From the NCBI GenBank assembly GCA_947460255.1, contig CANHIS010000008.1, positions 1 to 64,000 of the forward strand: a stretch of DNA of 64,000 nucleotides, written 5' to 3'. The notes beneath the pieces were generated by a model that was not told where the DNA came from, made no database searches, and saw only the letters and a list, made by a program, of their open reading frames with translations. A program made the position numbers and the translations under genes. This stretch comes from Bacteroidota bacterium. Its GTDB lineage: Bacteria > Bacteroidota > Bacteroidia > M30B66. Positions 1-64,000 of this stretch are shown here, piece by piece. Positions within the stretch are counted from its first letter, which is position 1. Each line of letters starts with the position of its first letter.

Positions 1-23
1 AAAAATGCTAACTGACTGCATCT

Positions 24-662
24 TTAGAGGATAGTTTTACGGATGGGCTGATCGGGCTTTGCGTACGAGAAACGTTGTCCGTTTTGAAGTCCAAAATACG
101 CATCCAATCCTGCCACGGCGAGACTGTCTGCTTTTTGGTGCGCTACAAAACCATCTTCTTCGAGAATATCTTCCCGAAGAAAAATGTGCAGGATTTGTCC
201 AATCACGAGAATGGTTCCATTGCGTTCGATTGGATGTTCTTCGGCAAGTTGAAGCGCGATTTTCACAGGAGATTCAGCTACAAATGGCGCGTGAAAACCA
301 TTGGTGATGGCGGGAGTTAATCCTGTTTGTTCAAATTCTGAAACGCCATCAGGATACCGTGCACTGGTTTGGTGCACCTGCTCAGCCATCGCGGTTGTTG
401 CAGTGTTGATGGTGAAAAATCCGGTTTCACGGATGTTGGTCAATGTGTGTCGATCCACAGAATCGGGACGAAACAGGATGCCTGTGAGTGGTGGATTTGC
501 ACCGATGTGCAACACCTGACTAAACACTGCCAAATTCTGATTTCCAGAGGAAGAAGCTGTGCCGATCAACAAGGCCGGACGAACGCCATGCAGCGAATTG
601 ATGAGATTTCGGCGGAAACGGTCGTCGAGACTGGAGATGGTTTCGGCAGAAAAATGTTTCAT
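24..662 (-). CDS. Flavin reductase family protein (FMN-binding split barrel)
   Basis: Translation MKHFSAETISSLDDRFRRNLINSLHGVRPALLIGT...GILFRPDSVDRHTLTNI resembles flavin reductase-like proteins. The start at 662 (TAATG overlap with the upstream SDR stop) is preferred over the ORF-track start at 725. Confidence 0.75.
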   Translation of the reverse strand: MKHFSAETISSLDDRFRRNLINSLHGVRPALLIGTASSSGNQNLAVFSQVLHIGANPPLTGILFRPDSVDRHTLTNIRETGFFTINTATTAMAEQVHQTSARYPDGVSEFEQTGLTPAITNGFHAPFVAESPVKIALQLAEEHPIERNGTILVIGQILHIFLREDILEEDGFVAHQKADSLAVAGLDAYFGLQNGQRFSYAKPDQPIRKTIL

Positions 663-1369
663 TAAGCAATCAGTTTCAGGCTTCCCATTCCGCCATCGGC
701 GTGCAGGATTTGCCCAGTTATCCAAGATCCTTTTTCACTTAAAAGCAATGCTGCTAAAGCTGCCAATTCTTCCGGCTGCCCTACTCGACCAATTGGATGG
801 CGCTTGTTTGAAGCATCTATCTTTTCGGGAGTGCTCAGTAGTTTTTCCGCCAATGGTGTTTGGGTAAGCGACGGTGCGATGGCATTTACACGAACGCCTG
901 AAGCGGCATACTCAGCTGCAAGAGATCTTGTTAAACCTTCGATTGCACCTTTGGCAGCTGCTATCGATGCGTGAAAAGGCATCCCAGTTTGTACTGCCAC
1001 AGTACTGAAAAACAAAACAGATGATTGACCCGCTTTTTTCAATGCCGGAAGGGCTGCTTGCACAAGACTCACCGCACCAAGGACATTGATTCTAAAGTCG
1101 TTGATGAATAAATCTTCCTTCATCCGATGGAAAGGTGCCAATTGGATGCTTCCCGGACAATAGGCCAAACCGTGAATTTCTTCTGGGAGACCAGTAATAA
1201 CTGGAGCTGCAACGCTAAAATCTGTTTCGATGAAATGTAAATTGGCGTTCGATTCCAAATCACGCGCAGAACGAGCTAAAACGTACACCGTGTGGCCTTT
1301 AGAGAGCAATTGTTCGGTGAGTGCTTTCCCAATTCCGGAACTTCCTCCGGCAATCACGTAATTTCTCAT
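662..1369 (-). CDS. SDR family protein with non-canonical active site
   Basis: Rossmann GGSSGIG motif and C-terminal GQILHADGG. The YxxxK position reads IAAAK. Confidence 0.85.
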   Translation of the reverse strand: MRNYVIAGGSSGIGKALTEQLLSKGHTVYVLARSARDLESNANLHFIETDFSVAAPVITGLPEEIHGLAYCPGSIQLAPFHRMKEDLFINDFRINVLGAVSLVQAALPALKKAGQSSVLFFSTVAVQTGMPFHASIAAAKGAIEGLTRSLAAEYAASGVRVNAIAPSLTQTPLAEKLLSTPEKIDASNKRHPIGRVGQPEELAALAALLLSEKGSWITGQILHADGGMGSLKLIA

Positions 1370-2062
1370 TTAGTCGAGGCCGAGGTAAGTGAAAAACTCC
1401 GATTTGGTGGCTTCTTCAGAAAACTTTCCAGAGAAGTGCGACGTCACAGTTTTCGAATTGATGTCTTCCACACCGCGCGATGAAACGCACAAATGCACAG
1501 CGTCAATAACCACCGCAACATCTTCGGTTCCAAGTGCACGCTTGAGCTCATCAGCAATTTGTACCGTGAGTCTTTCTTGCACTTGTGGGCGTTTTGCGAA
1601 ATACTGCACAATACGGTTGATCTTACTCAAACCGATTACGCTTCCGTTCGAAATGTAAGCCACGTGTGCCTTTCCGATGATCGGAACAAAGTGGTGCTCG
1701 CAGTTTGAGTAGAAAGTGATGTCTTTCTCCACCAACATTTCTTTGTACTTGTACTTATTCTCGAACAGCGCAATTTTCGGTTTGTTTTCGGGATTAAGGC
1801 CCGAGAAAATTTCCTGTACGTACATTTTTGCGACACGTTTAGGCGTGCCGTTGAGGCTGTCATCGTTGAGATCTAAGCCCAAAGTGAGCATGATTTCACG
1901 GAAATGGTGCTCGATCCTTGCAATTTTTTCTTTGTCACTCAGCTCGAATGCATCGGCGCGAAGTGGAGTATCGACTGATGTGCTGATGTGTTCATCACCA
2001 ATGAGGTCGATCATATGAACATCATTGTCCATTGTATTCAACAAAATTTCGTTCGGTTTCAT
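1370..2062 (-). CDS. folE: GTP cyclohydrolase I
   Basis: CEHHFVPIIGKAHVAYI, GLSKINRIVQYFAKRPQVQERLT and HLCVSSRGV motifs. The start is ambiguous (2062, 2032 or 2014). Confidence 0.95.
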   Translation of the reverse strand: MKPNEILLNTMDNDVHMIDLIGDEHISTSVDTPLRADAFELSDKEKIARIEHHFREIMLTLGLDLNDDSLNGTPKRVAKMYVQEIFSGLNPENKPKIALFENKYKYKEMLVEKDITFYSNCEHHFVPIIGKAHVAYISNGSVIGLSKINRIVQYFAKRPQVQERLTVQIADELKRALGTEDVAVVIDAVHLCVSSRGVEDINSKTVTSHFSGKFSEEATKSEFFTYLGLD

Positions 2063-2432
2063 AAAGTCTGATGCTGAGTTCGTAACGGGCGTCGAGTTTG
2101 CTTTTTAGTCGGTTCCAGATTACAACGGCGATGTTTTCTGCGGTTGGATTGAGGTTTTTGAATTCCTCCAGATCGAGATTCAAGTTTCGGTGGTCGTAAC
2201 GTTCGGTAACCTCGGCCTTGATGATTGCGCTGAGTACCTTCATGTCGATCACATAACCTGTTTCGGAATCAATTTCACCTTTCACTTCAACAATTAAATC
2301 GTAATTGTGACCGTGATAATTCGGATAGCTACACTTGCCGAAAACCTCAAAATTCTTTTGTTCGTCCCATTTCGGATTAAACAATCGGTGAGCGGCGTTG
2401 AAGCGTTCCTTCCTGTATACGGATACTTTCAT
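2022..2432 (-). CDS. 6-pyruvoyl-tetrahydropterin synthase / 6-carboxytetrahydropterin synthase family
   Basis: FNAAHRL; FGKCSYPNYHGHNYDLIVEVKGEID; TAENIAVVIWNRL; YETERNFVEYNG. Start MKVSVYRK at 2432. Confidence 0.9.
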   Translation of the reverse strand: MKVSVYRKERFNAAHRLFNPKWDEQKNFEVFGKCSYPNYHGHNYDLIVEVKGEIDSETGYVIDMKVLSAIIKAEVTERYDHRNLNLDLEEFKNLNPTAENIAVVIWNRLKSKLDARYELSIRLYETERNFVEYNGQ

Positions 2433-2594
2433 AGTTAGAGAAAACGAATGTGTTGATGAATTGTTCAAAACCTAAAAATGCCTTGTCAATTCTGCTGCAA
2501 ATGAACTCTTTTCTCTCAAAACTGTTTTAAGGCCGCGATGGGTAACGAGGTGTTGAATCCTGTAAACTTTTTTCATTCTGTCCCTGCCGGGGAT

Positions 2595-4034
2595 ATGAAA
2601 GCGCATTACGATACCGTAGTGATCGGTGCTGGTATGGCTGGCTTAACTGCTGCGGCACTTCTTGCGAAGGATGGAAGATCGGTCTTGGTAATTGAACGAA
2701 ACTACCTGCCTGGCGGATGTTCATCGTCGTACTATAGGAAAGGCTACGTTTTTGAAAGTGGTGCCACAACCTTGATCGGATTGGATGCGGGGATGCCATT
2801 GCGTGCAGTATTGGACGAAACAGGAATACAATTGGATGCGCGTAAGTTGGAAGTTCCGATGCAGGTATTTCTTCCCGATGGGCGGATGCTTACTCGTTTT
2901 CAAGACCGCGACCAGTGGATTAAAGAGGCGCAAAGAGTTTTTGGTGGCAAGCGCATGGCAGAATTCTGGAAGTTCTGCTTCAAGATCAGCGATTTTGTTT
3001 GGGACAGCTCGATGCGCTATCGTTTTTTTCCTCCACAAAAAACCCAAGATTGGTTTTCATTGTTAAGCAATTTCAAGCTTTCAGACCCTTGGTTTGCACG
3101 GCATGCATTTACCTCAACAGCTTCGTTGTTAAAGCGATTCGGGTTGTACGAAAATGAAGCCTTTAGAACTTTTGTGAATGAGCAATTGATGATCACTGCG
3201 CAGAACAAAATGGAAGATGTGAACGTCCTGTTTGGTGCAACAGCATTGTGTTACACAAATACGGGAAACTACTACTTACCCGGCGGCATGGTGAGTATGG
3301 TGAAAGCGTTTACAGATTACATCAATCAAAAAGGAGGACATCTTTTGCTGAGAACAGCTGTAGATTCTATTGAGCCAGAAGGAGAACAATTCAATGTAAA
3401 ATTTGGATCACATACTGTTCGTGCTCAGTCGGTTGTATCAGCAATTCCGATGAACAACTTAGCAAATCTTTTACCTCAACAGCATCCTTTAAACCTCAAG
3501 GCATCACAGCAAACCATAGAAACCAAGAAGCTGAATTCTGCTCTTCAAATGAGTTTGGTTGTTAAAGATCGACGTTTCCCAAAGTGTTTGCATTATCAAA
3601 TTCATCAGCCTAATGGTGGAAGTATCTTTTTGAGTTTAAGCAGCGCCAACGACCACTTGAGAAGCCCGCAGGGTTTCCGAGTTGCCTCGATCAGTACACA
3701 TGCAAAAACAAGCGATTACTTTGAAACAGATAAGCACAAATGGGCAGAACAAGCCATTGAGTTGCTAGTAAAAAGGGGATTGATAGAACATGACGATCTT
3801 ATTTTGAAGCACGTTTCGGGTCCTGAAGAATGGTTACAATGGACAGGCAGAGCGGGGGGATTTGTTGGTGGCTATCCACAATTCAAGGATGTTTTGCCAT
3901 GGAAAATGAACATGCACCAACTTGGCGAAAACATCTATACTTGCGGCGATTCAGTATATCCTGGGCAAGGTATTCCAGGTGTTGTGATGAATGGTTGGCA
4001 GGTGGCTGGCAGATTGTTGCGGGATTCCGCTTAG
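2595..4034 (+). CDS. NAD(P)/FAD-dependent oxidoreductase, phytoene desaturase/carotenoid isomerase-like
   Basis: N-terminal VVIGAGMAGLTAAALLAKDGRSVLVIERNYLPGGC; C-terminal YTCGDSVYPGQGIPGVVMNGWQVAGRL. Confidence 0.85.
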   Translation: MKAHYDTVVIGAGMAGLTAAALLAKDGRSVLVIERNYLPGGCSSSYYRKGYVFESGATTLIGLDAGMPLRAVLDETGIQLDARKLEVPMQVFLPDGRMLTRFQDRDQWIKEAQRVFGGKRMAEFWKFCFKISDFVWDSSMRYRFFPPQKTQDWFSLLSNFKLSDPWFARHAFTSTASLLKRFGLYENEAFRTFVNEQLMITAQNKMEDVNVLFGATALCYTNTGNYYLPGGMVSMVKAFTDYINQKGGHLLLRTAVDSIEPEGEQFNVKFGSHTVRAQSVVSAIPMNNLANLLPQQHPLNLKASQQTIETKKLNSALQMSLVVKDRRFPKCLHYQIHQPNGGSIFLSLSSANDHLRSPQGFRVASISTHAKTSDYFETDKHKWAEQAIELLVKRGLIEHDDLILKHVSGPEEWLQWTGRAGGFVGGYPQFKDVLPWKMNMHQLGENIYTCGDSVYPGQGIPGVVMNGWQVAGRLLRDSA

Positions 4035-4084
4035 ATCCTTAGAAGAATAGATTATATTTGATTTTCGAGAATGAGCCTATTCGA

Positions 4085-4603
4085 ATGATCAAAAAATTCC
4101 TAGTCACAACATTGCTTTTGTTTTCGGCATTTCAATCTGATGCTCAAAATATTGTTTTGGCTCCACAAGTGATTTCGAGTCAGGGCCAGCATTTTCAAAA
4201 TGCTCAATTCGAATTGTCGTGGACAATCGGCGAAATGTCGGCGGTGAGCACCATTTCTAGTGGGAACAGCACATTCACTCAAGGCTTCCACCAGCCAGAT
4301 AAGTTTACAATAGCATTTACTGAAGATCTGATGTCGACTTGGTCTGCAGGTTTGTACCCGAATCCTGCTGATGCCTATGTTACACTTTCTCTTAATGCTG
4401 TAAACAATACAGAAATGGTGGTTGAAATCCTTGATGCTGCAGGAAAATTGGTGAGGAGTCCGCAAATGCTTCAAGTATTCCCAGGGCAGCAGCAGATCGA
4501 CTTCCCGTTAACCGATTTTTCAAGTGGCATTTATCTTCTACGACTTACAACTGTTGATGGAAAGTACCAACGCAGTTATAGATTCAATAAGTCGCATTCT
4601 TGA
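4085..4603 (+). CDS. Secreted protein with T9SS type A sorting domain
   Basis: Signal peptide MIKKFLVTTLLLFSAFQSDAQ; C-terminal LYPNPADAYVTLSL...GIYLLRLTTVDGKYQRSYRFNKS. Confidence 0.85.
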   Translation: MIKKFLVTTLLLFSAFQSDAQNIVLAPQVISSQGQHFQNAQFELSWTIGEMSAVSTISSGNSTFTQGFHQPDKFTIAFTEDLMSTWSAGLYPNPADAYVTLSLNAVNNTEMVVEILDAAGKLVRSPQMLQVFPGQQQIDFPLTDFSSGIYLLRLTTVDGKYQRSYRFNKSHS

Positions 4604-4620
4604 TTTATCAAACTTCCAGT

Positions 4621-4660
4621 AAAGGGTCGAAATCTAAACTGTTTCGGCCCTTTTTATTTT
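4621..4660. terminator. Hairpin between convergent genes
   Basis: AAAGGGTCGAAA...TTTCGGCCCTTTTTATTTT (one G-U pair). Confidence 0.65.
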
Positions 4661-5535
4661 GAATTCAAGGAGTCTTTAGCGGCTTGAAGTAATTCAGAAG
4701 CCATCAAATCTTCAGGGTTTAGTTTTGCTGCTTTTTCAAGGTCTTGAATTGCAAGATTGAATTTTCCTTCCCGCATATAGTATTCAGCTCTTCCAAAGTA
4801 GTAGTAAGAATATTTCGGGTACAATTTAATCGCTTGATCCAAATCAGGAAGCCCTTTTTCGGGCTTGAATTGGTTGAGGTAAACGATTCCGCGCTGAAAC
4901 CATGCATCGGGAAATTTTGAATCCAATGAAATACTTCTTGATAAATCAGCAATGGCTTGGTCGAAATTCAAGAACCGTTGAATCGAGGTGCCTGAACTTC
5001 TGTCTTCATCGAAAAATCTTGATTGCAAATAGCCTCGGTAATACCACGAAAGATGATAGCTTGAATCGCGCCGAATGGCTTCGTTAAGTTCTGCAAACGC
5101 TTGGTCGAAGGCATCTTGGTAATAATGGATTTTAGATTTTTCTATCCACACTTCAGCGCCTATTCGACCTTTTAGGAAATTGATTTTTTGCAGAACGCGG
5201 AAAGCTTGTGCGGTATCGCCTGAGTCGGAAAGTGCTCTCGCCAATTCGAGTGATGCTTCATGGCAATCGGGCCATTTTTTTACAGCATACTGGAGATCTT
5301 CGATTGATTTTCGATACTTCAAAGCTCGGCGATAACCTGAGGCCCGAATCTGAAAAGCCTTGCAAGACGAATCGCCGGTGGCAAACAAGGAGTTAATTTC
5401 AACTATTGCTCCCAAATAATCTTCCTGTTCAAGTTCTTGTTCTGCACGTGCTAGGTAGTTGGGCTGCTCGCCGCAGGATGCCAAAATGGAGCAGATCAAT
5501 AGGCCGAAAACAGAAAAGATTTTGAAATTACTCAT
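4654..5535 (-). CDS. TPR repeat lipoprotein
   Basis: Lipobox-like LICSILASCGEQ; repeated TPR pattern (PDAWFQRGIVYLNQFKPEKGLPDLDQAIKLYP). Confidence 0.8.
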   Translation of the reverse strand: MSNFKIFSVFGLLICSILASCGEQPNYLARAEQELEQEDYLGAIVEINSLFATGDSSCKAFQIRASGYRRALKYRKSIEDLQYAVKKWPDCHEASLELARALSDSGDTAQAFRVLQKINFLKGRIGAEVWIEKSKIHYYQDAFDQAFAELNEAIRRDSSYHLSWYYRGYLQSRFFDEDRSSGTSIQRFLNFDQAIADLSRSISLDSKFPDAWFQRGIVYLNQFKPEKGLPDLDQAIKLYPKYSYYYFGRAEYYMREGKFNLAIQDLEKAAKLNPEDLMASELLQAAKDSLNSK

Positions 5536-6892
5536 AGCTGGAATCACCCAGCAAACTTACTGTTTCGTTGCTATATGTAATGCAATCGGGCGCCCTACCA
5601 TTTACCGAAATACAACTGTACGCTTCAATCTCTGAAGTGGCGAGTTCGGGTGTTTCTTTCAACTGCCTGATGAAACTCTTCACCATGATAGGATCTTCAG
5701 ACATGCGCTGCTGCTGGATCGGGGTAAGGAATTTGTCGACTGATATCTGAATGGTCGAGCCAGTAGCTTTGTCGACCTTGTAAAACACGAGTGAATTTCG
5801 GTGGTGATTTATCCGTACATCCCACGAAAAGTGAAATGCCGTATCCGCCCAGCGGAAACTTCCCATATTGAGATACATCACTACAGGAAGCATCACCTGT
5901 GCGGCTAAAAAAAGCAACGCCACAGTTGGCAACAATCGCTTACGTCGAAATTCGAGCATGTATGATCCGCCTGGTTTAAAAACATCGCCCTTGAATTGAA
6001 ACACATCGAATAGGAAATACGAAATGCCCGAAACAAGTCGATGAATCTTTTCCGCAGGCAAAAAAATCGTGCATGAAAGCACCACCAGTAAGGGGAAAAT
6101 TCCGGTTGGCAGCAAAATCATAGCCAACATTTGCACCAAAACAACCGTCCAAAAAGCCCTTGTTGAGGTTTTAGGATCGATTAAAAAATGTGGTAGCAAA
6201 AAGTCAAAAATCACTAGCAACCAAGAAAGTCCAATCGCAAACCATCCATTGTTTGCAATTACGCTACTGTTTAATCCAACGGCTTGCGCGATGTCTTGCA
6301 GCCACAGTGAAACCTGAATTCCAGAGTACAACCAATCGGAGTTTAACTTAGCCATTCCAGCAAAGACAAACACCATAATCACCTGAACCTTAAATACTAA
6401 GAGCAACCAATTAGGCGCATAATCCACACGAAGTGAGGGTTTTCTGATTAAATCGATTGAAAAAAGACGGTGAGCAGGCGAAAATGTGAGCATCACCGCT
6501 AAGAGCATCACTAGGTAATAATAGCTTAAATACGAAGCCTTGTCGATGAACGAAACATAGGCAAACAATAGTGTAAAAACGGTGGCGGCTGCACGAAAAA
6601 ACCACCCAGCAGCAAGCAACACAGCAGAAACTGAAATCAGCAAAAAAACAATGATCATACCCCAGAAAGGCAGAGGTTGCAACCATTCTAAACCATCGTA
6701 TGGAAAACGGATTACTTGCCGAGAAAATACTTCCGAAACCCTTCCAGAAAGAATCATTAAGATTCCCCAGGCCGACATTGTAAAGCCAAACGCGATGCGC
6801 AAAGCTACGAGTGGATAGAGTGAGGCCGGTTTGTAAAGGCCTTCAAAATTGTTGGTCCAAGTGCGGACGATGTTCTTCAACAGCGCATTCAT
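5528..6892 (-). CDS. HTTM domain / vitamin K-dependent gamma-carboxylase-like membrane protein
   Basis: Multi-TM protein with N-terminal YPLVALRIAFGFTMSAWGI, ...VFAGMAKLNSDWLYSG, typical of HTTM proteins. Confidence 0.75.
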   Translation of the reverse strand: MNALLKNIVRTWTNNFEGLYKPASLYPLVALRIAFGFTMSAWGILMILSGRVSEVFSRQVIRFPYDGLEWLQPLPFWGMIIVFLLISVSAVLLAAGWFFRAAATVFTLLFAYVSFIDKASYLSYYYLVMLLAVMLTFSPAHRLFSIDLIRKPSLRVDYAPNWLLLVFKVQVIMVFVFAGMAKLNSDWLYSGIQVSLWLQDIAQAVGLNSSVIANNGWFAIGLSWLLVIFDFLLPHFLIDPKTSTRAFWTVVLVQMLAMILLPTGIFPLLVVLSCTIFLPAEKIHRLVSGISYFLFDVFQFKGDVFKPGGSYMLEFRRKRLLPTVALLFLAAQVMLPVVMYLNMGSFRWADTAFHFSWDVRINHHRNSLVFYKVDKATGSTIQISVDKFLTPIQQQRMSEDPIMVKSFIRQLKETPELATSEIEAYSCISVNGRAPDCITYSNETVSLLGDSSYE

Positions 6893-7005
6893 AGTCCGTA
6901 TTTATAACTACAATGTACAATCATTTTTTCATACGAAAGATTGTTTAAACGAAACTTCTGTAAACAAATCTGCATTTCTTTACTTTGTCGTTAAATTCAT
7001 CGCAC

Positions 7006-7713
7006 ATGTTCAAGTGGTTATCACTTTTCGTTTTTTCAGTTTTCTTTTTTCCACTACAAGCCCAGATAGCCCTCCGGGGAGGATTTACTGCTGGGCCATC
7101 GTTCATCTTAATGGAAAACGATCAGCAGCTCAATAACGGTTTTTTCACTTCCACCAGAGCTGGAATAAATGCTGGATTAAATCTTTCGATGCAGGCTGGA
7201 GAGCACTTTTGGAGTCGTGTTGGGGTGAATTATAGCCGATTAAACTTCTCCCTGAAACAAAATACTTCCAACGATTATCGAATCGATTTTCGCTACGGCC
7301 TGAACAACCTCGAAATTCCACTTCAGGTTGGCGTTACAGGGTATCTTGGCTCACTTAAACACCGCGAATACATTGGTTTAGCGTACGTAAACCGCTTGGG
7401 AAGAGATGTGAAAACATCCATCACCGGCGACAGTGCTACGGCTTACGCTTATGCTACTCCAGAATCGGTGATAAAGTCTTCGTATCTCGCATTTGTTGCG
7501 GGCTTGGAAGTGGGCACCGAATTCAAAAATGATGCTGGTTTATTTTTTGGTCTCACCATGCGATACAATCCTGAAACCCAATACAGCAGCTCGTTTAACA
7601 CGTCTGTTTTTGGAAATCAATTGGCATCCACCAAAGGAAATTACTTGATGTTGGAAGTAACTTACTACTTGCCGAGATTTTCTTTTTGGTTTAAACGCGA
7701 CTTCACGTATTAA
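7006..7713 (+). CDS. Outer membrane beta-barrel (PorT-like) protein
   Basis: Signal peptide MFKWLSLFVFSVFFFPLQAQ; alternating amphipathic strands to a C-terminal LMLEVTYYLPRFSFWF. Confidence 0.75.
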   Translation: MFKWLSLFVFSVFFFPLQAQIALRGGFTAGPSFILMENDQQLNNGFFTSTRAGINAGLNLSMQAGEHFWSRVGVNYSRLNFSLKQNTSNDYRIDFRYGLNNLEIPLQVGVTGYLGSLKHREYIGLAYVNRLGRDVKTSITGDSATAYAYATPESVIKSSYLAFVAGLEVGTEFKNDAGLFFGLTMRYNPETQYSSSFNTSVFGNQLASTKGNYLMLEVTYYLPRFSFWFKRDFTY

Positions 7714-9009
7714 TTAACGTGCAATCCACAATGCTGGGTTGAGCTTGGTTTTCCCTTTCCAGATTTCGAGATGTGCTTCGGTAACGCCTTCATCGTTTTC
7801 ACCTGCGTTGCCAATTACTGTTCCTGTTTTCACCTTTTGGCCCTTCTCAACAGTTACTCGCCCAAGGTTGCTATATACTGTTAAGTATTCGCCATGTTTG
7901 ATTAGTATGGCATCGCCAGATCCTGGAATAGACACAACACCCATTACTTCGCCATCGTAAATTGCTTTCACTGGCGCATTTTTGCTGGTGGCGATGTCGA
8001 TACCATTGTTGTACGTTGTGATGCCTTTCAAAACAGGATGCGCATGGGTTCCGAAGGTTTCTGTGATTGCGCCTTTGTCTACTGGCCAAGGCAATTTACC
8101 TTGATTGGCCTCGAATTTCCCTGAAAGAGCAGCCGTTTCTGGTGTCATTTTGATTTCAGGTGCTGCAGCTGGTTTTTTTTCTATTGGTTTTCCTGGGTCA
8201 GAAACTTTAGGTTTAGTTGCTGGCGCTTTAACTTTAGCAGCTTTGGCTTCTCGGGCTTTCACTGCGGCTCGTTCACGTGCAATCTCACGTTCAATTACCT
8301 TCCTAATTTCTGCATCAAGTTTCTTCTTGGTAGCTTCCTTCTTTATGAGTTCCTTCTTGAGCGTCTTTTCTTTTTTCTGCAGTTTCGACAAGGTGGATTC
8401 CTGTTCCTTTTTCTCCTTGCTTAACTCCTGCTTCTCCTGTTCTTCTGAACCTAAAAGTGCTTGCTTTGAATTCAAGTCGGTTCTAAGCACCTTCATTTTC
8501 CCACTAAGCTCGTTTTGCGAATATTCGATCAAGCGGGCTTGTTCTTTTCTATAAGTGGTGTAGGTTTTTAAATAGTACAAGCGTTTGTATGCTTGTTGAA
8601 TATTCTGAGCAGAGAAAAACAACAACAACGCCGATCGTTGGTTGCGGTTCATGTAAGCGCGCTTCACCAAACGAGCATAGGTTTCGCGCATTCTTGTTAA
8701 ATCCAATTGAAGGTCTTGAATGCGTTTCGAATTGGAGGTGATGGTATTGCTGAGCAGGTTTATTTCTGACTGGATCGTATTGATGAGCCTCATCCGATCA
8801 GACAGTTTTTTGTTTAAGGCCTTCAATTGCGACATGGAGGCCGTTTTGTTCTTCCTTGTTTCGAGAATGAGTTGACTCGTTTGACGGATTTCTTCCTGTA
8901 ACGCCTTTTTGCGCTTTTCCAGATCGTTCTTATTGGCTTGACCCATCAATCCGAAGGGAACAAACAAGAGCGCAAAACAACAAAATTTAACGAATCGACT
9001 CATATCCAT
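7714..9009 (-). CDS. Murein hydrolase activator EnvC / M23 family peptidase
   Basis: Signal peptide, long coiled coil, then LytM domain (GTHAHPVLKGITTYNNGIDIATSKNAPVKAIYDGEVMGV...AHLEIWKGKTKLNPALWI). Confidence 0.9.
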   Translation of the reverse strand: MDMSRFVKFCCFALLFVPFGLMGQANKNDLEKRKKALQEEIRQTSQLILETRKNKTASMSQLKALNKKLSDRMRLINTIQSEINLLSNTITSNSKRIQDLQLDLTRMRETYARLVKRAYMNRNQRSALLLFFSAQNIQQAYKRLYYLKTYTTYRKEQARLIEYSQNELSGKMKVLRTDLNSKQALLGSEEQEKQELSKEKKEQESTLSKLQKKEKTLKKELIKKEATKKKLDAEIRKVIEREIARERAAVKAREAKAAKVKAPATKPKVSDPGKPIEKKPAAAPEIKMTPETAALSGKFEANQGKLPWPVDKGAITETFGTHAHPVLKGITTYNNGIDIATSKNAPVKAIYDGEVMGVVSIPGSGDAILIKHGEYLTVYSNLGRVTVEKGQKVKTGTVIGNAGENDEGVTEAHLEIWKGKTKLNPALWIAR

Positions 9010-9835
9010 CTGGGATGTTAAACGGAAGGTTTAGTTCCTTATTAAGCCCAATTTTGGAATAGTCGAGAACAATTTTTAGTTCCTTGTTGGCCGATGCCTC
9101 GATGTTAATCTTCACCGGAAGGGAAATTCCTTCAACAGTTTCAAATGCGTTGTAACGCACATTGAACTTTCGGATTGGACGGTAATCTTGCATTTCCATT
9201 TTCGTAATCTTCTGTTGAGCAGGCGAATACCAAATCTCTTGGGTGAGGATCTGTGGAATTTCCAGTTCATTCTCACGCTTGATTTTTCGGAACTTCAAGG
9301 TGCTCAGAACGAGTTCTGTATTTTCACGGTCTTGAATGTATTTATCCACACCGTAATGTAGATAGACATTTCCGAGCAAAACGGCTTGAATCATTTTGAA
9401 ATTTACGTCCACCTGCAACATTTTGTTGAGGTAATCAAAACCACCTTTAAAGTAGGTTGAGTTTAATCGGTTGATGAACCTAACCGAGTCTTTGTCGATC
9501 AGCACGCGAGCCACTTCAATGCCCAATCCTGGAGAGATCGACATCCAGATTGCTGAGTCTTTGCAGATTCGAAGGTTGGCATTGAATGCTCTAGTTTCCT
9601 TGTCGACCGTTGATTCAACATTTACACGTGCTGCAAACCACTTTGAAACCATATCGCTCGATTTTACGACAGTAATTAAGCTATCGGCCGAATCGGGCAT
9701 CGGTGCTTGAACTGCTACTGGCGTTGCGGGTGTTGTGATTGCTTCTACTTTCTTCGATCGGCAACTCTGCCCTATCAAAACAAGATTGATGCATGCGTAA
9801 ATGAAAAGAAGATGCTTGAACTTTCGAAAAATCAC
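8987..9835 (-). CDS. DUF4292-type lipoprotein
   Basis: Lipobox LVLIGQSCRSKK; position between TPR protein and EnvC is as expected for Bacteroidota. Confidence 0.7.
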   Translation of the reverse strand: MIFRKFKHLLFIYACINLVLIGQSCRSKKVEAITTPATPVAVQAPMPDSADSLITVVKSSDMVSKWFAARVNVESTVDKETRAFNANLRICKDSAIWMSISPGLGIEVARVLIDKDSVRFINRLNSTYFKGGFDYLNKMLQVDVNFKMIQAVLLGNVYLHYGVDKYIQDRENTELVLSTLKFRKIKRENELEIPQILTQEIWYSPAQQKITKMEMQDYRPIRKFNVRYNAFETVEGISLPVKINIEASANKELKIVLDYSKIGLNKELNLPFNIPDGYESIR

Positions 9836-11592
9836 TCGACCAAATTTTGAGAGTTAATTTTCTGATCAATCTTCTCGCTGGCTCCTCCAAGTTCTTTGGC
9901 TCTTTTCCAAAAATCGAGCGCATCGTTTGTTTTTCCGAGCTTCCAAAGAATATCACCTTTGTGCTCTACGATTGTTCCACTTTTCATTCCACCACTTTCT
10001 ATGGCTTTGTCAATCCAAATGGCAGCATTCTGATAATCAGCTTTTTGATAATAAATCCAAGCTTTGGTATCGAGAAACGAGGAATTGTTAGGTTTCAACT
10101 CGTTGCTTTTTGAGCTCAATTCTAAGGCGCGATCAAGATTTTCTTTCCTTACCGAAAGGTAATAAGCAAAATTGTTGAGCACGTATGTGTTGTTGGCATC
10201 ATAGCGAAGCGCTTTTTCATAAGCTTCATCACTCTCCTTGTATTGCTTTGTTGCATTATAAGAATCACCTAAAGAGGCAAAAAACTGCGCAGAAAGCGGA
10301 TTGTTTCCAACCGTAATTTCGGCACCTCCTTTTAAGGTTTCGATGGCCTTTGTGTAATCTTTCAACTGCATCGATGAAATCCCGCTGTATAAATAAAACA
10401 CAGGAGATGTAGGAAACAACTCGATGGCCTCAGTGCTAAGTTCTACAACACGTTTGTGATTTTTTAATTCCGATTCTATCATCAACAATTGGTTCCAAAC
10501 ACCAAAAACACTCTTGTCGTCGAGCAATACTTTTTCGAATTGTGTTTTGGCTTCTTCCATTTTACCTTCTCGGTAAAGAAAATCGCCATATACAACGCGA
10601 GCGCGAGCCGATTCAGGGTGCGTGTCAACCATTAAACTGCACAATTCCATCGCTTGTTCGGTAAGTTCAGGATACACCATGCTCAATTCGTAATACGACG
10701 ATAAAACCTGAAGCTTTAAATCAACTTCCGTGTTTGGGTTTTTCATCGCCTTTCGAAGTGCATCAACCGATTTTTCTTTGTCGCCTGTTCTTCTGTAATA
10801 TTCAGCCAACGAAAAATATACGCTCGCATTTTGCGGGTCGATTCGAACAATTTCTTGGTATTCCTTCAGTGCATTTTCGTCCTGACCTTGCTCCTCATAT
10901 ATCTCTGCCAAGAAACCTCGATAACTAATCTCGTCGGGAAAGGCATTCATTAGTTTGCGGATTTCCTCGATCGCCTTTTCGGGCTTCTTCATCCGCATGT
11001 AAAGGGCTTTCTTTTGTGCTGAAAACTCCTCGCTTATGCCCATCTGACTTTCGAGTTTATCGAAAATTTTAACTGCGTCTTCGAATTTTCCTGTCATCGA
11101 ATACGCATTGGCCAACGTGTACTGATATTCGGGATTTCTTGGATCTGCGTCGGCTACCGCCTTGATGAGTGGTATGATTTTCTCCGATTTACCTGTACGT
11201 TCATAAATAGTAGCGAGCGATAACTTGTACCAAATATTCTTCGTGTCGAACTTAATGGCTTGCTGACCGCTGATTTCAGCCAAATCGGCATTCCCATTTT
11301 GCAGATACATTTGAGACAGCTCATAATGTGCTGCAGCATTTCTCGGGTTGATGCGGATCGCCTGAGAAAATTTAGCGATCGCTTGCGGATAATTCCCGAG
11401 AATTTTGTCTTTCGATGCTTCGAAAAACAAGTACGCAAAATCCAACTCTTCCTTTTCAGTAAGATCGGAAGTAGATGCTGGAGATGCCGGCGTTGATGCC
11501 TGTTTTTGAGGCGATTTACAAGCTGCAATCGAGCCAACAAGCAGGAAACAAAGGATATATCGGGAAATTAATTTCATTCGAAAAGCAATCAC
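9832..11592 (-). CDS. TPR repeat protein (lipoprotein)
   Basis: Lipobox LVGSIAACKSP; at least ten TPR-like units. Confidence 0.9.
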   Translation of the reverse strand: MIAFRMKLISRYILCFLLVGSIAACKSPQKQASTPASPASTSDLTEKEELDFAYLFFEASKDKILGNYPQAIAKFSQAIRINPRNAAAHYELSQMYLQNGNADLAEISGQQAIKFDTKNIWYKLSLATIYERTGKSEKIIPLIKAVADADPRNPEYQYTLANAYSMTGKFEDAVKIFDKLESQMGISEEFSAQKKALYMRMKKPEKAIEEIRKLMNAFPDEISYRGFLAEIYEEQGQDENALKEYQEIVRIDPQNASVYFSLAEYYRRTGDKEKSVDALRKAMKNPNTEVDLKLQVLSSYYELSMVYPELTEQAMELCSLMVDTHPESARARVVYGDFLYREGKMEEAKTQFEKVLLDDKSVFGVWNQLLMIESELKNHKRVVELSTEAIELFPTSPVFYLYSGISSMQLKDYTKAIETLKGGAEITVGNNPLSAQFFASLGDSYNATKQYKESDEAYEKALRYDANNTYVLNNFAYYLSVRKENLDRALELSSKSNELKPNNSSFLDTKAWIYYQKADYQNAAIWIDKAIESGGMKSGTIVEHKGDILWKLGKTNDALDFWKRAKELGGASEKIDQKINSQNLVE

Positions 11593-12596
11593 TCTTGGTT
11601 CAGCACTGAAAAATCTCCCAAGCTGAATTCGAGTTTCTTAAGGTGGATGTGGGCAGAACTTCCAATCATGGAATTGCCTATAACGCTGTTTTGGATCCTC
11701 GTATTTTTCTGAACGATAGAATTTACGACCACAGAGTTACGGATTTCTGTTCCATCGCTGATTGATACGTGCGGCCCAATCACCGAACCGGAAATTTTTA
11801 CATTCTTTCCGATGAAACAAGGTTGAATAATCACTGAATTTTCTTGCTCGATATTTTCGCCAATGGTGTTGGTTTTCGGATTGAGTTCAAGCCAACGTGC
11901 ATGGGTTGATACGGTTGCATTTTTGTTTCCGCAATCGAGCCATTCGTTCACTTTGCCTGGTGCGAATTTTAAGCCTTTCGACTTCATGTTCTCCAATGCG
12001 TTGGTGATCTGAAATTCGCCTTTTTCCTTCAAGTCGTTATCGATCAAATACTGAAGTTCACTTCGCAAGTTCTCACCATCGCGGAAGTAGTAAATCCCAA
12101 TGATTGCCAAGTCGGATACAAATTCTTGTGGCTTTTCAACGAAATCGGTAATGAGACCTTGATCGTTGAGTTTTACCACACCAAAAGGACGAGGATCCTC
12201 CACTTGTTGCACCCAAATCACTGAATCCATCGATTCGTCGAGCTCGAAACTTCCTTTGAAAAGGGTGTCAGCAAACCCAACAATCACTTTTCCTTTAAGC
12301 GATTCGGCCGCGCACAAAACAGCATGAGCAGTGCCCATTGGCTCGTCTTGGTAATAAATACTGCCTTTTGCACCTAAATTTTCGGCAACTTTTAGAAGGC
12401 TTTTTTCAGCTTCAGCGCCAAAACGACCAATGATAAAGGCAATTTCTTCGATCTTTTCGTGGCAGGTGTTTGCCAACTCTTCAACGATGTGATGCACCAT
12501 TGGCTTGCCTGCGAATTCAATCAGCGGCTTTGGTGTTACCAAGGTATGAGGCCGCATACGTTTTCCCATACCGGCCATTGGGATAATAATTCTCAT
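11589..12596 (-). CDS. Sugar-phosphate nucleotidyltransferase
   Basis: MRIIIPMAGMGKRMRPHTLVTPKPLIEFAGKPMV nucleotide-binding motif; C-terminal left-handed beta-helix repeats. Confidence 0.92.
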   Translation of the reverse strand: MRIIIPMAGMGKRMRPHTLVTPKPLIEFAGKPMVHHIVEELANTCHEKIEEIAFIIGRFGAEAEKSLLKVAENLGAKGSIYYQDEPMGTAHAVLCAAESLKGKVIVGFADTLFKGSFELDESMDSVIWVQQVEDPRPFGVVKLNDQGLITDFVEKPQEFVSDLAIIGIYYFRDGENLRSELQYLIDNDLKEKGEFQITNALENMKSKGLKFAPGKVNEWLDCGNKNATVSTHARWLELNPKTNTIGENIEQENSVIIQPCFIGKNVKISGSVIGPHVSISDGTEIRNSVVVNSIVQKNTRIQNSVIGNSMIGSSAHIHLKKLEFSLGDFSVLNQE

Positions 12597-12614
12597 ATGT
12601 TTTTCAAATGGGGA

Positions 12615-13049
12615 TCAATGTGTTCCTGTGTGCCCAAACCCTCCTGAACCTCGGTTGGTGTTCTCGAGTTCGATACTCTCCTGCCACTCGGCTTGCTCAT
12701 GTCGAGCGATTACCAACTGTGCGATCCGCTCACCGTTTTCGATTGTAAAAGGCGTGTTGCTAAGGTTTACCAAGATCACTTTCACTTCTCCTCGATAATC
12801 TGCATCGATTGTTCCGGGAGAATTAAGCACGGTAATTCCGTGTTTGGCAGCCAATCCCGAACGCGGACGAACTTGTCCTTCGAAACCAGCAGGAATTTCC
12901 ATGAATAATCCCGTGGGGATGAGTGCTCTTTCGAGCGGTGCGAGTGTGATAGGCTCCGACAAGAATGCTCGGAGATCCATCCCTGCTGCAAGTGCAGTTC
13001 CGTAAGTTGGAAGCGGATGGGAAGATTGATTGATAACCCTAATTTTCAT
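12615..13049 (-). CDS. dut: dUTP diphosphatase
   Basis: [59 protein letters not shown] motifs. Confidence 0.97.
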
Positions 13050-13056
13050 GCGGTCT

Positions 13057-14538
13057 TCAGGCTTGTCCACGTGACGAAGGTACTCTTTTTTTATACACTT
13101 CAATGACCCATACAAAAGTGATGAACATCAAGCAGATCATGGCTTTCAGCACCCATGATAACCATCCTTCAGCAATCGAAACTTGCGAAAATCCCCAAAC
13201 CACCAAAGCAACACCTGCTGGGTAACCGATACACCGTTTCAAATCGTAAGGAATCGGATAAAACTTTTGCCCAAGCGCATAGGAAACTACCATCATGAGC
13301 AAGTACACAACGAACGTAACCCAAGAAGCACCAACATATCCGTAAGCTGGAATCAGGAAATAATTCAATCCCACAGTGAGCAATGCTCCACCAACAGCCA
13401 TCCAAGCGCCAAGCCCAGTTTTGTCGTTGAGCTTAAACCAAATGCTTAAGTTGTAGAAAACGCCGAGAAACAAATTGGCCATCAACAGGATTGGCACAAC
13501 CACCAGTCCTTCTCTGAAATCCTTGCCAACGAAATTCTGCACTATGTCCATAAACAACATCACGCCAAGGTAAATCAAACTGCAGGTGATGATAAACCAA
13601 TGCATTACAGTGGCGTAGAGCGCTGGAGCGTTTTTGTCTTTCGATCGGGAAAAGAAAAATGGTTCGGCCGCAAAGCGGAAGGTTTGGATAAAGATCGTCA
13701 TCAAAATCGCGACCTTGTAACAGGCTCCAAAAATGCCCAATTCATGCATGGCAACATCTTCGGGCAGCTGATACTTCATGCTCACGCGACTGAACATTTC
13801 GTTGGTGATGCCAGCCAAACCGCCCACCAGAAGCGGTAATCCGTAAGAAATCATTTTGTTCCAAAGCGGTTTGTCGAAGCTGAAATGCATTTTCAACATG
13901 TCGGGAACCATCAACAAAAACGTGGCAACGGAGGCAAATAGATTGGCAAGAAACACATATCCAACGCCAATTTCAGGATTGTATACCAACCAAATCCAGT
14001 GATCTGCGGTGGCGTTTTCTGCCCATATCGGACAAGCCACTAACCAAAAAAGATTCAGGGCAATGTTGATTCCGATATTGATCAAACGGATCGAAGCAAA
14101 ACGCAAAGGGCGGTTATCGAGGCGCAATCGGGCAAACGGAATTGCCGTTACGGCGTCTGTCGCCAGAATCAAGGCAAACCAAGTGATGTATTGCGATTGG
14201 TTTGGATAATCGATCCACGAGGCGATTTGTGGGGAAAATATCCACGCAGTGAGGAAAAAAATGAGTGATGATACCAACAATGAGATCAGCGAAGTGCTGA
14301 ACACCTTTTCCTTGTCTGATTGCTCGCGGGCGAAGCGGAAAAATGCGGTCTCGAAACCGTAAGTGAGCACGATCAGCAGAAAAGCGACGTATGAATACAT
14401 CTCGGTAACCACACCAAACTGCTCAGGATTAAACACCCGGGTGTGCAATGGAACCAGCAAATAATTGAGCAATCTGCCAACGATGGAACTCAATCCATAA
14501 ATGGCTGTTTGGGAAGCAAGCTGGCGTAAAGGGTTCAA
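13057..14538 (-). CDS. Polysaccharide/lipid flippase (MATE/MOP-like, Wzx type)
   Basis: [57 protein letters not shown]; about 12-14 TM helices. Confidence 0.88.
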
Positions 14539-14596
14539 GTGGCGAGCAGTTTCAGGCGATCAAAAACGATCCTGTACAGGCGACCAAGATAAGATT

Positions 14597-15376
14597 TTAT
14601 GCGCCTTTGAAATTGGCTTTTCGTTTTTCAAGGAAAGCTTGGGTGCCTTCTTTAAAATCTTCACTTTGGAAGCAACCCGCAAATTCACGGATTTCGGTTT
14701 CAAAACCATCTTCGTCGAATGCAAAATGGCTATTCACACAACGAATTACAGCAGCAATGGCCAATGGTGCTTTGGTTCCGATTTTTGTGAGGATTTCCTT
14801 GGCTTTCGCAATCAATTCTGCTTGAGGAACTACATGATTCACCAAACCTAAACGATGTGCTTCTGCGGCTGGAATCATATCGGCAGTCATGAGGAACTCG
14901 AGTGCCTTCCCTTTCCCAACAAGCTGCACAAGGCGCTGTGTTCCAGCATATCCCGGCGTTAAGCCGAGATTCACTTCCGGCTGACCAAAACGAGCTGTTT
15001 CGGAAGCCACTCTAATCTGACAAGACATCGCCAACTCGCAGCCACCACCAAGCGCAAAACCATTGATCGCGGCAACGACAGGTTTTTTAGAATGTTCGAT
15101 GGATGTGAAAACTCGGTTCCCATCGCGGCTCAATTTTTCTGCTTCATCTCGAGAAAAAGCGGCAAACTCACTGATATCGGCACCTGCAGCAAAGGCTTTT
15201 TCGCCTGAGCCTGTAAGTAAAATGCCACGTACTTCATCGTCGTCATTCGCTAAACGAACTGCTAAACCAATCTCTTGGATGGTTTCATAGTTAAGAGCGT
15301 TGAGCTTGTCGGGACGGTTAATGGTGATGGTGAAAATACCATCTGCTTTTTCAGTGAGAATGTTGTTGTAGTTCAT
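14597..15376 (-). CDS. Enoyl-CoA hydratase/isomerase
   Basis: [59 protein letters not shown]. Confidence 0.95.
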
Positions 15377-16443
15377 ATTTTGGCCCTGTTTAGGGTGAAG
15401 TTTTGAAGTTGATGACCGTGCGGACGAAGACGACCTTTGCGGTAAATCATGTTAGTATACGGGTGCGATTTGCCTTTTCGAATGTTCTTTTGTGCCTCTT
15501 CGGGCAACATCACAATTTCGTGGCATTCTTCACTGCAGCAATTTGCAAAATGTGATTTACAATTGTCGCATTGGATGAATAATAAATTGCAATCCACATT
15601 TGCGCAATTGGTGTGGTTATCGCATGGCTGGCCGCATTGATGGCAGTTTGCAATGATGTCGTCGGTGATGCGTTCACCAAGGCGTTCATCAAAAACGAAG
15701 TTCTTCCCCTTGAATTTGGAGTCGATGCCTTTGGCTTTTATCTCTTGAGCATATGCAATGATGCCACCATGAAGTTGGTTTACATCTTTAAAACCGTGGT
15801 GTTTGAGGTAAGCAGAAGCTTTTTCGCATCGAATACCACCGGTGCAGTACATGAGGACCTTTTTGTCTTTTTGGTTAGCCAGATTGTCGACTACCCAAGG
15901 CAATTCCTCGCGGAAGGTGTCAACATCGGGAACGATAGCGCCTTCGAAACGACCAACTTCTGCTTCGTAGTGGTTTCGCATGTCGACCACGATGGTTTCG
16001 GGATCGTCCATTGCTGCGTTGAACTCTTCGGCTGTGAGGTGATTCCCAACATTGGTTACGTCAAAAGCGTCGTCATCAAGTCCGTCGGCGACAATTTTCT
16101 TCCGCACTTTGATGGTGAGCTTGAAAAACGATTTGCCATCGTCGTCGACTGCAATTTTGAAGGGCACTTTTGCAAAATGGGGATATTGATCGATCCAGTT
16201 TCTGAAATCATCCAAGCGACTTGTTGGGAGGCTTAACTGGGCATTCACGCCTTCGCGGGCAATATAAATTCTACCTAAAACGCCCATTTCGACCCAAGCA
16301 CGGTAAAGAAAATCTCTGGTTTCCTGAAGGTCCTCGAGAATCACATAACGATAAAACGAAAGTGTTGTACGGGGTGTTGGATCGTTTTGGATTCTTTCTC
16401 TGAGGAGATCGGCATTCACACGGTTATGAAGAAACATGTGCAT
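15373..16443 (-). CDS. trhO: Rhodanese-related sulfurtransferase (tRNA uridine hydroxylase family)
   Basis: [18 protein letters not shown]; rhodanese loop [17 protein letters not shown]-terminal Cys cluster. Start 16443 or 16437. Confidence 0.92.
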
Positions 16444-16678
16444 TAAATTTAGGAGGCCCAAAGATACTAAAGCGACGGGATGGGATTCAATGATAAAAAT
16501 CAGGAATGCCAAAGAGGACTTATCGTGGATTTAAACCTTTACCGTTTGGGATAAAACTTCTCTAAAATTAAATTTTAATCGTCTGATTTTTAGATGCTTG
16601 ACTTTATCTGTGGCTGTTTCTAACAATAAAAATACATAGACAGTCGATACATAGACAAGCAATGCTTATTTTTGATTT

Positions 16679-17023
16679 ATGCAAACCAAAGATTTAATCA
16701 AAGGAACATTAAATACTATCATCCTGAATCTATTGAAGGAGCATGGTCAGATGTACGGTTATGAAATTACGCAAGAGGTAAAACGAAAGACGGACGGAAA
16801 AATTTTGATTCGAGAGGGTTCGCTCTATCCCGCTTTGCACAAATTGCTAGCCGATGAAATGGTAATTACGGAGGAAGTGTTAGTTGGTCGTCGTTCTCGG
16901 ATTTACTACAAACTCACATCCAAGGGACATGAGCAAACGATTGAACAAACCACCGAACTTATAGGCTTTTTAGATACAGTTGCTTTATTGATTTATCCAG
17001 GTAAAAAACTAGCACATGGTTGA
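16679..17023 (+). CDS. PadR family transcriptional regulator
   Basis: KGTLNTIILNLLKEHGQMYGYEITQEV...REGSLYPALHKLLADEMV...RRSRIYYKLTSKG. Confidence 0.95.
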   Translation: MQTKDLIKGTLNTIILNLLKEHGQMYGYEITQEVKRKTDGKILIREGSLYPALHKLLADEMVITEEVLVGRRSRIYYKLTSKGHEQTIEQTTELIGFLDTVALLIYPGKKLAHG

Positions 17024-17636
17024 ACTAACTGAAGCACAGATCTACTATTTGAACAACTTGATCTGCAGTAAGATTGAAAGTAAAACCCTACGTTCTGAAA
17101 TCCTTGACCATTGTTGCTGCAGTATTGAGTCGCTGATGGAAAAAGGAAAAAGTTTTGATGAGGCGTGCCAAGAAGCCCTTTGTTTATTACATCCAGCAGG
17201 GCTATCGAAAATTGAAATGGATGTTCATTTTGCTTTAAACCAATTAATCCCTCTCTTTATGAAAAAGCTCCTGTATTTATCTGGATTTATTGCCACCTTC
17301 TCTCTCGGTGTCGGAATGCTTTTCCGCTTTATGCATTGGCCGCGAGCCGATGAGTTACTTATTGCAGGTAATTTATTTCTGATGTTTACCATGCTAAGTT
17401 TACTTACTCAACTTTTGCGCTTTCCTGCTGCATTTCAAGGCCTTACATATGCTAGAACATTGAGTGGAGTTATTGCAGGAATATTAATCGCTGTGGGTTC
17501 TATTTTTAAAATTTTTCACTGGCCAACTGCAAATATTCAGTTTATTGTAGGTATGGTAATTCTGACTGTGGTGTTTATCCCCTTGTTTTTCTGGCAACTC
17601 TATCAGCGCGAAATGCGCAGCAGTGCCGCAGCTTAA
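17016..17636 (+). CDS. Membrane protein: HAAS-like N-terminus plus GldL-like repeated F+HWP motifs
   Basis: N-terminal short helical domain with EILDHCCCSIE; two membrane repeats MLFRFMHWPRADELLIAGNLFL and SIFKIFHWPTANIQFIVGMVIL. Confidence 0.65.
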   Translation: MVELTEAQIYYLNNLICSKIESKTLRSEILDHCCCSIESLMEKGKSFDEACQEALCLLHPAGLSKIEMDVHFALNQLIPLFMKKLLYLSGFIATFSLGVGMLFRFMHWPRADELLIAGNLFLMFTMLSLLTQLLRFPAAFQGLTYARTLSGVIAGILIAVGSIFKIFHWPTANIQFIVGMVILTVVFIPLFFWQLYQREMRSSAAA

Positions 17637-17651
17637 TTTCCTGCAAAAGAG

Positions 17652-17688
17652 AAAAGCCCTGCTGTAGGTTTTGAGCAGGGCTTTTTAT
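17652..17688 (+). terminator. Intrinsic terminator
   Basis: AAAAGCCCTGCT-gtaggttttg-AGCAGGGCTTTTTATT. Confidence 0.9.
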
Positions 17689-17884
17689 TGGAAATAAGGT
17701 GGACAAGGCATTGAGGATTGCTACACATTTTCAACATGAAAGGATCCCAAAAGATAAAATCTGTAAACGTGTTTCATAAAGTGATTTTACGGCTACACAA
17801 CTATCTGCTCGGGTAACAACGTGTTCTCCTTAATTTGGAAGATACAACTAATAAGGCACCTGAATTATTTAACCCTACTGGTAG

Positions 17885-18862
17885 TTATTTAAGAAACAAT
17901 TCTGCAATCTGAACAGCATTTGTTGCAGCACCTTTGCGGAGATTGTCGGATACAACCCACATGTTGAGCGTGTTCGGCTGACTTTCATCGCGGCGCAAGC
18001 GACCCACAAAAACTTCATCGCGGTTGTGCGCCGTAAGCGGCATCGGATAAATTTTTTCGGAGGGGTCGTCTTGTAAAACGACACCCGGCATTTCGGAAAG
18101 CAATTGACGCACTTCGGTAAGATCGAAGTCGGATTTGAACTCTACATTCACTGATTCGGAATGACCGCCTACGACAGGTATACGCACTGTTGTAGCGGTT
18201 ATACGGATATTTTGGTCGCCTAAGATCTTGCGCGTTTCATTTACCATCTTCATCTCTTCTTTGGTGTACCCATTGTCGAGAAAAACATCCACTTGCGGAA
18301 TCACATTTAGGTCGATTTTGTAGGGATAGGCCATTTCTCCAACAATACCATTTCGTTCGTCCATGAGTTGGTTAACTGCTTTTACACCTGTTCCTGTAAC
18401 GCTTTGGTAGGTAGACACCACAATGCGCTCAATGCCGTATCTGTCGTACAAAGGCTTTAAGGCAAGCACCATTTGGATGGTTGAGCAATTCGGATTGGCA
18501 ATGATCATATCATCATTCGTTAACAATTCACCGTTAACCTCAGGAACGATAAGCTTTTTAGAGGGATCCATTCGCCAAGCTGATGAATTGTCGATCACGC
18601 GGATACCCGCCATAGCATAGCGGGGTGCCCATTCCAATGAAGTGCTTCCCCCGGCCGAAAACAAGGCTAGATCAGGCTTAGCGGCGATTGCGGCTTCATG
18701 GTTAACAACAGTGTAGGTTCGGCCCGAAAATTCGATTTTTTTTCCCGCGGAGCGGTCCGAAGCAACCGGAATAAGCTCACTTACAGGAAATTGTCGCTCT
18801 GCTAACACTTCCAACATTTTGCTTCCTACCAAGCCGGTAGCTCCTACAACAGCAACTTTCAT
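17885..18862 (-). CDS. asd: Aspartate-semialdehyde dehydrogenase
   Basis: VAVVGATGLVGSKMLEVL; NPNCSTIQMVLALKPL; VVSTYQSVTGTG; GGHSESVNVEF. Confidence 0.96.
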   Translation of the reverse strand: MKVAVVGATGLVGSKMLEVLAERQFPVSELIPVASDRSAGKKIEFSGRTYTVVNHEAAIAAKPDLALFSAGGSTSLEWAPRYAMAGIRVIDNSSAWRMDPSKKLIVPEVNGELLTNDDMIIANPNCSTIQMVLALKPLYDRYGIERIVVSTYQSVTGTGVKAVNQLMDERNGIVGEMAYPYKIDLNVIPQVDVFLDNGYTKEEMKMVNETRKILGDQNIRITATTVRIPVVGGHSESVNVEFKSDFDLTEVRQLLSEMPGVVLQDDPSEKIYPMPLTAHNRDEVFVGRLRRDESQPNTLNMWVVSDNLRKGAATNAVQIAELFLK

Positions 18863-18970
18863 TCTTAACGTTTAGTTTGAATTGTTTCCTTTATTTTGGT
18901 CGATTATTGGCAAGCCGTTTTTTGAACGTCGTCCTGCCACAAAAGTAAAACCTTAACCCGGTACAGAATT

Positions 18971-21598
18971 ATGCTGCTGAGGATTTTTATTTGCTTGATG
19001 CTTTGCTGCTCTTTCAGCACGGTTAACGCACAATTCACCGAGAATTTCTCCGATGGAAATCTCGATGTCGATCCTACATGGACAGGCGACACTGATGAAT
19101 TTTTAATCGATGCAGCTTTCGACCTGCAAAGCAATGGCGATACAATTTCCTCAACGAACCGAGAAATTTACATTTCCACCCCTTCAACAGCCATTAACGA
19201 TACACAGTGGGAATTCTTTGTGAACCCTAAGGTTTCTACATCCTCGAACAACCGAATGGATGTGTTCTTAACCTCCGACCTTGCGCAACTTACTGGCGAT
19301 AACAGAGGCTATTTTGTAAGAATTGGAGGGACGCCCGACGAAGTTGCGCTGTTTAGAAAGGATGGAACAGGCAACGAAACCTATGTCATCAATGGTGTAA
19401 CCGGCGCGATCAATAGTTCTTCAACAAATCCAACAAAGGTCAAGGTAACACGCGATGCATCTGGCAACTGGACACTTTTTGCTGATTACGAAGGTTCGGG
19501 ATTGTTGTATAACCTTATTGGAACCGCCAACGATGTAACCTACACCAGTTCTGCTCATTTTGGATTGTTGGTTCGGTATTCAAATGCCAACCGTCAGAAA
19601 TATTATTTCGACGATGTGTATGTGGGAGAAATTATCGTCGATAACACGCCTCCTACTTTGCTACAGTTAAATGTAAGCGGTCCTCAAAATTTAGAGTTGG
19701 TATTTTCAGAAAATGTTGAAGAGAATTCTGCCCAACGCGATTCCAATTATTTGGCTTCTGATGGATTAGAATATCCTGATACTAGCATCCGAAATTCTTC
19801 ACTTTTTGCGAGGGTAAACCTCGGATTTGGAACTCCATTTACTGAAGGGCAGACCTACACCTTGGAAATTTCTGGAGTAAAAGATTTGGCGGGGAACACC
19901 ATTGCAACCACCACCCGCACGTTCGTGTATTACCGTGCAAAACCTTATGATATCGTGATCAATGAGATCATGGCCGATCCAACGCCAGAGGTGCTACAGC
20001 CTGACGCAGAATGGATTGAGCTGTTTAACAGGACGCCTTACCCAATCAATCTTGAAAACTGGACCTTGAAGGTCAACACCACCGAAAGGACGATTCCTGC
20101 GGTTACAATTCTGCCTGATAGCTTCCTTGTACTTACCAGTTTGAGTGGCTTTGAAGCATATTTTGGTGCGGTTGCCGTGAAGGATGTGCCTTCTTTCCCA
20201 GGTTTGACCAATACTGGAGCAGCGGTTTCACTGATCGATCCAACGAACGAAGTAATTTCTAGCGTTACATACTCAGATCAGTGGTACAACGACAATGTGA
20301 AGAACCTCGGCGGCTGGTCGCTCGAGCAAATTTCACCCCTCAAACCTTGCGAAGGAACTACCAATTGGACAGCTTCGAACGATCCAGGTGGAGCAACTCC
20401 CGGCCGACAAAATTCAGTTTACCAAAATGCTGATGATGCCATATCACCAGAGATTTCGCGGATAGTTCTTGTTACCAACGATACAATTAGAGTATTCTTC
20501 AACGAATCTGTTCCCGCAGAAAGTGCGTCCAACCTCAACGCTTATTCAATCGACAATGGCATAGGATCTCCGGTGGGCATTGTACTTTACCCACCAGATT
20601 TCAAATCGGTGAAATTGGCATTACCAACAGCTGTTTCATCCGGAATAATTTACACTTTAACTATCGGAGACACACTGCGCGATTGCGTTGGAAATCCTTT
20701 CAATACATCGAAAAGTGGAAGATTTGCAGTTCCTGAACAAGTTGCGCCAAATGATATTGTGATCAATGAAATCCTCACAGATCCACGTGAAAACGGTAGC
20801 GACTTTATTGAGCTTTATAACCGTTCTAACAAGATAATCGATTTGGCATCTTTGGTGATTAGCAACCAAGACACGATCGACAATGTGCTTGAAGGCGCTG
20901 AGCAAATTGCCCCTGAAGGCTACTTGATGTTTCCAGGAGAATACTTGGTGATCAGTGAAGAAGTAGATGCCGTGAAATCGGAATATTCGACCACCGATCC
21001 GAACGCATTTCTTCAAATGCTCGACTTCCCATCATTCAACAATGAAGACGGAATTGTAGTGCTTTCGACCCTTTCCAACAGCGAAATTATTGACCGTAGA
21101 ATTTACTTTCCAGATTTGCATTTTGCGCTTCTCAACACACTCGATGGAGTAAGTTTGGAAAGAATCAACTTCGATCGCCCATCATCAGACAATACCAATT
21201 GGAGTTCTGCCTCATCGCAGGTTGGATATGCAACGCCTGGTTACAGAAATTCTCAGTTTGCCCTTATCAGTGAAGCCCAAACTGGCGATCTTTCAATTTC
21301 ACCTGAAACATTTTCGCCTGATAACGATGGCTTCGATGATGTGCTCAACATTGCTTATCGTTTTGATCAGCCAGGATATACAGGCACTTTTGCCATTTAC
21401 GATTCGAAAGGCCGATTGGTGAAGTATGTAGCTAGAGCTCAATTGCTCGGCACAGAAGGCACCTTAAGCTGGAATGGCATCAATGAAGAAAACGAAAAAG
21501 CAGGCATCGGGATTTACATTGTTTACATGGAAGCGTTTGATCTTCAGGGCAATGTTGTGAAAATCAAGAAGCCTTGTGTTGTCGCTTCAAAACTGTAA
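18971..21598 (+). CDS. Secreted modular protein with two lamin-tail domains, Ig-like domains and a gliding/T9SS-type C-terminus
   Basis: VINEIMADPTPEVLQPDAEWIELFN and VINEILTDPRENGSDFIELYN; C-terminal FSPDNDGFDDVLNI. Confidence 0.85.
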   Translation: MLLRIFICLMLCCSFSTVNAQFTENFSDGNLDVDPTWTGDTDEFLIDAAFDLQSNGDTISSTNREIYISTPSTAINDTQWEFFVNPKVSTSSNNRMDVFLTSDLAQLTGDNRGYFVRIGGTPDEVALFRKDGTGNETYVINGVTGAINSSSTNPTKVKVTRDASGNWTLFADYEGSGLLYNLIGTANDVTYTSSAHFGLLVRYSNANRQKYYFDDVYVGEIIVDNTPPTLLQLNVSGPQNLELVFSENVEENSAQRDSNYLASDGLEYPDTSIRNSSLFARVNLGFGTPFTEGQTYTLEISGVKDLAGNTIATTTRTFVYYRAKPYDIVINEIMADPTPEVLQPDAEWIELFNRTPYPINLENWTLKVNTTERTIPAVTILPDSFLVLTSLSGFEAYFGAVAVKDVPSFPGLTNTGAAVSLIDPTNEVISSVTYSDQWYNDNVKNLGGWSLEQISPLKPCEGTTNWTASNDPGGATPGRQNSVYQNADDAISPEISRIVLVTNDTIRVFFNESVPAESASNLNAYSIDNGIGSPVGIVLYPPDFKSVKLALPTAVSSGIIYTLTIGDTLRDCVGNPFNTSKSGRFAVPEQVAPNDIVINEILTDPRENGSDFIELYNRSNKIIDLASLVISNQDTIDNVLEGAEQIAPEGYLMFPGEYLVISEEVDAVKSEYSTTDPNAFLQMLDFPSFNNEDGIVVLSTLSNSEIIDRRIYFPDLHFALLNTLDGVSLERINFDRPSSDNTNWSSASSQVGYATPGYRNSQFALISEAQTGDLSISPETFSPDNDGFDDVLNIAYRFDQPGYTGTFAIYDSKGRLVKYVARAQLLGTEGTLSWNGINEENEKAGIGIYIVYMEAFDLQGNVVKIKKPCVVASKL

Positions 21599-21604
21599 CA
21601 CGAT

Positions 21605-22381
21605 TTAATCTTTCAAATTTTTATTGAACATCGGGTCGCGCTCTTCGATCACCTTGTACATATCGTTGAAAATGCGCTGCTTCAATGCATCCACATCTTC
21701 GCGTTTGAGTCCTTTGGTTTCGTAAGGACCGAGATATTGTATTTCGATTGTTCCAGGACGCACACTGTAGTTGTCTGAAGGGGTGATTGCCCTTGCATTG
21801 ATAGCGCACATTGCCACAATTGGAAACCCTGACTCAATGCCAAATCGAAATGCTCCATCATAAAATGCATTCAATGGTTTGTCGCCTTTGTTCCTTGTTC
21901 CTTCTGGGAAAATGAAAATTGTCGCTCCGCCTTGTAATTCTTCAAGCATAGCCCTAGAGCTTCTTTCCCGAGATTCTTTAGAACTTCTATCCACCAAAAC
22001 ACACACTGTTGAAAACAGATAACCCAACAAAGGCATTTTCTTCAATTGCACTTTTGCTAAAGGCTTTATCGATGTTGGCATTGTATAAGCGCCGATAAAC
22101 ATGTCGAGGTTCGACCCATGATTTGAAACCACAATACAAGGCAAATGGTTAAATAGGCGCTCTCTATTGTATACTTTGATTCTGATAAATCCTGCAACAA
22201 AAAAGGCCGCCGACCAGAACTTATTTACAGCCATCATTGGCCGCTGAGCCTTCTTTCGGAGGACCAACAAGAACAATGAGCTTAATATTGATGAGCTTAT
22301 GAGAAAGCACAAGAAGATGAAAATCAGCCAAATCCAATATGGAATCAACAGAAAATAGGAGAGTATTCGAACCACGCTCAA
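21605..22381 (-). CDS. 1-acyl-sn-glycerol-3-phosphate acyltransferase family
   Basis: VVSNHGSNLDMF (NHxxxxD-like) and IFPEGTRNKG. Start may be GTG at 22375. Confidence 0.9.
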   Translation of the reverse strand: MSVVRILSYFLLIPYWIWLIFIFLCFLISSSILSSLFLLVLRKKAQRPMMAVNKFWSAAFFVAGFIRIKVYNRERLFNHLPCIVVSNHGSNLDMFIGAYTMPTSIKPLAKVQLKKMPLLGYLFSTVCVLVDRSSKESRERSSRAMLEELQGGATIFIFPEGTRNKGDKPLNAFYDGAFRFGIESGFPIVAMCAINARAITPSDNYSVRPGTIEIQYLGPYETKGLKREDVDALKQRIFNDMYKVIEERDPMFNKNLKD

Positions 22382-22513
22382 ATGTATTGAATGTCGCGAA
22401 AGTAGATTTGAATTGATGAATATTTAATCGAAACACTGGAATTTAACATTTGCTGTTGATGGGATTTTGAGAATATCCGACATTTCGGCATCGAAAGAAT
22501 GTACTTTTAGCCT

Positions 22514-23569
22514 GTGATTACTGAAATTTTAATCGTTGGACAAGGGCTCGCAGGAACTACGCTTGCGATGCAGTTGCATCAAGCAGAAATTCCTTTTTTG
22601 GTGATCGATGATCCTACTATTTCTCGCTCATCACGTGTGGCTGCCGGTCTGTTTAATCCTGTAGTTTTTAGACGAATGAACTTAGGTTGGCGAACAGATG
22701 AGTGTTTGCCAGAAGCTATTTCATTTTACCAGTCGATTGAGGCCATCACAGGGAAATCATTCTGTCACCCAATCGGATTGCATCGAATTCATGGTTCCGA
22801 CGATGAGCGCCAACTTTGGGAAACCAGAATGCAGGAGGACGGATGGCTAAATCACATCGAAAGTTCAGAACCGGCATTAAAAAAACCTTGGTTCAAACAA
22901 CCTTTTGATGGAGCGCCCGTGCATTCTGCTGGCTTTGTTTCCACATTAGAATATCTTGGCGCTGCTAGGATTTGGTTGAAAGATCAAAATTTGCTCATCG
23001 AAGCAGCATTCAGATACGAAGACCTCAACTGTTCGGAACCACTGCTGAAATGGAAAGACATACAATGTGCAGAGGTCGTTTTTTGCGAAGGCTACAAACT
23101 AAACGAAAACCCCTGGTTCCCAGAAGTCTACTTAAACCCAGCAAAGGGAGAATTACTGATTATTGAAGCTCCCGACCTACCTCAAGAAATCTTCAATGGA
23201 AAGGTCTATGGCGTTCCGCTGGGAAACCACCAATTCAGAGTTGGTTCTACTTATACTTGGAACCAAGATCATGCAGAACCAACAGAAGAGAAGAAGCAGG
23301 AACTAATCAACATTCTGCAAAAAATGCTCAATGTACCCTTCAAAGTGATTGATCATTTTGCGGGAATTCGTCCAACGGTTACAGATCGAAGACCAGTTTT
23401 TGGCCCATCGTCGATACATCCCGACATCTACACATTTAACGGCCTAGGAACGAAGGGAGTTGTTCTTGCGCCCCTGCTTGCAAAGGAAATTGCCCAGTAC
23501 TTTCTAAACGGCACGCCTATTCCCGAAGATTACGCTATAGAACGTTTTCAATGGAAACCGCTGCACTAA
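22514..23569 (+). CDS. FAD-dependent oxidoreductase (DAO family)
   Basis: EILIVGQGLAGTTLAMQLHQ; GIRPTVTDRRPVFGPSSIHPDIYTFNGLGTKGVVLAP; GTG start. Confidence 0.85.
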   Translation: MITEILIVGQGLAGTTLAMQLHQAEIPFLVIDDPTISRSSRVAAGLFNPVVFRRMNLGWRTDECLPEAISFYQSIEAITGKSFCHPIGLHRIHGSDDERQLWETRMQEDGWLNHIESSEPALKKPWFKQPFDGAPVHSAGFVSTLEYLGAARIWLKDQNLLIEAAFRYEDLNCSEPLLKWKDIQCAEVVFCEGYKLNENPWFPEVYLNPAKGELLIIEAPDLPQEIFNGKVYGVPLGNHQFRVGSTYTWNQDHAEPTEEKKQELINILQKMLNVPFKVIDHFAGIRPTVTDRRPVFGPSSIHPDIYTFNGLGTKGVVLAPLLAKEIAQYFLNGTPIPEDYAIERFQWKPLH

Positions 23570-24705
23570 ATCACGGACGAACCACTTACTTTGAAAATCT
23601 TGATACCACGAGGTTTATAGGCTTTTTTCATGTGTTTCTCGCCCATTGCTTCTTTACGACAAGTCCGAAGATTGCAGCCTCGCCAGAATTTCATTTGGCA
23701 ACCGTTTCCATCAAAGCTGGATTTCTCGGTTTAGATTACTTCTTTGTGCTTTCATCCTTCCTACTCACTTGGTTGGCCTTGGAAGAAAAACGAAAAATTG
23801 GCGATTTCAATCCCTTTCTCTTCCTTGTTAGACGTGGAATCCGCTTGTGGCCACTGTATTTTCTGATTCTCCTTGCGGTTTACGGCTTCTACCATTTTTT
23901 CGGCAGCTCAATGGGGTTAAAACCCCTCCCTCCCGCCTCCATCTTCCTGCTCTTTATCTCCAACTTTTACATCATCCTCCACGGACAAGACTTCCTCTTT
24001 CTGTTGGTTTTCTTTTGGTCAATCGCTGTTGAAGAACAATTTTACCTCATCTGGGCTGTAGTGCTCAAATTCCTTCAGAAACACCTTGTTCGTGTAAGTT
24101 TCTTGATGATCCTCGCTTCGCTGGCATTTCGCTTCATCTACCGAAACGAAAGCCACACCTTGAGTTTTCACACACTCAGTGTTGTAGGCAATTTCGGAAT
24201 GGGCGCTTTGGCCGCAACGATGGCGTTTCGATCATCCGCATTTCGCGGCCTGTTTATAAATATCTCTAGAACAACAAGCACTTTAGTTTATTTGCTTCTG
24301 CTCTTGCTCTTGGTTTACTATTTCAGGTGGTTCAATGATGGCTTTATGCTCGTTTTTGAAAAGCTGATCTTCTCTTGTTTTTTCGTGTATTTGATCATGG
24401 AGCAGAGCTTTGCAAAAAAACCGCTCATCGCTTTCGGACAATTTAAAACGCTCAGCTATTTAGGCCAACTTTCTTTGGGTTTGTATTGTTATCATGGCGT
24501 GGTTTTGACACTACTTTTACCTCTGATGAAGTCGAACGGATTGGCAGAAAGACCATTACAAGTATTCTTGATCAACCCGATGCTGATTTTTCTTCTCACG
24601 TTATTGCTCGCCGTTGGAAGCTATGAAGTGTTCGAAAAGCGAATTCATGGCCTGAGACGATATTTTTATCCTTCCAAAAACAACCTTCAAAGCACCCGAA
24701 AATGA
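23551..24705 (+). CDS. Acyltransferase family protein (acyltransferase 3)
   Basis: LDTTRFIGFFHVFLAHC; multi-TM; WSIAVEEQFYLIW motif. Confidence 0.9.
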   Translation: METAALNHGRTTYFENLDTTRFIGFFHVFLAHCFFTTSPKIAASPEFHLATVSIKAGFLGLDYFFVLSSFLLTWLALEEKRKIGDFNPFLFLVRRGIRLWPLYFLILLAVYGFYHFFGSSMGLKPLPPASIFLLFISNFYIILHGQDFLFLLVFFWSIAVEEQFYLIWAVVLKFLQKHLVRVSFLMILASLAFRFIYRNESHTLSFHTLSVVGNFGMGALAATMAFRSSAFRGLFINISRTTSTLVYLLLLLLLVYYFRWFNDGFMLVFEKLIFSCFFVYLIMEQSFAKKPLIAFGQFKTLSYLGQLSLGLYCYHGVVLTLLLPLMKSNGLAERPLQVFLINPMLIFLLTLLLAVGSYEVFEKRIHGLRRYFYPSKNNLQSTRK

Positions 24706-25868
24706 AAGACGATTTGTCGAATATTCTCACCGCCTTGGGCGAAAACCGTGAAGATTACTACAATGCTGTTTCTCCAGTGATTGCACAAACATCCAATTTT
24801 TCGTTCAAGACCGTAGCAGAGATGCGAACTGCTTTGCAGGATGAATTTGGGACACCGTTCTACACAAGGGGTTTTAATCCAACTGTGAATATTTTAAGAC
24901 AGAAACTGGCTGCGTTGGAAGGTTGTGAAGACGCTTTGGTTTGCGGGAGTGGGTCGGCGGCGGTTTCAACCGCAGTGATGGGCTTTTTGAAGGCTGGCGA
25001 CCATGTGATTTGTGTGCAGAAACCCTACAGTTGGACGTACAAATTGCTCAACGGGATGCTCCGCAGATTTGGTGTGGAAACGACTTTCATTGATGGAACT
25101 GAAATCCAAAACTTCGAAGCCGCACTGCAACCAAACACGCGGATGGTTTTCATCGAAAGTCCCAACTCGATGACATTTGAAATGCAGGATATTCGGGCTG
25201 TAGCTGCATTTGCTAAAAGAAACAACCTCATCAGTTTGATCGACAATAGCTATGCGTCACCACTATTTCAGAAGCCGCATCTAATGGGCATTGACTTAGT
25301 GGTGCATTCTGCAACAAAATTTCTGAACGGACATTCAGACGTTGTAGCAGGGGCAATTTGTGGCAGCAAAGCCCACATCCAACAACTGTTTGCGAACGAT
25401 TGGATGACACTTGGACCTTCTATTTCTCCCAATGATGCTTGGTTGCTCATTCGAGGATTGAGAACATTGGAACTACGTGCAAATCGATCAGCCGATACAG
25501 CTGAAAAAATAGTTCCCATCCTACAAAATCACCCAAAAGTTGAGAATGTTTACTGGCCGTTCTCACCAACGAACCCTCAAGAAAAACTTGCCAAATCGCA
25601 AATGACAAGATGTTCGGGCATGTTTAGTTTGGCCATCAAAACAAACGATGCGAAGGGTGTTGAACGCTTTTGCGATAATCTCAACCATTTCCTTTTGGCC
25701 TGCTCTTGGGGAGGATATGAATCGCTGGCGTTTCCTGTGTGCGGTTTAGCACAGTCTGTGTCTTACACAAACTCTCCAGTTCCTTGGAATTTAGTGAGGA
25801 TGTACGTGGGCATCGAAGATCCTGATATGCTACTACAGGATTTGCTTCAAGCCTTGGATAAAGTTTGA
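24702..25868 (+). CDS. PLP-dependent trans-sulfuration family enzyme (Cys/Met metabolism)
   Basis: TRGFNPTVNILRQKLAALEGCEDALVCGSGSAAVSTAVMGFLKAGDHV; PLP Lys in HSATKFLNGHSDVVAGA. Confidence 0.9.
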   Translation: MKDDLSNILTALGENREDYYNAVSPVIAQTSNFSFKTVAEMRTALQDEFGTPFYTRGFNPTVNILRQKLAALEGCEDALVCGSGSAAVSTAVMGFLKAGDHVICVQKPYSWTYKLLNGMLRRFGVETTFIDGTEIQNFEAALQPNTRMVFIESPNSMTFEMQDIRAVAAFAKRNNLISLIDNSYASPLFQKPHLMGIDLVVHSATKFLNGHSDVVAGAICGSKAHIQQLFANDWMTLGPSISPNDAWLLIRGLRTLELRANRSADTAEKIVPILQNHPKVENVYWPFSPTNPQEKLAKSQMTRCSGMFSLAIKTNDAKGVERFCDNLNHFLLACSWGGYESLAFPVCGLAQSVSYTNSPVPWNLVRMYVGIEDPDMLLQDLLQALDKV

Positions 25869-25929
25869 TAGCAAGGTCGTTTTGAACCTTTTTTGAAAGG
25901 ATTTGTTTGAAAAGCACAGAACAAAATCC

Positions 25930-26211
25930 ATGACAGAACTGAAAACGCTTAGCCTGCAAGACATCGATCGGATTATCGAAATGGCTTGGGAAGACAGAAC
26001 GCCGTTTGATGCGATTTTCAATCAGTTCGGACTGCGTGAAGATGATGTTAAAGCACTCATGAAAAGAGAGCTTCACCCAAACAATTGGAGAAAGTGGAGA
26101 GAACGCGTGCATGGAAGAATTACCAAACACCGAGCCTTAAGAGATCCCGAAATGTCGAGGTTCAAATGCACCATGCAGAAATCAACTGGCAACAGAATCA
26201 GTAAACGTTGA
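25930..26211 (+). CDS. TIGR03643 / DUF2805-like small protein
   Basis: DIDRIIEMAWEDRTPFDAIFNQFGLREDDVKALMKRELHPNNWRKWRERVHGR. Confidence 0.8.
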   Translation: MTELKTLSLQDIDRIIEMAWEDRTPFDAIFNQFGLREDDVKALMKRELHPNNWRKWRERVHGRITKHRALRDPEMSRFKCTMQKSTGNRISKR

Positions 26212-26269
26212 TGCCAATTGATGATGTGCGGTTTTTTTTACCTTTAGAGCCCCAAAATCATCACAAATT

Positions 26270-27226
26270 ATGTCTGGATCCACGGATCGGGTGCTGGTGA
26301 TCGGATCTTCCGGTCAGATTGGCACCGAACTCGTACAACGTTTAAGAGAAATCTTTGGAAGCGATAATGTGATTGCTTCCGATCTTAGAGCACCAATCGT
26401 TTCAGAAGGACCATTCGAACAGCTCGACGTACTCAATCGCCAAGCGTTGATCGATATTGTACAGAAACACAAGATCACCCAGATCTATCTCCTCGCAGCG
26501 GTTCTTTCCGCAACGGGCGAGAAAAATCCAATGTTTGCTTGGGAACTCAACATGAACAGTTTGCTGTATGTGCTTGAACTTGCAAAAGAGCAAAAAATCC
26601 GTGTTTACTGGCCGAGTTCAATTGCCGCATTTGGATCAAACACGCCTAAAGACAACACGCCTCAGCATACAATCATGGAGCCGGGAACGGTGTATGGATT
26701 TAGCAAATTGGCAGGTGAACGCTGGTGCGAATACTATCATCAGAAATTCGGTGTCGATGTGCGCTCACTGCGCTATCCAGGCTTAATTGGTTGGAAATCT
26801 GCTCCTGGCGGAGGAACCACCGATTATGCGGTTCACATCTTTCATGAAGCGCTTGAGAAGGGATCCTATACAAGCTTCTTATCTGCAGAAACAAGGCTGC
26901 CGATGATGTATATGAGCGATGCTATCGATGCAACAATTGGCATCATGGAAGCTCCTGCGGAAAAAGTGAAAATCCGTAGTTCTTACAATCTCGCAGGTTT
27001 CAGTTTTACCCCTGAAGAACTCGCTGCAGAAATTCGCACGTTTATCCCATCATTTCAAATCAGTTATGCTCCCGATTTTCGACAAGCAATTGCCGACTCT
27101 TGGCCTGCATCTATCGATGATTCAGCCGCTCGCTCAGATTGGGGCTGGATGCCGAAATATGATCTGAGGAAAATGACCGAAGACATGTTGGTGAACCTGC
27201 GATCCATGAAAGCCTTGGTGAAATAA
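26270..27226 (+). CDS. NAD-dependent epimerase/dehydratase family protein (L-threonine 3-dehydrogenase-like)
   Basis: VLVIGSSGQIGTELVQRL; VYGFSKLAGERWCEYYHQKFGVDVRSLRYPGLIGW. Confidence 0.88.
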   Translation: MSGSTDRVLVIGSSGQIGTELVQRLREIFGSDNVIASDLRAPIVSEGPFEQLDVLNRQALIDIVQKHKITQIYLLAAVLSATGEKNPMFAWELNMNSLLYVLELAKEQKIRVYWPSSIAAFGSNTPKDNTPQHTIMEPGTVYGFSKLAGERWCEYYHQKFGVDVRSLRYPGLIGWKSAPGGGTTDYAVHIFHEALEKGSYTSFLSAETRLPMMYMSDAIDATIGIMEAPAEKVKIRSSYNLAGFSFTPEELAAEIRTFIPSFQISYAPDFRQAIADSWPASIDDSAARSDWGWMPKYDLRKMTEDMLVNLRSMKALVK

Positions 27227-27308
27227 GCATCGGAATCCCTTCCCCGGAGGGAAAATATTTGCCCAAACCGATACTGAACGGTAACTTCGCACGCTTAGTC
27301 AACCAATT

Positions 27309-28820
27309 ATGTCGTCGCATCAGTTATTTATTTACAACACCCTCAGCCGTCAAAAAGAACTGTTTGAACCCATCAACGCACCTCATGTAGGCTTATACGT
27401 TTGTGGTCCAACGGTTTACGGAGAGGCTCACTTGGGTCATGCAAGACCATACGTGACCTTCGATGTGTTGAACAGATTCCTTACCCACATTGGCTATAAA
27501 GTTCGCTATGTGAGGAATATAACTGATGTTGGTCACTTAGAAAATGATGCCGACGAAGGCGAAGACAAAATCGCTAAAAAGGCACGTTTGGAGCAACTTG
27601 AGCCTATGGAAATTGTGGAATTGTACACCAACAGTTTCCACGAATCGATGCGGATGCTCAACAACAACCATCCAGGTATTGAACCGCGCGCTTCTGGACA
27701 TATCCCAGAGCAAATTGAAATGATTCAGCGCATCATCGACAATGGTTTCGCTTATGAATCAAACGGTTCGGTGTATTTTGATGTGATCAATTACAGCAAA
27801 ACCAACGACTATGGCAAGCTTTCAGGTCGGGTAATTGAAGACCTTATCGCAGGCGCGGGAAATGATCGCCGTGTTCTGGAAGGCCAAGAAGAAAAGCGTA
27901 ATCCTGAAGATTTTGCACTCTGGAAAAAGGCAGATCCACGACACATCATGCGTTGGCAATCTCCTTGGAGTGAAGGATTTCCGGGCTGGCATATTGAATG
28001 TTCAGCGATGAGTCGGAAGTATCTTGGCGAAACGTTCGATATTCATGGTGGTGGAATGGACTTGGTTTTCCCTCATCACGAAAGTGAAATTGCGCAATCC
28101 AAAGGAAGCTGCGGACATGCACCAGTGAAATACTGGATGCACAACAACATGATTACCATCAACGGAAGGAAAATGGGCAAATCATTGGGCAATTTCATCA
28201 CCTTGAAAGAATTTTTCACTGGTTCGAGTGCCTTGTTGGATCAGCCATACAGCCCGATGACTATCCGCTTTTTCATCCTTCAGGCACACTACAGAAGTAC
28301 GCTCGACTTCTCCAATGATGCGCTGAAGGCTGCTGAAAAAGCATACAAGCGAATCATCAATGGTTTACGTGCATTGAAGCAAATGCAACACTTAGGAACT
28401 GCCGAAAATGTGAGTTCGGAACTTACTGAACGCATCGAAAATGCGAGAAAGCAAGCTTACGAAGGCATGAGTGATGACATGAACACAGCGATTGCTTTGG
28501 CTTCGTTGTTCGAATTGTTGAAAATTGTGAATTCGCTCAAAGGCGGGCAAATTGGATGGGATACAATTAGCTTGGAAGCTTTCGAAAATCTCAAATCCAC
28601 CTACATTACGTTTGTAGAAGAGATCTTCGGATTGCTTGAAGAAAAAGGAAAGACGGCAGGTACTCTAGACCTGTTGATGGACACTATTTTAGAGACATAC
28701 AAAAACGCTAAGGAGCGCAAAGATTACGCATTGGTAGATGCAATTCGTGCTAAGATAAAGGCCGAAGGCATAGTAATTAAAGATGCCAAAACAGGAATAT
28801 CTTGGGACTATGAAGAATAA
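27309..28820 (+). CDS. cysS: Cysteinyl-tRNA synthetase
   Basis: [70 protein letters not shown]. Confidence 0.98.
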
Positions 28821-29799
28821 ACTTTCTGCGGCGGTAATTGCGCTGCTTGTACTTTTTGCAGCATGCGGCGGTGGAAGTGATTCGCCAGAAGTAAAACCAT
28901 CAGAACCCAAAAAGAAGGTTGTTCCTGCAAACCTTCCTGCGTTCAATGCTGATTCTGCTTACCAATACACAGCAAAGCAAGTTGCCTTTGGTCCTCGTGT
29001 TCCAAACACAGAAGCCCATGTAAAATGCGGTGATTACCTTATCGCAGAACTCAATAAATACGGTGCGAAGGTGATAGTTCAAGCCGGAAATGTTACGGCT
29101 TATACTGGCGAATCATTAAAATTCCGCAACATCGTTGGTCGAATGCAGCCTGAACTTGCAAATCGCATTATGATTTCTTGTCATTGGGATACTAGACCTT
29201 TCTCAGACCGAGATCCTGAAAAGCCGAAAGCGCGTTTCGATGGTGCTGTGGATGGTGCTGCAAGTGCAGGGATTATGCTTGAAATTGCACGTATTCTCAA
29301 AAGCAAACCTGCAACTGTAGGTGTTGACTTTGTGTTTTTTGATGCGGAAGATTATGGAAACCCATCCGATGGAAATACCTATTGCCTTGGATCACAGTAT
29401 TTTGCAGCCAGGCCTCCCTTTACTGATAACTTCCCAAAATTTGGAATAAATCTCGATATGGTTGCAGCGCAATCGGCTACATTTTATCGCGAAGGGTATT
29501 CTATGCAATTTGCATCCGATATTGTATTCAAAGTGTGGGACATTGCCGACGAACTGGGCCATAAAAACACCTTTGTGCCAGAAAATAGCGCTGCTATTAC
29601 AGATGATCACTTTTTCATCAATTCAATCTTAGGAATAAAAACGATTGACGTAATCCACCACGACCCGAGCACAGAAACTGGATTTGGAAGTTATTGGCAT
29701 ACCCAAAAAGACAACATGGATGCAGTAAATAAAGGAACCATGCAGGTGGTTGGACATACCTTATTGGGTGTGATTTACAGTGAGGCTAAAGCTTTATAA
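28810..29799 (+). CDS. M28 family peptidase / glutaminyl-peptide cyclotransferase-like lipoprotein
   Basis: Lipobox [38 protein letters not shown]. Confidence 0.85.
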
Positions 29800-29919
29800 T
29801 TTGCTTTTGTTATAGTGGCAAATTGTTCGTGAAAACGTCAGAATCAGGAATAAAACCCTAACTGCGTCTAATGACAGATGTAGGCACTTTTTTTGGTCGC
29901 TTTTACAAAAATGTAAATT

Positions 29920-30801
29920 ATGAACCGTGCACTAAAGTTTTCACTCCTATTTGTTTTTTCGTTACTCCTATTCAGTTCTTGTTCGCGTATCATCCAAGGC
30001 GAGGTTGGAATAAAGCGTCGATTTGGTAAAGTGGGCAAAAAAGTAATTCCGCCAGGATTGGTCGTCTTCAATCCGTTCTTCACGAGGGTAATAAAAGTTC
30101 CTATTCGAACGGTTAATCTCGAAATTTCAACCGGCTTACCATCGAAAGAAGGTTTGACTATCAAGTCGGATATTTCAATTTTGTACCGCCTGAAGTCGGT
30201 TGACGCAATTAATGTTCTTGAGAATTTCGGTCTTGATTTCGAACAAGTAATCATTCTGCCAGTATTTCGAAGTGCTTCAGCAGACGTTTGTGCTCGATTT
30301 ATGGCGAAAGACATGCATAGCGCTGAACGTTCAAAGATCGAGCTAGAAATTCGCGATAAAATGACAGCGACACTCCAGGATCGGGGCTTCATCATAGAAG
30401 CCGTACTAATGAAAAACATTACCCTTCCAGCTGGTTTATCGAAGGCTATCGAAGACAAGCTTCAAGCCGAGCAAGATGCACTTCGCATGGAGTTTATCCT
30501 TCAACGCGAGTCTAAGGATGCCGAACGCCGGGTAATTGAGGCAGAGGGCCAAAAACAAATTTCAATTATTCAAGCAGAAGCGCAAAAACAATCACAAACC
30601 ATTATGGCTGAGGGTGAAAAAGCTGCTCGAATTACTGAGGCGCAGGGGATCAAAGAGGCAAATGAACTCATGAACTCCAGTTTAACCCCCACTGTTTTGA
30701 AGTATAAATCTATTGAGGCTTATCGAGAATTGATTGGGTCTAACAATGCCAAAGTGATTATTTCCGACGGCAAAACTCCTATTTTGGGTTTGCCAGATTA
30801 A
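29920..30801 (+). CDS. Prohibitin/SPFH family protein with lipoprotein signal
   Basis: LFVFSLLLFSSCSRIIQGEVGIKRRFGKV; EAEGQKQISIIQAEAQKQSQTIMAEGEKAARITEAQG coiled coil. Confidence 0.88.
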   Translation: MNRALKFSLLFVFSLLLFSSCSRIIQGEVGIKRRFGKVGKKVIPPGLVVFNPFFTRVIKVPIRTVNLEISTGLPSKEGLTIKSDISILYRLKSVDAINVLENFGLDFEQVIILPVFRSASADVCARFMAKDMHSAERSKIELEIRDKMTATLQDRGFIIEAVLMKNITLPAGLSKAIEDKLQAEQDALRMEFILQRESKDAERRVIEAEGQKQISIIQAEAQKQSQTIMAEGEKAARITEAQGIKEANELMNSSLTPTVLKYKSIEAYRELIGSNNAKVIISDGKTPILGLPD

Positions 30802-30876
30802 TCAATTAGTAACGATTTATTCTATAACCCTTAAAGCATTCGGTTGGTTTTCGGATCGACCAATGCTGCTCAATTG

Positions 30877-30917
30877 AAAAGCCAGAAACGCTGCAAATGC
30901 AGTATTTCTGGCTTTTT
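30877..30917. terminator. Intrinsic terminator hairpin
   Basis: AAAAGCCAGAAA...TTTCTGGCTTTTTC. Confidence 0.85.
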
Positions 30918-31020
30918 CAATCATGCTATTTTGCTATTCAACTTATGCAAATCAGAGATAAACTTCGTCCTCTACAATGTTAAACTAGGTGTCCAATATT
31001 TCTCAGTCGTCAATAAAGAA

Positions 31021-31053
31021 AAACGCTCCGAACAAGATATGCTCGGAGCGTTT
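31021..31053. terminator. Terminator-like hairpin
   Basis: AAACGCTCCGA-acaagatatgc-TCGGAGCGTTT between convergent genes. Confidence 0.7.
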
Positions 31054-31077
31054 ACATTTCATTAAAAACCTATGCTA

Positions 31078-32502
31078 CTAAGGGAATACACCCAAGGTAT
31101 TGTATGATGTTGCAATTTTCTTGATTGCATTTACAAAAGCAGCTGTTCTGAGATCTGGAATTCCAGGAGTTCCGTGGAATTCATCACGAATAGAGTGATA
31201 AGCCGTAATCATTGTTTCTTCTAAACCAGAATAAACAAGATCTAACTCATCAGCCCCACGCTCAATCATAGCTTTTTGAGAGTCTGTTGCTGGACGACCT
31301 GTCATTTGTTCTAAAACAGAAATCGTGTTACGGCCAGCACCTTCGTCCCAACGCTTTCCTAGACGTCCGAAACGCACATGACTAAGATTTTTCAACCATT
31401 CAAAATAAGAAACAGTCACACCTCCAGCGTTGAGGTAAATATCTGGAATGATGTAAACACCTTTCTTGGTGAGAATTTCTTCTGCTTCAGGAGTAACTGG
31501 TCCGTTTGCTGCTTCGCCAATAATTTTACACTTGATTCGATCAGCATTGTCTTTGTTGATCTGATTTTCGAGTGCTGCAGGGATCAATACGTCACACTCA
31601 ATTTCGAGCGCCGCATATTTATCCATGTTTGTAGTTCCTGGAAAGTTGAGGATACTGCCTGTTTTGTTACGGTGCGCTTCCAGAGCCAATGGGTCGATTC
31701 CATCTTGGCTGAAGATTGCCCCATCCCATTCCGCAATGGCTATGATTTTTCCACCTGCTTCATGCACAAATTTGCAAGAATGGAAACCAACGTTACCGAA
31801 ACCTTGCACTACGAATGATTTTCCTGCAACACCTGGAGTCATACCCCATTTTTCGCAGTCTTCAGCAACGCTTAACGCTTCACGGATACCAAAATAAACA
31901 CCGAGGCCAGTTGCTTCTTTTCGGCCGCGGATACCGCCTTGAGAAACTGGTTTACCAGTCACGCAAGCCATTGCATTGAGCTCATTCGGGAAGAATGTTG
32001 CATAGGTATCAACAATCCAAGCCATTTCGCGTTCACCAGAACCATAATCAGGAGCAGGAACATCGATACCAGGACCGATGAAGTTTTTCTTAATCAACTC
32101 AGAAGTGTAACGACGTGTGATTCGCTCCATTTCATCTGCTGTAAGTTTGCGCGGACTTACTTTGATACCGCCTTTAGCACCGCCGAACGGTACATCAACA
32201 ATAGCACATTTGTAAGTCATTAAAGCAGAAAGCGCCATTACCTCATCTTGGTTTACAGCAGAGCTGAAACGGATTCCTCCTTTTGTTGGGAGTTTGTGGT
32301 GAGAATGTTCTGCACGATAAGCTTCAATTACAGTGTATTCGTTACCGATTTTCACCGGGAAGCGCATTCTGTAAACGCTGTTGCAATATTTAATTTGATC
32401 GAGGATTCCTGCAGGAACATTCACAAATTGTGCTGCGCGATCGAAATACTTGAGGACGTCTTTGAAAAACTCATCCTCTCTTTTCTCCGTAATACCGGAC
32501 AT
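31078..32502 (-). CDS. Glu/Leu/Phe/Val dehydrogenase (glutamate dehydrogenase)
   Basis: [65 protein letters not shown]. Confidence 0.95.
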
Positions 32503-32583
32503 ATAAAGGTTGTTTTAGTGTTTGACTAGGTTAACTGAGCAAACGTACATAATTTTTTTTCTCAATAACATGTGAATCCTATT

Positions 32584-33099
32584 TCATTCCTTCACAAATA
32601 ACGCTTTTAGTTCAGTTGCATCTTCTGGTTTCATTTTTCGAGCTAAGATTAAACTCAGCTGACGTCTTCTCAAAGCGCCTTCAAACCGGAGTTTTTCGAG
32701 TTCTGTTTCTGGAATGCAGGCAGGAACCGAAATAGGATTTCCGATCTGATCAACTGCAACAAATGTGTAGATGGCTTCGTTGCATTTTTCTTTATCACCT
32801 GATGTATGATTTTCAACCCACACATCAATAAAAACTTCCATTGAGGATGTGAACGCCCGTGAAACTTGAGCTTCAAGAGTTACAATATCTCCAAGTTTAA
32901 TTGGACGGTCGAATGAAACATTGTTTACGGACGCGGTAACAACAACTCGGCGGCAATGACGATGTGCAGAAATAGCTGCAGTTATATCCATCCAATGGAG
33001 TAATCTGCCTCCCATTAAATTTCCAAGTGTATTGGTGTCGTTTGGCAGCACGATTTCTGTTGAAACGGCATGCGACTCGCGTGCGAATTTGGTTTTCAT
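32584..33099 (-). CDS. Acyl-CoA thioesterase (hotdog fold)
   Basis: LPNDTNTLGNLMGGRLLHWMDITAAISAHRHCRRVVVTASV. Confidence 0.92.
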   Translation of the reverse strand: MKTKFARESHAVSTEIVLPNDTNTLGNLMGGRLLHWMDITAAISAHRHCRRVVVTASVNNVSFDRPIKLGDIVTLEAQVSRAFTSSMEVFIDVWVENHTSGDKEKCNEAIYTFVAVDQIGNPISVPACIPETELEKLRFEGALRRRQLSLILARKMKPEDATELKALFVKE

Positions 33100-33103
33100 G
33101 GGT

Positions 33104-33111
33104 CAAAGGTA
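33104..33111 (-). promoter_or_regulatory. Bacteroidota -7 box TACCTTTG, 4 nt before the thioesterase ATG
   Basis: Reverse complement reads TACCTTTG-ACCC-ATG. Confidence 0.55.
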
Positions 33112-33347
33112 TGGCAAAATGCCACTTGAGTTTAGGTGAGATTTGTAGCTCAGTTAGTGAAGTTTTAACGACTCAGAGCCCCCCATCAGCTTTAAGGGAC
33201 TAGTTTTTCGCCTAGTTTTCGGGGGCGGTGGAAAAGAATATGGAGCGGAAATTTGTAATAAGCGAGGATTGGCGCTTTCAAATTCAGCATTTTTTAGTTT
33301 TAGAAGCGTTCCGATTTTATTGCTAAATATAAATCGTGAGGCGTTTG

Positions 33348-33391
33348 TTTTATCCACCTAGGAGGGATTAATCCCTCCTAGGTGGATAAAA
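33348..33391. repeat. 44-bp perfect palindrome
   Basis: TTTTATCCACCTAGGAGGGATTAATCCCTCCTAGGTGGATAAAA is its own reverse complement, centre between 33369 and 33370. Confidence 0.95.
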
Positions 33392-33636
33392 AACTAAAAA
33401 CAATTCATGCTAGCAAATTTTTTTCTTCATTATTTTCTAAAACGCTAAACAAGAGGCCACTTTTACTGCTCTTTTATAACTCAAAACTAAACAATGACTT
33501 GACCCAATCACGCAAGGCGATGCGTTTTCGTGCCACCTAAAAATCATTTTGCGTTGCAACTTCAAAGCTATAACGACCCTCACTATTCTATACAAAAGCC
33601 ACATCAAAGCCCTACATTAAAAGCAAAATTATCCGC

Positions 33637-33644
33637 TACATTTG
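33637..33644 (+). promoter_or_regulatory. -7 box TACATTTG, 4 nt before the HemJ-like ATG
   Basis: TACATTTG-CCCT-ATG. Confidence 0.55.
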
Positions 33645-33648
33645 CCCT

Positions 33649-34188
33649 ATGCTGTATTTTTACCTCAAAGCAGTTCATATCATTTTTATCGTTACTTGGT
33701 TTGCAGCCCTTTTCTATATGCCGCGTTTGTTCGTGTACGACATAGAAGCACGTCAAAAACCACAAGTTGAACGGGATATTTTACTTGCCCAATTCAGAAT
33801 CATGCAAAAACGTCTTTGGTTTGGCATCGCTTGGCCAAGCTTCGTGCTCACAATGTTGCTCGGTACTGTATTGGCGATCACCATGAATCTCGACTTTTCT
33901 GTTGATTGGTTCCTCTACAAAATTATTCTTGTGGCAGGATTGGTGGCCTACCACTTCGCTTGCCACGCCATCATGAATCAACTTGCTAAAGATGTTGTGA
34001 AATTCTCCTCTCAAGGCATGCGCATGTGGAACGAAATTGCAACAATCTTTCTTTTTGGAATTGTGTTTCTGGTAGTATTCAAAAGCACAATCAGTTTGCT
34101 TTATGGACTCGGTGGACTAGTCGCATTAATTGTGGTACTAATGCTAGCCATCAATATTTACAAGAAACTTCGGAAATCGAAAGGTTAG
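33649..34188 (+). CDS. hemJ: HemJ-type protoporphyrinogen oxidase / CopD family
   Basis: YLKAVHIIFIVTWFAALFYMPRLFVYDIEA; four-helix membrane protein; MQKRLWFGIAWPSFVLTMLLGT. Confidence 0.85.
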   Translation: MLYFYLKAVHIIFIVTWFAALFYMPRLFVYDIEARQKPQVERDILLAQFRIMQKRLWFGIAWPSFVLTMLLGTVLAITMNLDFSVDWFLYKIILVAGLVAYHFACHAIMNQLAKDVVKFSSQGMRMWNEIATIFLFGIVFLVVFKSTISLLYGLGGLVALIVVLMLAINIYKKLRKSKG

Positions 34189-34397
34189 ATTATTAAATAA
34201 TGGGCTAGATCGATCTTATTTAGCACCAGATCAATTCAAAACGCCGTTGTAAAACTGATTGAAAATTTTTGATTTAGGCCTATGTAATTGCACCTGCTCC
34301 GGGATGGTCTTCCTGCTTTTTGATCATTCAAATTCAGAACCAACAGCACGAGTGATTTGCAGATCAAAGAATCTACAAACTTTAAGATTCATCAGAA

Positions 34398-35381
34398 TCA
34401 GAGAATAAGCAGCCAGGCTTCCTCGTTCAAGCCTTTACGGATCGCTGTAAGCTCTTCTGATGCAGATGACACATCGTTATAATTTCCATAAACAACTCTG
34501 TACAAACCAGCAGGCGTGCGGTCCAAGATGTATGAATCGAAACCCTTGTCATTGAGGTAGTTCACCATTCCGTCGGCATTGTTTTTTGTAGTATAACAGC
34601 CTGCCACCAAAAAAATCTTCGCGTTTTCGGCATTAAAACCTTGTTCTTCAACTTCTAGTACGATCGACTGCCTTACTTGTGGCATTGATGACTGATAAAC
34701 AGCCGACAGTGCAAGCTTATCGGGCGTTGATGAAGGAAAAATATTTAATCCTGAAATGCCATCGTTTTGCATGTTTGGAATAAGCAACCATGCGGCCGCA
34801 ATTACTACAGCAGCGGCGGGAATTGCACTCAATAACTTTCGGTAACGCTTCTTTTGTGGTGCCGGCGAAACCTCTTCTTTAAGCCCGCGACTAATCATCA
34901 CAATTGGCTGACGACGCTCTGGGCTTGCAGAACGGATTACAGGAGATGCTTGAATTGAATACAATCCAAATGCTTCTGGTAAATGATTTACCGAAAAGTC
35001 CTGCTTAAACTGAATGTTTCGTTCAGGATCAATTAAGAATGTGCCTACCTGCGGAAGGTCGGTACGTTCGCCAGCCATTATTCGATTAAATAAAGCTTCG
35101 GAAGTTGAAAGAATGTAATGCCTCGTTTCGGCATAACTCATCCCCAACAAAGGCATTAGGCGGTTAACCAACAAGCCATCGTCGGTATTGAGGCTTCTAT
35201 TAAACAGAATATGCTTATGTGGTGCTTGAAACACATGTGATACTGGATGCACTTTGGCAGGCGCATAACGCGACACTAAACCACCAAAACCAGGGATAAT
35301 TACGCAGTCTTGCTCCTTCAATAATGAAGAAACCTCTCTGGCAATCAGGTCTTTGCTTGTTTTATAGGCTGTGTGTTCCAT
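34398..35381 (-). CDS. HU-CCDC81-like plus SPOR domain protein
   Basis: LLKEQDCVIIPGFGGLVSRYAPAKVHPVSHVFQAPHKHILFN N-terminus; central TM; C-terminal SPOR-like KIFLVAGCYTTKNNADGMVNYLNDKGFDSYIL. Confidence 0.85.
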   Translation of the reverse strand: MEHTAYKTSKDLIAREVSSLLKEQDCVIIPGFGGLVSRYAPAKVHPVSHVFQAPHKHILFNRSLNTDDGLLVNRLMPLLGMSYAETRHYILSTSEALFNRIMAGERTDLPQVGTFLIDPERNIQFKQDFSVNHLPEAFGLYSIQASPVIRSASPERRQPIVMISRGLKEEVSPAPQKKRYRKLLSAIPAAAVVIAAAWLLIPNMQNDGISGLNIFPSSTPDKLALSAVYQSSMPQVRQSIVLEVEEQGFNAENAKIFLVAGCYTTKNNADGMVNYLNDKGFDSYILDRTPAGLYRVVYGNYNDVSSASEELTAIRKGLNEEAWLLIL

Positions 35382-35401
35382 CTGCGTAAAGGTAGCCGAA
35401 T

Positions 35402-36148
35402 TTATTCACCGGAAAAATGTGAAGAAATTTTTATCAGATCTTCCGGAGTATCAACGCTGAAACTTTCATGTTCGCTTCTCGCCGTGAGGATGCGATAACC
35501 GTTTTCGAGCCATCGCAATTGCTCCAGCTTCTCGGTATTCTCCAAAAAAGATGGAGATAATTGTGCGATCTTCTGCAGAGTTGCAGCCCGATATCCATAG
35601 ATGCCAATGTGTTGTACATAGGTCTCGAGAGGAATCACCCCATCCGCTGGCACTTCCCTAGTGAACGGAATAACTGACCTTGAAAAATACAAGGCGTACT
35701 GCTGATTATCGAGAACAACTTTGATTGTACTATCGCGATGCACTTCTTCCGCTTGCCGGAAAGATTTAACCAAGGTCGCAAGCTCAACTGTTTCATCTTG
35801 AAAACAACTGCACAAAGCGGCGATTTGGCCAGGATCAATAAAGGGTTCGTCACCTTGGATGTTTATCACCACATTATCATCTTGCAAGTTTAACAATCGT
35901 GCAGTTTCGGCACATCGATCGGTTCCACTAGGATGTAAAGAGCTCGTCATCACGAATTCACCCCCAAAAGATTGCACTTCTGATGCGATTCTGTCATCGT
36001 CGGTAGCTACTACAACACGATTTAATTGATCGCATTTTATGGCTTGTTCGTAAACCCTTCGGATCATGGTTTTACCTAAAATATCGACCAGCGGTTTGCC
36101 CGGAAACCGAGAACTGGCATAGCGTGCAGGAATTACTCCGATTGTCAT
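35402..36148 (-). CDS. kdsB: 3-deoxy-manno-octulosonate cytidylyltransferase
   Basis: IGVIPARYASSRFPGKPLVDILGKTMIRRVYEQA; MTSSLHPSGTDRCAE; NIQGDEPFI. Confidence 0.97.
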   Translation of the reverse strand: MTIGVIPARYASSRFPGKPLVDILGKTMIRRVYEQAIKCDQLNRVVVATDDDRIASEVQSFGGEFVMTSSLHPSGTDRCAETARLLNLQDDNVVINIQGDEPFIDPGQIAALCSCFQDETVELATLVKSFRQAEEVHRDSTIKVVLDNQQYALYFSRSVIPFTREVPADGVIPLETYVQHIGIYGYRAATLQKIAQLSPSFLENTEKLEQLRWLENGYRILTARSEHESFSVDTPEDLIKISSHFSGE

Positions 36149-36309
36149 AAATCTACTTCGTGAGGCTTCAAAGGTAAAATAAACCGCATCGATTAACTCT
36201 GCTTGAAAACTTACACACCTGTATCTTTTCGAAAAACGATCCGGTATAAGGAAGCAAAACCCCTCAACCGGATCTATGCAGTAAACATTGACTTTAACTC
36301 ATACGCCTT

Positions 36310-37350
36310 ATGAAATCAGTCAATCGTTTATTATTCGGTTTGCTCAGCCTCAATGCTGCAGCCGCATGTGCACAAAGCACTCAGCCATTATTAGAATCAG
36401 GAAAAACCTGGTCGTGCTATGGTGATTATTTCTTTTACAACGTTAAATATCGCTTGGGCGCCGACACCGTGATTGGTGAATTGGTATACAAAAAAATGTT
36501 GGCTAGCACCGACATTCAGCCGTTTGTGTTTAATCCCGAAACGGCCATGTACAAATCGGCTGTGCGAGAATCGAACGGGCAAGTGTATGTGGTAGAAAAA
36601 GGATTCATCACAGAACATTTACTATATGACTTCAACCTCAACACTGGTGATGAAGTACAATTTTACCGTCCCAGCGGAAACATCAACCAAGGAGTATTGC
36701 CAAACTACGTAACCGGAAAGGTTTACAAAACCAATCAAGTAACAATCAATGGCGTGAGCCGCAAAAGAATATACATCCACGATCCATTTATGGTGAATCA
36801 GCTTCCTGCACAGGCATTGAACCAGCTCGATAGCCAAGCCGATATTTGGATCGAAGGCCTTGGTGCCAAAACCGGATTGTTTTCACGCATGCCGCAGTGG
36901 GGAGTGGTGGGGCCGCAACCTCATCTGATGGCTTGTGTGGAACAAGACGGAATTGTGCTTTACCAAAACAATGTGGGTTACACATTCGATCCTACTGATG
37001 TTAATTTTATTCTCCCTGCGGGGGATGGCGGTACAACTGGCGGTGGTGGAAGTTCAACAGGTGGAGGAAACGACACTCTGATCACAGCTATTGGTGCACA
37101 AATTAGTCCGACACAATTGTCGCTTTACCCAAACCCTGCGACCAACTTTTTTAACATACAACCCATCACCGGAAGGGCATTGGTTGGTGTTTACGACACC
37201 GATGGTAACAAAATCAAAGAACAAGAATACATGCCTGTAAACAATAAAATACGGGTAAACATCGAAGGAATGAAGGATGGCTTGTACACTGTTCGAGTGC
37301 GCGGAGCTGGAATTTCGAGAAACTTTAGGCTTTTGGTTACAGCACCTTAA
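36310..37350 (+). CDS. Secreted protein with T9SS type A sorting domain
   Basis: Signal peptide; TTGGGGSSTGGG linker; C-terminal LSLYPNPATNFFNIQPI...GLYTVRVRGAGISRNFRLLV. Confidence 0.85.
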   Translation: MKSVNRLLFGLLSLNAAAACAQSTQPLLESGKTWSCYGDYFFYNVKYRLGADTVIGELVYKKMLASTDIQPFVFNPETAMYKSAVRESNGQVYVVEKGFITEHLLYDFNLNTGDEVQFYRPSGNINQGVLPNYVTGKVYKTNQVTINGVSRKRIYIHDPFMVNQLPAQALNQLDSQADIWIEGLGAKTGLFSRMPQWGVVGPQPHLMACVEQDGIVLYQNNVGYTFDPTDVNFILPAGDGGTTGGGGSSTGGGNDTLITAIGAQISPTQLSLYPNPATNFFNIQPITGRALVGVYDTDGNKIKEQEYMPVNNKIRVNIEGMKDGLYTVRVRGAGISRNFRLLVTAP

Positions 37351-37389
37351 AGCCCAACAACAATACGTTCTGTGTGTGTGAACGGAAAC

Positions 37390-37426
37390 AAAGCCGTGTT
37401 TCTTCTTCGGAAGAGATGCGGCTTTT
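37390..37426. terminator. Hairpin between convergent genes
   Basis: AAAGCCG...CTTC/GAAG inner stem...CGGCTTTT. Confidence 0.5.
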
Positions 37427-37438
37427 GCGTTGGGGAAA

Positions 37439-37801
37439 TTAGCGTAAAGGGTTGGTGGCGGAACGATGCAGCTCGAGTTTGCTTTCTAACAGCATACTTA
37501 ACTGGTTTTCCTTTTCCTGAAGTTGTTTTCGAAGGAACACGACTTCTTGTTCGAGGTGATGCAGATATTCGGCGTTTCGTTCTAAATCAGGGAAGGGCTG
37601 ATTGTTGCCACAAATGAGCGCATGTAAAGAAACACCAAGGGCGTGTGCAATTTTCTCAAGCCTATCGATCGTAATGGGCGAATTTCCCTTTTCGAGACGG
37701 TGATAACTTGATGTATCAATACCAATTACAGAAGCCATGTACTCTTGTGAGATGTTTCGTTGGTTCCGAGCATCTCTTACATGGTCGCATACGCGCGCCA
37801 T
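37439..37801 (-). CDS. XRE-family HTH regulator with C-terminal coiled coil
   Basis: NISQEYMASVIGIDTSSYHRLEKGNSPITIDRLEKIAHALGVSLHAL, then EQEVVFLRKQLQEKENQLSMLLESK. Confidence 0.92.
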   Translation of the reverse strand: MARVCDHVRDARNQRNISQEYMASVIGIDTSSYHRLEKGNSPITIDRLEKIAHALGVSLHALICGNNQPFPDLERNAEYLHHLEQEVVFLRKQLQEKENQLSMLLESKLELHRSATNPLR

Positions 37802-37876
37802 ATTTTAACAGGTGTAGATTTGGGAGAACAATTAAACGAATTGGTTATTAAAAAGCAAGCGATTGTTCAAGAAAGA

Positions 37877-37915
37877 TTTTGCACTGGACGCAAAACTTTT
37901 GCATCTGACGCAAAA
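37877..37915. promoter_or_regulatory. Tandem pair of near-palindromic 19-mers, candidate operator
   Basis: TTTTGCACTGGACGCAAAA (37877-37895) and TTTTGCATCTGACGCAAAA (37897-37915), 20-bp period. Confidence 0.6.
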
Positions 37916-38062
37916 GGACAATCCAAAACCCGCTCTAGCTTTGCCTTATTCGAAACCAGAAAGGAGGCAACCATGACTTAAGCAACAATCAATCAACACA
38001 CTTGGATCTGTAGGGAAATCTACACTCCCTGCCTTGTGTGGAATAAGATTACAACAACAACT

Positions 38063-38506
38063 ATGAAAATCTTTATCATCACCCTTATCACATTCGCCCA
38101 AATAATTAGCACGAGTTTAATTGCTAATGAATCACCAACAAAAAAACCTAACGATGTAAAACTAACCGTTACCATAGGAGGTAAAATAGGCATCAAATCT
38201 AAAGGGTGCACAGGAATCGGAATTTCCTGCCTTAAATTGGACATTGATTTAGAGGCAGTCAGATTTGGCAAAGCCCCAGAAGGTTCACAAATTGTTCAAT
38301 TTGAATTCCTTTCTGAAAGTAAAATGCAAATGACGTTTTTCAGCGAAAACTCAGGAGACATGGAGGTTGAATCAAACCAATCTTTAGGAAATCAACTTTC
38401 GAAAATGCTCGGCTACACTGATGTTGTGGTTTTGAAGGGCAAATACAAAACGATAAAACGTTCTGATGGCGCATATGTAGTTGTAGTAAATACAATGCGC
38501 AAATAA
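38063..38506 (+). CDS. Hypothetical exported protein
   Basis: Signal peptide MKIFIITLITFAQIISTSLIANE; no family recognised. Confidence 0.7.
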   Translation: MKIFIITLITFAQIISTSLIANESPTKKPNDVKLTVTIGGKIGIKSKGCTGIGISCLKLDIDLEAVRFGKAPEGSQIVQFEFLSESKMQMTFFSENSGDMEVESNQSLGNQLSKMLGYTDVVVLKGKYKTIKRSDGAYVVVVNTMRK

Positions 38507-38513
38507 AACAATT

Positions 38514-38546
38514 AACCGGGTGGAGGTAAAAACTTCCACCCGGTTT
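38514..38546 (+). terminator. Hairpin between the 38063 and 38559 genes
   Basis: AACCGGGTGGA-ggtaaaaact-TCCACCCGGTTT. Confidence 0.7.
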
Positions 38547-38558
38547 AACAACTATGCA

Positions 38559-39215
38559 ATGAACAAACAAACAACTCTACTTAGTTCAACAGTTTTCATT
38601 TTGTTATTGACGTCCTGTTTTAAAATGGCCATGCTTTACCACGGCGCCCACTCTCCCAAAATGGAGAAAGTAGCAGACATTCGAGCATTTGCAGAAAAGA
38701 AAAGCATTCCAATCGAAGGCTCTGCCATGATTGCAGAAGATTCTATCATGTATTCTTTTGTTACAAGAATGAATGACCACATCTTGTTCGACGAAAATGG
38801 CTATGCGATAAAATTCAACAGTGGATTCGAAAATGAAAAGTGTGGTGGCAACATCCTCAGCTTTATTGAAGGCCTAGACACCGTTTCATACATTGCTCGG
38901 GATTCAAACTGGACTCTTGAAAAAGAGTCGAACATGTGGGTAGATTTCGGCACTAAGAATCCTTACGATATCCAAAAACAATTAAAGGGTGAAGCTTTCA
39001 ATTATTGCGTGGTTTATTACTGGAACGTATTTTCAGGAAATCCTAACCACCGAGATGCTATAAAGGGGCTCCAAGCGTCTATCGCAAAAAACCCAAGGGT
39101 GAAAATCAAAATGATTTTAGTGAACCATGACATAAGAGATAACATTGATTTTAAAAAATTTGCCGAACGTGCTAATAAAATCAAAGGAGTAAAGGTTGAA
39201 GTAAACGAGAATTAA
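38559..39215 (+). CDS. Hypothetical lipoprotein
   Basis: MNKQTTLLSSTVFILLLTSCFKM lipobox; no family recognised. Confidence 0.7.
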   Translation: MNKQTTLLSSTVFILLLTSCFKMAMLYHGAHSPKMEKVADIRAFAEKKSIPIEGSAMIAEDSIMYSFVTRMNDHILFDENGYAIKFNSGFENEKCGGNILSFIEGLDTVSYIARDSNWTLEKESNMWVDFGTKNPYDIQKQLKGEAFNYCVVYYWNVFSGNPNHRDAIKGLQASIAKNPRVKIKMILVNHDIRDNIDFKKFAERANKIKGVKVEVNEN

Positions 39216-39217
39216 CC

Positions 39218-40156
39218 ATGCAAAAGCTGTTTTATAGAAAATGTCTGAGAATAGCTTTCCTCCTCCTGTGGATTGTGCACAGCACTCAAGCACAATTCGA
39301 TGATCCTTGTAAATTCAGTGAGCATGTGAAAACCGAAAATGCTTTACCGTCAAATCCCGACAGCCTGAAGCCTTCGAAATGGAAGCTTGTTCAAAAACAC
39401 CAATTCGATGCTGCATTTAATGGTAGAACACGCAACGAAATCTCTCAATCGATTTGCAAATTGAGTGCTTCTTCAAGATTATCGTTTGAACTAAAATACC
39501 TATACAAAAAAACTAGTGTTGATGTTAGTTTAAACGACGAAACATCCGCAACTATTCTTCTCGACAGCACTTTCGAAAAGCAAAACGACTTATTGAGGCT
39601 AAAGATTTCAATTGAACACAATACGCAAAAGGAAAACTTTAAAAAATCGGTCTCTGCTCAGCTCTCAACGCAAAAACTTCCCTCGAAGAAAAATGGTAGC
39701 GACATAAACGAATCAGCATTTCTTTCACCCGCTGAATTGATCATTGCGCTTGGGATGAACGTTAAGCTGCAATCACTCGGACAAATTGAATGCGGAATTG
39801 GAAGTTTGAGATTCACATGGATAGATCAAAAAAAACTCTATGATCTTCAGAAATCTGCTCAATTGCATGGCATCGAAAAAGGCAGAGGCCACAAACTCGA
39901 AGGAGGATTTTCTTTTCAAGCCCAATGGCAAAAAACAATCACCAAAAATATTACTTGGGAAAACAAAACACTTCTCTTTTCTAGCATCACCGAACCTGGA
40001 ATGCCAAACATTGAACTTCGAAATGACCTACTCTTGAAGTCTGGCAAATCTGTGCAAACCGCCGTTCGATCTATTTATACCTACAACAAGACCAAATGGC
40101 CGCCTGCAAGTTTTGGAGGGGAAATCGCACTTGGCGTGATGCTTAACAAAAACTAA
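39218..40156 (+). CDS. Hypothetical exported, strand-rich protein
   Basis: Signal peptide ending STQAQ; starts 3 nt after the upstream stop. Confidence 0.7.
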   Translation: MQKLFYRKCLRIAFLLLWIVHSTQAQFDDPCKFSEHVKTENALPSNPDSLKPSKWKLVQKHQFDAAFNGRTRNEISQSICKLSASSRLSFELKYLYKKTSVDVSLNDETSATILLDSTFEKQNDLLRLKISIEHNTQKENFKKSVSAQLSTQKLPSKKNGSDINESAFLSPAELIIALGMNVKLQSLGQIECGIGSLRFTWIDQKKLYDLQKSAQLHGIEKGRGHKLEGGFSFQAQWQKTITKNITWENKTLLFSSITEPGMPNIELRNDLLLKSGKSVQTAVRSIYTYNKTKWPPASFGGEIALGVMLNKN

Positions 40157-40163
40157 TCGTTGC

Positions 40164-41354
40164 TTAACTTCTGATAGCCGCTACACCAGGAAGCACTGCG
40201 CCTTCCATGTATTCGAGTAAAGCTCCGCCTCCTGTGCTTACATAAGATACCTTATCGGCAATACCAAATTGATTCACCGCAGCCACAGAGTCGCCACCAC
40301 CTACCAAAGAATAGGCGCCTTTAGCGGTTGCTGCAACAATTGCATCCGCAACTTGACGTGTTCCGGCTGCAAAGTTTTCCATTTCGAAAACACCCATTGG
40401 GCCATTCCACAAAATCGTTCCAGATGCCGAAATCACAGCAGAGAAATTTGAAATAGTTTGTGGCCCTATATCCAAGCCCATCCATCCGTCTGGAATTTCA
40501 GCAACATCACAAACCTTGGTCAACGCGTCGTTAGAAAATTTATCGGCAATCACCGCGTCCACCGGTAAATGAATTTGCACACCTAATGATTTGGCTTTCT
40601 CCATCAGATCGAGCGCCAATTGCAACTGTTCGTCTTCTACAAGCGATGAACCTGTTTTGCCTCCTTGTGCTTTGATAAATGTAAATGTCATCCCGCCTCC
40701 GATAATCAAATGGTTCACTTTACCCAGAACATTTTCGATGATCGAAATCTTAGAACTCACCTTTGCGCCTCCCATAATGGCCGTTAAGGGACGGTTGGGC
40801 TTGAGCATAACTTTGTCGATTGCATCGATTTCGCCCTGCATTACATATCCGAACATTTTATTCACCGGAAAAAAGTCGGCAATCACTGCGGTTGAGGCAT
40901 GTGCGCGATGGGCCGTTCCAAATGCATCATTGATATAAATGTCACCTAATGTGGATAGCTTTTTTGCAAAATCCGCATCCCCTTTCTCTTCTTCCTTGTA
41001 AAACCGGAGATTTTCTAACAACAAAACTTCACCTGGCAATAAACTTGATGCGGCAGCTTCTGCAACAGCACCTATGCAATCTGCTGCAAATTTCACTTTC
41101 AAACCAGTCAGTTTTTCAACCGTAGAAACAATATGACGCAGCGAAAACTTATCCTCAAATCCTCCTTTAGGGCGACCAAGGTGCGACATCAAAATAACCG
41201 AACCTCCTGTTTCAACTACTTTTTTAATAGTAGGAACTGCAGCCAAGATGCGCGTACTATCGGTTACTTCGAAATGATCGTTGAGTGGAACGTTAAAATC
41301 TACACGGATAAGGGCTTTGTGCCCGCTGAATGAGAAAGAGTCGATTGAAAGCAT
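40164..41354 (-). CDS. pgk: Phosphoglycerate kinase
   Basis: [62 protein letters not shown]. Confidence 0.98.
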
Positions 41355-41472
41355 GCTGCGAATTTGGCGAAAATCTCGATGAACCCGTTTTTTCTGGATG
41401 GATTTAATTAGATATCAAGATCAAAGTGTTGACAGAGAATAAGGAATTGTTAATTCTGAAGAAAAAACACAC

Positions 41473-41480
41473 TATTTTTG
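41473..41480 (+). promoter_or_regulatory. -7 box TATTTTTG upstream of the PorW/SprE-like gene
   Basis: TATTTTTG with an upstream TTG at 41447-41449. Confidence 0.4.
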
Positions 41481-41502
41481 GCGCGATACCGTTAAAAGCC
41501 GC

Positions 41503-44178
41503 GTGCGTTCAATTATTCAATCAAATTACGTTTATAACAGGCTTCTGTTTTGCCTTTGCATCTTAGCATTGGTAGCGAGTTCATGCTCAACAAAGAAGAA
41601 CAAGTGGCCCAACCGCGCCTACCACAACACAACATCACATTACAATGCCTGGTTTAACGGGAACGAAGTGATTAAGGAAATTGAGTTGGGCTTGAGCACA
41701 GCACATGTCGACAACTATTACAAGGTTATTCCAGTTTATCGCCTCGGAACGCTCGAAGATTCTAAGGGAATTCTAGCGAATGCCGACAAATCGATCAAAA
41801 AAGGATCGATGGTGATTGCCAAACACAACATGTATATTCGAGGTAAACAGTACAATCGTTACATCGACGATGCTTACATGTTGGTTGGAAAAGGAAATTA
41901 TTACAAGCGTGAATATTATACGGCCTTAGAAATGTTTTCGTTTGTTACCCGTGAAGCGGTAAAAAACAACCGAAAAGACCCAATTCAGCACCGCGCAAAT
42001 ATCTGGCAAGCAAGGGCATACACAGAAATCGGGATGCTTTCGGATGCTCAAATGGCTTTCGATCGTTCGCTCAACGACAAAGCGCTTCCAAAAAGTGTAA
42101 AAAGCGAGTTGTATGCGGCTCTTACCGATTATCAACTTCGTCAAAACAACTTCGAAAAGGCGCTTGAATACGTAACTGAAGCCATCAAATTTACCAAGAA
42201 CAAAAAGTTCAAAACACGACTTCTCTTCATTCAGGGTCAGTTGTTTCAGAAAACCGACAAACTAAAAGAGGCTTCCGATGCATATGACAAGGTGTTGAAA
42301 ATGAACCCTTCCTATGAAATGTCGTTTTATTCGCGCATCAACAAAGCCCGGAGCTACAATTCAGAATCAGGCAATAGTATCGCCATCCGTGCATTGTTGG
42401 CTTCGATGCTAAAAGACCCAAAAAACTTCGACCTCGTCGATCAAATTTATTATGTGCTAGGCGAGATTGAAGAAAAGGAAGAAAAAGAAGATCTTGCCAT
42501 TGAGCAATACAACAAATCGCTTCGAGCCAGTACAACAAATCAAGCACAGAAGGGCCTTTCATACTTAGCCATTGCGGAGATTTATTTCGATGATAAATCA
42601 TATCGATTGGCTGCTTCGTATTACGATTCATGTATTGCAACGCTTCCGAAAGATTATCCTGACTACAAAAAGGTTGAAAACATTCAGGCTTCATTGGCCG
42701 AATTGGTGAAGCGCTACAATACCATTGAGCGCTACGATAGCTTGTTGCGGATGTCGAATTTAACGAAAGAACAACTCGACAAAAAACTTGAGGAAATTAT
42801 TGCCCGCGAGGAAGCGGACTTAAAAAAACAAAGAGCCAAAGAGGCTGAACTACGAGCCAAAGAAGAAGCTGATCAAGCAAATGGAGGCCCGAACACCCCC
42901 GGAGGCAATACAACAGGACCTGCTGCATCTGGAAACGGACAATGGTATTTCTACAATCCAAGTGCAATGGGGTTTGGATTCTCAGAATTTCGAAAGATTT
43001 GGGGTGAAAGAAAGCTAGAAGATCACTGGCGGAGAAGCAACAAACAATCGATTCAACCAGTCGTAACCAATGATCCCGACCCAACTGGAGATCCCGATAA
43101 GGCAAAAGATCCGAAGAGCGACAAGAGTAAGCAGATGTCGAGGGAAGACAGTGTGTTGCTTGCAAAAAAACGTTTGACAAAAGATTTACCTTCTGATGAA
43201 AATCAGAAAGTAGCCTTTGCAGATTCGGTACGAGAAGCTTTTTATGCGTTGGGAATGATTTATAGAGAGCGCCTAAACGATCTAAAAGAATCTGCAAAAA
43301 CGTTTGAAGAGTTCCTAAGGAAATATCCGAAGGATGTATCTGAACCCACTGTTTATTACCAGCTTTACAGGATCTACCTGAAAATTCCAGATAAATCAAA
43401 TGCGGAGAAATATAGAAACTTGCTACTTTCTAAATTCCCCGAATCAGAATATTCGCTTCTGATTAAAGACCCTAATTTCTTTGCGGCAAGCAACATGACC
43501 AAAAAAGAAACGGAGACTTTTTATGAAGAAACCTACCGTTTGTACAAAGCGCGAGAGTTTAAAACAGTAATTGATCGCTGTCGAAATGCAGAAATACGTT
43601 TCACTGGCAACCCATTACTGGCGAAATTCTCTTTGCTGAAAGCGTTGGCTGTGGGACAAATGAAGGATATCACATCCTTTAGAGGCGCTTTGCAAGAAGT
43701 TGTAAAAACGTATCCTGGTGATACAGTAGAAATTCGAGCGAAAGACATGCTCAAAAGCCTTGATAAAGCTCAAGGTATTGCACCTAGAGATTCTGCTGAA
43801 ATTAGAAAACCGCAATTTGTTTATAAGCCCGACACGCTGCAGTTTTTCGTTGTTGTTGTAGAAGACCGAGCATTGAACCTCAACAATTTTAAAGTTAAAT
43901 TGAGCGATTTTAACAACCAATATTTTTCACTCAAAAACCTTCAAGTTGCAAGCAGATTGCTCGGAACCAATTATCAAGTGATAACCGTTCAACAATTCGC
44001 CAATAAAAAAGAGGGTATGGATTTTATGATGGCAGTTGATAGTGATGATGAACTATTTGCCGACATGAACATGGATGTTACCGATGTTTTCATCATTAGC
44101 AGTAGCAACTATCAGCTCCTCATGAAAGAAGGAAATGTATCGGAATATGTTGATTTTTACAAAAAGGTTTACGAATAA
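41503..44178 (+). CDS. T9SS PorW/SprE-type TPR lipoprotein
   Basis: Lipobox LVASSCSTKKNKWPNRAYHNTTSHYNAWFNGNEVIKE; TPR array; family recognised from the N-terminal signature. Confidence 0.85.
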   Translation: MRSIIQSNYVYNRLLFCLCILALVASSCSTKKNKWPNRAYHNTTSHYNAWFNGNEVIKEIELGLSTAHVDNYYKVIPVYRLGTLEDSKGILANADKSIKKGSMVIAKHNMYIRGKQYNRYIDDAYMLVGKGNYYKREYYTALEMFSFVTREAVKNNRKDPIQHRANIWQARAYTEIGMLSDAQMAFDRSLNDKALPKSVKSELYAALTDYQLRQNNFEKALEYVTEAIKFTKNKKFKTRLLFIQGQLFQKTDKLKEASDAYDKVLKMNPSYEMSFYSRINKARSYNSESGNSIAIRALLASMLKDPKNFDLVDQIYYVLGEIEEKEEKEDLAIEQYNKSLRASTTNQAQKGLSYLAIAEIYFDDKSYRLAASYYDSCIATLPKDYPDYKKVENIQASLAELVKRYNTIERYDSLLRMSNLTKEQLDKKLEEIIAREEADLKKQRAKEAELRAKEEADQANGGPNTPGGNTTGPAASGNGQWYFYNPSAMGFGFSEFRKIWGERKLEDHWRRSNKQSIQPVVTNDPDPTGDPDKAKDPKSDKSKQMSREDSVLLAKKRLTKDLPSDENQKVAFADSVREAFYALGMIYRERLNDLKESAKTFEEFLRKYPKDVSEPTVYYQLYRIYLKIPDKSNAEKYRNLLLSKFPESEYSLLIKDPNFFAASNMTKKETETFYEETYRLYKAREFKTVIDRCRNAEIRFTGNPLLAKFSLLKALAVGQMKDITSFRGALQEVVKTYPGDTVEIRAKDMLKSLDKAQGIAPRDSAEIRKPQFVYKPDTLQFFVVVVEDRALNLNNFKVKLSDFNNQYFSLKNLQVASRLLGTNYQVITVQQFANKKEGMDFMMAVDSDDELFADMNMDVTDVFIISSSNYQLLMKEGNVSEYVDFYKKVYE

Positions 44179-44212
44179 GACGTAATACCAACCCAAATAC
44201 GAGGGTGTTTGT

Positions 44213-44220
44213 TATATTTG
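44213..44220 (+). promoter_or_regulatory. -7 box TATATTTG upstream of the bactofilin gene
   Basis: TATATTTGCGG 32 nt before ATG 44252. Confidence 0.5.
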
Positions 44221-44251
44221 CGGCTTAATTCATCATAATTAGTCTTTGGTA

Positions 44252-44677
44252 ATGTTTAACGCAAAAGATTCAAAATCAGCAGGTTCTACAGACATGTCTG
44301 GAACCAATCAAATCATGTCAGGCACCATTATTTCTGGTGATATCATCTGTGATGGAAACATTCGAATTGATGGAACCCTAAATGGAAATCTGAGTGCAAA
44401 AGGCAAAGTTGTTATTGGTCCAAACGGTATCATCGATGGTGAATTGAATTGTCAAAACGCAGATATTTCTGGTACTGTAAAAGCGAAAGTAACCGTAGCT
44501 GAATTGCTTTCTCTGAAAGCTACAGCGAAACTAACAGGTGATATTTCTACCAATAAATTGTCCATCGAACCTGGTGCAAATTTCTCTGGAGCTTGCAGCA
44601 TGGGTGGAATCGTGAAAGATTTTACCAAGCATGGCAACAACGCAGAAAAACGATCCGCACAAGAAAAAATGGCTTAA
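44252..44677 (+). CDS. Bactofilin (polymer-forming cytoskeletal protein)
   Basis: GTIISGDIICDGNIRIDGTLNGNLSAKGKVVIGPNGIIDGELNCQNADISGTVKAKV. Confidence 0.95.
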   Translation: MFNAKDSKSAGSTDMSGTNQIMSGTIISGDIICDGNIRIDGTLNGNLSAKGKVVIGPNGIIDGELNCQNADISGTVKAKVTVAELLSLKATAKLTGDISTNKLSIEPGANFSGACSMGGIVKDFTKHGNNAEKRSAQEKMA

Positions 44678-44855
44678 CAGTTACGGAAAGTACGCAGGCT
44701 TAGGTATTCAAATGATTGCGCCTATTCTGCTACTTACTTGGCTTGGGCACTCCTTGGATAATTTTGTGCATTCTGTAAATCCATGGTTTACGCTATTGGG
44801 AGCTGTTATTGGCCTAATTGCATCTATGCTTATGTTGTTTAAAACGGTTCGATAA
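44631..44855 (+). CDS. AtpZ/AtpI family protein
   Basis: KYAGLGIQMIAPILLLTWLGHSLDNF...WFTLLGAVIGLIASMLMLFKTV. Confidence 0.85.
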   Translation: MATTQKNDPHKKKWLNSYGKYAGLGIQMIAPILLLTWLGHSLDNFVHSVNPWFTLLGAVIGLIASMLMLFKTVR

Positions 44856-45247
44856 TGCAGAAATCCAGCTTCTTCAATTCGTTTTATTTCCGCATCACAA
44901 TAATAGCTTTGTTGTGCGCTGGAATTTCTGGAAAAGCATCTGCCGAAGGGCTTCTTCCGCTAAACCCGATGATGCGCTACTTGCCAATTCTGCTTTACTG
45001 GGCCGTTTCGGTAATTACCCACCGCATGATTCTCAATGCACAAAAAGGTCGTCCGGCACAATTCATCAACACGTTTATCGGAACACAAGCACTAAAAATG
45101 TTCCTTCACATGATCGTAATGGTTACTGTGGCTATGGTTAACGAAACAGCGGCAGTGCCATTTATCGCTTCATACGCCATACTTTATTTGATATTTACCG
45201 TTACCGAAGTAATTAGCTTAATGCCGTTAGTAAGAAAAAAGGATTGA
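44855..45247 (+). CDS. Hypothetical membrane protein
   Basis: Four predicted TM segments; overlaps the AtpZ stop by 1 nt. Confidence 0.7.
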   Translation: MQKSSFFNSFYFRITIIALLCAGISGKASAEGLLPLNPMMRYLPILLYWAVSVITHRMILNAQKGRPAQFINTFIGTQALKMFLHMIVMVTVAMVNETAAVPFIASYAILYLIFTVTEVISLMPLVRKKD

Positions 45248-45295
45248 ACCTCCGGCTGATGTCCGATTTCATACCTTTATCCACCTGAAGCCTTT

Positions 45296-47563
45296 ATGAA
45301 CGGAAAGAAAACCACCAAACCCTCCAAAGGGAAAACAAGCGACTCCGCTAAACGATTTGTGAAAATTGTATGGCTTGTGATTGCTGGCCCAGTGCTTTTG
45401 CTTTTTCTATTGGTACTGCTCACTTCTGCAGGCCTTTTCGGGAAACTCCCTACTATCGAAGACCTCGCAAATCCACGTTCGAATCTTGCCTCCGAAATAG
45501 TATCGGCCGATCAACAAGTGATTGGGAAATTCTATGTTGAAAATCGCTCCAACAGCTCCTTTCAAGAACTTTCTCCTCAGTTGGTTGAAGCCCTAATTGC
45601 CACCGAAGATACCCGATTCTATGAACATGCGGGCATCGACGTACGCGCACTTTTCCGTGTTTTAGCCAAAACTGTTCTTGGAGGAGATTCTGATTCTGGC
45701 GGTGGATCGACCGTTACCCAGCAACTTGCCAAAAACATGTTCCCCCGAGAAGACCTCAACAAAATTGAAGTTGTCTTTCGGAAAATCAAAGAGTGGATCA
45801 TCGCAACCAAACTGGAACGTAATTTCACCAAGGAAGAAATCATCGCGCTTTACTTCAACACAGTCGATTTTGGAAATCAAGCTTTTGGAATCAAGAGCGC
45901 TTCACGGATCTATTTCGATACTACGCCCGATTCGCTCAAGATTGAACAAGCTGCTATGTTGGTTGGAATGCTTAAAGGACCATCATTCTACAATCCTAGA
46001 AGAAACTACGACCGTGCCGTGGTTCGCAGAAATGTCGTGCTCAAACAAATGGTGAAGTACAACAAGCTTTCCGAGGAAGCTTATGACTCGCTTAACAAAT
46101 TACCTGTTGATCTTTCGAAATTTCAAGCAGAAAGCCACAACTCGGGAACTGCTACATATTTCCGAGAATTTCTTCGCGAACAAATGACAGATTGGTGCAA
46201 AAAGAACAAAAAGCCCGATGGCTCCAATTACAACCTTTACAAGGATGGCTTGAAGATTTACACAACCATCAATTCTAGAATGCAAGAACATGCTGAAGAG
46301 GCTGTTCAAGAACATATGAAAGATCTGCAAAAACAGTTCTTTGCACACTGGAAGGGAAGTAAAAATGCTCCTTTTGCCTATATCCCAGAAAGTAAGATCC
46401 AGCAGATCATGCGTCAAGCCATGCAGCGATCCGACCGTTATAGAAGGATGAAGGACGAAGGCGCATCATCAGAAGAAATAGACCGCGTATTTAGGAAAAA
46501 GGTCAAGATGAAAATCTTTACCTACAATGGCGATAGCACGGTAACCATGAGTCCGATGGATTCTATCCGCTACCACAAATTCATCATGCAAACAGGCTTG
46601 ATGTCGATGGAGCCACAAACTGGCTACATCCGCGCTTGGGTAGGCGGAGTGAACCAAAAGTTTTTCCAGTACGATCACGTTTACTCCAGCAAACGTCAAG
46701 TTGGATCAACATTCAAACCTTTCGTTTACGCTATTGCCATGCAGGAAGGCTGGTCGCCTTGCACGCAAGTGCCAAACATTAATATCTGCATCCAAACTCC
46801 ATCAGGCCCTTGGTGCCCAAGCAATTCAAGCAAAGAATTCGAAGGTGCAATGGTGCCTCTTCGCTCCGCACTTGCATACTCAATCAACAAAGTATCTGCT
46901 TACCTAATCAAGCAATTCGGTGTTGAACCAGTGATCAACATGGTTCGCCACATGGGGATTAAAAGTCCGATTGCGCCTGTGCCTTCAATTTGCTTGGGAA
47001 CTGCCGATCTTTCTGTATATGAAATGACGGGCGCAGTGAGCACCTTCGCCAACAAAGGCGTTTACATCGAACCTACTTGGATCACCCGCATCGAAGACAA
47101 AAACGGTAACGTTCTAGCCGATTTCTCTCCTAAAACCGATGAAGCCATGGATGAGCAAACCGCTTACTTGGTGTTAGAGCTTATGAAAGGCGTGGTTGAA
47201 GGCGGTACCGCAACACGACTCAGAGGTCGATACGGCCTGAACAATCCTATCGCTGGTAAAACAGGAACAACCCAAAATAACTCCGACGGTTGGTTCATGG
47301 GACTCACTCCAGAACTTGTTACAGGGGTTTGGGTTGGATGTGAAGATCGTGCCGCACACTTCCGTTCAACAGCACTCGGACAAGGCGCCAACACCGCTCT
47401 GCCGATTTGGGGCATTTATATGAAGAAAGTATATGCCGATAAAAAACTGAAGGTTTCACGCGGGGATTTTGAGCGTCCAGCAAAACTCACCGTTGAAACG
47501 AATTGTGCTGAATACAATCAGCAAAACAACCAATTGAATCAAGGCGAAAACTTCGACCAGTAA
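45296..47563 (+). CDS. Penicillin-binding protein 1A-type (transglycosylase/transpeptidase)
   Basis: EDTRFYEHAGIDVRALFRV; GGGSTVTQQLAKNMF; transpeptidase SSKRQVGSTFKPFVYAIA; GKTGTTQNNSDGWFMG. Confidence 0.96.
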   Translation: MNGKKTTKPSKGKTSDSAKRFVKIVWLVIAGPVLLLFLLVLLTSAGLFGKLPTIEDLANPRSNLASEIVSADQQVIGKFYVENRSNSSFQELSPQLVEALIATEDTRFYEHAGIDVRALFRVLAKTVLGGDSDSGGGSTVTQQLAKNMFPREDLNKIEVVFRKIKEWIIATKLERNFTKEEIIALYFNTVDFGNQAFGIKSASRIYFDTTPDSLKIEQAAMLVGMLKGPSFYNPRRNYDRAVVRRNVVLKQMVKYNKLSEEAYDSLNKLPVDLSKFQAESHNSGTATYFREFLREQMTDWCKKNKKPDGSNYNLYKDGLKIYTTINSRMQEHAEEAVQEHMKDLQKQFFAHWKGSKNAPFAYIPESKIQQIMRQAMQRSDRYRRMKDEGASSEEIDRVFRKKVKMKIFTYNGDSTVTMSPMDSIRYHKFIMQTGLMSMEPQTGYIRAWVGGVNQKFFQYDHVYSSKRQVGSTFKPFVYAIAMQEGWSPCTQVPNINICIQTPSGPWCPSNSSKEFEGAMVPLRSALAYSINKVSAYLIKQFGVEPVINMVRHMGIKSPIAPVPSICLGTADLSVYEMTGAVSTFANKGVYIEPTWITRIEDKNGNVLADFSPKTDEAMDEQTAYLVLELMKGVVEGGTATRLRGRYGLNNPIAGKTGTTQNNSDGWFMGLTPELVTGVWVGCEDRAAHFRSTALGQGANTALPIWGIYMKKVYADKKLKVSRGDFERPAKLTVETNCAEYNQQNNQLNQGENFDQ

Positions 47564-47565
47564 AC

Positions 47566-48261
47566 ATGAACAAAGTAGTAACAAGCGCCGATGAGGCCAT
47601 TCGTGATATTTCAAACAACACCGTGCTAGGTTTGGGAGGATTTGGATTGTGCGGAATTCCTGAAAACAGCATCGATGCACTTATTCGAAAAGGCGTAACG
47701 GGCCTTACATGTATCTCAAACAACGCTGGTGTGGATGATTTCGGCATCGGACTGATGCTTCAAACACGCCAAGTGCGAAAAATGATTTCATCTTATGTAG
47801 GCGAAAATGCTGAGTTTGAACGCCAACTACTCAGCGGAGAACTCTTGGTTGACCTCATCCCGCAAGGAACGCTCGCTACACGCCTGATGGCTGCAGGATA
47901 CGGAATGCCAGCCATTTATACTCCAGCTGGCGTTGGCACCGAAGTCGCTGATGGCAAGGAAGTTCGCAATTTCAATGGGAAGGATTACTTACTTGAACAT
48001 GCGTTCGACATAGATTATTCGATCGTGAAAGCTTGGAAGGGCGACACACAAGGAAATCTGATTTTCAGAATGACGTCCCGAAACTTCAATCCACTCATCG
48101 CCATGGCTGGTAAAATCACGATTGCTGAAGTGGAAGAGCTTGTCCCTGCCGGGGAATTGGATCCGGATCACATCCATCTTCCTGGCATTTATGTGCACCG
48201 GATTTTCAAAGGCAGCAACTACCAAAAACGCATCGAACAGCGTACAGTTAGAACTGCTTAA
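47566..48261 (+). CDS. 3-oxoacid CoA-transferase subunit A
   Basis: LGLGGFGLCGIPENSIDAL; CISNNAGVDDFGIGLML; GYGMPAIYTPAGVGTEV. Confidence 0.95.
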   Translation: MNKVVTSADEAIRDISNNTVLGLGGFGLCGIPENSIDALIRKGVTGLTCISNNAGVDDFGIGLMLQTRQVRKMISSYVGENAEFERQLLSGELLVDLIPQGTLATRLMAAGYGMPAIYTPAGVGTEVADGKEVRNFNGKDYLLEHAFDIDYSIVKAWKGDTQGNLIFRMTSRNFNPLIAMAGKITIAEVEELVPAGELDPDHIHLPGIYVHRIFKGSNYQKRIEQRTVRTA

Positions 48262-48288
48262 TCTCCCATCCCATCTACGATTCAGACC

Positions 48289-48945
48289 ATGCTCGATAAA
48301 AACGGTATTGCCAAAAGAATTGCCCGTGAAGTGAAAGACGGGATGTACGTTAACCTCGGAATCGGAATTCCCACGTTAGTGGCCAATTTCATTCCCGAAG
48401 GAACCAATGTTGTGCTTCAATCTGAAAATGGATTGTTGGGCATTGGGCCTTTTCCCCTCGCGGGGGAAGAAGATCCGGACCTCATCAACGCTGGGAAACA
48501 AACCATCACCACAGTTCCTGGATCAGCATTTTTTGACTCTGCGTTAAGCTTTGGGATGATCCGTGCAGGAAAAGTGGATCTCACCATTCTTGGCGCCATG
48601 GAAGTTTCGGAAAACGGCGACATTGCCAATTGGAAAATCCCTGGAAAAATGGTGAAAGGCATGGGTGGCGCGATGGATCTTGTGGCTTCCGCGAGAAACA
48701 TCATCGTTGCTATGCAGCATGTAAACAAGGCTGGCGAATCGAAATTGTTACCCGCTTGCAGCCTGCCTCTTACAGGTTTGCGTTGTGTGAAGAAAATCGT
48801 TACCGAATTGGCTGTGCTCGACGTGTTGCCAGAAGGAGGATTCCGGTTGTTGGAAAGAGCGCCAGGTATTTCTGTCGATGAAATTCGCAATGCCACAGCA
48901 GGCAAGTTGATCATCGAAGGAGAGATTCCTGAAATGTCGCTTTAG
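48289..48945 (+). CDS. 3-oxoacid CoA-transferase subunit B
   Basis: VKDGMYVNLGIGIPTLVANF; QSENGLLGIGPFP; GGAMDLVASARNIIVAMQHV. Confidence 0.95.
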   Translation: MLDKNGIAKRIAREVKDGMYVNLGIGIPTLVANFIPEGTNVVLQSENGLLGIGPFPLAGEEDPDLINAGKQTITTVPGSAFFDSALSFGMIRAGKVDLTILGAMEVSENGDIANWKIPGKMVKGMGGAMDLVASARNIIVAMQHVNKAGESKLLPACSLPLTGLRCVKKIVTELAVLDVLPEGGFRLLERAPGISVDEIRNATAGKLIIEGEIPEMSL

Positions 48946-50339
48946 AAACCTAAGTTATTGATTCTCACATTCGCTGATCCGCTAAGTAAAAGCGCTAAAT
49001 CGAAGTGATCGCCGGTAACATAAATGTCTTGCACATTCATTTTGCCTAAATCGCCCTTCAAGGTGAACAGATCTTTGTAAGTGTATTCCTTAAGTGATTC
49101 ACGCATACTTTTTCTCAACGCATCCATTTCGGGCTTGAAAGAGAACTTCAGTTTTTCCTGAAGCATGTTTCTGAAAGTACTATTCAATAACCAACTTCCA
49201 GTCTTTACAAGTAGATTCTTACTGTTTATATCATAGTCGAGTTCTGAAAACGAGAATTCATCTATAGCTGTATTGTAAGTTGGGATGCCTGATAAAAACA
49301 TCTCGCCCTTCAAACTACCTGAAAAAATCAGATGAATGTAGGCTCGTTCGCCTTTCCCATAAATTCGGATGCCTTCGGCTTTGATTTTCTTTTTTCCGTA
49401 AGTGAATTCTTGTCCGCCGAGTTGCGCTGTAGCGATTCTCGTTGCTTCATCGAACCCAAGCCGAGATCGCACTTGAACAGCAAACGAATTAGAACTTTTC
49501 AAGATCTGCTTTAGCTCTGGTAATGGCTTCTTTTTTTCAATTACAGGTTTTGCTCCAGTAAGCGTTTCAATATATGCCTCCATTCCCAAAGGGATTTTGA
49601 TCAAAGTTTTGTTTCCGGTAACGGGCGCCATGAAGAGTCGTTCTGGCTCAATTCGCAACCATGTATTTGTTGAATCATCGAGTAAAACAGGTTCTTGTGC
49701 CAGCATCCACATGTTTTCCACTTGAGCACGCAAATTCACTGCACCATTAATTTGTTTGTCGATTTCCTTGGTTACTGCGCCAATCTGCTTTTCTAAAACT
49801 CCTTCAATCAACCGATCGATTGGAATATTTAATGGTCCGAGTGAGATGACGGGCTTCGACTTCCACTCAAATCCTCCCGAACTCGTTGTAACACGAAACT
49901 GATAGTCTTTTTGGATTTCAACCTTCGACTTGAGAAAGACATCCACATCGAAAGAGGTTTCCTTTTCGACGGTTGGACAAAAAGAGCAGGCTTCCCAGCG
50001 GCCTTTTCCCCAGATATTAAGTGGAATTGTGAAAAGCAAATCGGCTCCGCTAATCCCAACAGTGATTGGTCGTTTTTTTAAAACTATCAACTTCAAATCA
50101 TCTACCGTTGGACTTGTATAAGATTGGTCTTCATAGATGAGATTGCCCATCTTCTTATTAATCTGATCTTCAAGTGCTTTGAAGGGGATTTCAACCGGAA
50201 GATTAATCACCGAAAGCTCTCTAACAAAGGTCTTCGCAGAGGATTTGTACTCTGGTTCTGGTGCTTTTACTGATTTACAACTTGGGAATAAGAACCAAAT
50301 TGCGAAGAATATTGATAAAATTGCCGAACGAATCCGCAT
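48942..50339 (-). CDS. DUF4403-like lipoprotein
   Basis: LFPSCKSVKAPE lipobox; LSVINLPVEIPFKALEDQINKKMGNLIYED. Confidence 0.7.
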   Translation of the reverse strand: MRIRSAILSIFFAIWFLFPSCKSVKAPEPEYKSSAKTFVRELSVINLPVEIPFKALEDQINKKMGNLIYEDQSYTSPTVDDLKLIVLKKRPITVGISGADLLFTIPLNIWGKGRWEACSFCPTVEKETSFDVDVFLKSKVEIQKDYQFRVTTSSGGFEWKSKPVISLGPLNIPIDRLIEGVLEKQIGAVTKEIDKQINGAVNLRAQVENMWMLAQEPVLLDDSTNTWLRIEPERLFMAPVTGNKTLIKIPLGMEAYIETLTGAKPVIEKKKPLPELKQILKSSNSFAVQVRSRLGFDEATRIATAQLGGQEFTYGKKKIKAEGIRIYGKGERAYIHLIFSGSLKGEMFLSGIPTYNTAIDEFSFSELDYDINSKNLLVKTGSWLLNSTFRNMLQEKLKFSFKPEMDALRKSMRESLKEYTYKDLFTLKGDLGKMNVQDIYVTGDHFDLALLLSGSANVRINNLGF

Positions 50340-50371
50340 GCTTAATTTTTTCGCAAAGCTAAAACTAGATT

Positions 50372-50908
50372 TTGAACGTACTTGACTATATCCTTCTTGC
50401 ATTTTTAATTTATGGCTTCATCGCCGGTTTTAAACGTGGATTGGTGATGGAACTTGCTATCCTTGTTGGAATTTTTCTCGGCATTTTTCTAGCCATCACG
50501 TTTTCTGATAAAGTAGAAATCTGGCTACGAAAAGAGGAAAACCTCAGCGGGCCTTGGTTGGCACACTTGAGTTTTTTGTTAGTTTTTGCGGGTGTTTATG
50601 TGCTAGCCTGGCTTGGAGGAAAATCTCTTTCAGCCGCTTTGAAACTTATGATGTTGGGCATTTTCAACCGAATTGCTGGTGGTGTGTTTGGTGTGTTTAA
50701 GATGTTGATGGTTTGCAGTGTGCTCATCAGTTTGATTCGTGCGTTCGACTTAAACATGATTTCTAAAGAGCACAAAAAAGAATCAAGCATGTATGAAACG
50801 ATTGGAGGATTTGCCGAAATATTCTTCCCGAAATTGAAGGAAACTCTTCCCGAACCCAAACCAACACTCGAAGACATCAACATTAATGCGTCGGAGCTGT
50901 TAAAATAG
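50372..50908 (+). CDS. CvpA family protein
   Basis: NVLDYILLAFLIYGFIAGFKRGLVMELAILVGIFLGIFLA; apparent TTG start. Confidence 0.85.
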   Translation: MNVLDYILLAFLIYGFIAGFKRGLVMELAILVGIFLGIFLAITFSDKVEIWLRKEENLSGPWLAHLSFLLVFAGVYVLAWLGGKSLSAALKLMMLGIFNRIAGGVFGVFKMLMVCSVLISLIRAFDLNMISKEHKKESSMYETIGGFAEIFFPKLKETLPEPKPTLEDININASELLK

Positions 50909-50937
50909 CTAATTTCGCCATTGAAAATTAGTTGTTC

Positions 50938-52038
50938 ATGATAACGAACCAACAAGTATTAGATGCCTTGAGTAATGTGATGGAACCAGATCTCGGAAAA
51001 GATCTTGTTACCCTCAACATGATTCAAGATGTAAAAGTGGAAGGCCGAAAAGTGAGTTTCACTGTTGTGTTAACCACGCCGGCTTGTCCGCTGAAAGAAT
51101 TGATTCACAACGCTTGCTTGAATGCCATTAAGCACTTTGTAGACAAAGATGCTGAAGTGGAAATTCACATGACAGCCAACACGAGTACGGCCCGAGGAAA
51201 CGCAAGACCGATGTTGCCTGGGGTTAAAAATATTATTGCAATAGCTTCCGGAAAAGGTGGGGTGGGCAAATCGACTATTGCGTCGAACTTGGCAGTTGCA
51301 CTCAGTGAATTGGGCGCCAAAGTAGGATTGATAGATGCCGACATTTATGGGCCATCGATCCCGATTATGTTCGATGTTGCCGACGAGAAGCCTAAAGTTC
51401 GTATGGTAGAAGGTCGCCAGATGATGGTTCCTGTTGAAAGTTATGGTGTTAAAGTGCTATCAATTGGTTTCTTTGCAGACACTTCTCAAGCAATTGTGTG
51501 GCGAGGCCCGATGGCATCAAAGGCGCTCAACCAACTTTTTGCAGATGCGGATTGGGGCGACTTGGACTACCTGCTGATTGACCTTCCTCCGGGAACCGGA
51601 GATATTCACCTAACCTTGGTTGGAAGCGTTCCATTGACGGGAGCGATCATTGTAAGTACACCTCAACGCGTGGCACTTGCGGATGCAGAAAAAGGTGTTG
51701 GGATGTTCCAAATTCCTTCAATCAACGTTCCTGTTTTAGGAATTGTGGAGAACATGGCATGGTTCACTCCTGAAGAACTACCAGACAATAAGTATTACAT
51801 TTTTGGGAAAGATGGCGCCAAGGAGCTTGCTGCCAAATTAGGCGTTCCGTTATTGGGCCAAATTCCATTGATTCAAAGTATCCGCGAAGGCGGAGATATT
51901 GGACATCCAGTATCCTTGCAACAAAGCGGTCCATTGTCGGATATGTTTATAAGACTCGCAGGCCAGGTTGCACAACAAGTTGCTATCAGAAATGCAACGA
52001 AGTCAAATACTGCAGTTGCTGATGCTTCAACGAATTGA
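50938..52038 (+). CDS. Mrp/NBP35 family ATP-binding Fe-S carrier
   Basis: N-terminal MIP18-like domain; IAIASGKGGVGKSTIASNLAVAL; DADIYGPSIP; LIDLPPGTGDIHLTL. Confidence 0.95.
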   Translation: MITNQQVLDALSNVMEPDLGKDLVTLNMIQDVKVEGRKVSFTVVLTTPACPLKELIHNACLNAIKHFVDKDAEVEIHMTANTSTARGNARPMLPGVKNIIAIASGKGGVGKSTIASNLAVALSELGAKVGLIDADIYGPSIPIMFDVADEKPKVRMVEGRQMMVPVESYGVKVLSIGFFADTSQAIVWRGPMASKALNQLFADADWGDLDYLLIDLPPGTGDIHLTLVGSVPLTGAIIVSTPQRVALADAEKGVGMFQIPSINVPVLGIVENMAWFTPEELPDNKYYIFGKDGAKELAAKLGVPLLGQIPLIQSIREGGDIGHPVSLQQSGPLSDMFIRLAGQVAQQVAIRNATKSNTAVADASTN

Positions 52039-52071
52039 TTATTTTCTACATTTAAGCAATCTCCCAAACCG

Positions 52072-52338
52072 ATGAATCCTCAGGAAAAAGTTATCCTAAT
52101 ACAGAAAGTTGAACAAGCGATAGATACTTTGCGCCCTTATTTGGAAGCAGATGGAGGTAACATTACTGTAGACGATATCACCGACGATTTAACAGCAGTG
52201 GTTCGTTTGCATGGTGCATGTTCGTCGTGCAATATGAGTCAGATGACCTTGAAAGCTGGAGTTGCAGAGGCGATCAAGCACGCCATTCCTGAAATCAAGG
52301 ATGTAATTGCAGTGAATATGCCCGTTTTTGAATCTTAA
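52072..52338 (+). CDS. NifU C-terminal domain protein
   Basis: LRPYLEADGGNITVDDI...VRLHGACSSCNMSQMTLKAGV. Confidence 0.93.
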   Translation: MNPQEKVILIQKVEQAIDTLRPYLEADGGNITVDDITDDLTAVVRLHGACSSCNMSQMTLKAGVAEAIKHAIPEIKDVIAVNMPVFES

Positions 52339-52347
52339 TTTCACATC

Positions 52348-53559
52348 ATGAATAAACTTTACGCACTCATTTTCGGGCTTGGCCTGATTTCTCAAGTTTC
52401 AGAAGCCCAGTTCGATTGCAGTGGTGGAAGATATTATCAGGATGTTTTTCCAACATTTACGCTTACATCGGATGTTACTTATGGAGAAGCCATCAATGTT
52501 AATGGTAATTTACAAAGTTTAGAACTCGACATTTATCAGCCAGAAGGCGATACATTAAGCCAACGTCCGTTGTTGATTCTTGCTCACGGCGGATCGTTTG
52601 TGTTTGGCAGCAAAACCGGACTCGACGTGGTTTCGCTTTGCAGTAAATTTGTGAAACTCGGTTATGTAGTTGTATCTATCGAGTACAGATTAGGATTTGG
52701 TGGCTTGCCAAGTGTTTCATCGGCAACACAAGCTGTTTATCGTGGCACATCCGACATGAAAGCAGCTATCCGATTTTTTAGAAAAAGCGCAGGTGAAGGA
52801 AACCCTTACAAGATTAATCCAGACTATATTTTTACCGGCGGGGTTTCGGCAGGAGCATTTACGGCATTGCATGCTGCATACATTGATGAAGAATCAGAAA
52901 TTCCTGCGGAGATAGATCCTGTGGCCTTTGGTGGCGTTGAGGGCAATAGTGGAAATCCAGGTTTCTCCTCAAACACCCGCGCTGTAGTGAATCTTTGCGG
53001 CGCTATTGGAGATACAAGTTGGATTAATGTTGGAGACGTACCGAATATTTCGATGCATGGAACTAACGACCCCACAGTTCCTTATGCAACAGATTTAATC
53101 ACTGTTTTAGGCTTTGATTTGCTAACTGTTGATGGAAGTGCGAGTATTGCTCAGAGAATGAACAATTTGGGCATTCCGCATGAATTTATTTCTTGGCAAG
53201 GAGCAGACCATGTTCCTTTTGTGAGTGATGCAAATTATCAAGACTCTGTTTATCAGTTTGTGGTGCCATTTCTTGGCGATTTATTGGGATGTGATCCTAC
53301 TTCAACATCTGCCGTTGAGCAAACGGCTAAGTTTGAATTGTTCCCCAATCCAGCTAAAGACGTGCTTTACTTTCAATGCAACGAATTGCTATCCGAAATT
53401 TTGTTGATCGACATTGCAGGCCGAACTATGAAGCAAGAAAAAAGCCCGACAGCAAAATCGGGCTCTGTAGATTTATCAGACATGCCAGCAGGCATTTATC
53501 TTTTTCAAACGATTACTTTAAGCGGGGAAAGAATTGTCCGTAAGGTAATTGTTGAGTAA
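52348..53559 (+). CDS. Secreted alpha/beta-hydrolase with T9SS sorting domain
   Basis: ILAHGGSFVFGSKTGLDVVSLC; GGVSAGAFTALHAAY; C-terminal FELFPNPAKDVLYFQ. Confidence 0.9.
   Translation: MNKLYALIFGLGLISQVSEAQFDCSGGRYYQDVFPTFTLTSDVTYGEAINVNGNLQSLELDIYQPEGDTLSQRPLLILAHGGSFVFGSKTGLDVVSLCSKFVKLGYVVVSIEYRLGFGGLPSVSSATQAVYRGTSDMKAAIRFFRKSAGEGNPYKINPDYIFTGGVSAGAFTALHAAYIDEESEIPAEIDPVAFGGVEGNSGNPGFSSNTRAVVNLCGAIGDTSWINVGDVPNISMHGTNDPTVPYATDLITVLGFDLLTVDGSASIAQRMNNLGIPHEFISWQGADHVPFVSDANYQDSVYQFVVPFLGDLLGCDPTSTSAVEQTAKFELFPNPAKDVLYFQCNELLSEILLIDIAGRTMKQEKSPTAKSGSVDLSDMPAGIYLFQTITLSGERIVRKVIVE
53438..53464 (-). terminator. Intrinsic terminator on the minus strand inside the opposing CDS
   Basis: Minus strand: AGCCCGA-TTTTGCTG-TCGGGCT followed by a T run. 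Confidence 0.75.
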
Positions 53560-53562
53560 CAA

Positions 53563-54642
53563 TTATTTCTTCGGCTTTGTATTATTGGCAGAAGTTTCGA
53601 GGTGAAATTCGATAATTGATTTTGTCTTGATTAACTTCTCGGGATTCGCTGCAAGTAAAGTTTGTTCTTCGGTTTGGTGGCCGAATTCATCGAAGCGACG
53701 AGTGATTGTTTTTGTTATTACGCCTGTTGGGTCTTTGTGAATTTCGCGCACAATTTCACCGTATTCGTTAAACACAGACTCCATCGCTCCAAGCATCTCG
53801 GAGGTTTTCGCAGTACAGCCGCACGACTTAAAAGAGGTAGCCAAAATTGAACTGTCTGTATAAGAAAGTTCTGTTCTGCTAATTTCTAACTGTTCTTCGT
53901 TGTAGCCAGACCTACGAATGATTTTGTAATCGTTGTCGAGCTGATACTTATAATAAACCCAACTCAGCATTTTTCGCTTCTCTTTGTTGTTGTAAACTGT
54001 GGTTTGTAAAATCACCCCAGCATCATCATATTCATTCACAGTGAGTGGGAAGCTGCCTTGAACGCGTGCTCCTGTGCTATCGAGTTGGTAATGGCATGTT
54101 TGAAGGATGAATCCTTTGTCGGATCGAACATCTTCGAAAATGCGTTTGCGGATGAGTTTTTCTCCCCTAAAATCGTGTTCTTCAGAAGGGAAACCTTTGG
54201 CATCGTATAGATATTGTGTAAACCCAATCAAGGTATCGCCCTTGGTTCTGTTTTCTAATTTATCGGGCTTGCCTGCAGCATTGTAGATGAGCACATCTTT
54301 CAAATTCTTTCCGATATAGCGTGTTTCCTTACGCGACAATAATCCTGCGGCATCGTAAGTGTAACGAATATCAGCGCTCTTGTTTCCGTCTTCTGAAAAC
54401 ACACCCGACGATTTAAATTTCCCTTTAGGATCTAATAGATCTTGCTGCATTAGATACTCGCGACCTGACACAGCACCAACGCCAAAGTGATACTTTGTTT
54501 TCAAAGGCGGAGCTTGTTTCCGAGTTGTCTTTCGGAAAACCTTTCCTGCGTCGGGCAAAAAACTTAAATCTTGAGCCACAATTGGTGTGCTAAAAAGCAG
54601 CAACAGCAATAGGTTTAGATGGTTTGTGTTGAGATGCTTCAT
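53563..54642 (-). CDS. Exported protein with degenerate YD/RHS-like repeats
   Basis: Signal peptide; repeated RYTYDAAGLLSRKE, QYLYDAKGFPSEE, VNEYDDAGVILQT, RRFDEFGHQTEEQ. Confidence 0.7.
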   Translation of the reverse strand: MKHLNTNHLNLLLLLLFSTPIVAQDLSFLPDAGKVFRKTTRKQAPPLKTKYHFGVGAVSGREYLMQQDLLDPKGKFKSSGVFSEDGNKSADIRYTYDAAGLLSRKETRYIGKNLKDVLIYNAAGKPDKLENRTKGDTLIGFTQYLYDAKGFPSEEHDFRGEKLIRKRIFEDVRSDKGFILQTCHYQLDSTGARVQGSFPLTVNEYDDAGVILQTTVYNNKEKRKMLSWVYYKYQLDNDYKIIRRSGYNEEQLEISRTELSYTDSSILATSFKSCGCTAKTSEMLGAMESVFNEYGEIVREIHKDPTGVITKTITRRFDEFGHQTEEQTLLAANPEKLIKTKSIIEFHLETSANNTKPKK

Positions 54643-54771
54643 AATTTTCACGTTTGCATTCAGGAGTAAAACTAACTCCTAGAATTATGAAATACAAGTA
54701 ATTAACAAAGTTTTCAACAATGTAACGGATAAAATGATTCATGGGTTACACCCTGCAAGCGCCTATAACAC

Positions 54772-54779
54772 TACATTTG
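54772..54779 (+). promoter_or_regulatory. -7 box TACATTTG
   Basis: TACATTTGC 13 nt before ATG 54793. Confidence 0.45.
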
Positions 54780-54792
54780 CTTACATATCAAA

Positions 54793-55194
54793 ATGATCAA
54801 AGACATCCATTATCCAGAAGTTAAAGACATTGCCGTTGCGGTAGTGAAAGAGGAAAACCCAGAAGGTGAAGTATGGACTGTTTATCTGCTAAATTTGAAA
54901 GAGGTAAGCATTTCAAACATTTTGGTTTCCTCAAAAGGGTACGGTCAAAAAAATGGTGAAGAGGTAAAGACTTCAACGCTTCGTCATTTTATTAACGACA
55001 TGCCAGCAAAGAGTTATGCCACTATCGAACCCATTATGGAAGACGTGTTTAGCTTGAGCAACGAATACTGGGTGAGTTTTTATGTCGGAAGTGTGATTCA
55101 CGACAAGAAATTCATCTTTCTTCCTGAAACCATTTCAGAACAGTTTCTCACCAATGTTCCGGTGATTAACAAAAAAGGAGTCATGATTCTTTGA
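54793..55194 (+). CDS. Conserved-looking hypothetical cytoplasmic protein
   Basis: 133-aa ORF with good coding character; no signal peptide; no family named with certainty. Confidence 0.7.
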   Translation: MIKDIHYPEVKDIAVAVVKEENPEGEVWTVYLLNLKEVSISNILVSSKGYGQKNGEEVKTSTLRHFINDMPAKSYATIEPIMEDVFSLSNEYWVSFYVGSVIHDKKFIFLPETISEQFLTNVPVINKKGVMIL

Positions 55195-55236
55195 TATAGT
55201 TCCGATGTTGTTCCGGTTCACTTAAAAAAACCGGGT

Positions 55237-55944
55237 ATGTTACCATTTTCAGAACCAGAAAAAATCTATTTTCTCGATATCGAGACTGCGCCTCAGTGCG
55301 CCAATTTTAACCAACTACCAGAAAAGTGGCAATCGCTCTGGGAGCATAAAACTACAGCACTAAAACTGGAAGAATCTCCAGAATCAGCCTATCGCAGAGC
55401 AGGAATCTATGCAGAATTCGGTCGAGTAGTTTGCGTATGTGTTGGAAGGATTCAGCTGCAGGATAAAGGTCCAGTTTTACGTATTCGAACCTTTCACGAT
55501 GCCGAAGAAGTTACCTTGTTAAAAAAGCTTTCTCAATGGCTGAGTAGAAATATGACATCCGAGAACAAGCTGTGCGCACACAATGGAAAAGAATTCGATT
55601 TTCCTTGGATGGCGCGAAGGATGCTGATTAACAGAATTCCGCTCCCAAATTGTTTACAATTCGCAGGGAAAAAGCCTTGGGAAGTGCCGCATCTTGACAC
55701 CCTTGAAATGTGGAAGTTTGGAGATTACAAACACTACACCTCACTCAACCTTTTGGCCGAAACATTTGGAATTGCGTCGCCCAAAAAAGGCATGGACGGA
55801 CAAATGGTGGCCGAAAAATACTGGAAAGAAAATGCCGTTAAAGAGATTGTTCATTATTGCTGCGAAGATGTTAGAACATTAGCTGAACTTTCGTTGATTT
55901 GGGCATCGAAGCCTCCACTTGAAGCTATAGAAATTATCGTGTAA
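55237..55944 (+). CDS. 3'-5' exonuclease, DEDD/PolB-like RNase H fold
   Basis: YFLDIETAP; CAHNGKEFDFPWMARRM; HYCCEDVRTLAEL (YxxxD-type motif III). Confidence 0.85.
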   Translation: MLPFSEPEKIYFLDIETAPQCANFNQLPEKWQSLWEHKTTALKLEESPESAYRRAGIYAEFGRVVCVCVGRIQLQDKGPVLRIRTFHDAEEVTLLKKLSQWLSRNMTSENKLCAHNGKEFDFPWMARRMLINRIPLPNCLQFAGKKPWEVPHLDTLEMWKFGDYKHYTSLNLLAETFGIASPKKGMDGQMVAEKYWKENAVKEIVHYCCEDVRTLAELSLIWASKPPLEAIEIIV

Positions 55945-55999
55945 ACGCAACGTATCTGCTGATGTGGATTGTTGTAAATTGCGTCAGTATTTTAAGGTC

Positions 56000-56530
56000 A
56001 TGCGTACAAAATATTTTGTTTCAGGATTACTGCTTCTTCTTTCGATAGGCGCTTGCAAAAGAAGCCTCGAAAAATACGGGGAAGACTTTGCCAGCATTAT
56101 GAAAAATGATGACGGGCTATTCCGCGGAGTGAACATTGGAGATACCCAAGACCAAGTTCAGCAAACCGAAAGAGCAGCGCCAGCATCATTTACCGAGAAT
56201 GTGCTTACGTATGAAGGGCAAATCAACGAAACGTCTGAATATGCTATTAGGTATGGTTTTGAAAACGGCAGTTTGTTCGAAATTATAGTTGATGCGACAT
56301 TTGAAGACACCGAAGATGGCGTTAAAGTAATCAAAGGCTTTAAAGAGTTTTTCACTGAACGATATGGCATGTTTAAACTGGGAAGCGGATTCTGTGTTTG
56401 GGATGTGAAGACCAATGTTGCTGATGTACATATCGAATTGGTTGATGATGGTGAATACGCATCATTCGGCCAGTTTTCTTTGAATTTCCACAAACAAAAC
56501 GATCCAGAAATCCAAAACCTGCAGCAGTGA
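56000..56530 (+). CDS. Hypothetical lipoprotein
   Basis: MRTKYFVSGLLLLLSIGACKRS lipobox; overlaps the ABC gene start by 4 nt. Confidence 0.7.
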   Translation: MRTKYFVSGLLLLLSIGACKRSLEKYGEDFASIMKNDDGLFRGVNIGDTQDQVQQTERAAPASFTENVLTYEGQINETSEYAIRYGFENGSLFEIIVDATFEDTEDGVKVIKGFKEFFTERYGMFKLGSGFCVWDVKTNVADVHIELVDDGEYASFGQFSLNFHKQNDPEIQNLQQ

Positions 56531-58272
56531 AAACCAAAGTGCTCAGCGTTTCTGGCTTAACTATCCAATTCGATCAAGAGAAATCATCGAAGCCATTTTT
56601 AGCTGCTGATCAAATAAACTTTGAGGTTTCATCTGGCGAAATACTTGGCATTGTTGGCGAGTCTGGATCAGGAAAAACGGTAACAGCTCTCTCTATTCTT
56701 CGACTCTTACAATATGTGCCAGGTGCCTCACAGCATGGTGAAATTTCTTATTTACCTGAAGGCAAGGATCCTGTAAGAATCGATCAATTGAGCAGTAAAG
56801 ACTTGCTCAAATACCGTGGCAAACATATCGCAATGATCTTTCAAGAGCCTGGAGCAGCACTAAATCCCGTTATGGCTTGTGGAGATCAGATCATAGAAAT
56901 GATATTGCTGCATACCGAACTTTCAAGAGAAGAAGCGAAAACGAAAACCATAAAACTTCTTGCTGACGTAAAGCTTGAAGATCCTGAAAGAATATTTTCG
57001 TCATATCCTCACCAGATGTCGGGCGGGCAAAAACAGCGTGTAATGATTGCAATGGCAATGGTCTGCAAGCCTGCCATTCTAATCGCAGATGAGCCAACTA
57101 CTGCGCTTGATGTAAGCACACAAAAAGGCATTCTTGACCTGATGAAGGCTTTACGTGAAGAACAGAATACAGCTATAATTTTCATTTCGCACGACTTGAA
57201 TCTTCTTTCTGGTTTTGCCGAACGCGCCTTGGTTATGAAGGACGGTAAAGTGGTTGAACAAGGCCTTGTTTCGGAGGTATTTAATCACCCCTCCCATCCA
57301 TATACCCGAGGACTTCTCTCATGCAGGCCTCCATTAAAGTCGAGGCTTTTTAGGCTGCCTGTATTGAACGATTTTCTATCCGCCGGAGGCGCTGGTAGTG
57401 GATTTGATGCGTTGCACCCTTCAAATTTAATTTCTTCTGAGGAACGAAAATTAAGGCACACGGCTATTTATGCTAAAGAACCAATAGTGATTGTTGAAAA
57501 TCTGCAGGTTGGTTATCAGCGAAAGTCGGGAGCATTTTCCTCGAAAAAACAGAATATTCACGCTGTGGATGATGTTAGTTTCCAAATATTTCCTGGTGAA
57601 ACACTTGGATTGGTTGGAGAATCTGGCTCTGGAAAAACGACTCTTGGAAGAACCTTGATTCGGTTGATGGATCCAGAAACTGGAAGAATCATTTTCAAAG
57701 GAAACGACATCACAAACACTTCTCAACAACAATTGCGCGGTTTGAGAAAACTCATGCAAATTGTTTTTCAAGACCCTTATCAATCGCTTAATCCTGTTCT
57801 TTCTGCTGGTAGTGCAGTGATGGAACCCTTGTTGGTTCATCGTGTATCTTCAAGTGCTGAAGAACGAAAAAAGAAAGTGCTCGAAATGTTTGATCGGGTG
57901 CATTTACCGCGCAGAATGTTTGATCGTTTACCTTCTTCTATGTCGGGCGGACAAAGACAGCGACTTTGCATTGCACGAGCATTGGTTTTACAACCTGAAT
58001 TTTTGGTTTTCGATGAGGCTGTTTCTGCATTAGATGTTTCGGTTCAGGCACAAATTATCAACTTGATTTCGGAACTAAAAAGGGAAATGGGTTTTACCTG
58101 CTTGTTTATTTCTCACGACATCTCGGTGGTTCGCTATCTTTCCGACAGAATTTTGGTGATGAAAAACGGCAAAATCATTGATCAAGGTGAAGCAGATACG
58201 CTTTGCGAAAACCCAGGCTCCGATTACACAAAAGAACTTCTTCAGGCTGTTCCTGTAGGATTAATTAACTGA
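56527..58272 (+). CDS. ABC transporter ATP-binding protein with two fused ATPase domains (DppD-DppF/YejF-like)
   Basis: Two Walker A motifs (GESGSGKT), two signatures ([18 protein letters not shown]) and two Walker B motifs. Confidence 0.93.
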
Positions 58273-58285
58273 CAACCAGAAGACA

Positions 58286-58891
58286 ATGATTATTAAAAGC
58301 GCCACATTCGTGATTTCAAACAGGGAAGTTAAAGGGTGTCCAACACCTAGACTTCCAGAATACGCCTTTATCGGGAGATCGAATGTGGGTAAAAGTTCTT
58401 TGATCAATATGCTCGTTCGGGTGAAAGGTCTTGCGAAAACTTCGTCGCGACCGGGAAAAACGCAATTGATCAACCACTTTTTAATCAACGAAAATTGGTT
58501 TTTAGTGGATCTTCCTGGTTACGGTTATGCCAGAACCTCGAAAGTGCTGCGAGAAGATTTTTCGAACATCATCAAAGATTACATTTCGGGAAGAACAAAC
58601 TTGATGAATCTATTTGTTTTGGTAGATATTCGTCTTGAACCTCAAGCAATTGACTTACGCTTTTTTACTTGGATGGCTTCGAACGGTGTTCCATTTTCGA
58701 TCGCATTCACCAAGGCGGATAAACTTGGCAAGACTCAACTTCAATCGAAACTTGCAGCTTATAAAAGAGAATTGTTAAAAGACTGGGAAGAGCTTCCTCC
58801 TATTTTCGTTACTTCGGCAGAGACGGCTTTGGGAAGAGATGAGTTGTTGAATTACATTGAAGAAACCAACCCTTTGTTTAAGAAGTTTTAG
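58286..58891 (+). CDS. engB: Ribosome biogenesis GTP-binding protein EngB/YihA/YsxC
   Basis: [47 protein letters not shown]. Confidence 0.97.
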
Positions 58892-58892
58892 T

Positions 58893-60590
58893 CTAGTAAA
58901 ACACACTCACGCTGGTGCGTTTCTCGAAAACTTTTGATTTCCCTTCTGCGCGCAGTAGCACGAAATAAGTGCCCGCAGGAACCAATTCGCCCGACGCAGT
59001 TCTTCCGTCCCAATGCAAACCGGGCTTATTGGATTCGAAAAGCTTGTTTCCCCAGCGATCAAAAATTTGCACCGAAAATTGGTTCATTCCGCTTGATTGG
59101 ATCTGAAGAAAATCGTTTACTCCATCGCCATTGGGAGAAAAAGCATCGGGAAAAATCAAGTCTTCCGGAATTTGTACTTCGGTTCGTACTGAATCGCGAC
59201 AACCATTTTCGTCTACAATGGTGAGCTGTACAAGATAAAAGCCCGGTTGTTCGTAATCTTCAACAGGGTTGATCGCATTAGACGTTTCGCCATTGCCGAA
59301 GTTCCAGAAGTTTATTACGCCTCCAACCGACTCATTAATAAATGAAAAATTTTCGCCTGTGTGAGGATAACTTGGTTCGTCTATGCTGAAATTGGCTTCT
59401 GGTAAAGGATTAAAAAAGACATTCTTAGAGGTTGGAAATGAACTGCAGCCATTGTTGTCGGTTACAACCAGTGAAACATTTCCAGACGTAGATTCGTCCC
59501 AATCCACTTCGAATTCTGATTGGTTAGAACTTCCCGAAACTTGACCGCCAGAAGCTGACCAAAGGAAAGACCAATCTGCTGGAATTTCTGGGGTTTGATA
59601 ATTTACTGAGGCTGTTTTAAAGCAGAGCGTGTCGGGACCAAAAATTTCTGGGGCTTCAGGACGGGTTAAGTATGGCGCAATGGCCAAGCCGTTTTGGAGA
59701 TCCACATTCCATTGAGTGAAAAGGCTGTCGTTTTGAGTTGTGGCATTCACAGTGGCGACAGTCCAAGCGCTTTGACCATCGGCTGTTGCATTCGCCCAAG
59801 GGATAAATCCATCGGTGAGCGCTTGTTCAAATCCTGCTGAAATATTGATGCTTCCAACGTTTCCATAAATACGAAAGTGGAAGCGGTCGTCGATTCTGCA
59901 AATTCCTTCTGAAATGAATGTTAATGGAATGCCATCCGCGGCAGCGCTAACATCCGCGAAACGCAATCCAACCAAACCATTTGAAGTGGTTGCGTTAATC
60001 ATTAATGGGCGATAGTTGATGACAGTTCCAACAGGAAAATCGACCGCTTGACCTTGGACGAGATTTCTAAACAAACCGCCATTTAATGTTGAATACACCC
60101 AACCATTGTTGCGAGATACCGCATCTTGTGATGTTTCTAAAACGATTAAGGAATCGCTTTGGGTAAAAATCCTACTGTTGTTAATTTCCAATCTTTCGCA
60201 GCGAACCGTTTGATTGAGTGTTTTTAGACCATCGCCTTCACAACGAAGGCTTCCTAACTGAATTGAGTTGATTCCAGAAATTGACTGTTCGGTTCCAGTG
60301 AGTCGAAATTCAGACGAAGGAATCGCGTTGAAAGTTCCCGCTTGAAGAAAGTTCCCGCTTGCTTGAATTGAGCCTTGTTGAGTGATCAATCCTTGGTTTA
60401 CCAAATTGCCATTTATAGAGAGCTCTCCAGCTATTGATGCCGTTGCACCTTGATCCAAAACGAGAGAATCGTTCACAAAAAGCACACAATTGCTCGATAC
60501 CGTTAAAACGGTACCGCCTCCCTTAACATAAAGCTGTCCATTCAGCAAAAAGCTAAACAGAACGCCAAATATGGTAAGGACCTGCTTCAT
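58893..60590 (-). CDS. Secreted PKD-containing protein with gliding motility-associated C-terminal domain
   Basis: Signal peptide; PKD FINESVGGVINFWNFGNGETSN; C-terminal PDAFSPNGDGVNDFLQI...FDRWGNKLFES. Confidence 0.92.
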   Translation of the reverse strand: MKQVLTIFGVLFSFLLNGQLYVKGGGTVLTVSSNCVLFVNDSLVLDQGATASIAGELSINGNLVNQGLITQQGSIQASGNFLQAGTFNAIPSSEFRLTGTEQSISGINSIQLGSLRCEGDGLKTLNQTVRCERLEINNSRIFTQSDSLIVLETSQDAVSRNNGWVYSTLNGGLFRNLVQGQAVDFPVGTVINYRPLMINATTSNGLVGLRFADVSAAADGIPLTFISEGICRIDDRFHFRIYGNVGSINISAGFEQALTDGFIPWANATADGQSAWTVATVNATTQNDSLFTQWNVDLQNGLAIAPYLTRPEAPEIFGPDTLCFKTASVNYQTPEIPADWSFLWSASGGQVSGSSNQSEFEVDWDESTSGNVSLVVTDNNGCSSFPTSKNVFFNPLPEANFSIDEPSYPHTGENFSFINESVGGVINFWNFGNGETSNAINPVEDYEQPGFYLVQLTIVDENGCRDSVRTEVQIPEDLIFPDAFSPNGDGVNDFLQIQSSGMNQFSVQIFDRWGNKLFESNKPGLHWDGRTASGELVPAGTYFVLLRAEGKSKVFEKRTSVSVFY

Positions 60591-60943
60591 TAAGCTTCTT
60601 CTTGCGGAGGATCTACCAATCCTAATTTCTCGCCATAATACTGACCAAAATCGCGCATCGTTTCGGCCATTAGAATTTCACCTGTTGCTTTCTGCAAGGT
60701 GTCGGCCATCATGAAGATGCTCTGATGAATGAATTTCTTCATATCATCTACAGTCATTTCTTTGGTCCACAAATCAACACGTAAGGTGTTTTGTTCGTTT
60801 GGATCCCACACCGAAAGCATCATGGCATTGGCTGGACGATTCACCACTTGGTTGTCGGTTGCATCCCAATGGATTGTTTCCGGAACCTTGTGGGCATCAA
60901 GTTGAACTTTCAATACAATGTCAGAAGTCTTTTTCTCACTCAT
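60590..60943 (-). CDS. gldC: Gliding motility protein GldC
   Basis: IVLKVQLDAHKVPETIHWDATD...WDPNEQNTLRVDLWTKEMTVDDMKKF. Confidence 0.93.
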   Translation of the reverse strand: MSEKKTSDIVLKVQLDAHKVPETIHWDATDNQVVNRPANAMMLSVWDPNEQNTLRVDLWTKEMTVDDMKKFIHQSIFMMADTLQKATGEILMAETMRDFGQYYGEKLGLVDPPQEEA

Positions 60944-61983
60944 TTTTTCACTGGTTTGTAGCCCGACTCATTGAACAGTTTGTGGGCATCTTTGGTTGAC
61001 AATAACTGAGGAATGGTCACGTCGGGATGTTTTTCCATGTACGATTTCACCAATTGCAAGCCTAAATAAACACCCATTTTAGGCGGTGTTTCTTTGGTGA
61101 AGCCTGGTGTAAACGGACCGTCATTGATGTAGTTTACTTGGTTGTTAAAATCGGTAGAGTAAAATAGCTTTTGGTCGATAAAGTGTGACCAAATTTTCTG
61201 TTCGTTTGCTCGACTCCATTCAAGCTGGGATTCATCGTAAGCCATGATGGAAGCTTCGGAAACATCCGGCAAAAGCTGCATTGCCACGTAATTGATTGTG
61301 CCATGGTAAACAATCCAACTGATCAAATCGTCGGTAGGATATTTCATCTCATGGTTAGCCAATAGAAACCCACGAATCACATCGGTTACAATCTGACCGC
61401 GGTGCATGTTTTTCACTTTGTAGGCAGGCATGGCAAGCAGCTCGTAAAACTTGCACTTTTCGCCAAGGTATAGGTCCAAACTGATGGCCACCGATGAATC
61501 GGTTGCCGCAATATTGTAGTTAAAGCCCGACACCATCGTTACAATGTTCGGAATCACAGAATCTGGGAACAAAACATGGTATCTATTCAATGCTGGAGCA
61601 ACTCCTTCTTGGATAAAAGTGACATCTGAATACTGCTTTTGAACTTCTTCGTAAACAGATCTAACATCTGGATCATTCAAAAAGCCCAAGAGATTTTCTC
61701 TAAACATGGGATTTTTTGTGCCGCCAATGCGGATGATATCGACGGCGAACAATGGAAAAAACGATTTGTATTTACGCATTAAGCGCGTTGTGTCGCCTGT
61801 AAATGTTTCCTTCCTGCACTTGAAAACGTCTTGTTCGAAGCGATCAAGCTTCACTTGAACCTCAGCAACACCCGCATCTTCAGCATCTGGAATACGGTTT
61901 TCGGGCTTGCCGGAATCACTTCCGCCACAGGCTGAAAAGACTGTTAAAAAAATCAGAATGAGAACTCTCCAATTTACCGGCAT
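60940..61983 (-). CDS. gldB: Gliding motility lipoprotein GldB
   Basis: Lipobox LTVFSACGGS; KLDRFEQDVFKC; DLISWIVYHGTINYVAMQLLPDVSEASIMAYDESQLEW; adjacency to gldC. Confidence 0.92.
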   Translation of the reverse strand: MPVNWRVLILIFLTVFSACGGSDSGKPENRIPDAEDAGVAEVQVKLDRFEQDVFKCRKETFTGDTTRLMRKYKSFFPLFAVDIIRIGGTKNPMFRENLLGFLNDPDVRSVYEEVQKQYSDVTFIQEGVAPALNRYHVLFPDSVIPNIVTMVSGFNYNIAATDSSVAISLDLYLGEKCKFYELLAMPAYKVKNMHRGQIVTDVIRGFLLANHEMKYPTDDLISWIVYHGTINYVAMQLLPDVSEASIMAYDESQLEWSRANEQKIWSHFIDQKLFYSTDFNNQVNYINDGPFTPGFTKETPPKMGVYLGLQLVKSYMEKHPDVTIPQLLSTKDAHKLFNESGYKPVKK

Positions 61984-62077
61984 ACTCAGTGTATCCTTCT
62001 ATCTTTGCGAATAACAACGGCCAAAATTAACAATATAGTGCATCGGCCAAACGTGTTGTTCACCAATATATCGACAA

Positions 62078-62821
62078 ATGAAAAAGTTACTCATCATTAT
62101 CCTACTCTCTCCTTTTGTGCTTCAAGCGCAAGAAACCAACCGGAAAATTCGCTTTGGGATGAAAGTGGCGCCCCTTTTCTCTTGGATCAAACAAGATTTT
62201 GACCTCAACAATGCGAGCATTTCCGACGATTACGAAGTAGATGGCGGCGGCTTAAGACTGGGTTTTAACTGGGGGCCACAAGTTGAAATTGTCCTAAACG
62301 AAACTTTCCTCCTTTCAACAGGTGTTGACATCAACTACTCGACCGGAAAAGTAACTGGTAGAGCAGCGCGAAATCCTGTACAGAGCTACAATTTCGACCA
62401 ATTGTATAAAATGCGTTTCATTGAACTTCCGCTTATGATCAAAGGAAGAACAAAAGAAATTGGACACATGCGTTATTTTATGAGCTTTGGTTTAAGTGCT
62501 GGTTTCCGTTACAAAGCGAGCACAGAATTTACCGAAGAAATTGGAGGGTCAGAAATCACCACGCCAAACACCAATTCTAATACTTACATCAATGCCTTCA
62601 GAGGCGCTTTACTTGTTGGTGGTGGCGTAGAATACAATATCAGCGGAAACACATCCTTGGTTGCTTCTATAATGTTCAACAACGGACTCACCAATGTACT
62701 GAAGGATCAACAGAAAACAGATCCTGCTACTGGTATTTTATATCTATTTGATGATTTCAACTTTGTGCGTGAAAGAGGCATCAACAACCACATGATGCTT
62801 AACGTCGGAATCCTATTCTAA
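62078..62821 (+). CDS. PorT-family outer membrane beta-barrel protein
   Basis: Signal peptide MKKLLIIILLSPFVLQAQ; FGMKVAPLFSWI...GPQVEIVLNETFLLSTGVDINYS; C-terminal MMLNVGILF. Confidence 0.85.
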   Translation: MKKLLIIILLSPFVLQAQETNRKIRFGMKVAPLFSWIKQDFDLNNASISDDYEVDGGGLRLGFNWGPQVEIVLNETFLLSTGVDINYSTGKVTGRAARNPVQSYNFDQLYKMRFIELPLMIKGRTKEIGHMRYFMSFGLSAGFRYKASTEFTEEIGGSEITTPNTNSNTYINAFRGALLVGGGVEYNISGNTSLVASIMFNNGLTNVLKDQQKTDPATGILYLFDDFNFVRERGINNHMMLNVGILF

Positions 62822-62824
62822 TCC

Positions 62825-64000
62825 ATGAGAATTGCCCTCGCGCAACTAAATTTCCACATCGGGAATTTCGAAGAGAACACAAAAAAAATCATACGACACA
62901 TCGAGCACGCAAAAGCCGAAAATGTCGATTTGGTGGTCTTTCCTGAATTAGCTGTTTGTGGTTATCCCCCACTCGACTTTCTCGAGTTCAACGATTTTAT
63001 TGCGCGATGCAACCATACCATCCAACAAATTGCTGAAGCCTGCAAAGGTATCGCTGCGATTGTTGGTGCACCAACCGTAAATCCGCGGAGCGAAGGGAAA
63101 AACCTCTACAACTCTGCCTACTTTTTTGAAAATGGCGCAGTGAAGCAGATTGTCCACAAAACGCTGCTACCCAACTACGACGTTTTCGACGAATACCGCT
63201 ATTTCGAACCCAACAACGAGTTCAAATGCGTGCCTTTCATGGGCAAAAAAATCGCGCTCACAATCTGTGAAGATCTTTGGGACGTTGAAGAAGACAAGAT
63301 GTATCAGCGCTGGCCGATGGATGAACTCATTCACCAACAGCCCGACTTGATCATCAACATTGCCGCTTCGCCGTTTTCTGAAAATCATGCAGAAAATCGC
63401 AAACGTGTGTTGCACAGAACAGCAAGCCATTACAAGCTTCCAGTGTTTTATGTGAACCATGCAGGCGCCCAAACTGAGCTAATCTTCGATGGTGGATCTT
63501 TGGTGATGAACCGCGATGGAAACGTGGTAAACGAACTCGATTACTTCCGCGAAGACTTCCGACATTTCGATCTCGATTGGGTAAAAACTGCCAAGTTCGT
63601 TCCGTTTGCAGCAGAAAGCGCATTTTCTTCCCATCCCGAAGTCACCATTTCTCGCGTACACAGCGCTCTAATTTTAGGAATTCGAGATTACTTCAGAAAA
63701 ATGGGCTTCACCAAAGCAATCCTCGGACTTTCAGGAGGAATCGATTCTGCTGTCGTTTACGCGCTGGCAGCTGAAGCGCTCGGCCCTGAAAATGTACTGG
63801 GCGTGATGCTCCCAAGCCAATATTCGTCCGACCATTCTATCAACGACTCCATAAAATTGGCAGAAAATCTAAGCGGACGAATTGCTAAAGTGCCCATCCA
63901 AGACACTGTAAATACTTTGTTGGATGAACTCAATCCACATTTCGAAAACAAGCCAACAGGCCTCACTGAAGAAAACGTTCAAGCCCGAATCCGCGCAGTG
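62825..64000 (+). CDS. nadE: Glutamine-dependent NAD+ synthase, truncated by the window end
   Basis: Open frame from ATG 62825 to the edge: MRIALAQLNFHIGNFEENTKKI; nitrilase Glu/Lys/Cys motifs (FPELAVCGYPP, HKTLLPNYDVFDE, ALTICEDLW); synthetase GLSGGIDSAVV. Confidence 0.95.
   Translation, partial: MRIALAQLNFHIGNFEENTKKIIRHIEHAKAENVDLVVFPELAVCGYPPLDFLEFNDFIARCNHTIQQIAEACKGIAAIVGAPTVNPRSEGKNLYNSAYFFENGAVKQIVHKTLLPNYDVFDEYRYFEPNNEFKCVPFMGKKIALTICEDLWDVEEDKMYQRWPMDELIHQQPDLIINIAASPFSENHAENRKRVLHRTASHYKLPVFYVNHAGAQTELIFDGGSLVMNRDGNVVNELDYFREDFRHFDLDWVKTAKFVPFAAESAFSSHPEVTISRVHSALILGIRDYFRKMGFTKAILGLSGGIDSAVVYALAAEALGPENVLGVMLPSQYSSDHSINDSIKLAENLSGRIAKVPIQDTVNTLLDELNPHFENKPTGLTEENVQARIRAV

Follow-up and report, generated by a model that had tools for sequence, protein, structure and literature searches.

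A conserved pair of palindromes predicted to be the operator of an adjacent XRE-family regulator in a Bacteroidota family

Two nearly identical palindromes lie between a gene for an XRE-family regulator and a divergent operon in the genome of a Bacteroidota bacterium, which raises the question of which protein reads them and how they act on the genes at either side. We examined this region within a 64-kb window (the whole stretch of DNA analysed). The original prediction described two 19-mers that differ at three central bases, and both their positions and the confinement of the mismatches to these bases were confirmed. A single base pair separates the sites, whose starts lie 20 bp from each other as the proposed 20-bp period requires, and the dyad symmetry claimed for each was found as 6-bp arms (TTTTGC/GCAAAA) plus a seventh R/Y position. 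The distances given were also right, namely 76 bp to the XRE start codon at 37801 (minus strand) and about 150 bp to the divergent ATG at 38063. While the identity of the 19-mers stood, the GAC common to both beside the dyad did not hold up as part of the motif, being not conserved among orthologues, where the centre is N5. The features of the region are as follows:

37439 to 37801, minus strand: XRE-family regulator of 120 aa (HTH_3 domain plus a long C-terminal helix), presumed binder of the sites
37877 to 37895, plus strand: predicted operator site 1, TTTTGCACTGGACGCAAAA, an exact match; distal for the divergent operon (centre about -62) and proximal to the XRE gene; one of a pair conserved in nine orthologous regions
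37897 to 37915, plus strand: predicted operator site 2, TTTTGCATCTGACGCAAAA, an exact match; proximal for the divergent operon, centre about -42
37936 to 37943, plus strand: predicted -7 box of the divergent operon, TAGCTTTG (consensus TAnnTTTG), 20 bp after site 2
37960 to 37981, plus strand: leader element, Shine-Dalgarno-like AAAGGAGG followed by the two-codon open reading frame ATG-ACT-TAA
38063 to 38506, plus strand: first operon gene, a small protein with an apparent signal peptide and the motif GEIGIKxxGCxGxGLSC, syntenic in nine genomes
38559 to 39215, plus strand: second operon gene, a putative lipoprotein with an invariant Cys20, syntenic
39218 to 40156, plus strand: third operon gene, a putative secreted protein, in the same order in L034-L040 and followed by convergent pgk

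Exact matches to TTTTGCN7GCAAAA occurred at three places in the 4.13-Mb source genome, two of them at this locus, and the reversed control gave none. The next-best tandem pair within the window scored 20/28 vs 28/28 for the operator pair. A chance repeat was ruled out by these pattern counts and pair scores, together with the reversed controls and a class-wide scan (see below). A 73-codon, TTG-started open reading frame (37760-37981) spans both sites and shows no sign of being a gene; we rejected a coding origin because the centres of the conserved motif vary freely, as codons would not.

The neighbouring regulator was assigned to HTH_3 at 54.4 bits in Pfam (curated cut-off, 23), and its predicted model (pLDDT 83) combines five short helices with a long C-terminal one, with 434 repressor/Cro, DdrO, C.AhdI, SinR, and ClgR as Foldseek neighbours. 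Its matches to C-protein and CapH models reflect HTH similarity only, and we discarded a defence annotation; a defence-model search of the operon proteins gave no match. We searched for orthologues in 40 relatives and in the whole 10-genome family, and found the XRE gene in nine of the ten family genomes, spanning five genera (29-83% identity), with the HTH residues and an SQE triplet invariant across all nine. The order of regulator, operon, and pgk was kept as far as the contigs reach, barring lineage insertions and duplications, and the neighbours in all genomes were kdsB-like, HU/SPOR-like, T9SS-tail, and secreted proteins and pgk. Phylogenetic footprinting, proposed earlier as a check, recovered tandem palindromes (TTTTGCR-N5-YGCAAAA, 20-bp offset) in the same divergent control region of 9/9 orthologue-bearing genomes, so that the motif is not absent near orthologues, the outcome that had been named as a refutation. 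The proximal site matched at 13-14 of 14 positions in all nine operon promoters and scored at least as high as the distal site in each; the distal site is degenerate in G002, G005, and G006.

The tandem pattern search also led to the promoter of an unlinked DUF2851 gene (PF11013), which lies downstream of pyrF. Two to three motif copies, some of them degenerate, were found upstream in 9/9 inspected DUF2851 genes of the family, and in some of these a second good copy lies two periods off. The best upstream site is 41 bp away in G003, G004, and G007. The predicted model of DUF2851 had no fold match in the PDB.

In promoters of the main Bacteroidota sigma factor, TAnnTTTG forms the -7 element (PMC7366714), located at -12 to -5 (PMC9723704). 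On the operon strand, a box with 6/6 consensus positions lies 20 or 21 bp past the proximal site in 9/9 genomes. We tabulated 21 promoters (nine operon, nine DUF2851, one transposase, and two examples of an element in G008, the last two kinds described below), and the gap between array and -7 box was 20-21 bp in all of them, with 4-6 of 6 consensus positions in the 12 promoters other than those of the operon. With start sites inferred from the -7 consensus, the site centres fall at about -42/-43 and -62/-63 in 21/21; measured from these predicted boxes, an operator centred at -42/-43 occupies the class II (lambda CI-like) position. Like sigma-ABfr promoters, which have TTTG at -33 and TAnnTTTG at -7, all tabulated operon promoters carry TAnnTTTG; unlike them, none of the 21 promoters has TTTG near -33, and the GCAAAA end of the operator takes that place. 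We dropped the missing TTTG as proof of activator dependence because it is rare at -33 in the lineage anyway (3/55 intergenic -7 boxes).

These observations suggest a model in which every TTTTGCR-N5-YGCAAAA palindrome would be occupied by an XRE dimer, and two adjacent dimers, on almost the same face of the DNA, would bind cooperatively, as the original prediction had expected. The proximal dimer at about -42 would touch RNA polymerase and activate the divergent secreted-protein operon, much as lambda CI does at OR2 or a restriction-modification controller (C) protein at its target. At the unlinked DUF2851 gene, the XRE protein would act from this same position, and it would control its own promoter as well. 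Judged from sequence comparison, the model as a whole, an operator pair of an adjacent C-protein/CI-like regulator that binds cooperatively, activates both the operon and DUF2851, and controls itself, is probably correct. Its parts can be graded separately: the sites are very probably bound by the adjacent XRE protein, activation is likely to be the main effect at the operon, and cooperative binding is what we infer from the paired sites. With respect to activation, the SQE triplet counts for little, since it is widespread among XRE proteins and makes contacts to the DNA backbone as well. For C proteins and lambda CI, it has been named as the sigma-contact patch (PMC4824078). Two features are in keeping with an activator in contact with polymerase from -42, namely the greater strength of the proximal site and the distance from operator to core promoter, which has stayed rigid while the spacers have diverged.

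Repression is the role of many small XRE proteins, and the same binder might act with the opposite sign, as a plain repressor whose operators overlap the upstream edge of the core promoters of both the operon and its own gene and thereby exclude RNA polymerase. The regulator strand of G002, G003, and G004 speaks for such an arrangement, with a -7 box only 13-14 bp from the array, a distance at which the sites would cover the core promoter on that strand. However, repression does not require the gap to stay at 20-21 bp in all 21 promoters while the spacers diverge, and the proximal site stops upstream of the -7 box, at about -33, covering neither that box nor the start site. We therefore consider plain repression rather unlikely and retain activation as the favoured reading at the operon. 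As for control of the regulator's own promoter, 4/4 genomes outside the window's genus carry a regulator-strand box of at least 5/6 at a gap of 20-21 bp (chance 0.022 each), and autoregulation is likely in those genera. Within the genus, apart from the three genomes just named, no such box was found on the regulator strand in two genomes, including the source genome, for which autoregulation is consequently less clear.

We further scanned 395 genomes of the class for the tandem pattern with up to one mismatch, and matched 7 of the 10 genomes of the family. The remaining 385 genomes gave no exact pair and five chance-like one-mismatch matches, with none in the reversed control. G009, which is 73% complete, had no match to the XRE gene, the motif, or DUF2851, and keeps a 173-aa XRE paralogue. 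Motif and XRE gene go together, with a common family-limited distribution. This bears on whether some other DNA-binding protein reads the palindromes and the XRE gene is a mere neighbour. The family genomes do hold other XRE paralogues, one of them 172-205 aa long, which could serve as such a protein; yet the shared distribution, the absence of motif and XRE gene from a genome that keeps a paralogue, and the finding that the best-conserved motif copy always lies at the XRE gene make another binder very unlikely. Two family members (L062 and L064) have public records titled 'Chitinophaga pinensis'; since they have this locus in common with other Bacteroidetes MAGs, these species titles look wrong.

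The tandem array was detected at only three loci of the source genome, XRE, DUF2851, and an IS200-like (Y1) transposase gene on contig C18 (L120:2865-3333). The latter is flanked by GC-rich CCCCGGACTGAAGTCCGGGG palindromes and has three copies of the operator and a -7-like box in front of it, with dxs on the other side. IS200-like transposase genes were rejected as general targets, as the array was present at 1/12 only and the 11 other family loci were without it. In G008 (L121-L132), about 15 dispersed intergenic copies of an element were found, made up of the operator pair, GCACCTRTTCAGCTTCTTCG, a -7-like box, and a GC hairpin (GGGGGCCCGGTGGTCCCC). Five copies form an array with a period of roughly 400 bp on one contig, and neither transposase gene of G008 has the array. 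That the palindromes belong to a mobile REP-like repeat without a regulatory role is most improbable: although the pair is contained in the G008 copies and adjoins a transposase gene with GC-rich palindromes, three loci in the source genome, and about 15 copies in G008 only, do not make a REP/RAYT family, the XRE, DUF2851, and transposase copies have only operator, gap, and -7 box in common, most transposase loci lack the array, and conservation was already seen at single-copy orthologous promoters.

None of the three operon proteins had a Pfam or NCBIfam match over the cut-off. Distant relatives of the lipoprotein occur in other families, and at L195 (genome G140, of another family) a similar operon stands beside a LuxR-type regulator, with neither palindromes nor a TAnnTTTG box in its control region. 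The first operon gene (GEIGIKxxGCxGxGLSC family) is tandemly duplicated in G008 (L040:6761-7877) and in the other-family genome (L195:4003-4877). Between the first and second operon genes lies a strong inverted repeat, AACCGGGTGGAGG / CTTCCACCCGGTT (38514-38545, plus strand), possibly an attenuator or a processing hairpin.

In the operon leader, the Shine-Dalgarno-like AAAGGAGG (GAGAGGAGG in G001) followed by ATG-AC(T/A)-TA(A/G) was present in 5/5 genomes of the window's genus, with ATG-ACA-TAG in G004; the two-codon frames of other leaders read ATG-AAG-TAA in G005 and ATG-AAA-TGA in G008. A conserved Shine-Dalgarno-led minigene is odd, given that ribosomes of Bacteroidia reportedly disregard such sequences (PMC9976891). 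A structured leader RNA was rejected, since folding was no better than that of shuffles, and an Rfam search of the leader gave no family above the gathering score. The leader also contains TTGGATCTGTAGGG (38002-38015, plus strand), which is complementary to TCCTACAGATCCAG directly before the DUF2851 start codon (L155). This complementarity spans 9-14 nt in the five genomes of the genus and exceeded all 300 shuffles in G000 only, while the other four kept 9-12 nt with the same DUF2851 segment; antisense pairing of the two leaders is possible, at weak significance.

A wider reading, which we hold to be unlikely, places the regulator at the head of an activator network that is specific to the lineage and owes part of its spread to mobile DNA, with the operator pair, the 20-bp spacer, and the -7 box as a portable module. 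This module would drive the secreted-protein operon and DUF2851 throughout the family and would have been captured by the IS200-like transposase gene in the source genome. In G008 it would have been scattered about 15-fold, in the form of an element from which a short GC-hairpin RNA starts, and the operon leader in the window's genus would add the Shine-Dalgarno-led two-codon frame.

In PRM activation by lambda CI at OR2/OR1, dimers sit on adjacent palindromes, one of which is centred near -42. The locus is like lambda CI in its XRE fold, adjacent palindromes, and a site centred at about -42, here measured from the predicted -7 box. It is unlike lambda CI in that the -42/-62 distances refer to the Bacteroidota -7 box and occur on both flanks in four genomes, that the regulator has no peptidase-like C-terminal domain, and that the locus is chromosomal and single-copy. 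With C proteins (C.Csp231I, C.AhdI), it shares a small HTH_3 regulator with an SQE triplet and a fold match to C.AhdI, as well as two palindromes upstream of the controlled promoter; the half-sites have the 5-n5-5 layout of C.Csp231I (C-box CTAAG-n5-CTTAG, twice), here TTGCR-N5-YGCAA. C.Csp231I is activator as well as repressor of its own promoter, and activation was lost when its OL site was mutated (PMC4824078). In contrast to C proteins, no restriction or methylase gene is present at the XRE locus, the predicted targets are a secreted-protein operon and DUF2851, and a long C-terminal helix is added; the half-site also differs from that of C.Csp231I, and the offset is 20 bp rather than two 15-bp palindromes separated by 18 nt. 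The operator pair therefore resembles the C protein/CI kind but is neither a restriction-modification controller nor, in its own genome, a REP family, and its regulon is undescribed.

To our knowledge, hardly any regulators of uncultured freshwater Bacteroidota are known. The present case combines a motif and its putative regulator with a fixed promoter geometry and at least two conserved targets, and a single protein and a short DNA would suffice to test the activator model. The same association may also offer a regulatory lead for the DUF2851 family, which only a single paper of those searched names, with one mention.
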